IMG/VR virus record: IMGVR_UViG_3300038660_000022
Coordinates: 1 to 27,868 of that record
DNA from: a virus
DNA: 27,868 bases
Direction: 5' to 3' (one strand)
This document shows positions 1 through 27,868 of the stretch, in pieces. A program made the translations under genes and the position numbers. The notes under the pieces are model-generated. The model had not been told where the DNA came from, did no database searches, and worked only from the letters and a program-made list of their open reading frames with translations. How positions within the stretch are numbered: position 1 is the stretch's first letter; the number at the start of each line of letters is the position of its first letter.

Positions 1-96
1 GATTGTGATAGTGCTTATGATGATATAACACTTGCTGTTTGTAGATGCAATTATTTGGCGGAACATAAGGTTAAAATAAAATACCAGCCATTGTAG
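1..96 (+). CDS. C-terminal end of an unidentified protein (partial)
   Basis: Frame 1 is open from the left edge and ends at TAG 94-96, giving 31 residues that end KIKYQPL and carry a Cys pair (VCRC). The start lies outside the window. The same strand and the close following genes suggest it belongs to the early phage region. Too little is present for a family call, and the reading frame itself is supported only by being open and by its position before the next gene. Confidence 0.5.
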   Translation, partial: DCDSAYDDITLAVCRCNYLAEHKVKIKYQPL

Positions 97-108
97 GTAA
101 CACCAAAA

Positions 109-156
109 CATAAACATGAAGGAACAGCGAAACAACGTTTTCCTTCTTGATTTATG
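109..156 (+). repeat. Imperfect inverted repeat between genes
   Basis: The left arm (109-124, ending GAAGGAA) is complementary with one or two interruptions to the right arm (140-156, beginning TTCCTTC), enclosing a loop of about 15 bases. It lies in the 130-base gap after the partial gene. No clean T-run follows, so it could be a weak terminator, a processing site or an operator. The rest of the gap (157-227) shows no recognisable site. Confidence 0.45.
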
Positions 157-227
157 TTGACTGTTATAGTCCGTTTTAATGGAGTTAATTTAAAACAAAA
201 TAAAATGAACATAGTAAGATAAGTATC

Positions 228-560
228 ATGAAAGAAATCGAAATATTAAACAAATACGTCAATGATTACTACACTTGTAATCTAAGTGATGGAGAGAAAC
301 TATCTTTATTGCTTCAAAAGATTACGGGGTTACTGTACTACTTAGAATCAGTTAGAAGCGAGGTACACAACCAATATGAAATTAAGGTGTTTGAATTGGT
401 CAAAGATGGTAATAGCGTATCGAGGTCGGTTAATGAAGCAAATGTATTATACCCTCAAATGTATCAACTTCGCAGGGTTATGGATGCAGGATATAGAATA
501 GTCGATGCGATTAGAACAAATATATCGTATCTTAAAATGGAAATGACAACTAGCAAATAA
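228..560 (+). CDS. Hypothetical protein, 110 residues
   Basis: Unrecognised soluble protein, probably helical, with no signal peptide or membrane segment. The ATG at 228 follows an A-rich stretch typical of Bacteroidetes starts, and the stop overlaps the next start by one base (TAATG), so it is very likely cotranslated with the VRR-NUC nuclease gene. A role in phage early DNA metabolism is inferred only from this coupling. Confidence 0.75.
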   Translation: MKEIEILNKYVNDYYTCNLSDGEKLSLLLQKITGLLYYLESVRSEVHNQYEIKVFELVKDGNSVSRSVNEANVLYPQMYQLRRVMDAGYRIVDAIRTNISYLKMEMTTSK

Positions 561-943
561 TGAAAAGACAAAAACTTGAAGAACGTTTACAAAGCGCAGT
601 AGCACGCTATATTAAAGTTCAATACCCAAATGTAGTATTCACCTCTGAAAGTTCAGGGATTCGAGTATCTATGGGTGTGGCGGTGCAAATGAAAAAACAA
701 CGATCAAACCATAAGCTACCTGACTTGATTATACTGCAACCAAATGAAAAGTATCATGGCTTAATGCTCGAACTAAAAAAGTCGCATAGTGAGATATTTA
801 AAAAGGATGGAGCACTTAGAGCGAATGAACACGTGCAAGCGCAGAATGACACTCTAAAGTTGTTGAGTTTAAAAGGTTACTATGCTGTATTTGCTTGTGG
901 ATTTGACGAGACAAAGAAAATAATTGACGAATATTTAAGATAA
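560..943 (+). CDS. VRR-NUC domain nuclease
   Basis: A 127-residue stand-alone VRR-NUC (PD-(D/E)xK superfamily) nuclease, the usual phage form. Visible motifs are an early Glu (E8), PD at residues 54-55, the catalytic ELK at 71-73 and a later GYYAVFACG stretch (106-114) that fits the end of the fold. In this family the D, E and K bind metal and cut structured or branched DNA. Its neighbours, an ERF annealing protein and an OB-fold-like protein, make a recombination or replication-intermediate processing role likely, possibly as a Holliday-junction resolvase substitute. The precise substrate is not shown by the sequence. The gene overlaps its upstream neighbour by one base. Confidence 0.88.
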   Translation: MKRQKLEERLQSAVARYIKVQYPNVVFTSESSGIRVSMGVAVQMKKQRSNHKLPDLIILQPNEKYHGLMLELKKSHSEIFKKDGALRANEHVQAQNDTLKLLSLKGYYAVFACGFDETKKIIDEYLR

Positions 944-956
944 ACATCAAATAATG

Positions 957-986
957 TTTGTTATTCCAAATATATTATTAACTTTG
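957..986 (+). promoter_or_regulatory. Bacteroidetes-type promoter for the ERF operon
   Basis: TTTG at 957-960, an 18-base spacer, then TAACTTTG at 979-986, which is an exact TAnnTTTG -7 element. Transcription would start near 992, about 25 bases upstream of the ERF gene. It would drive the recombination genes 1019-2496. Confidence 0.75.
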
Positions 987-1018
987 TTGTATATTAATAA
1001 CTAAAAAACAAATATATT

Positions 1019-1675
1019 ATGAACGACAAGAAAGAAACAGTTGATACTATATTCACCTCTATTGCAAAAGTAATGGATGAAGTGAAGGGAATCGACAAAG
1101 CAATGGAAATAGGCAAAGGCAGCAACTCTTATAAAGGCGTAGCAGATAAGGACGTTAAGAAAATTATAGGAAATGCAATGTATAAGAATGGTTTGATTTG
1201 CTATCCAACAAGCATAGAACCTTTGGCAAATATTGAGCGTTGGGAGGAAGTAGACCAATGGAGTAAGTCAACACCTAAAGCAACCAAAGTAAAGCAGTCA
1301 GTATTTACTGAGGTTAAATGTGGATATAAGATAGTTCACGTTAACAGCGCTGAGAGTATTGATATAGTTGGTTATGGTCACGGAGTGGATAGTCAAGATA
1401 AGAGCGCAGGGAAAGCGACTACATACGCACTTAAAAACGCTCTACTGTATTTATTCTTAGTTCCAACGGGAGCAATAGATGACACGGACAACACCCATTC
1501 AAATGATGTACCTACTCCACAACCAAAGCAAACAAAACCAAAGATTAAAGATATGAAGGCAGCAAAAAGTGCGGTTTACAAAGGAACTGTTACGGTATCA
1601 CAGTTGTTTGAGAAGTACGATTTGACATTAGATCAGATTGCAGATTTTAACGAAGTAATAACTAAAAAACAATAA
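1019..1675 (+). CDS. erf: ERF-family single-strand DNA annealing protein
   Basis: A 218-residue recombinase of the ERF superfamily, which forms rings on single-stranded DNA and anneals complementary strands during phage recombination. The N-terminal part has the family's early 'SYKGVADKDVKK' region (residues 37-48). The strongest signature is at 118-157: GYGHGVD, then SQDKSAGKATTYALKNAL, then VPTG and DDTD. The C-terminus (about 160-218) is a Pro/Lys/Thr-rich linker and a short helical tail, as is common for ERF proteins that recruit partners there. It is preceded by a good promoter and followed after 2 bases by the next gene. Confidence 0.9.
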   Translation: MNDKKETVDTIFTSIAKVMDEVKGIDKAMEIGKGSNSYKGVADKDVKKIIGNAMYKNGLICYPTSIEPLANIERWEEVDQWSKSTPKATKVKQSVFTEVKCGYKIVHVNSAESIDIVGYGHGVDSQDKSAGKATTYALKNALLYLFLVPTGAIDDTDNTHSNDVPTPQPKQTKPKIKDMKAAKSAVYKGTVTVSQLFEKYDLTLDQIADFNEVITKKQ

Positions 1676-1677
1676 TT

Positions 1678-2148
1678 ATGAGTAGTTCAAGCAGAGAATT
1701 TTTAATGATGCGGGAAGAAGAGGAAACGGGTCAATTATATGTTCCTTCTATTTCCAAAAAAGAGATCAAAGTAAAAGCAAAAGAAGATTCAGATCTTTTG
1801 CTAGATGAAGGTGAGTTAGATGTAGCTGAAGTATTCACAGATGCCACGAGAGTAGCTGAATATTTGGCTGAATTTATAAAGAATATCAAGCCAAGCATTA
1901 ACGAAAGTGAGTATGGTAAGAGTTACGACACTAAATCGGCTAACATATCCTTTAGAAACACGGGTGACCGTTTAGATTACGAACAGGATGAAGTGTATAA
2001 AGAGTTGAAAGAACAGTTGAAAGCGCGTGAAGCATTGCTTAAAATGGCATACAAATCTAAAGACAGTATCTATGATGGTGAAGCTGCGGAGGTGATGAGA
2101 GTTGGTGTTAAGACAGCTGGTAAAGAAACTATAGTGATTAAATTTTAA
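1678..2148 (+). CDS. Hypothetical protein in the recombination operon, 156 residues
   Basis: Begins 2 bases after the ERF gene and is followed 12 bases later by the DUF3127 gene, so it is probably part of the same transcript. The N-terminal 45 residues are charged and look disordered. The middle and C-terminal parts (about 50-156) look helical, with a run of acidic and basic residues around YKELKEQLKAREALLKMAY (about 121-139). Similar-looking proteins of unknown role often accompany annealing proteins in phages. That comparison is from memory and uncertain, and no catalytic motif is seen. Confidence 0.75.
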   Translation: MSSSSREFLMMREEEETGQLYVPSISKKEIKVKAKEDSDLLLDEGELDVAEVFTDATRVAEYLAEFIKNIKPSINESEYGKSYDTKSANISFRNTGDRLDYEQDEVYKELKEQLKAREALLKMAYKSKDSIYDGEAAEVMRVGVKTAGKETIVIKF

Positions 2149-2160
2149 AAACAAATAAGC

Positions 2161-2496
2161 ATGAATTTAGAAGGAAAAGTTTACAAAGTACAAGACGAAC
2201 AAATCATAAGTGAGAAGTTCAAGTTGAGAAAGTTAGTAATTGAGCAAAGTGGTAACTACCCTCAATTTATAGAGGTGCAGTTCACACAAGACAGATGCGA
2301 TCTATTAAGCTCGGTTAATGTAGGTGATGAGGTAAACATACATATTAACGTTCGTGGTCGTTTATGGACTGGTAATGACGGTGTGGAGAAATGTTTCAAC
2401 ACTCTCGAAGGTTGGAAGATTGATAAGGGATCGGTAGTTGAAACACCAACGATGGACGAGCTTCCAAGAGAAGACGACGCTGATTTGGCATTTTAG
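2161..2496 (+). CDS. DUF3127-family OB-fold-like protein (possible ssDNA-binding protein)
   Basis: A 111-residue protein matching DUF3127, a family common in Bacteroidetes and their phages. The recognisable order is an N-terminal beta segment with SEKFKLRKLVIE (residues 18-29), a YPQFIEVQFTQDRCDLL stretch (34-50), VGDEVNIHINVRGRLW (55-70) and a closing FNTLEGWKI (79-87). The pattern of short strands fits an OB fold, and the short acidic C-terminal tail (residues about 100-111, EDDADLAF) resembles the acidic tip of SSB proteins. Together with ERF and VRR-NUC this suggests single-strand binding during recombination. The function is inferred, not shown. The gene ends in TAG, so TAG is an ordinary stop here. 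Confidence 0.85.
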   Translation: MNLEGKVYKVQDEQIISEKFKLRKLVIEQSGNYPQFIEVQFTQDRCDLLSSVNVGDEVNIHINVRGRLWTGNDGVEKCFNTLEGWKIDKGSVVETPTMDELPREDDADLAF

Positions 2497-2501
2497 AAAA
2501 T

Positions 2502-2525
2502 AGGGGGGATGTAGTGTCCCCCTTT
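2502..2525 (+). terminator. GC-rich hairpin after the recombination operon
   Basis: GGGGGA (2504-2509) pairs with TCCCCC (2517-2522) around a 7-base loop, extended by a G-U and an A-T pair. Only a short T-run (TTT) follows, so termination may be partial. It lies in the 40-base gap before the next gene. Confidence 0.6.
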
Positions 2526-2536
2526 AAAAAACAATT

Positions 2537-2962
2537 ATGAAAGAAACATTAAAATATTTAGACGAAATTATTGACAAATACGACTTAAAAAAGAAGTCAC
2601 GAAAGCGAGAGTTGATTTACAATAGGCAATACTTCTCATACTTTTGTATTAAAGTGTTGTCATTTACATATGAAATAACAGGAAGCTTAATAAATCAAAG
2701 TCATTGTACTGTGATTTACAGTGTGAAGCAAGTTAACAACGCTATTGAAATGAATGATGAGATATTTCACTCATCAACGTATTCGATTTATAATGAACTT
2801 ACAAATTGTCCGATTCCAATAGACACGCAAATCCCTATTGAGGGTAATGAAAATGTATTTCTAACATTGATTAATAGGTTATTTGAAGTAAAAGATATGG
2901 AGGACGTGCAGGGTTTAAAAGCATACGTGAATGAAAACATTAACCCAAAAATGTTGAAATAA
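2537..2962 (+). CDS. Hypothetical protein, 141 residues
   Basis: Unrecognised soluble protein. The N-terminal part is strongly basic (KKKSRKRE around residues 19-26), followed by mixed beta/alpha content. No membrane segment or catalytic motif is seen. It starts 12 bases after a GC-rich hairpin, so its transcription may come from read-through of the recombination operon. Function unknown. Confidence 0.7.
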   Translation: MKETLKYLDEIIDKYDLKKKSRKRELIYNRQYFSYFCIKVLSFTYEITGSLINQSHCTVIYSVKQVNNAIEMNDEIFHSSTYSIYNELTNCPIPIDTQIPIEGNENVFLTLINRLFEVKDMEDVQGLKAYVNENINPKMLK

Positions 2963-3070
2963 CGTTAAATATAAAAACAGAAAATTATGGTACTTTGGCG
3001 ATTAGACGAAGCACTAAAGTAGCCTTGCACATAACTATCTGATTATAAATAAACTTAATAAATATAACAA

Positions 3071-3400
3071 ATGACTGAATTAAACGAAAACCCCACATTA
3101 CCTATACACGGTGTTATGGGCAGTTTTATTAAAGAACTAAATTGGATTGATAAACCGAAAAAAAAGGCTTCTGATATTTATAAGGTAATGGCTGATGCTG
3201 AATTGCCGATGCCACATACAGTAGGTAATGCACATATTGAAATAACAGAACAAACTTACCCATGCAATTACTATGAAGCTACTTTATGGTGCTTTAACCG
3301 AGGGACAAAAGTATCGGAAGGTAATTCTATTATTGAATGTAAAAAGAAGGCTTTTGAATGGTGGTCTAATTTTGTATGTGGTTTTTTAAATTGCCCATAA
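3071..3400 (+). CDS. Hypothetical protein, 109 residues
   Basis: Unrecognised. The protein has a low-complexity Lys run near residues 29-33 and an aromatic, Cys-containing C-terminal half (YPCNYYEA, LWCF, WWSNFVCGFLNCP). It is bounded by gaps of about 110 and 43 bases, so it may be separately expressed. The C-terminal hydrophobic end is too short for a clear membrane anchor. Confidence 0.65.
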   Translation: MTELNENPTLPIHGVMGSFIKELNWIDKPKKKASDIYKVMADAELPMPHTVGNAHIEITEQTYPCNYYEATLWCFNRGTKVSEGNSIIECKKKAFEWWSNFVCGFLNCP

Positions 3401-3443
3401 CAAGCGAATAAACTCCATTAAATGTGTAATTAAAAAAAATAAA

Positions 3444-3620
3444 ATGAAAGAACCAAAAGTTGAAAACTTCAAAACCGATCAAGAATACTACGATCAAATG
3501 AGAATATACGAAGAGTTTCGAGAGCTTGAAGAATGGCGTAAGGGAGGTACAAGACTATTTCTGTTGTATATGCTCGTCGGGATTGCAACGATTATAGGGG
3601 TGGGGTTGTTATTAATTTAA
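3444..3620 (+). CDS. Small single-pass membrane protein, 58 residues
   Basis: Starts at ATG 3444 and ends at TAA 3618-3620. The first 35 residues are charged and acidic-aromatic (DQEYYDQMRIYEEFRELEEW). The last 20 or so form a hydrophobic segment (LFLLYMLVGIATIIGVGLLL) running to the C-terminus, giving a tail-anchored layout. Possible roles include lysis timing or superinfection exclusion. Neither is supported beyond the topology. Confidence 0.65.
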   Translation: MKEPKVENFKTDQEYYDQMRIYEEFRELEEWRKGGTRLFLLYMLVGIATIIGVGLLLI

Positions 3621-3626
3621 TTTAAG

Positions 3627-3634
3627 TATATTTG
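3627..3634 (+). promoter_or_regulatory. -7 element directly before the 3639 gene
   Basis: TATATTTG is an exact TAnnTTTG element. A weaker GTTG lies 18 bases upstream (3605-3608). Transcription would be expected to start about 5-7 bases after the box, that is at or next to the ATG at 3639, so the mRNA would be leaderless or nearly so. Confidence 0.55.
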
Positions 3635-3638
3635 CATT

Positions 3639-4733
3639 ATGGCTTTTAATTTAAAAATACAAGGTAATTTCTTCGTAATCTACGATACAGTAGCGAGGTT
3701 AGATATTATACGTTCTCCGAAATCGAACACTAGATATTTATTTAACGATTCAGAGACACCGTCTATTTACTCATTTTATGAGATTTCAAAATCAGGCTCA
3801 GTTTTTTCTAAAAAATCCCCAGTATTTGAATTTACAGATTTAATTGACGACAGAACAGATTTAGCATTTACGAGTGATGCTGAGTTAAATGAATTTCTAT
3901 CTACTAATATCGGTGATTTTTTTTTGGGAAGTGAGATAGACAAAGAGTCGTATGGAGATTTTGATATAAAATACGCACTAACGAATATTTTAACAGAGTT
4001 TATCGACGTTGTTAGCTTATTTGATAAGTCTAAACCACTTACTAAATTTGGTAGAAACGACAATATAGGCACAACCTCGGCAACTATAATGACGCTCCCT
4101 GCAGGAATATTAAATGAAACCTATGTTTCCACGAATATAATAGACACTATTAGTTCTTCAGACGCTGCCGACACGCAAGACATAAATGTAGAGGGTCACA
4201 CAATAGATGGTAGTGGTGACTTTACATTCGTTGAGCAAACGGCTACTTTAAACGGACAAACAAAAGTAGTATTATCAACGCCCTTGGCGCGAATAAACAG
4301 ATTAACTAATTCAAATGGAGTTAATACCGTAGGCACTATTTATTGCTATGAAGACACTCCTATAACATCAGGAGTGCCAACAGCTAGTGAAAAGGTTCAT
4401 TGCATGATTAACTCAACAAGAAATCAGAGTCAAAAAGCAAGTACTACTATTTCTAAGAATGATTATTGGTTGGTTACTAAGCTCTATGGCGATATTTTAG
4501 AGAAAACAGCGTCTTATGCGGATGTTGTTTTAGAAATCAGGTATAAAGGCAAAGTGTTTTTAAATAAAATTGAAGTTGGAACAGCGGCAAATGGTGGTAG
4601 AATAGAGCATTTTTTCAAACCTTTACTTGTCATACCTCCAAATTCAGACGTTAGACTTACATCAACAGCGGATGGAGCAGGGACAACAGTATCGGGTGGC
4701 ATACAGGGGTATTTAGGAATTATTAAAACTTAA
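3639..4733 (+). CDS. Putative virion structural or appendage protein, 364 residues
   Basis: The N-terminal 95 residues form a compact mixed domain (starts MAFNLKIQGNFFVIYD, then alternating hydrophobic strands). A short linker around 115-145 follows. The C-terminal 200 or so residues are Thr/Ser/Asn/Gly-rich with regular strand patterns, ending in a beta-rich stretch with NGGRIEHFF and a GGIQGYLGI end. This composition is typical of phage head fibres, decoration or tail appendage proteins. I recall similar N-terminal domains in flavobacterial phages, but no enzyme motif or firm family is identified. It sits before the membrane protein and terminase genes rather than with the tail genes. Confidence 0.65.
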   Translation: MAFNLKIQGNFFVIYDTVARLDIIRSPKSNTRYLFNDSETPSIYSFYEISKSGSVFSKKSPVFEFTDLIDDRTDLAFTSDAELNEFLSTNIGDFFLGSEIDKESYGDFDIKYALTNILTEFIDVVSLFDKSKPLTKFGRNDNIGTTSATIMTLPAGILNETYVSTNIIDTISSSDAADTQDINVEGHTIDGSGDFTFVEQTATLNGQTKVVLSTPLARINRLTNSNGVNTVGTIYCYEDTPITSGVPTASEKVHCMINSTRNQSQKASTTISKNDYWLVTKLYGDILEKTASYADVVLEIRYKGKVFLNKIEVGTAANGGRIEHFFKPLLVIPPNSDVRLTSTADGAGTTVSGGIQGYLGIIKT

Positions 4734-4737
4734 AACA

Positions 4738-4971
4738 ATGAAGAAAATCATAGCATTTATTAAGAACGGATTTCATTTATTAGTTGGATTTGTATGGTCG
4801 GTATTAATTTACTTTCTATTCGTATTTGATAACGCAAGTTCAATATTAAGCCCACGATCGAAACCATACTTTAAAGAGTTTTACGTCTATCATAGGTGGC
4901 AAAAGTTAGCTTTAATAAGGTTAGTGTTGTTTATTTTTGTATATTTAATTATATTATGGCTAACGGATTAG
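4738..4971 (+). CDS. Small two-helix membrane protein, holin candidate
   Basis: 77 residues with two hydrophobic segments, roughly residues 11-30 (FHLLVGFVWSVLIYFLFVF) and 58-75 (ALIRLVLFIFVYLIILWL), separated by a basic polar loop. Small size, two membrane helices and position next to a lipoprotein reading frame fit a holin or another lysis-related protein. No family signature is seen and no endolysin gene lies in the window, so the assignment rests on topology alone. The gene overlaps its downstream neighbour by 16 bases. Confidence 0.6.
   Translation: MKKIIAFIKNGFHLLVGFVWSVLIYFLFVFDNASSILSPRSKPYFKEFYVYHRWQKLALIRLVLFIFVYLIILWLTD
4932..4939 (+). promoter_or_regulatory. Possible -7 element inside the end of the holin-like gene
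   Basis: TATTTTTG matches TAnnTTTG and lies 16 bases upstream of the ATG at 4956. No convincing TTTG partner is found 18-20 bases further upstream, so it may be chance in AT-rich sequence. Confidence 0.3.
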
Positions 4972-5099
4972 GAGACACAATAGAATGGATTACAACGAAG
5001 ACAGGAATAAAAAAACTTGCTCCTAAAAAGTGTGGTGCTTGTGAGAAACGTAGGCAACAACTAAATAAGTATTTGCCTTATAAAACTAAGAAACAATGA
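4956..5099 (+). CDS. Cys-motif phage mini-protein, 47 residues
   Basis: The frame is open further upstream, but the ATG at 4956 is the sensible start: it gives MANGLGDTIEWITTKTGIKK, followed by KKCGACEKRRQQLNKYLPY. I recall short proteins with this layout (GLGD...I...TGI, then CG.C..R...LN..FPY) as frequent in Bacteroidetes phages and prophages, function unknown. The CxxC could bind metal, possibly as a dimer. It overlaps the upstream gene by 16 bases and the downstream reading frame by ATGA, suggesting translational coupling. Confidence 0.7.
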   Translation: MANGLGDTIEWITTKTGIKKLAPKKCGACEKRRQQLNKYLPYKTKKQ

Positions 5100-5236
5100 A
5101 AAAATTAACATTAATATTATTCGTAGGACTTTTAGCGTAGTGCAATAAAGAACCGATTGAGAAAACAAGTGTAACAACAACTGAATCAACCTCAGAATGT
5201 GATGTTGGATATTGTAAATCTACTTACAAGTCTTGA
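5096..5236 (+). pseudogene. Small lipoprotein gene interrupted by TAG in its lipobox
   Basis: Reading from ATG 5096 (ATGA overlap with the previous gene) gives MKKLTLILFVGLLA, then TAG at 5138-5140, then CNKEPIEKTSVTTTE and about 16 more residues to TGA at 5234-5236. The part before the stop is a classic lipoprotein signal (basic start, hydrophobic core, LLA), and the Cys directly after the stop is where the lipid-modified Cys of the mature protein should be. The -1 lipobox position is Gly, Ala or Ser in this class, and TCG (Ser) to TAG is one base change. TAG is an ordinary stop in neighbouring genes. This is therefore probably a recently inactivated or conditionally read gene. Mature size is about 31 residues. 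Small lipoproteins of this size in phages include outer spanins and exclusion proteins, and the role here is unknown. Confidence 0.7.
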
Positions 5237-5321
5237 AGCAAAAGACAAGCCTATTGACAATAAGTGTGTGCGAGGAGATAAGATAGGCGGTATAAATGGT
5301 TTTTATGTTCCTAAAAATTAA
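5202..5321 (+). CDS. Very small hypothetical protein, 39 residues
   Basis: ATG 5202 to TAA 5319-5321, overlapping the end of the interrupted lipoprotein frame in another frame. The product starts MLDIVNLLTSLEAKDKPIDN and ends GFYVPKN. The frame is open a little upstream too (to a TAA near 5172), so it could instead be the displaced 3' part of a frameshifted gene. It is followed after 3 bases by the next gene. Confidence 0.4.
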   Translation: MLDIVNLLTSLEAKDKPIDNKCVRGDKIGGINGFYVPKN

Positions 5322-5324
5322 AAT

Positions 5325-5453
5325 ATGAAAGAAATAGAATTAGCACTTCGACTATTAACAGAAATAACAGATACTGAGATAGTAGATTCGCAGGAGTATG
5401 AAGATGGTATTAACGCATTGGTTGATTTAAAAGAGAAATTTAATAAAGATTGA
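5325..5453 (+). CDS. Small hypothetical protein, 42 residues
   Basis: ATG 5325 to TGA 5451-5453. The product (starting MKEIELALRLLTEITDTEIV) is acidic and probably two short helices. It ends 3 bases before the small terminase start, so it belongs to the start of the packaging operon. No family recognised. Confidence 0.55.
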   Translation: MKEIELALRLLTEITDTEIVDSQEYEDGINALVDLKEKFNKD

Positions 5454-5456
5454 GTT

Positions 5457-5933
5457 ATGGGAGCACCTAAAGGAAATAGTTTTTGGAAGTCTCGATCAAA
5501 ACATGGTCGTGATAAGTTATTCGATACACCTGAATCATTACTTGAATCAGCAACAGGTTATTTCCAATGGTGTGATGAAAACCCATGGGAATCAACGAAA
5601 TCAGTAATTTCAGATAAAGGAGATATATTTGAAACAAAGCCAGTTCAAAGACCTTATACTAAGTCGGGTTGGTATCATTATATAGGTTGCTCAAAGACGT
5701 GGTTAGTTGAGTTTAAGAAGGTTGCAAGTAAAGATTTTTTGATAGTCATTAGTGAAATCGAGGACTTTATAGAAAATCAACAATGGGAAGGTGCTGCTGT
5801 TGGGGCGTTTAACGCTAATATTATAGCACGTACGTTAGGACTTAAAGATAGTCAAGACGTAACCACTAAAGGAGAGTCAATGAACACACCTACCCCGATT
5901 AGTTTTGTCGATAAAAGCAAAGAAGATGAGTGA
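5457..5933 (+). CDS. terS: Terminase small subunit
   Basis: 158 residues beginning MGAPKGNSFWKSRSKHGRDKLF, which is the characteristic N-terminus of terminase small subunits related to the P22 gp3 / Sf6-type families. It is followed by a helical region (LLESATGYFQWCDENPW, YHYIGCSKTWLVEFKK) that fits the DNA-recognition and oligomerisation helices. A C-terminal segment (NANIIARTLGLKD, about 120-132) precedes a flexible acidic tail. TerS recognises packaging sites on phage DNA and loads the large subunit. Its position just upstream of TerL supports the call. Confidence 0.88.
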   Translation: MGAPKGNSFWKSRSKHGRDKLFDTPESLLESATGYFQWCDENPWESTKSVISDKGDIFETKPVQRPYTKSGWYHYIGCSKTWLVEFKKVASKDFLIVISEIEDFIENQQWEGAAVGAFNANIIARTLGLKDSQDVTTKGESMNTPTPISFVDKSKEDE

Positions 5934-6078
5934 AGAAATACTAACAGAAGAAGAAAAACAAAGGGTTGCTGACTTAGCACGCAGCGAAGCTATTGAGAAG
6001 ATGAAGCTAAAGCCTAAATTCAAAGCATTACCGAGAAATAAAAGACGTGAACTATTACGTGAATGGCAGAAGAAATAG
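5926..6078 (+). CDS. Small basic protein bridging the terminase subunit genes, 50 residues
   Basis: ATG 5926 overlaps the end of terS by 8 bases, and TAG 6076-6078 lies 16 bases inside terL. The product has an acidic N-terminus (SEEILTEEEKQR) and a basic C-terminus (KLKPKFKALPRNKRRELLREWQKK), probably helical. It may mainly serve translational coupling between the two terminase genes, or be a packaging accessory. No family recognised. Confidence 0.6.
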   Translation: MSEEILTEEEKQRVADLARSEAIEKMKLKPKFKALPRNKRRELLREWQKK

Positions 6079-7382
6079 TAATTTCAGATAAATTCGCACC
6101 ACTATTTAGGCTTTTATCTTGTAGGGATGAAATAAAGAATGGCAATAAATCCGAATATCTTAAAGAATTATCTTTAGTTCATACTGTTCTTATCTCAGGA
6201 GGTCGGGACGCGAGTAAGTCCTATACTACTGCTTGTTTTGAGATTATTGCAGCTGCTGACTTCAATCATAGAATACTATCCACAAGGTACACACTTACAT
6301 CAACTGATAATTCTATAATTAAGACGTTAGTAAATAGAGCTGAAGATCTAAATAAAACAACTGATTTTGACTTTCAAGCAAAAGAAATCTACTCGATCAA
6401 AGGAAAGGGGTTAATTTCTATCACAGGACAGAAAACATCTTCAGGAAATCAAACCGCTAAACTAAAGTCTATTGAAGATTACTCCATGTTCTTAACGGAT
6501 GAAGCTGAAGAACTACTTTCTTATGAGGAGTGGGTTAAGATTAAACGGTCAATTAGAGCCAAAGACGTGCAGCCATTGTCTATTTTAGTATTTAACCCAC
6601 CAACAAGAGAACATTGGATAGCACAACGGTTCTACAAGAATGTTCCTGATGGGTTCTGTGGCATCATTGACAATGTAATGTATATTCATTCCACTTACTT
6701 AGATAACGGTAAGGAGAACATGGCTGACAACATTTGGCTCGAGTATGAAGCACTAAGAAAACAATATGAATATTACGAAAGTCTAACGAATGAGGAGCGA
6801 GAAATATGTGAATTTGAGTTAAAAAGAGATTGGGAGGACTATAAGTATAGGATATTAGGAGGGTTTAAACGACAGGCGGACGGTGTTGTATATGATAGAT
6901 TTGAAATTGGTGAGTTTAGGGATGACTTAGATTATGAGTATGGCTTAGACTTCGGCTCTAACGACCCTGATGCACTTACTAAGGTAGCTATTGACTTCAA
7001 AGAAGAAACTATCTATATTAAACAATTGTATCATAAAAACAATACTTCATTTGAGGGGCTGTTTCAAGTGTTAAAAACAAATGTAGGTTATGATGGTTTG
7101 ATTGTAGCAGATACGAGTGGTCGTAGGCTTATAAATGACTATTATAACATGGGTTTAAACATTAAGAAAGCCCACAAACAAGACAAGGTAGAGCAATTAA
7201 AACACTTAAAAGGATGGAAATTAGTAGTTGACCCTAACAGTCCTGACTTAATAGAAGCATTCAATAATTATTCATGGCATGATAAGAAGTCGGGAATCGT
7301 TAAACATGATTATTCGGATTTAATGGACTCTTGGCGCTATGCAGCATACGACCAAATTAACCCTGTTGTTGGAATAATGTAA
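6063..7382 (+). CDS. terL: Terminase large subunit
   Basis: 439 residues, the DNA-packaging motor. The ATPase half has the Walker A-like GGRDASKS (residues 46-53), Walker B with catalytic acid in FLTDEAEE (143-150) and a FNPPT coupling motif (177-181). The nuclease half has an RNase H-like core: YGLDFGSNDPDA with D296 (293-304), IVADTSG with D350 (347-353), and DYSDLMDSWRYA with D419/D422 (416-427). Length and order fit the PBSX/Terminase_3-type large terminases. It cuts concatemeric DNA and pumps it into the prohead through the portal encoded just downstream. Confidence 0.96.
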   Translation: MAEEIVISDKFAPLFRLLSCRDEIKNGNKSEYLKELSLVHTVLISGGRDASKSYTTACFEIIAAADFNHRILSTRYTLTSTDNSIIKTLVNRAEDLNKTTDFDFQAKEIYSIKGKGLISITGQKTSSGNQTAKLKSIEDYSMFLTDEAEELLSYEEWVKIKRSIRAKDVQPLSILVFNPPTREHWIAQRFYKNVPDGFCGIIDNVMYIHSTYLDNGKENMADNIWLEYEALRKQYEYYESLTNEEREICEFELKRDWEDYKYRILGGFKRQADGVVYDRFEIGEFRDDLDYEYGLDFGSNDPDALTKVAIDFKEETIYIKQLYHKNNTSFEGLFQVLKTNVGYDGLIVADTSGRRLINDYYNMGLNIKKAHKQDKVEQLKHLKGWKLVVDPNSPDLIEAFNNYSWHDKKSGIVKHDYSDLMDSWRYAAYDQINPVVGIM

Positions 7383-7413
7383 CTCAAAAACAATGATTGA
7401 TAAAAATAATACG

Positions 7414-7421
7414 TAAATTTG
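7414..7421 (+). promoter_or_regulatory. Possible -7 element before the portal gene
   Basis: TAAATTTG fits TAnnTTTG and lies 18 bases before the portal ATG, in the 57-base gap after terL. No clear TTTG partner lies at the right distance, so this is tentative. Confidence 0.35.
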
Positions 7422-7439
7422 ATAAATATTCCAAAATAA

Positions 7440-9068
7440 ATGATTACACCATACGAGATAATTCAATTAATTAAAGCTAATGCTTCAGTTCCTTCGTGGG
7501 TAATTACTGCACGTGAGACTAATGCAGAACTTAATGCCCTTGTATATGGAGAGAACTTCAAAGAGTTGTTGATTAATAATATCGAAAAGATTGAGGACAC
7601 AAATAGGGCAATTGCTCGTAAGAAATATTCTTATGACACACGTGATTTATTCGCTCGAATAATGGAGCCTAGAAATAATGTATTTGCTGCTGATGGAGGT
7701 TCTGAAAATTGGAGGGATGAAATCAATGAAAAACGTATTGAGGATATTAAAACATATTTCCAAAACTTCAAAGGTGGTAAATCTATTGAGAAATACATGG
7801 CTGAGAGTTACTTTCAGTTGTCAGATATTGACCCTAATGGATTGATATTCTTAGAATACAAAGCAAACGATGAAGGCTTAGCAGTCTATCCTACTTACAA
7901 ATCAATTCAAGACATTAGAACATACGAATGTAAAGGACAGTCAGTTAAATGGGTTCTCTTTGAGCCTTACGAGGTAACCAAGAAAGGAGACGTTTATAAA
8001 GTTTGGCGATTCGTAGATAAGGACGTAGACTATTCTATCATGCAGCGTAGACAAAGCTATGAGTACATGGATGAAGAGAGCTTCATTAATGACTTTAGAA
8101 CAGTGCCAGCGGTTATTCTTTCACCAATTCAAAAGATAGGCACAAACATACGCTTATCATGGTTGTTCTACATTCAAGAACTATCCAAAAAGTACGCTCG
8201 TGATGTATCTATTAAGACGCTATACGAGTTCTTACAAGGTTTCCCAAAGCATTGGAGGTATGTTGTGATGTGCATGAAGTGTAGAGGTAACGGAACACAA
8301 GATGACGGAGGTAAGTGTAATAAATGTTCGGGTACTGGTGAACTACGTAAGGGTGATGTAACAGATGAAATTCGCGTACCTATTCCAAACGATAAAGATC
8401 AACCGGTTGTTGCTCCAAACATAGCAGGGTTTATATCCCCTGACTTGGACACTCTGAAACACATGGAAGAAAGCCGTGTATCTTTAGAAAGCCTTATTGA
8501 GTATACTATGTGGGGAACGCAAACGGTTACACAAGGGAATAAGAATGAAACGGCAACAGGTAGGTACTTAGACGTTCAACCATTGATTAATAAACTCCAT
8601 GTATTCTCGGATTCAGCAGAAGAGGTTGAAAATATGTTAGCGGGCTATGTAATTGATCTTGTTGACACGCTCGATAAAGACGGTTCAATTTACACTAAGA
8701 CATACGGGCGTAGATTCATTATTGAAAGCCCTGACGTTTTGTTAGACAAATACAATACTTCAAAGGAGAAAGGCGCACCGATAACTATACTTGACAAGAT
8801 GTTAGAAGAAATAATATCGAGTAAGTATAAGAATGATATGGTAATGCGCTCTAAGATGCGTAAGAAGTCAGCTATTGAGCCTTATGTTCACTATGGAGTG
8901 CAAACTATATTTGACATATTCGGTGCTGAAGAAGCTGAAAAGAAAACTATGTTCACTAATTGGTGGGTAAATGAAGCAAATCAAATGGATGATGAAAAGA
9001 CTTTGAAGGCAGCATTTAAAGAATGGTTTAAAATGAATAAAACAGTAATTATAAAAACAGAATTATGA
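7440..9068 (+). CDS. Portal protein with embedded zinc-knuckle motif
   Basis: 542 residues, immediately after terL and before scaffold and capsid genes. Size, position and the helical C-terminal half support a portal, the dodecameric ring through which DNA enters and to which the neck attaches. No sharp portal motif is visible by eye. Unusually, residues 278-301 contain two CxxCxGxG motifs (CMKCRGNG at 278-285, CNKCSGTG at 293-300) spaced like half of a DnaJ zinc-finger domain, predicting one zinc knuckle inserted in the middle of the protein. The 3' end overlaps the next gene by ATGA. Confidence 0.85.
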   Translation: MITPYEIIQLIKANASVPSWVITARETNAELNALVYGENFKELLINNIEKIEDTNRAIARKKYSYDTRDLFARIMEPRNNVFAADGGSENWRDEINEKRIEDIKTYFQNFKGGKSIEKYMAESYFQLSDIDPNGLIFLEYKANDEGLAVYPTYKSIQDIRTYECKGQSVKWVLFEPYEVTKKGDVYKVWRFVDKDVDYSIMQRRQSYEYMDEESFINDFRTVPAVILSPIQKIGTNIRLSWLFYIQELSKKYARDVSIKTLYEFLQGFPKHWRYVVMCMKCRGNGTQDDGGKCNKCSGTGELRKGDVTDEIRVPIPNDKDQPVVAPNIAGFISPDLDTLKHMEESRVSLESLIEYTMWGTQTVTQGNKNETATGRYLDVQPLINKLHVFSDSAEEVENMLAGYVIDLVDTLDKDGSIYTKTYGRRFIIESPDVLLDKYNTSKEKGAPITILDKMLEEIISSKYKNDMVMRSKMRKKSAIEPYVHYGVQTIFDIFGAEEAEKKTMFTNWWVNEANQMDDEKTLKAAFKEWFKMNKTVIIKTEL

Positions 9069-9277
9069 TATACGAATGTAAAGAGAATGATTGTATAATT
9101 GAGATGGGTAAAGATGAAAGTGAAGTACTTATCTATGCAAAAGGAGATACAGTAAAAACAGTTATAGGATTAAAGGATTTAAAGGGGGCTTTTAAAAAAT
9201 TTGAACTTATAAACACACCAAAAGACCAACTAAAAGAAGAGTTAAAAGAACAGGACCCTTCATTCAGCAATGATTAA
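9065..9277 (+). CDS. Hypothetical protein, 70 residues
   Basis: Translationally coupled to the portal gene (ATGA overlap). The product has a compact, probably beta-strand N-terminal part (MIYECKENDCIIEMGKDESE) and a charged Lys/Glu-rich helical C-terminus. Position between portal and connector-type genes suggests a head or neck accessory. No family recognised. Confidence 0.65.
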   Translation: MIYECKENDCIIEMGKDESEVLIYAKGDTVKTVIGLKDLKGAFKKFELINTPKDQLKEELKEQDPSFSND

Positions 9278-9356
9278 ATTGATAGTATGGCTAGATGCTT
9301 ACGTGAAGGGATATAATAAAACAGTAATAATTAATAATCAAAACACAATAGAATGA
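9270..9356 (+). CDS. Possible 28-residue peptide
   Basis: ATG 9270 (8-base overlap with the gene before) to TGA 9354-9356 (4-base overlap with the gene after) fills the gap between two phage genes exactly. The product, starting MIKLIVWLDAYVKGYNKTV, has no recognisable feature. The neat overlaps on both sides are the only support. Confidence 0.3.
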   Translation: MIKLIVWLDAYVKGYNKTVIINNQNTIE

Positions 9357-9805
9357 GACAATTAAGTAAAAAAGAAGAGCAGTTCTTGATCGAAAACCAA
9401 ATTATTAAAGGTGTTCAATATCGTAGACACCTTGGTAGAGGTAATTCAGAAACATCAGTTGAAAGCGAGAAATTATGTGAACGAGTTGTAACAGCTAAAT
9501 ATGTTCGTGAAGTATGCAGTCAAGACTTAGGAGACTTTGTAATTGACTTTGAAGGGACTGAGCAGTATTTAAAGGACGCTCAAAAACGTAAAGAGTTCTT
9601 AGTTAAGAAAAGAGCAGCTGAAAAACTTGGAGACACTAAGTTGTTGAAGTCATTAGTAAGTGGTATAACTGAAGATGATGACGAAGATTTGGACGAGTTG
9701 AGAGATGAATATATTGAGGTTGTTGGTAGAAAACCACATCCAAGCATGAAAGCTGCGAAAATGCAGAAAGCAATTGACAAGGCGAATGAATCAAAAGAAG
9801 ATTAA
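9353..9805 (+). CDS. Hypothetical head/connector-region protein with HeH/LEM-like C-terminus
   Basis: 150 residues. The N-terminal and central parts are charged and helical. After a strongly acidic stretch (TEDDDEDLDELRDEY, about 106-120) the C-terminus reads like a HeH/LEM or SAP-type two-helix module (EYIEVVGRKPHPSMKAAKMQKAID), with the GRKPHPSM loop typical of this motif in phage head-region proteins. The motif is known from DNA- or protein-binding tails. The role here is not established. It lies 17 bases upstream of the scaffold gene. Confidence 0.65.
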   Translation: MRQLSKKEEQFLIENQIIKGVQYRRHLGRGNSETSVESEKLCERVVTAKYVREVCSQDLGDFVIDFEGTEQYLKDAQKRKEFLVKKRAAEKLGDTKLLKSLVSGITEDDDEDLDELRDEYIEVVGRKPHPSMKAAKMQKAIDKANESKED

Positions 9806-9823
9806 TAACTAAAAAATAAAGAT

Positions 9824-10624
9824 ATGAAATTCAATATTAACGGAAAGGTAGTGGAAATTGATAATGAAGAGTTAACAAAAGCCATTGAAGAGAAAAAAGA
9901 AGAGGTATCAATTAAGAATGAAGATTTATCTATTCGATCAAAAGATGAAGAAACTAAATTCATTGAGAACTTAAAAAAGGAAACAGGAAAAGCGAGCCTT
10001 GAAATGGCTATTAAGGAGACGCGTAACGACTTAGAGTTGGACTTTCAAGGTAAGACAATGGAAAACCTAATCGAAGCATTAAAAGCGAAGCATAAGACTG
10101 AGTTCTCGAAAGCACCAACCGAGCAGTTAAGCCAACTTGAAAGCGACTTAGCACAGCTTAAAGAAAAGAATAAGCAATTGCAAAGTGACTATGATACGTC
10201 GACAGGTGAGTTTGATACGTATAAAAAAGGATTAAAGAGACGCTCTGAGATTGAAAAGAACTTGCCTGACAATATGATCCTGCCTAAAGAAGATATGTTA
10301 TCATTAATTGATAATAAAATAAAGACATCAGTAGATGAAAATGGTCGTGTTGTGGTAATGGATGATGAAGGAAATGTAAAGAAGGATGACAACTTAGAGC
10401 CTATACAGTTATCTAAAGCCTTTGAAGAGTTCTTTACAACCAATAAGCAATACATTAAAGCTCCTGAAGGTGGTAGAGGTGGCGGAGATAGTTCTACTGA
10501 GACTAACAGTAAGTCTATTGAAGCATTTGACAAGCGTATGGACACTAAGGGTGTTGGGCGCAATTCAGTTGATTACAACAAAGAATTAGCAGCAGCACAA
10601 AAAGACGGTTCATTAGTGGTATAA
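9824..10624 (+). CDS. Probable capsid scaffolding protein
   Basis: 266 residues, highly charged, with a long predicted coiled coil (about 90-145, SQLESDLAQLKEKNKQLQSD), a basic segment after it (YKKGLKRRSEIEKNLP), a Gly-rich hinge (GGRGGGDSS, about 216-224) and a short C-terminal part ending QKDGSLVV. A charged coiled-coil protein encoded just upstream of the major capsid gene is the usual signature of phage scaffolds, which shape the prohead and leave or are degraded before packaging. No separate prohead protease is visible nearby. The gene is followed by a strong terminator instead of leading directly into the capsid gene. Confidence 0.8.
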   Translation: MKFNINGKVVEIDNEELTKAIEEKKEEVSIKNEDLSIRSKDEETKFIENLKKETGKASLEMAIKETRNDLELDFQGKTMENLIEALKAKHKTEFSKAPTEQLSQLESDLAQLKEKNKQLQSDYDTSTGEFDTYKKGLKRRSEIEKNLPDNMILPKEDMLSLIDNKIKTSVDENGRVVVMDDEGNVKKDDNLEPIQLSKAFEEFFTTNKQYIKAPEGGRGGGDSSTETNSKSIEAFDKRMDTKGVGRNSVDYNKELAAAQKDGSLVV

Positions 10625-10647
10625 CAGTTGATTATTGCATTTGAAGA

Positions 10648-10678
10648 GGGTGTTTCTTAATTGGAGCATCCTTTTTTT
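10648..10678 (+). terminator. Rho-independent terminator after the scaffold gene
   Basis: GGGTGTTT (10648-10655) pairs with GAGCATCC (10664-10671), including G-U pairs, around an 8-base loop, followed by seven Ts (10672-10678). It closes the packaging/scaffold transcript. Confidence 0.75.
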
Positions 10679-10707
10679 GTGTTTAAATGAAAATAAGTTC
10701 AATAGTG

Positions 10708-10739
10708 TTTGTTATATCGAATATGTTTACTTATATTTG
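10708..10739 (+). promoter_or_regulatory. Strong Bacteroidetes promoter for the two acidic small genes
   Basis: TTTG at 10708-10711, a 20-base spacer, then TATATTTG at 10732-10739, a near-ideal match to the Bacteroidetes consensus. It lies right after the scaffold terminator and about 30 bases before the gene at 10770, marking an independently expressed unit. Confidence 0.8.
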
Positions 10740-10769
10740 TACCAACGATAACAATTAAAGCTTTATATT

Positions 10770-11051
10770 ATGAAAAACGTTAACACAAGATTTATGAGAG
10801 CAAACCAAGACACGGAAACATTAGTTTTTGACTCGTTAGTTGAAGAGAATGGAATGAGCGAAGTGTGTAATAATGATTTTTCTTATGAAGACGCTTTGTT
10901 TTCAGATGGTTTTGTTGATGCTTTTGAAGATGGTTCTTTGCCTATTCTAGGTAGCGAAGTAAATGTTGAAGCGTGGGACAAAAGACATGGAGGTAGAGAA
11001 TACCACCACGCTATTTTAAACGACGAATGTTATGTAATATTCTTTAACTAA
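10770..11051 (+). CDS. Acidic hypothetical protein, 93 residues
   Basis: About 19 Asp/Glu against 6 Lys/Arg in 93 residues, giving a net charge near -13. The acidic residues are spread across a central stretch (FSYEDALFSDGFVDAFEDG, about 40-58). The end (WDKRHGGREYHHAIL, then ECYVIFFN) looks folded. It has its own promoter and sits in a cassette between scaffold and capsid genes. Small acidic proteins in such accessory positions are sometimes DNA mimics or host-takeover factors. No family is recognised, so this is only a suggestion. Confidence 0.7.
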   Translation: MKNVNTRFMRANQDTETLVFDSLVEENGMSEVCNNDFSYEDALFSDGFVDAFEDGSLPILGSEVNVEAWDKRHGGREYHHAILNDECYVIFFN

Positions 11052-11057
11052 ATAACT

Positions 11058-11294
11058 ATGACAACACACGAAGAGATCACAGAAGTAATTAACCAAATGG
11101 ATTTAAACCGTCCATTCACGCTATCAATCACAGAACTAAGTAGACAATGCTACATGGTTCGATTGGAGTGCGACACGCATCACTTAACGCATAAGGTGTT
11201 TCAATCTGAGTTCAATACTATGAGTGCTGATGTATTGGACTTTATATGTACGGATGAATATACAGAATTTACATTAAAAACTTATGAATTATGA
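11058..11294 (+). CDS. Acidic hypothetical protein, 78 residues
   Basis: Starts 6 bases after the previous gene and shares its promoter. About 14 acidic against 5 Lys/Arg residues. The mixed alpha/beta pattern includes FTLSITELSRQCYMVRLE (about 21-38) and a helical C-terminus. It shares acidic character and operon with the 93-residue protein, so the two may act together. Function unknown. Confidence 0.7.
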   Translation: MTTHEEITEVINQMDLNRPFTLSITELSRQCYMVRLECDTHHLTHKVFQSEFNTMSADVLDFICTDEYTEFTLKTYEL

Positions 11295-11340
11295 AAGATA
11301 AAACAAATAAATATAAAACCTATTATTAAATAAATAACAC

Positions 11341-11348
11341 TATCTTTG
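11341..11348 (+). promoter_or_regulatory. Promoter -7 element for the HNH gene leader
   Basis: TATCTTTG is an exact TAnnTTTG match, but the upstream -33 region is A/T-rich without a clear TTTG. Transcription would start near 11353, so the RNA would begin at the left arm of a hairpin and carry a leader of about 100 bases. Confidence 0.55.
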
Positions 11349-11351
11349 TAA

Positions 11352-11448
11352 AAGTGGATTGTAGTCAACATTTAGCGGTGTTGGTGATGTCTTTCTCCTA
11401 TGTAGGCGTGCCACTTCTTTTTAAACCATAGGGGATTAAATACATAGG
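11352..11448 (+). promoter_or_regulatory. Candidate structured, possibly switching leader RNA upstream of the HNH gene
   Basis: Closing stem AAGTGG (11352-11357) with CCACTT (11411-11416), followed by a T-rich run (11417-11422). An inner hairpin pairs CAACA (11366-11370) with TGTTG (11379-11383). CTCCTATG (11395-11402) can pair with CATAGGGG (11427-11434), while the overlapping CCTATGTA (11397-11404) can pair over 8 bases with TACATAGG (11441-11448), which ends 2 bases before the HNH start codon. The two pairings exclude each other, and the second would hide the ribosome entry region. No known riboswitch class is recognised. Confidence 0.5.
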
Positions 11449-11450
11449 AT

Positions 11451-11924
11451 ATGAGTAAATCAATTCAAGAACAAAGAGATAAGATCAGAGCCGAAAGGAA
11501 TCCTAAACGATTTCATGATGTTAGGCGTTTAAAAATAAATAGCAACAAGATCAAGGCTAAGAATAAAAAGCAGAAAATCAAAGATGTTTATAGGGCTGTT
11601 GAAGAACTTTTAGGTGAAGATTATTATTTGCCTAAGAAAAAAAGAAACAAAAAAAAGAAACGTGTAAAACGTGACTACAAAAAGTTACCCAAAGAACTGA
11701 CTGATAGACAAATAAAGTATAGAGATTACCTTTTAAGTTCTGAATGGGTGCAATTAAGAATTGATTTAATAAAGTTTAGAGGTTATATTTGTGAAAGATG
11801 CCCTAATATTAAAAACCTTCACGTACACCATAAGCACTACGATAACATATTTAATGAAGAGCCTGAGGACTTAGAGATAATTTGTTCATCATGCCACGCT
11901 AAAGAACATGGTAAAAAGAAGTAG
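11451..11924 (+). CDS. HNH endonuclease (free-standing homing type)
   Basis: 157 residues. The N-terminal 80 are extremely basic (KKKRNKKKKRVKRDYKK around 62-78), suited to DNA binding. The C-terminal HNH domain starts at YLLSSEWVQLR (about 93-103) with ICERC (C114, C117), LHVHHKHY with the catalytic His pair (H126/H127), and IICSSCHAKEH (C145, C148, H149). This gives a zinc-stapled beta-beta-alpha metal fold. Such enzymes nick or cut DNA and often spread themselves between phage genomes. It sits in an accessory cassette between scaffold and capsid genes with its own promoter and terminator. It ends in TAG. Confidence 0.9.
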   Translation: MSKSIQEQRDKIRAERNPKRFHDVRRLKINSNKIKAKNKKQKIKDVYRAVEELLGEDYYLPKKKRNKKKKRVKRDYKKLPKELTDRQIKYRDYLLSSEWVQLRIDLIKFRGYICERCPNIKNLHVHHKHYDNIFNEEPEDLEIICSSCHAKEHGKKK

Positions 11925-11973
11925 TTCAAGGTAATAGGGACGGTATATCAAATCAGTAAATAAACAACAAAAA

Positions 11974-12004
11974 CCCATTTAGTTAATTCTATTTGGGCTT
12001 TTTT
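11974..12004 (+). terminator. Terminator after the HNH gene
   Basis: CCCATTTAG (11974-11982) faces CTATTTGGG (11989-11997) with two central T-T mismatches and a 6-base loop, flanked by an A-run on the left and TTTTTT (11999-12004) on the right. It separates the HNH transcript from the capsid gene. Confidence 0.65.
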
Positions 12005-12015
12005 ATGCCTTGTAA

Positions 12016-12031
12016 TGTTAAATATTTAACA
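12016..12031 (+). repeat. Perfect 16-base palindrome upstream of the capsid gene
   Basis: TGTTAAATATTTAACA is a perfect palindrome lying between the HNH terminator and the capsid leader. Position and symmetry fit an operator for a dimeric regulator controlling late expression. It could also be chance in AT-rich DNA. Confidence 0.45.
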
Positions 12032-12033
12032 CA

Positions 12034-12060
12034 TTGTTTGTTTTCTAGCTTTATACTTCG
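12034..12060 (+). promoter_or_regulatory. Weak candidate promoter for the major capsid gene
   Basis: TTG (12034-12036), 17 bases, then TACTTCG (12054-12060) resembles but does not match the TTTG/TAnnTTTG consensus. A promoter is expected here because the region follows a terminator and precedes a highly expressed gene. A phage-specific late promoter recognised by a modified polymerase is an alternative. Confidence 0.3.
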
Positions 12061-12065
12061 TAAAC

Positions 12066-12129
12066 TTGTAAATGAAACTGGGATAGTTTCAAGACCCATT
12101 CGAGCAGGACGCTCAGCAATTACTTACAA
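12066..12129 (+). promoter_or_regulatory. Candidate structured leader RNA of the major capsid gene
   Basis: Outer stem TTGTAA (12066-12071) with TTACAA (12124-12129) encloses two perfect hairpins: TGAAACT (12073-12079) with AGTTTCA (12085-12091), loop GGGAT, and GAGC (12102-12105) with GCTC (12111-12114), loop AGGAC. The GGG in the first loop can pair with CCC at 12095-12097, giving a possible H-type pseudoknot. The element ends 19 bases before the ATG. No known RNA family is recognised. Confidence 0.5.
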
Positions 12130-12148
12130 ATCTTAAAATTAAAACAAA

Positions 12149-13186
12149 ATGGCAAATTACACAGCGTCCAATCTTGCGGTTGGTCAAGCTAAATTAAACA
12201 GCGCTTTCCAAAATGGAGAAATGCGCCACAGAGACCCCGTAGTATGGAAATCATTGTTAGGCAATCAAATGCTTGCAACTCCAAACTACGAAGCACTTAG
12301 AACACGTGAAGACCGTTCTTATGAGGTGAATTTCTTCAATCGTACAAGTAGAGCTTTAGGAACAGGTAGAACACACAACCCAGTTGGGGCTAGAGGTGAC
12401 TCTTCTATCATTACTCCATCTTTTGCTACTAAGTCAGATGCTTTTGCTAATTCAATTAAGCAAGCGGATAACAGTATTTATAGTTTGCAGGAAGAGTTTA
12501 ACGAGCAAATGATGAACACAGTAATTAACTTTGTTGAAGGTCTTGAGGACTTGTCAGCGAATTTCTTATTTAACAATCGTTCAGGAGTTAACGGAGTAAC
12601 ACAAGAAGGTGCTTTTAGTGCTGCAAATGATGTATTCGAAATAGCGGCTGCAGATGAAGAGCGTGCAATTCAAATTACTAAGACAGTGATGGACATTCTT
12701 AAATACCAAGGTACTGCTTTGGATATTTATTGTGACACTATTTCTTTCAACAAGTTTGAGTATTTAAGAGCGCAAGGTGGTGCTAACTCAGTTAACACGG
12801 CTTATCAGTTTGATTCAGGAGGTTTAACTTTCTATCATGTTCCTGATATGAATGCAGAAGTTGCGGCTTTAGCTGCTGGTATTTATAACCAAGGGTTCTG
12901 GATTGCTGCACCTAAAGGAATGACGGTAGCACTTGATTGGATTCCAAAACAAAATAGAAACGGTGTTGCTTCAGTTGCTAATCGTGAATATGGAAACATA
13001 ATCAATCCTATTGATGGAGCAAACTATGCTTTATACAAGAAGTTTGAAGCGAGCGATGAAACGGCAAACAACGGATTTACTCAGGACATCCTAGAGACTA
13101 CTGAAATATCTATTGATGTTGCTTTTCAAGATGCTCCACTTACAACTGCTGGTGAAACTATTTTACAAGCGTTTGCAATTCAATAA
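12149..13186 (+). CDS. Major capsid protein
   Basis: 345 residues, following the scaffold gene (after an inserted cassette) and preceding neck and tail genes. The N-terminus (ANYTASNLAVGQAKLNSAFQNGEM), the segment around residues 74-90 (THNPVGARGDSSIITPSF) and the long helix region (LQEEFNEQMMNTVINFVEGLEDL, about 113-135) fit an HK97-like N-arm, extended loop and spine helix. Later parts carry short strands and a Pro/Asn-rich region (PKQNRNGVASVANREYGNIINPIDGA). The family call rests on gene order, size and fold-like pattern rather than a single motif. Many such copies assemble into the icosahedral head. Confidence 0.85.
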   Translation: MANYTASNLAVGQAKLNSAFQNGEMRHRDPVVWKSLLGNQMLATPNYEALRTREDRSYEVNFFNRTSRALGTGRTHNPVGARGDSSIITPSFATKSDAFANSIKQADNSIYSLQEEFNEQMMNTVINFVEGLEDLSANFLFNNRSGVNGVTQEGAFSAANDVFEIAAADEERAIQITKTVMDILKYQGTALDIYCDTISFNKFEYLRAQGGANSVNTAYQFDSGGLTFYHVPDMNAEVAALAAGIYNQGFWIAAPKGMTVALDWIPKQNRNGVASVANREYGNIINPIDGANYALYKKFEASDETANNGFTQDILETTEISIDVAFQDAPLTTAGETILQAFAIQ

Positions 13187-14262
13187 TGATTAATCCAAAT
13201 AAAATAAGGTCTTCAGTTTCGGGGTTGGTGGGTATCCATCAACCTTCGGACGTTGATTTTGCTTTATTTGATGCGTTATCTTTAAGCTCAGTTAGTGGGT
13301 ACTATGTGGATGAGATACCTCTTTTTAAGGGTGAATATTTCATTAACTCATTTTGTGCCAAGGATGATTCGACAGTTCAAATCAATGAGAAGTTTCAACA
13401 GTTAATAGGTGATGCTGCTGTATCAGTTGTTAATCGTGTTTACAATAAAGTAGATTACATTGATCGAGAGATATTTTACTCTCACGCAATGAACTTTACT
13501 AAGTTGCAGAATAACTTAAAGAATGGTTTTGTTGGTTATCGTTTGCAAGTACCTGAGAATAAGAATTGGGCGTTCAAGATAAATAGACTATGGATAGAAG
13601 TTGATGGTGGTGGAGATGTGGATGTTGTGCTTTATAATACGCATAGTTTCGACCCAATTGAGACTATCACAGTAACTGTAAACCCTGCTCTAAAGAGTCA
13701 AGAGGTTGTGTTAAATTGGGCAATAGACAACGAAAGTTTCTATAAAGGTGATTGGTACATTGGATATGTTTATGATGGTACACTTATTCCTTACGAGCGA
13801 GAGTATAATAACTCAAACACTCGTAACGATGTGCGCGGACTTGATTGGCGTTCCGTATCATTCCCTAACCACAATACAGCAACGCTTCCTGACTTAGATG
13901 ATGAGTATGATTTAGGCGGTGAGTACAATGGGCTTAATTTAGATGTAACAACGTATATTGATTATACGAACTTTGTAACTCAAAATACGTCTTTATTTGC
14001 TCGCGCTATTCAGTTACAATCAGCTATCCAAGTGCTTCATGGATTTGTTGCTTCCAATCGTTCTAACTCGGATGAAAGGTATGCTTCACAAATGAAGTCA
14101 ACCATCTTAGCATCCCTTAAAGGGACACGTGGAGATGGTATAAATGAAACAGGTTTAACCAACATTTTAGCGTCCGAGATTACAATGATTCGTACAGAAA
14201 TCGAAAAGTTGCAAACAGGACAGAATGGTGGGGACAGCATAATGGTAAGTACACTATCATGA
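13186..14262 (+). CDS. Virion-associated protein downstream of the capsid gene, 358 residues
   Basis: Overlaps the capsid stop by one base (TAATG) and the next gene by ATGA, so it is made together with the head proteins. Residues about 110-205 look like a lectin- or jelly-roll-type beta domain (FVGYRLQVPENKNWAFKINR, then DVDVVLYNTHSF, then GDWYIGYVYDG). The N- and C-terminal parts are more helical (AIQLQSAIQVLHGFV near 275-290). It could be a neck/connector protein or a head-surface protein with a carbohydrate-binding-like fold. No firm family. Confidence 0.7.
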   Translation: MINPNKIRSSVSGLVGIHQPSDVDFALFDALSLSSVSGYYVDEIPLFKGEYFINSFCAKDDSTVQINEKFQQLIGDAAVSVVNRVYNKVDYIDREIFYSHAMNFTKLQNNLKNGFVGYRLQVPENKNWAFKINRLWIEVDGGGDVDVVLYNTHSFDPIETITVTVNPALKSQEVVLNWAIDNESFYKGDWYIGYVYDGTLIPYEREYNNSNTRNDVRGLDWRSVSFPNHNTATLPDLDDEYDLGGEYNGLNLDVTTYIDYTNFVTQNTSLFARAIQLQSAIQVLHGFVASNRSNSDERYASQMKSTILASLKGTRGDGINETGLTNILASEITMIRTEIEKLQTGQNGGDSIMVSTLS

Positions 14263-14807
14263 GTTTGATCCAAAAAAATAACTGCAAAGGGATTGATTGT
14301 TCGATACAGTCTTTTCAAGGGCAACTATATTCCAAGTTACAATTAATTTGGGGTGCTGACTGGCTATGTTACCCGCGCATTTACAAAACCATGAATAAAG
14401 GTCAAGACGGTAACACGTTTTTTAAACCTGAGTACATGGATGGAACTTTTGAGTATGAAACCGACACGCTGTTCAATGACAAGGTAGATGTAGTTTCCTT
14501 CTTTTTAGCAGGCGACTCATTCGATTTGTCAGAGACTAGACCAACAGGAACGATAAGTTTGATCTTCTCTTGTGATGTGACTAAGTTATATCCTAATGTT
14601 TTACATAAAGCCGATGAAGAAATGCACGTGGACATATTAAACACGGTAACTGAAATCGGTGGTACTTCATGGACATTACAGAACATTGAAACAGGAGTTG
14701 ACAATGTATATAGTGAATTTAAAAAAGAGGGCTTAGAATGGAGTAGTATAAGCCACAGACACCTTGTAAGGTTAAACTTCGAGGTAAACTACTCAACAAA
14801 TTGTTAA
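14259..14807 (+). CDS. Putative neck or tail-completion protein, 182 residues
   Basis: Coupled to the previous gene by ATGA. The product is mixed with many beta strands: YSKLQLIWGADWLCYPRIYK near the start, VDVVSFFLAGDSFDLSE in the middle (about 77-93), and a final HRHLVRLNFEVNYSTNC. Its position between capsid and major tail genes is where head-completion and tail-terminator proteins are normally encoded. The specific role is inferred from order only. Confidence 0.65.
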   Translation: MSLIQKNNCKGIDCSIQSFQGQLYSKLQLIWGADWLCYPRIYKTMNKGQDGNTFFKPEYMDGTFEYETDTLFNDKVDVVSFFLAGDSFDLSETRPTGTISLIFSCDVTKLYPNVLHKADEEMHVDILNTVTEIGGTSWTLQNIETGVDNVYSEFKKEGLEWSSISHRHLVRLNFEVNYSTNC

Positions 14808-14826
14808 TAATTAAAATTTAGAAAAA

Positions 14827-15768
14827 ATGAGTGAATTATGTGTAACGTGTGATGGTAAGTTGTCAAACACAGGTATTCCAGCAGGCGCTAAGCCTTTTGG
14901 ACTTGTGCAAGGTTTGTATATCGTCCCTAACGTAGCCGACGACGGCACAAAAAATGGTTTAGACGTAACGTCTGGAACTGTTGGGGCTGACTTCTTAGCA
15001 ATGGTTCAAAATGCTGACCCATCAAAAAGAGCATATCCAATCTTAGGATTGTCTAACTTTGTTGAAGAGCAAGGAGATACTACTTTTGAGACTGACGATA
15101 TTGGACGAAGAAATAAAATTAGAGATGGTATTCGTACAGTTAAGTTTGAAAAAAGAGGTGTTACAACACAGTTTTTCGGGAAAGTTGAGAAACTTTGTGT
15201 AGACGCAGGTGTTTATCTTGTTGATGAATGTGGCAACCTTAGAGGTACTTTGGATGGCGACAACCTTTATCCAAGACAACTTAATGTGAACAGTTACGAT
15301 GCTAACTTCAATATCACACTTGCTGAGAGTGCTTCAAAAGTTCTTATTGAGTTTGATTATGATTTCGTTACAAAAGACAAGAACCAATACTACATTGATA
15401 GTGCTGCATTCAACTCTTTTAACCCACTTCTTTTGAAAGGTTTAGTTGATGTGAATATAGTTTCAAGTAACATTGTTGCAGGTGGCGTTGATGTTCAATG
15501 CAACTTTGATTATGGAACGGCAGGTGATTTAATGCCATTCACAGGTGCATTGCCAGCTGCTTTCACTTTGTATAACAATACAACTGATTTAGCGGTAACT
15601 GTTACAGGAGCAAATGAGAGTGTAGTTACTCCTGGTCTTTATACCTTAGCGTATGCAACTCAAACATTAAATGACGTTATTCAGCCTTCAATCTTCCGAG
15701 CAGCTACGGTAGAGGGTGTTAATGGTTTTGAAGGTACTGGTGCTACATACTTAGCAAACGGTATATAA
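14827..15768 (+). CDS. Probable major tail (tube) protein
   Basis: 313 residues between the tail-completion gene and the tape-measure region. The N-terminus has a CVTCDGKLSNTG stretch. The middle region with RDGIRTVKFEKRGVTTQFFG (about 100-119) and KVLIEFDYDFVTKDKNQYY fits beta-sandwich tube proteins. The C-terminal third, rich in Val, Thr, Asn and Gly (NNTTDLAVTVTGANESVVTP), looks like an added Ig-like surface domain, as often found on tail tubes. A strong terminator follows one small gene later, consistent with high expression of capsid and tube. Confidence 0.7.
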   Translation: MSELCVTCDGKLSNTGIPAGAKPFGLVQGLYIVPNVADDGTKNGLDVTSGTVGADFLAMVQNADPSKRAYPILGLSNFVEEQGDTTFETDDIGRRNKIRDGIRTVKFEKRGVTTQFFGKVEKLCVDAGVYLVDECGNLRGTLDGDNLYPRQLNVNSYDANFNITLAESASKVLIEFDYDFVTKDKNQYYIDSAAFNSFNPLLLKGLVDVNIVSSNIVAGGVDVQCNFDYGTAGDLMPFTGALPAAFTLYNNTTDLAVTVTGANESVVTPGLYTLAYATQTLNDVIQPSIFRAATVEGVNGFEGTGATYLANGI

Positions 15769-15769
15769 T

Positions 15770-15970
15770 ATGGACTACGTAAAATTAGGTGGAACTAGCA
15801 TCTTAGTTGATCGGCTGCGAGATAGACAACTTGAAGATGTGTTAAAAGAGTTCTCCGCATTTCCTGCATCAAAAGTGGAAGCACTTTGGAAAGAGGTCTG
15901 TAAAAAGCATGGAAAACCAAAGAAAATAGTTTCCAAGTCTTCTAAGAAAAAAGACAAAGGAGAAGATTAA
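15770..15970 (+). CDS. Small basic protein after the tail tube gene, 66 residues
   Basis: Starts one base after the tube gene stop. The N-terminal 45 residues look folded (LGGTSILVDRLRDRQLEDVL, then FPASKVEALWKEVCKKH). The C-terminus is a Lys/Ser-rich tail (KKIVSKSSKKKDKGED). Possible tail assembly factor by position. No family recognised. Confidence 0.6.
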   Translation: MDYVKLGGTSILVDRLRDRQLEDVLKEFSAFPASKVEALWKEVCKKHGKPKKIVSKSSKKKDKGED

Positions 15971-15976
15971 TTTCGA

Positions 15977-16006
15977 GGGGCAGGCATTTAGTTTGCCCCT
16001 TTTTTT
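15977..16006 (+). terminator. Strong Rho-independent terminator between tube and tape-measure blocks
   Basis: GGGGCA (15977-15982) pairs perfectly with TGCCCC (15994-15999) around an 11-base loop, followed by seven Ts (16000-16006). It lies between the 66-residue gene and the next gene, whose ATG is 11 bases after the T-run. Confidence 0.85.
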
Positions 16007-16016
16007 AAACCTTGAA

Positions 16017-16469
16017 ATGAGTATAGGTAACACGAAGTTGGATAAGATGTTAGATAGAGGTGAGCGATTAAGTGACCTCGAAGCATGGTTTAGCACTTTT
16101 ACGCCTACTGTTAAGAATAAGATTATTCGATGGATTCAAGAAGATCAATTAACGAATCAGGGAATAGGAGCAGATGGTGAAGTTATCGGTTACTATTCTT
16201 ATACAACTGAATTAATAAGTGGTGGTGAAAAACAAGAAGGCGACCCTTATACATTAGATGACACAGGCGCATTTTATCAGTCGATGTTTGTTGTTGTTTT
16301 AAGAGATGCGGTGGTGACGGAAGCCGACCCAATTAAAGGGAATGATAATTTATTTGAGAAGTACGGTCAAAACATCATAGGATTGACTGAAGGAAACATA
16401 GTGAAGTTGCAAGAAATATTAAAAACAAGTTACATTGAATATATCAAAAAAACATTACTTAGAGCTTGA
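16017..16469 (+). CDS. Putative tail-completion protein, 150 residues
   Basis: The frame is open from a TTG at 15993, but that would start inside the terminator, so ATG 16017 (product MSIGNTKLDKMLDRGERLSD) is preferred. The middle part, with GYYSYTTELISGG and then YTLDDTGAFYQSMFVV (about 77-92), resembles tail-completion or minor tail proteins that are encoded just upstream of the tape measure. The C-terminus is helical. The end overlaps the next open frame by 35 bases at a run of seven As, raising the possibility of programmed frameshifting. Confidence 0.65.
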   Translation: MSIGNTKLDKMLDRGERLSDLEAWFSTFTPTVKNKIIRWIQEDQLTNQGIGADGEVIGYYSYTTELISGGEKQEGDPYTLDDTGAFYQSMFVVVLRDAVVTEADPIKGNDNLFEKYGQNIIGLTEGNIVKLQEILKTSYIEYIKKTLLRA

Positions 16470-16887
16470 CGAATTACCACTTCACAACTGGGAAAAGTGC
16501 TTAGAAGGTGATTTTAAGTATATGTGTGAGCGCTCAATTAAAGAGTGGGGTAACGCAGAAGTACAAGCATTTGAAGTGATTTATGATAAGTACATTCAAA
16601 GGTATGGTTTAGGGGATTTATATGACGAGTATTTAGCACTTAAAAAGACTATCGCATTATTAGAACTTAGTTATGTGGAGACAGGGGACACGTTTATTCT
16701 TAATCAGATAAACATTGAGAAGGTTAATTTAATAGCATTAGAGCCGACAAGTGAGGGCGGGATGACAATCGGGCAAATAGTTGTCCATCTTAGTAAATGG
16801 ATGGGTACATGGATAAACAAGAAACAAATTACAGTTGAAGAATACAAATCATTATTAGAGGAATATGAGCGCAATCAAAAAAAGTGA
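16435..16887 (+). CDS. Putative tail assembly chaperone-like protein (no ATG start)
   Basis: 150 residues directly upstream of and overlapping (23 bases) the tape-measure gene, the classical position of tail assembly chaperones. The frame has no ATG before residue 29. The first in-frame candidate is TTG 16435, giving MNISKKHYLELDELPLHNW, so translation may start at TTG by coupling, or arise by +1/-2 frameshifting from the upstream gene at the A7 run (16444-16450). The protein is helical, with a Trp/aromatic N-terminal motif and WMGTWINKKQ near residue 125. No sequence signature for a chaperone is seen; the name rests on position. Confidence 0.6.
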   Translation: MNISKKHYLELDELPLHNWEKCLEGDFKYMCERSIKEWGNAEVQAFEVIYDKYIQRYGLGDLYDEYLALKKTIALLELSYVETGDTFILNQINIEKVNLIALEPTSEGGMTIGQIVVHLSKWMGTWINKKQITVEEYKSLLEEYERNQKK

Positions 16888-19800
16888 TTTAGTAACAGGA
16901 GACCCGCTAAAGGACTTACGTAACTCTATTAAGAAAACTAAGTCTGGTTTAGAAAAGTATAACAATGAACTTCGCGAGTCAGCTAAGTTGCTAAAAAATG
17001 ATATTAATAATACCAATACTAAGAGCGCTGCGGGTATTAAGAAATTAAACGTACTTAATCAAAAGGCATCAAAACTCGTAAAAGATAAAACAAACAACAC
17101 TAAGAAGTTAACTATTTTAGAGCAAGAGCAATTAAAACTTGAAAAAGGTATTGCAAAAGCGAAGGCACAGAAAAACCTTGCAACTACTAAAGAAAACAAA
17201 GAATTACAGAAACTTAGAAACGAAAAGAATAAATTAAATAAGGCTACTCGTGATGAGGTTAAACAATTAGACAGAAATAAAAATGCTTATACTAAACTAT
17301 CCGATTCAAGCAGAAGGTATAAGAATGATTCAAAACGATTAGGTGCTGAACTATTGCATTTAGAGCAATCAGGAAAAAAGAATACTTCTCAATTCAAGAA
17401 ACTTGAAAAGGAATATGGAGATGTTACGAATAAGGCGCGTACAACAGACAAGCAACTAAAGAAATTAGATAGTACAGTAGGAGACAATCAAAGAAAGGTT
17501 GGTAACTATGCAAATGCAAATCGTAAACTTTCAAGTGCATTAGGTGCATTGGGAATAGCAGCAGGTGTTGGTGCAGCATTTAGAAATGTAGGCGGTATAA
17601 TAGTTAAATTTAATCAAGCGCAAGCAGATTTACTAGCTATCTCAGGTAAAAGTAAAGAGCAGCTTTCAGGATTAACTAAGCAAGCAAAAGAACTAGGTGA
17701 AACAACACAATTTAGTGCTACTGAAATAACAGGATTACAAATTGAGCTTGCTAAATTAGGTTTTACTACTCAACAAATAACTGAAAGTACGGGAGGTATT
17801 GCCGATTTTGCAGCAGCAACAGGTGTGGAAATACCAAGAGCAGCGGCATTAGCAGGGTCAGCATTAAGAGCGTTTGGATTAGAAGCGACAGATATTGATC
17901 GTGTTACATCTACATTAGGTGTTGCAACTACTAAAACAGCACTTGACTTCGCTAAATTAGAAGCAGGACTTTCAACAGTCGCCCCAGTAGCAGCATCATT
18001 TGGATTCTCAATTGAAGATACAACCGCGTTATTAGGTCAACTTGCAAATGCGGGGTTTGATGCGAGTAGTTCAGCAACTGCAACTCGTAACATATTATTA
18101 AACTTAGCGGATGCAAATGGAGGCTTAGCAAAAGAATTAGGTAGACCAATTAAAAGTGCTGATGACTTAGCGGGCGCATTAGCTGAATTAGAAGCAAAAG
18201 GAATAGATTTAGGTAAAGCATTAGAATTAACAGATAAGCGTTCGGTTGCAGCGTTTTCTACTTTTATGAACGGTGCAGACAGTTTAGTTACTTTGCGTGA
18301 CTCTATAACAGGAGCGAATGAAGAGCTTAAAGCAATGGCTGAAAAGCGATTAAACTCTGTTAGTGGTGCTGCAAAACTATTCGCTTCAGCTTGGGAGGGT
18401 GTTGTTTTAGGTATGGATGATGCTCTTAGCGCATCTGATGGGCTGCAAACAGCTATTAAGTTCTTAGCAACTAATTTAAGTACAATACTAGGTGTAATAG
18501 GAAAAGTAATAGCTTCATTCTTAATATACAAAGGTGTTTTAATTGCTATAAATATTCAACAAGCATTAGCTGGAAGAAGTGTTAAGGATTTGGTTAAAGG
18601 ATTTTTCAACCTAAAGAAAAGTGCGGACGGTGCAGCTAAGTCGTCGGGTAAAATGGGTAAAACTTTAAAAGCTATTGGTTGGGCTGCTTTAATTGGACTG
18701 GCTATTGAGTTGGCTTTAGCTTTTTATGATATTGCAAGCGGTGCAGCAAGAGCGAGATTTGAAGCTGAACTATTAGAAAAAGCACAGGCGAGATTAGGAG
18801 GACTTGCTACTAAAAACATAGATGCTATTAATAAAAGTTTAGATGATAGACTGAAGATAATACAGCAACAGAGGGAGTTGAACAATATAACAGCAAAAGA
18901 AGCTAAAGAACAAAGTGAAGCTGCTATTATGCAAGCAAGAAAACAATTTATAAATGAAAAAATATTTAATGAAAAAAAAATAAACGATACCCAAAGAGCC
19001 ATAACAGCACTTGATAAAGCTATTGATAAGGCTGCTGAAGGGTCTCTTTTAAGCAGGGAGTTTATAGAAGATCAATCAGACTATTTTAGAAAGTTTGGTT
19101 TAAATATGGAGGACTTTTTTGGTGGGGATGAAAACTTTATAGAAGGCTTGCAAGGAATGAAGGCAAATTTAGAAGTTTTAAAAGGAACTACAAAATTATA
19201 TGACAATGAGATAGATAGGTTGTCAGACGACCAAGCTGAACTTAACCACCAATTTAAAGTAGGGGAAAAATCTTTGAAATCAAACACAGATGCAACGAAT
19301 GATAATGCTGAAGCTAAAAAAAGACTCAGAGTTACCACAGAAGAACTAAATGATGAGTTAAATAAAGAGCGTGAAGATTTAGATAAAATTGCAGCCGATG
19401 AAGAGATAGCACAAGAAAATGATGCAATAGCTGAAGGTTTAACTAAGAGACTAACACTTATAAATGATGCTGAAAGAGCGCAAACAATATCTGAAGAAGA
19501 CGCAGCAGACCAAAGGTTAATTGCTCAAATAGATGCTTTAAATGCTAGAAGAGATATACTTCTTTTTTATGGTAGAAATACTATTGATATTGATAAAGAA
19601 ATAAGTGCAGCACGTTTGCAATTATCTAAAGATTCAGCAGTAGAAGAAAAACAAATAGTAGAAGACAATCAAAAAGAGCTTTTAGACACCGTTAACTCCG
19701 TTCAAAAGAACATTACAAACGTTATACTAGAAGAAACGGATAAGCGTATTCAAGCACTTAAAGACGAGGTAAGCGCTCAAAAAGAATTACGTTCTTCACT

Positions 19801-20461
19801 ACAAGCACAAGCAAATGCGGGAAATATAGATGCTAAAGATTCAATCAAAGAAACAATTGAACTAGAGCGACAGAAAGAAGCGGAAATTGCACGTCTTGAA
19901 AAGCGTAAACAACAAATACAATTGATTTCGCAAGGTCTTGAAACATACACGAGTTTAGTTTCGGGTGGTGAAAGCCCTGCAAATGCGTTCGCTCAAACCG
20001 TTATTACTTCTCAGGCTTTAATATCATTCTTGTCAGGATTGCAAGGGTTTAGGGATGGTACTGAAAACGCTCCTGAAGGCTATGCCATAACACAAGAAGA
20101 TGGGCCAGAAGCTATTTTTAGTAAAGATGGTAAGTTAAAATCTAAAGGTAGTGATAAAGGTAGTCAGTTAACTTACTTGAATAAAGGGGATAAGGTTAAG
20201 ACGGCAACAGATTCTGCAAGTATGTTCAAATCGTTCGACAACATGAACAACCTTAGTAAAGTGCCAAAACAAGATAACGCAGGGAATAGCTACGATTTGA
20301 TGCAATTAGGCTCTAAGTTGGATAGAGTTGAGCAAGCTATTAAATCACAACCTCATAGCACAACTGACTGGGAAAATATTACAAAGAATTTAGGAGCAAT
20401 TAGAACAGTCACTAATAAGGGCGGAGATACATTCACATCTAAACACTACGTTAAGAAATGA
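16865..20461 (+). CDS. Tail tape measure protein
   Basis: 1198 residues. Residues 1-220 are Lys/Asn-rich coiled coil. About 240-500 match the TP901-type tape-measure core, with LGETTQFSATEITGLQ (about 276-291), LGFTTQQI, the Ala-rich AAALAGSALRAFGLEATD and KRSVAAFSTFMNG. Two hydrophobic stretches follow (LATNLSTILGVIGKVIASFLIYKGV region and WAALIGLAIELALAFYDIASG region, about 535-625), which in tape measures help DNA ejection through the membrane. The C-terminal half is long coiled coil ending in a Gly/Ser/Lys-rich tail. It sets tail length; at roughly 0.15 nm per residue this predicts a tail of about 180 nm. ATG 16865 overlaps the previous gene. Confidence 0.95.
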   Translation: MSAIKKSDLVTGDPLKDLRNSIKKTKSGLEKYNNELRESAKLLKNDINNTNTKSAAGIKKLNVLNQKASKLVKDKTNNTKKLTILEQEQLKLEKGIAKAKAQKNLATTKENKELQKLRNEKNKLNKATRDEVKQLDRNKNAYTKLSDSSRRYKNDSKRLGAELLHLEQSGKKNTSQFKKLEKEYGDVTNKARTTDKQLKKLDSTVGDNQRKVGNYANANRKLSSALGALGIAAGVGAAFRNVGGIIVKFNQAQADLLAISGKSKEQLSGLTKQAKELGETTQFSATEITGLQIELAKLGFTTQQITESTGGIADFAAATGVEIPRAAALAGSALRAFGLEATDIDRVTSTLGVATTKTALDFAKLEAGLSTVAPVAASFGFSIEDTTALLGQLANAGFDASSSATATRNILLNLADANGGLAKELGRPIKSADDLAGALAELEAKGIDLGKALELTDKRSVAAFSTFMNGADSLVTLRDSITGANEELKAMAEKRLNSVSGAAKLFASAWEGVVLGMDDALSASDGLQTAIKFLATNLSTILGVIGKVIASFLIYKGVLIAINIQQALAGRSVKDLVKGFFNLKKSADGAAKSSGKMGKTLKAIGWAALIGLAIELALAFYDIASGAARARFEAELLEKAQARLGGLATKNIDAINKSLDDRLKIIQQQRELNNITAKEAKEQSEAAIMQARKQFINEKIFNEKKINDTQRAITALDKAIDKAAEGSLLSREFIEDQSDYFRKFGLNMEDFFGGDENFIEGLQGMKANLEVLKGTTKLYDNEIDRLSDDQAELNHQFKVGEKSLKSNTDATNDNAEAKKRLRVTTEELNDELNKEREDLDKIAADEEIAQENDAIAEGLTKRLTLINDAERAQTISEEDAADQRLIAQIDALNARRDILLFYGRNTIDIDKEISAARLQLSKDSAVEEKQIVEDNQKELLDTVNSVQKNITNVILEETDKRIQALKDEVSAQKELRSSLQAQANAGNIDAKDSIKETIELERQKEAEIARLEKRKQQIQLISQGLETYTSLVSGGESPANAFAQTVITSQALISFLSGLQGFRDGTENAPEGYAITQEDGPEAIFSKDGKLKSKGSDKGSQLTYLNKGDKVKTATDSASMFKSFDNMNNLSKVPKQDNAGNSYDLMQLGSKLDRVEQAIKSQPHSTTDWENITKNLGAIRTVTNKGGDTFTSKHYVKK

Positions 20462-22158
20462 GCAATATTCGATATTTCCTAAATAACTTAGAAGTTAATC
20501 CTGCAAATGCGGGTGAAATTCAGTATCAGTTTAATTTTGGTAACAATAGAGATAAACAACAATTAGAACTTAGTGTTTCATCATTGATATTTGAACGTGA
20601 AGATTATACACGAGTGCAAGAGTGGAGGGCTACTTATGGCGACTACGTAGGTATGCCATTAGAGATAAAATACACAGACGGCACTACGATAAAGTACTTA
20701 CTTGACTTTACGCAGGATTTGGTAGACAAGACACGCTCTATTGAATGTAAAGTAGTGCGCTATAAAGGTTGGGACAACTTCTTTGATCGTGCTGAAGGAT
20801 TAGCGTTTCAAAACAGTAAGATTAATTGGGTTTCATCAGACTTTAAAGAAGTAGACTATTTAATTGTTCCAGAAGATTTGGTTGCAAAGTTTATAAGCCT
20901 TGCAATAGCTATATTTGTGCTTGCTAAGGAGCTTGCGGAGTCAATAGTTAATACATCAGAAGCCACGACCGTATTAATAAAAGCAAGTGTTCCTGTGGGC
21001 GCTCCTCCTGCTCCTGATTGGGGTGCTATTGTTGTTGCGGGTATTAAATTACTCGTTCTTATAGCATATACACTAGCTATAACACTAGCTTTGACTAATC
21101 TTATAAAACAACTTGTGGAGCTGATATTTCCAAGCCTAAGACAATTTAAAGCTATCACGTACAAGAACCTAATTAAAAAAGGAGTTGAATATCTAGGATT
21201 TACATTGAGCAGCACGCTATTAAATAGCATGAGTGGGCTTACTGTCCTACCAAAACCAACGGAAAAACAAGACCCAACACTATTTGAAAAGATGTTTTTT
21301 GAAGATACTTTAGCCTTTACCAATGGCTATCCAAGTGCGGACGATACCATCCCGACACTATCACTTGCAATTAAGGAGTTTGAAAAGTTGATGAATGCAG
21401 AAACACGCGTTGTCGATGGTGTGGTAACTATTGAAACTAAAGAGTTTTACGTAAATAACTCACAACAACAGATTTTAACAACTTTTAATGAGCAATCTGA
21501 ATTACAAGATTCATCTTCTATTAATGCAGGCGCTCAATACAAACGATTAGTAGCGCTTTATAACACCGATTCGTTAGATATTAACACTTATGATGATAAT
21601 GAAGGTACAGTTTCAGAGGTTTCGAGCGAAGTCATTAACAGCCCCGACCCTGACTTAGAGCTTATAAAGAACTACGTAGAATTACGCATGAGTTTTTCAC
21701 GCGGCACTCGAAAGGATAAATTAAACTGGCTAGAAAAGATAGTAAAAGATTTGGCAGGCGCTATTGACTTATTCACAAGCGGTGGTGCGTCTGCTAAAAT
21801 TAAGAATCGTAAGGGGGTTATGCAGATTAGTTCTCAGTACTTCACAAATACTAAACTACTGTATATGAGTGAAAGTAAATTATCTCAGAATCAAAACGAT
21901 TTCATAGGTACGGATAAGATTATAGAGCGACATTTATCGGATTCAATTGTGAATAACCAAAAAGATGTATTTAAAAATATGCCTTTAGCGATGACAGAAA
22001 GTGAAATGTTCGGTCTTTTGGCAAATAATTTCGTAACTTTGGAAAGCGGTGAGGTAATTGAAGCTATAGGTGTTGCATGGTCTGAATATGACAACATTGC
22101 AAACATTGATTATACGAGAAAGAAAAATGCTGTAAATGTTGAAACGATAACATTATGA
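20458..22158 (+). CDS. Tail-tip (distal tail/baseplate) protein with a hydrophobic hairpin
   Basis: 566 residues, coupled to the tape measure by ATGA. The N-terminal 120 residues are beta-rich (LEVNPANAGEIQYQFNFGNN, then LEIKYTDGTTIKYLLDF), as in distal-tail and hub proteins. Two strongly hydrophobic segments (about 143-158 and 188-220, the second containing VVAGIKLLVLIAYTLAITLAL) are separated by a short polar, Pro-rich link. They are long enough to span a membrane. After about residue 225 come helical and beta parts with KFFV-free, polar composition. Position after the tape measure fits a tail-tip component. The membrane-like hairpin is unusual for a virion protein and could act in DNA delivery. 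Confidence 0.75.
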   Translation: MSNIRYFLNNLEVNPANAGEIQYQFNFGNNRDKQQLELSVSSLIFEREDYTRVQEWRATYGDYVGMPLEIKYTDGTTIKYLLDFTQDLVDKTRSIECKVVRYKGWDNFFDRAEGLAFQNSKINWVSSDFKEVDYLIVPEDLVAKFISLAIAIFVLAKELAESIVNTSEATTVLIKASVPVGAPPAPDWGAIVVAGIKLLVLIAYTLAITLALTNLIKQLVELIFPSLRQFKAITYKNLIKKGVEYLGFTLSSTLLNSMSGLTVLPKPTEKQDPTLFEKMFFEDTLAFTNGYPSADDTIPTLSLAIKEFEKLMNAETRVVDGVVTIETKEFYVNNSQQQILTTFNEQSELQDSSSINAGAQYKRLVALYNTDSLDINTYDDNEGTVSEVSSEVINSPDPDLELIKNYVELRMSFSRGTRKDKLNWLEKIVKDLAGAIDLFTSGGASAKIKNRKGVMQISSQYFTNTKLLYMSESKLSQNQNDFIGTDKIIERHLSDSIVNNQKDVFKNMPLAMTESEMFGLLANNFVTLESGEVIEAIGVAWSEYDNIANIDYTRKKNAVNVETITL

Positions 22159-22367
22159 AACAAAACGATATAAATGATATGTTAGGAGACGTTAAAAAAG
22201 CATTAGCGGCAAATAATAAGTTACTAAGCGGCTGTTACGGTAAATTAGATTCATTGCAGCGAGACATTGAAAGTAATACTGATAAATTTAAGGATGAGGA
22301 TTTGCAGCATTATAGAAAAGCAACGGAAGAAGTGAGAGAGCTTAAAAAGAAACTAAAAGACTTATAA
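22155..22367 (+). CDS. Small coiled-coil protein, 70 residues
   Basis: Coupled to the tail-tip gene by ATGA. The product is a continuous amphipathic helix candidate, with KKALAANNKLLSGCYGKLDS followed by YRKATEEVRELKKKLKDL at the C-terminus. It could trimerise and connect or chaperone tail-tip parts. The next gene starts one base after its stop. Confidence 0.65.
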   Translation: MKQNDINDMLGDVKKALAANNKLLSGCYGKLDSLQRDIESNTDKFKDEDLQHYRKATEEVRELKKKLKDL

Positions 22368-22368
22368 A

Positions 22369-25233
22369 GTGGGATTAGGGATTATAAATAGACAATTTAA
22401 ACAAGAGCAAAACGTAAACGGCAACACTTTTGCATTAGGGAATGTTTCTAAGAAAATCACAGAAACTTTTGGACTAGCTTTTGATTTTAGATTTGAGTCT
22501 TCTACTAGTGAATTAATAATGATAAATGATGAGTCGTCAATTAAGCTCTTGACTGGTGATTGGTCGGACAAAGGTTTTGTTTCGGGCGACGTTGTGACGC
22601 TTACTGGTTCAGTAGAAGACTCTAATGGTGGTGTTTTTGCGTGGACTAACTCAAGTCATACAATTCAAAATGTTCAAGGTAATATAATGAATTTTACTAC
22701 AGGCATAACATTAGGATTTACCTCTCCAATTGGTGCTTTGATGCCACAAGGTCAGAACACACCGCTATTAGTAGTTAATACTTCAAGAACAGCACCCGAG
22801 CAAGTAACGTTTTACCATAATTTAATATTAAACGACGCAAATAGTTCTACTGGATCGCTTTTAGATGGTGAAGTAAATAAATTTGTAATTGAAGATACTG
22901 ATACCATACCTATTAATGACTATGGTGTTATCATTCAAGAGGGCAACAAGTCAGGAGGTCGCTATGTTTTTTCTCAATGTTCATTTCAAAGAGCGCCTGA
23001 CGTAGGGACTATAACTCAATATTTCGTTACAATAGTATATTTTTTACTCAGCTATGATGAGTCAAGTTTTGATAAACCTTCGTTCTTTGAAATTGGTCAA
23101 TGCTTAAAACCTACTATTGAGATATACGGCTATCCTGAAGTTAATAATCCAAATTCAGCACTTAGTATAACGGCTTTTAATCCATTAGCAAATACAGGAT
23201 GGGTTAACGAAAACTATAATGAAGGTATTAATGATTTCGCAGTTGATAGTCTTTCAATTACTAATTCAAGCGGCGACGCATTAAGTGAAATCGACCACAA
23301 CCAAACTAATATCATATCGGCAATCGTAAGTGGTTCGGCAGATTTCTTAGATGAAATTGAGTGTGTATTTGAAGTAATACCTCCCGAAGATGACTTTGAG
23401 AACAACGAGTTTTCAAACTTAGATAATTCATTCCTAACCTACTTTAGAGTTGAAGCAGCGGTTGTTGACGAGCAGTTGTCATTTGGTAAAAATGGGGGCG
23501 CTATTCCTTCTTCTATTGAATCAATAACGAACACGACGAATACTATACAGATAGACTTCACATTAACCCCAAATAGTGATTTTACTAATTACATTAACAA
23601 TTTAAACGAAGAAGATAGAAGATACAGAATATCATTTGTAGTTCAATCTATTGACGGCACAGAAAACGACAACAACTCAGTTACTTTAGTTTTAAAACAA
23701 GGGCTTTTAACGGAAGCGCCAATTCCTGACCAGTTATTTGATGGAGTAGTCTCACAAGGATTTTTAAATCATGTTCAATCTATTGGTGATGCAGCAGTTC
23801 CAAACTATGTGGGGCGTACAGAAGATGACTTTGTATTTACGTCAAAATTCAATTTAGATAATAATGAAGTTTGGGAGAAAATGACATTAGACATTGAAGT
23901 GGTTAAGGATAGTGACGGTACTTCATTTGATTTGTTTTCATCTTCAATTAACTTTCTGAATAACCCGAACACTCCGATGGTTAACGGTGTTATTCAGATT
24001 GATGAAACTCAGGCTTTGGCTCAATTCTTAGATGCACCTGATCGTAATAAAATAGAGTTAAAAAATACAGGTGTTACAGCGGTAGGAACTTATGAAGTTG
24101 AGCTAATATGGTCAATGATGGCTAATTGGAGATATTGGATAACAAACAACCAAGCATTTACTGAATTTTACGATAACACTTTAGAAAACGATGGTAAAAA
24201 TCAAGAGTGGGTAAGGTATTTAGATTTAACAGGCTATACTATTCGAGCGAGAGTAAGACTAATTAAAGATGACATTGCATACTATTTTGGTGGAAATATT
24301 GATGTTTCGGATTATGATGATTGGGCTGGCGCGAGTGAAATTACTCTATACGATGAGAATAATGATTTGGTAACGGCTTTATTAGATGGTCAAGTAATGA
24401 AAGTTAGAGCCGACCACGTTTTAAACTCAGGAAGTTGGACTTTAGGAAACGCTTGGGGGTGGATTTCTCAAAGAGGTTACGAGCAAGATCCGAATAAAAG
24501 ACTATCAACTTTTTGGGATTGGACAAGTCAGGATAATCCTTTGCAACCGAAAGCGGGAGAAACGACTGCTACTTTGGAAATAGTGACGACAAATACAGCG
24601 GACGACACGGCTCGAATAGAGTGCTTAATTGACACTTCATTAACAAATGTGAATGATTTTAGTTTAACTTCTCGTATTCAAAGCCCTTCAACACCTTCTT
24701 GTATGCACCCTTTAGAGTGGCTGATTGGTTCTGTTGAAGCAAATGCAGCGAATGAAAGCGATTATGTGGCAACATTGAATCAAATATTAAACAAAGGTGT
24801 TGTTACGGAATATCCAATCTGCTGTCCTGATTGCGCGGTTGAGTACACAGATATATTCGGAACAGCAATAGCTTGGGCTTTTGGGACACACGCGGACACC
24901 CAATTAATAGTTGACTCGGGAGACCCGACACCTGATGCTTGTTGCTATGATTCGTATAAGGCAACAACAAGTTATGCGTCGTGTATATCTACATTTGATG
25001 CTGAAATAAACGCTCTAGTTAACACCACTAATGACCCTGATGCACTATTAGCTTTAAACCCATCTTTATTAAATGCTTATACGGGCGGTCAAGACATTAT
25101 ACTACTAACTAATTTAATTACCAACATCACAACGGACACGCAGATAAGGTATGATTTACTGTTTGAAATAATTGACCGAGGTGTTGTAATGAAGTGCTTT
25201 AATGATGGAGCTAAACGATTAACACGATTATAA
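22369..25233 (+). CDS. Large tail protein with Cys-rich C-terminal part, 954 residues
   Basis: The start is GTG 22369, one base after the previous stop; no ATG is available near it and the frame reads naturally from there (MGLGIINRQFKQEQNVNGNT). The first 750 or so residues are beta-rich, Asp/Asn/Thr-rich modules typical of tail-tip or fibre proteins. The C-terminal 200 residues are different: helical with clustered Cys (YPICCPDC near 816-823, ACCYDSY near 855-861, SYASC ending near 870). It could form disulfides or bind metal. Position between tail-tip and fibre genes fits a baseplate component. No enzyme motif is seen. Confidence 0.7.
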   Translation: MGLGIINRQFKQEQNVNGNTFALGNVSKKITETFGLAFDFRFESSTSELIMINDESSIKLLTGDWSDKGFVSGDVVTLTGSVEDSNGGVFAWTNSSHTIQNVQGNIMNFTTGITLGFTSPIGALMPQGQNTPLLVVNTSRTAPEQVTFYHNLILNDANSSTGSLLDGEVNKFVIEDTDTIPINDYGVIIQEGNKSGGRYVFSQCSFQRAPDVGTITQYFVTIVYFLLSYDESSFDKPSFFEIGQCLKPTIEIYGYPEVNNPNSALSITAFNPLANTGWVNENYNEGINDFAVDSLSITNSSGDALSEIDHNQTNIISAIVSGSADFLDEIECVFEVIPPEDDFENNEFSNLDNSFLTYFRVEAAVVDEQLSFGKNGGAIPSSIESITNTTNTIQIDFTLTPNSDFTNYINNLNEEDRRYRISFVVQSIDGTENDNNSVTLVLKQGLLTEAPIPDQLFDGVVSQGFLNHVQSIGDAAVPNYVGRTEDDFVFTSKFNLDNNEVWEKMTLDIEVVKDSDGTSFDLFSSSINFLNNPNTPMVNGVIQIDETQALAQFLDAPDRNKIELKNTGVTAVGTYEVELIWSMMANWRYWITNNQAFTEFYDNTLENDGKNQEWVRYLDLTGYTIRARVRLIKDDIAYYFGGNIDVSDYDDWAGASEITLYDENNDLVTALLDGQVMKVRADHVLNSGSWTLGNAWGWISQRGYEQDPNKRLSTFWDWTSQDNPLQPKAGETTATLEIVTTNTADDTARIECLIDTSLTNVNDFSLTSRIQSPSTPSCMHPLEWLIGSVEANAANESDYVATLNQILNKGVVTEYPICCPDCAVEYTDIFGTAIAWAFGTHADTQLIVDSGDPTPDACCYDSYKATTSYASCISTFDAEINALVNTTNDPDALLALNPSLLNAYTGGQDIILLTNLITNITTDTQIRYDLLFEIIDRGVVMKCFNDGAKRLTRL

Positions 25234-25234
25234 A

Positions 25235-27526
25235 ATGAGCGCAAATGTAACGAAATACGAAGTTTCAAAAGTCCAAATACCTTCAATCTTTGAAAGTGAA
25301 GATAGGGGGCTGGATAGGCTTGCAAGTCCTCAGTTAGTCCTTGCAAGCCTTTCAAGTAACTCAAGATACAAGAACGATATTACTAAGATAGCCGTCGTTT
25401 GTGATGTTTTGACAGTTGAATTGGAGCGTTCTAACGGAACTATTATCGCGGCGCCTGGACTTGTTGTTAATTTTCCACACCAAGCAAATGCTAAAGGGTT
25501 TGTAATTGATTGGAGACAATTAGAGACAACATTACCAAGTGGCGCTATTGTGATAGATACTGATTGTTATAAGATAAAGATTTCATTCGAGATTGCAGGA
25601 ACTGAAGGGAGTTACTATTATGGTGCTTATCGACTAAAGACTTGGAGCATTGAGGTTGCTCGAAACACCGTGCAGGTATTTAGCATTTTAAATGATGTTG
25701 TTCGAGATGACGGCATTAATTATAGAGACTCAGGATTTGGTGGAACTATTCGTTTTGAAGGGTCATTTGGTTATATGCAGCCTAATTTTGATACTAAAAA
25801 CCTAACTTATTCAGACAGGTCAAGAAAGAAAGTAAGAAACGAAGCGTTAAGAACGTATGAATTAAGAACTTCGTATGTGACTAATTGTATAACTGAAGAA
25901 TTAGATAACGATCATTTACTAGCTGCAAATCAAATATGGGTAACTGAGCATAATCCAGTAGCGCATAAGCAATATAGACAATTTCCAGTTATATTAAGCG
26001 AAGAAGAGTCTCCAAGTATGGAGTATACTTTGGGTCAAAAAGCTAAATTAATAGCTACATTTAAAGATAAGGTTGCAACGCACGAGAGTAAGTATGATGG
26101 AAGTATTGAAGCTAAATTAAATATTAGTTTTGATTTGCCACAAGGCACGCAAGTTGAGGGGTGTTTACCTGGAACAGTAAACGTAAACCAATCAGACAGC
26201 TCTTTAATTGCAGCGGTAAATGTAGCGAGTGGAGGTCTTGAAGATTACAACGTTGCTGATAGTGTGATTACATTAAACACAAATGAAGTATCAGTAAATG
26301 TTTTAGCGACGGATAATAAAAACTTCAATCTATTAAATCAAAACGGAGAAACTTTAACGGTTAATAATGTAGTTGGAAATGATGTTACTTTAAATAGTTG
26401 GTGGCAGAGAAACCCTCTATGGCCTGACCTGCCTGTTATAAATGTCGGAGACGAGCGCTTCGTAGGTCTGTACGCTGTATTTGAGGATGATGTTGATGAC
26501 AATACAATCACTATTGATGTTGGGTCAGGTCAAAGTATTGACTATGGAGACGGCACTTCTATAACTTCAAGTGCAGGAACGAACACTCACACTTATACTT
26601 ACGCCACAGTAACTGGTGCGGTTGTTCAAACGCCACAAGGTAGTAATTATAAAATGGTTATTGTTGATGTTGATTTGACGGGTGTTACAGATATGCTTTT
26701 AGATCAAGCAGTCGGCGCTCACAGCTTCAGGTCTACGGGCTGGCTAGATATTTCCGCAGCTTCCTCGACTTTAAACCGTATCGACTTAGCGGGCGACGCC
26801 GTGCCCTTTCTTTTAGAGCGTTTTGTAGTCGAAGAAATGAATTTAAACTCTAACGACATAGCGCGCGCTGTTAGAGGGTGTAATATGCTTAAAATTTACG
26901 ATTACCCGCTACTTAATAGCACCAACATAGCAAATGGTTTATTTGAAGACGCCGCGCAGGGCGGTATAAGGGATAAAAATAACAACCCTATAGAAATAAA
27001 TAACCCGACGGGGGGGGATTTCAGGGTTTTTTGCAGATTTTCGGGCGTGGATAAGCTCGGAGACATAAACCTGCCTAATGCTTGGGTAGATTTTATGTTC
27101 CAATTTTCCAATATAAGCGAAATAGGAAATATGTATTTTGATGGCGTGGGCAATACGAATAGAATGTTCCTAAATTCAAGAATTAGAAAGGTCGGAACTA
27201 TACAAGTTTCTTCCGCACTGACAAGTATTTTTCGAATGTTTTTCTTCGTTACCCTGGAGGAAATTATATTCACGGGCGATATGTCGGGAGTTACGAACAC
27301 GGGCGGCGCGTTTGATATTAATTCAGCCCTTAAACGATTGTTAATGCCCCTTATGTCGGTCGGTTTTGATATTTCAGATTCGTCTATATCAGGAACGCCA
27401 CTACAAGACTTGTTTACATCTTTAGGTAACGCAAACGGGGCGCAGACAATAACACTCCCAAATTTTACAATCGGACAAAGTACAACCATAGCAACGAATA
27501 AAGGCTACACAATAGCATACGCATAA
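25235..27526 (+). CDS. Tail fibre-like receptor-binding candidate with LRR-type C-terminus
   Basis: 763 residues, starting one base after the previous stop. The N-terminal 300 residues are mixed and look like a conserved baseplate-anchoring part. From about residue 390 the protein changes: a PKD-like segment (SIDYGDGTS and HTYTYATVTG) and then irregular 22-26-residue repeats with MF, F..S.I..IG and Asn/Gly positions (for example NISEIGNMYFDG, RIRKVGTIQV and LEEIIFTGDM), typical of BspA/TpLRR-like leucine-rich repeats. The DNA for this part is clearly richer in G+C than the rest. I infer a receptor-binding tip acquired or exchanged as a module. Confidence 0.7.
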   Translation: MSANVTKYEVSKVQIPSIFESEDRGLDRLASPQLVLASLSSNSRYKNDITKIAVVCDVLTVELERSNGTIIAAPGLVVNFPHQANAKGFVIDWRQLETTLPSGAIVIDTDCYKIKISFEIAGTEGSYYYGAYRLKTWSIEVARNTVQVFSILNDVVRDDGINYRDSGFGGTIRFEGSFGYMQPNFDTKNLTYSDRSRKKVRNEALRTYELRTSYVTNCITEELDNDHLLAANQIWVTEHNPVAHKQYRQFPVILSEEESPSMEYTLGQKAKLIATFKDKVATHESKYDGSIEAKLNISFDLPQGTQVEGCLPGTVNVNQSDSSLIAAVNVASGGLEDYNVADSVITLNTNEVSVNVLATDNKNFNLLNQNGETLTVNNVVGNDVTLNSWWQRNPLWPDLPVINVGDERFVGLYAVFEDDVDDNTITIDVGSGQSIDYGDGTSITSSAGTNTHTYTYATVTGAVVQTPQGSNYKMVIVDVDLTGVTDMLLDQAVGAHSFRSTGWLDISAASSTLNRIDLAGDAVPFLLERFVVEEMNLNSNDIARAVRGCNMLKIYDYPLLNSTNIANGLFEDAAQGGIRDKNNNPIEINNPTGGDFRVFCRFSGVDKLGDINLPNAWVDFMFQFSNISEIGNMYFDGVGNTNRMFLNSRIRKVGTIQVSSALTSIFRMFFFVTLEEIIFTGDMSGVTNTGGAFDINSALKRLLMPLMSVGFDISDSSISGTPLQDLFTSLGNANGAQTITLPNFTIGQSTTIATNKGYTIAYA

Positions 27527-27708
27527 TGAAAAATATATATAGAATAGACGACAACGGTAATTGGGGAAACTACTATAAGGTTGAATTTCCTGACGGTCAA
27601 ATCATGGATGAAGATAATCACGACTTTGAAAGGGATGGTTTTTACTGGTCAAAAACACCACCTAAAAAATATTTAGAATGGATTGAATTAAATAATCATT
27701 TGGAATAA
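27526..27708 (+). CDS. Small acidic protein after the fibre gene, 60 residues
   Basis: Overlaps the fibre stop by one base (TAATG), so it is translationally coupled to it. The product (starting MKNIYRIDDNGNWGNYYKVE) is rich in Asp, Asn and Trp with a short beta pattern and a PPKKYLEW end. Small proteins directly after fibres are often fibre assembly chaperones. That role is a guess from position. Confidence 0.6.
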   Translation: MKNIYRIDDNGNWGNYYKVEFPDGQIMDEDNHDFERDGFYWSKTPPKKYLEWIELNNHLE

Positions 27709-27729
27709 CAAATATATTTACTATATTTG
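27699..27729 (+). promoter_or_regulatory. Near-ideal Bacteroidetes promoter for the right-edge gene
   Basis: TTTG at 27699-27702, a 19-base spacer, then TATATTTG at 27722-27729. It overlaps the end of the 60-residue gene and lies 22 bases before the ATG at 27752. Confidence 0.8.
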
Positions 27730-27751
27730 TAGAAACAAAAAACAAATAATT

Positions 27752-27868
27752 ATGAAAAAGTTAATTTTAAGTATTTTAATCGTGTTAAGTTTTAACGTTC
27801 AATCACAGGACACTTGGGAGTATCGAAGTGATAAGAGAGCACACGCATTAACAGGTTATGCATTAGGC
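27752..27868 (+). CDS. N-terminus of a secreted or membrane protein (partial)
   Basis: ATG 27752 follows a strong promoter and runs off the window after 39 codons. The product starts MKKLILSILIVLSFNVQSQD, a typical signal peptide with probable cleavage after VQS or SQ. The mature start contains WEYRSDKRAHALTGYALG, where the DK..H...GY..G pattern resembles small periplasmic or membrane proteins with glycine-rich helices. It may be a lysis or exclusion protein, but the part seen is too short to decide. Confidence 0.7.
   Translation, partial: MKKLILSILIVLSFNVQSQDTWEYRSDKRAHALTGYALG

Follow-up and report, generated by a model that had tools for sequence, protein, structure and literature searches.

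The scaffold-capsid gap of a probable Bacteroidetes phage group: a likely insertion hot spot and a candidate regulatory RNA leader of the major capsid gene

The gap between the scaffold gene and the major capsid protein (MCP) gene is, in our judgement, quite likely an insertion hot spot with turnover of its contents. It would lie at a transcriptional break, with an HNH endonuclease gene and a small-gene cargo acquired separately and with an MCP leader that acts in the mRNA. This leader is of greater interest than the inserted genes and probably represents a cis-regulatory RNA that has not been described before. The window analysed here is a whole IMG/VR virus record of 27,868 bases, which is classed as linear and is possibly a fragment. 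All features of the gap and its two flanking genes are given on the + strand.

The terminase gene (6063-7382) and the portal gene (7440-9068) are followed by two small genes, the scaffold gene (9824..10624), the gap and the MCP gene (12149..13186), and head-tail and tail genes are located downstream of the MCP gene. The product of the gene upstream of the scaffold gene (9353-9805) ends in a SAP/HeH-like tail. The scaffold gene matches phrog_30432 (5.4e-14), for which the PHROG function is unknown, and the MCP gene matches phrog_7231, annotated as 'virion structural protein' (4.8e-17). These matches fit the preliminary description of this DNA, which had placed an inserted unit between a scaffold gene ending at 10624 and an MCP gene starting at 12149. 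The window MCP can be aligned from end to end with the protein annotated as major capsid protein in Pan5, a cultured phage for which Pseudanabaena is the recorded host. Weaker alignments were obtained with Polaribacter phages P12002L/S and with phage MD05, whose MCP shares only 25% identity with that of the window. The host probably belongs to the Bacteroidetes; the promoters point to this, as do a match to a Bacteroidetes MAG and the relatedness to Polaribacter phages.

Relatives were gathered by MCP-based searches and have MCP identities ranging from 74% to 23%. Iterated HMMs placed the MCP in 84 loci and the scaffold in 82, and the scaffold relatives take the position upstream of the MCP in the mapped loci. 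After removal of near-duplicates, 59 non-redundant phages were retained, comprising the window and 58 others. Their scaffold-capsid gaps range in size from 3 to 2838 bp, with 23 gaps of up to 200 bp, 14 of 201-400 bp and 22 above 400 bp. The site is short in most relatives, in agreement with the earlier claim that the genes found here in the window are an insertion. Four distant relatives (L005, L006, L080 and L082) have no room for the hairpin leader element described below.

Signals were counted over 51 gaps of at least 100 bp each. A terminator-like hairpin was identified in 42 of the 51 gaps, compared with 15.8 expected from shuffles, and the motif TAnnTTTG occurs within the last 160 nt in 36 of 51, compared with 6.7 expected. 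The post-scaffold terminator and the Bacteroidetes-type MCP promoter are core to this phage family and are not parts of the insert. The scaffold and capsid genes are thus predicted to be normally separate transcription units in the family, which departs from the earlier statement that the two genes are normally adjacent. Insertions fall between the core terminator and the MCP promoter. This comparison suggests a reason why the gap tolerates insertions: the upstream transcript would already have ended and the capsid gene would restart alone from its own promoter, so that genes landing between the two would be harmless.

In the window, the intrinsic terminator after the scaffold gene (10643..10680; -17.1 kcal/mol) is present as first described, but it is a core element and was wrongly counted with the insert. 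A scan for sigma-70 promoters gave no excess over shuffles, and Bacteroidetes-type motifs were used instead. Promoter 1, which precedes the small-gene module (10708..10739), was found again, although its form is the Bacteroidetes-type TTTG (10708)-N20-TATATTTG (10732) and not sigma-70. Promoter 1 and its leader align with those of L057, the closest relative of the window (MCP identity 74%), with a score of 110.5, compared with at most 86 in 300 shuffles.

Two ORFs are located behind promoter 1. The first (10770..11051) encodes 93 amino acids with a pI of 4.2 and has no known relatives, with no protein match in IMG/VR, phages, NCBIfam or PADLOC. Its single-sequence structure model is unusable (pLDDT 41). 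Lacking relatives and with a poor model, this ORF is possibly spurious. The second ORF (11058..11294) encodes 78 amino acids with a pI of 4.6. The acidity of both products had been correctly noted, whereas the count of two genes may be one too high. The 78-aa ORF probably has a homologue at the same site in L057, namely the third small ORF there. The Smith-Waterman score between the two is 51, a value reached by 3 of 5000 shuffles, and the L057 ORF is the best match among 1994 small ORFs from all loci. Their best block is short, with 10 of 19 identities, and a wider genome-level search at E <= 1 missed this homologue; the homology is suggestive, not certain. Protein searches of IMG/VR and phages retrieved no relatives of the 78-aa ORF. 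Its model shows a ferredoxin-like alpha/beta arrangement (pLDDT 89.8). Structural matches to this model are of the common-fold kind only (best Z 8.5) and point to no function, and Foldseek returned no match at E <= 0.001 in PDB or BFVD. The 93-aa and 78-aa ORFs may constitute one cargo module behind a promoter common to L057.

The HNH endonuclease gene (11451..11924) encodes a protein of 157 aa with a pI of 9.9. Its earlier identification was sound: the protein matches phrog_119 (6e-7), with HNH PHROG families ranging from 6e-7 to 5e-5, and the H-N-H catalytic residues and two CxxC motifs are intact in the alignment. The Pfam HNH score is below the cut-off (14.5 vs 21.4 bits), and no match was found among PDB sequences. 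The HNH domain shares 68% identity over 65 aa with an HNH protein of phage MD05, which is encoded at another locus near a methyltransferase gene. An HNH protein in L008 is 49% identical; its gene has a promoter and a terminator of its own and is flanked by terL and a tape-measure-like gene. The close relatives do not all carry the same genes in the scaffold-capsid gap, and the window HNH is absent from this gap in all 58 other non-redundant relatives. With its HNH residues, its intergenic position, its absence at the site in relatives and its own relatives at unrelated loci, the 157-aa protein is probably an independently moving free-standing homing endonuclease.

The signals around the HNH gene are less clear. 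The second promoter has a -7 box, TATCTTTG (11341..11348), but no -33 TTG element, and is weaker than had been stated. A structured leader had also been described for this gene. The overall fold of the leader is no stabler than shuffles (z -0.02 and -0.57), whereas two arms (11396-11404 with 11441-11449) show a 9-nt complementarity that ends 2 nt before the ATG and exceeds chance; complementarity of 8 nt or more occurs in 0.36% of shuffles, for a feature that was chosen post hoc. It is possible that this pairing sequesters the start site. An HNH gene behind a foldable leader of ~100 nt could in principle point to a riboswitch, an intron or a guide-RNA (OMEGA/HEARO-like) element. Such an element is extremely improbable here, as the folding energy is ordinary, no IscB-type Pfam match was found, no Rfam match reached the gathering threshold and a permissive scan of the region returned nothing relevant. 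A group I intron or an OMEGA/HEARO-type RNA associated with the HNH gene was likewise considered and rejected, given that no Rfam match was found. Behind the gene, a hairpin with a T run (about 11968-12006; -10.1 kcal/mol) corresponds to the second terminator of the preliminary description, although it is imperfect and was unflagged by the terminator scan. As claimed, the inserted genes carry their own expression signals, in the form of consensus matches.

We propose that the HNH unit (11341-12006) was acquired independently as a free-standing homing endonuclease gene, which would carry its own -7 box, possibly a start-codon-masking leader, and a terminator. The enzyme would cut HNH-less genomes nearby, and repair would copy the gene together with its flanks and thereby spread it. 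The nearest HNH-less site available for comparison with that of the window is in a phage with an MCP identity of only 74%.

The gap contents in other phages bear on whether the insert moved as one unit. The gap of L057 contains a terminator, a promoter, three small ORFs and a terminator, without an HNH gene. A GIY-YIG/NUMOD3 protein is encoded in the gap of L014, and a NUMOD4-HNH_3 protein is encoded on the opposite strand in that of L015. In other phages, the number of small genes in the gap varies from one to about ten, and these have no assigned function. L031 and L015 share about 96% identity on either side of the difference, and L015 is longer by ~700 bp containing the NUMOD4-HNH gene, so that this pair provides an almost clean empty site for a different nuclease in the scaffold-capsid gap. 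Beside this insertion, the final ~130 nt of the scaffold gene have diverged between the two phages, which would fit an exchange tract accompanying the insertion. In L066 and L067, the gap ends are 96-100% identical and the middles, which hold the cargo, are different. Sister phages on the MCP tree mix long and short gaps.

The preliminary description had interpreted the region as a single mobile cassette, in which both small genes and both terminators arrived together with the HNH gene and were spread by the HNH enzyme. It is true that an HNH gene is present and that all parts lie within a single gap, which in most relatives is short. However, L057 has no HNH gene but does have a promoter resembling that of the window and the probable homologue of the 78-aa ORF. 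The upstream terminator and the promoter of the MCP gene belong to the core, and other relatives have different nucleases at the site without these small genes, or unrelated cargo. A single cassette is therefore improbable, and the idea of one HNH-spread unit was not retained. Because L057 has the cargo, with the probable 78-aa homologue, and no HNH gene, the HNH gene and the small genes are probably distinct modules sharing one hot spot. An ancestral core arrangement, from which genes were lost in the relatives, would agree with the part of the cargo that is common to L057 and with the separate MCP transcription unit, which is indeed core. This arrangement is nevertheless very improbable, since the HNH gene occurs in no relative's gap and the contents differ among sister phages, also among near-identical ones.

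Between the inserted genes and the MCP gene, the core MCP promoter (12037..12060) has a TTTG at 12037 and a degenerate -7 box, TATACTTC, at 12052. Two hairpins are located downstream of it. Hairpin 1 (12073..12091) has the form TGAAACT-GGGAT-AGTTTCA, and hairpin 2 (12102..12114) has the form GAGC-AGGAC-GCTC and lies inside 20 nt that are identical in L057. This hairpin pair (12073-12114) is the only GG-loop pair of such kind in the record. The MCP promoter and the two-hairpin leader were overlooked in the preliminary description.

Inspection of the gap ends showed that most relatives have 2-4 small hairpins upstream of the MCP gene; Pan5 has four, with NGT loops. Their stems vary and their loops recur within a leader, and include NGT triloops, GGTA-type loops, GGAC/GGGAT-type loops and [AG]AGATACA octaloops. 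MAFFT did not bring leaders with different loop classes together in a single structure, and the classes were therefore counted separately. Two or more hairpins of the same class were found in 24 of 54 MCP leaders, compared with 0.25 expected from dinucleotide shuffles, with loop classes that were defined from the same leaders later counted and in relatives that share ancestry. By this strict rule, the other 30 leaders are without two same-class hairpins. Same-class hairpin pairs occur at only 3 of 613 other gene starts of the same loci. Under a stricter rule with a spacing limit, 22 tandem occurrences were counted in 18 leaders (7.4 kb), compared with 5 on the two strands of about 1.4 Mb of other sequence. 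The spacing of the hairpins is about 24 nt, falling within 22-25 nt in 22 of 29 cases. The plain number of hairpins in the leaders is barely above chance (110 vs 93), and the signal consists of the loops, their spacing and their position.

Pairing of the stems was also examined. In a test that started from the loop sequences and did not require pairing, the arms were re-dealt among the occurrences; for each of three classes, the actual arms around the loops pair more than in any of the 500 re-dealings. Of the cells in nine NGT-class leaders, 98.9% pair, and both-side changes are found in nine of ten pairs; these hairpins were selected for pairing, so that the 98.9% is biased and the variety of pairs less so. 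The NGT class has 40 doubly changed cells, compared with 10.7 +/- 3.0 in shuffles. Compensatory changes are also seen within the clade of the window in stem 1, which is GAAACT/AGTTTC in the window, GAAGTA/TACTTC in L057 and GAAAGA/TCTTTC in L001. On the MCP tree, the loop class requires 6 changes, compared with 19 with shuffled labels.

No Rfam match at the gathering threshold was obtained for the window or for 12 relatives. In 854 kb, the covariance model R1 for NGT-type loops gave good E-values for none but the leaders on which it had been trained, and a search of 296 Bacteroidota genomes with the NGT-class model, run without a positive control, returned nothing. In the open-access literature, we found no paper on tandem hairpins in the capsid leaders of tailed phages.

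The stems of the leader are kept by compensatory change and its loops are conserved, as expected of an operator, and the leader is perhaps a protein-bound translational operator. Because the stems are variable and the loops fixed, RNA and not DNA would be the molecule recognised. The presence of several equal, regularly spaced sites would suggest protein binding at multiple sites. The putative binder is more likely to come from the phage, given that the loop class tracks the phage lineage and the NGT-class model found nothing in the Bacteroidota genomes; the MCP, the scaffold and the product of the gene at 9353-9805 are the first candidates. The leader would act at the level of the MCP mRNA, and its most likely function would be that of a multi-site operator for a putative loop-recognising protein; its simplest role would be to set capsid translation against that of the scaffold and other late proteins. 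We give roughly even chances to the full form of this proposal, namely a new family of cis-regulatory RNAs in tailed dsDNA phages, consisting of 2-4 hairpins ~24 nt apart, with loops that are specific to each lineage and are recognised by a phage (or host) protein evolving along with them, for multi-site control of capsid translation.

Stems at the 5' end are known to protect mRNAs, and the hairpins might serve only to stabilise a strongly expressed MCP mRNA at its 5' end, with loops that are not read by any protein. Hairpin 1 often starts a few nt past the -7 box, close to where the transcript probably begins, as this explanation would have it. Stabilisation alone, however, fails to predict the recurring loops, the near-constant spacing and the lineage-specific loop classes, and we consider it unlikely, though still to be taken seriously. 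If the hairpins of the proposed operator do bind a protein, they would be an unusually clear example of tailed phages controlling capsid synthesis at the level of RNA, and the natural loop variants would possibly provide a new set of orthogonal RNA-protein pairs.

The HNH gene and the small cargo beside the capsid gene are a further case of a known phenomenon. Phage morons are small promoter-gene-terminator units located between genes that are adjacent in relatives. The insert in the window resembles them in having its own promoter, small genes and a terminator between two late genes, as predicted from consensus matches. It differs from them in that the upstream terminator is core in this phage family. 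The MCP family is present in only one of 296 Bacteroidota genomes, that single genome being the centre of the search, which makes expression in a lysogen doubtful.

Free-standing homing endonucleases are found near essential genes, including capsid genes, often with other nuclease classes nearby (PMC10448857). In T4, segD is located between genes 23 and 24, segB and mobE have hairpins that mask the start site, and seven free-standing homing endonuclease genes are described as promoterless cassettes (PMC2988022). Like these seg and mob genes, the window HNH gene is intergenic beside an essential structural gene and has a patchy distribution. Other nuclease classes likewise occur at its locus, and predicted start-proximal RNA pairing is a feature in common with segB and mobE. 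In contrast to the seven promoterless T4 genes, the window HNH gene has a predicted -7 box and a predicted terminator of its own, and its phage is probably one of Bacteroidetes.

The MCP leader is most comparable to the coat operators of the MS2 type and to other multi-hairpin protein-binding leaders, with which it shares hairpins in the mRNA of a coat gene, conserved loops and free stems. The MS2-type operators belong to RNA phages and lie over the start codon, whereas the MCP leader belongs to tailed dsDNA phages and lies in the 5' leader. It further differs from the MS2 type in its 2-4 hairpins at about 24-nt spacing, in loop classes that differ among lineages, and in a binder that is putative.

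The gene located upstream of the scaffold gene in the window (9353-9805) matches phrog_590 (4e-7), and a SAP/HeH-like segment was recognized by eye at the C-terminus of its product. This protein is possibly a nucleic-acid binder and is a candidate reader of the major capsid protein (MCP) leader, the tandem hairpins 5' of the MCP gene (12073-12114).

Hairpins were also identified in the leaders of nuclease genes located between the scaffold and MCP genes of related loci, which were collected by MCP-based searches. The NUMOD4-HNH gene on the minus strand of the L015 gap has a leader with two hairpins, one at its 5' end and the other immediately before the ATG, where a T run follows the stem-loop; the same features were noted in the L014 leader. 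Based on sequence and fold, the loops of the two hairpins share 7-nt complementarity (GTACGAC/GTCGTAC in L015), and they may form a kissing loop.

Other genes were found in these gaps. A conserved gene encoding 45-65 amino acids (EWFF.LF..KKA...) lies between the scaffold and MCP genes and is confined to the clade of L013, L014, L015, L018, L019, L020, and L025-L027. The L045 gap carries a 279-aa ORF that resembles PAPS reductases/ATP pyrophosphatases by its N-terminal SGGKTS motif; its first 200 residues retrieved nothing from Pfam at E <= 0.01.

Insertions or apparent insertions were also noted in other genes. The 749-aa ORF at the terminase position of L013 (542-2791) appears to contain an intein-like insert (...AVRGTKVLTDNGYKEIQDFKIGDTV...) interrupting an otherwise continuous terminase. 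The portal protein of the window (7440-9068) contains a zinc-finger-like, DnaJ-type CXXCXGXG insertion at residues about 276-303, and a similar motif with two CxxC was found in the portal-sized ORF in 53 of 56 relatives.
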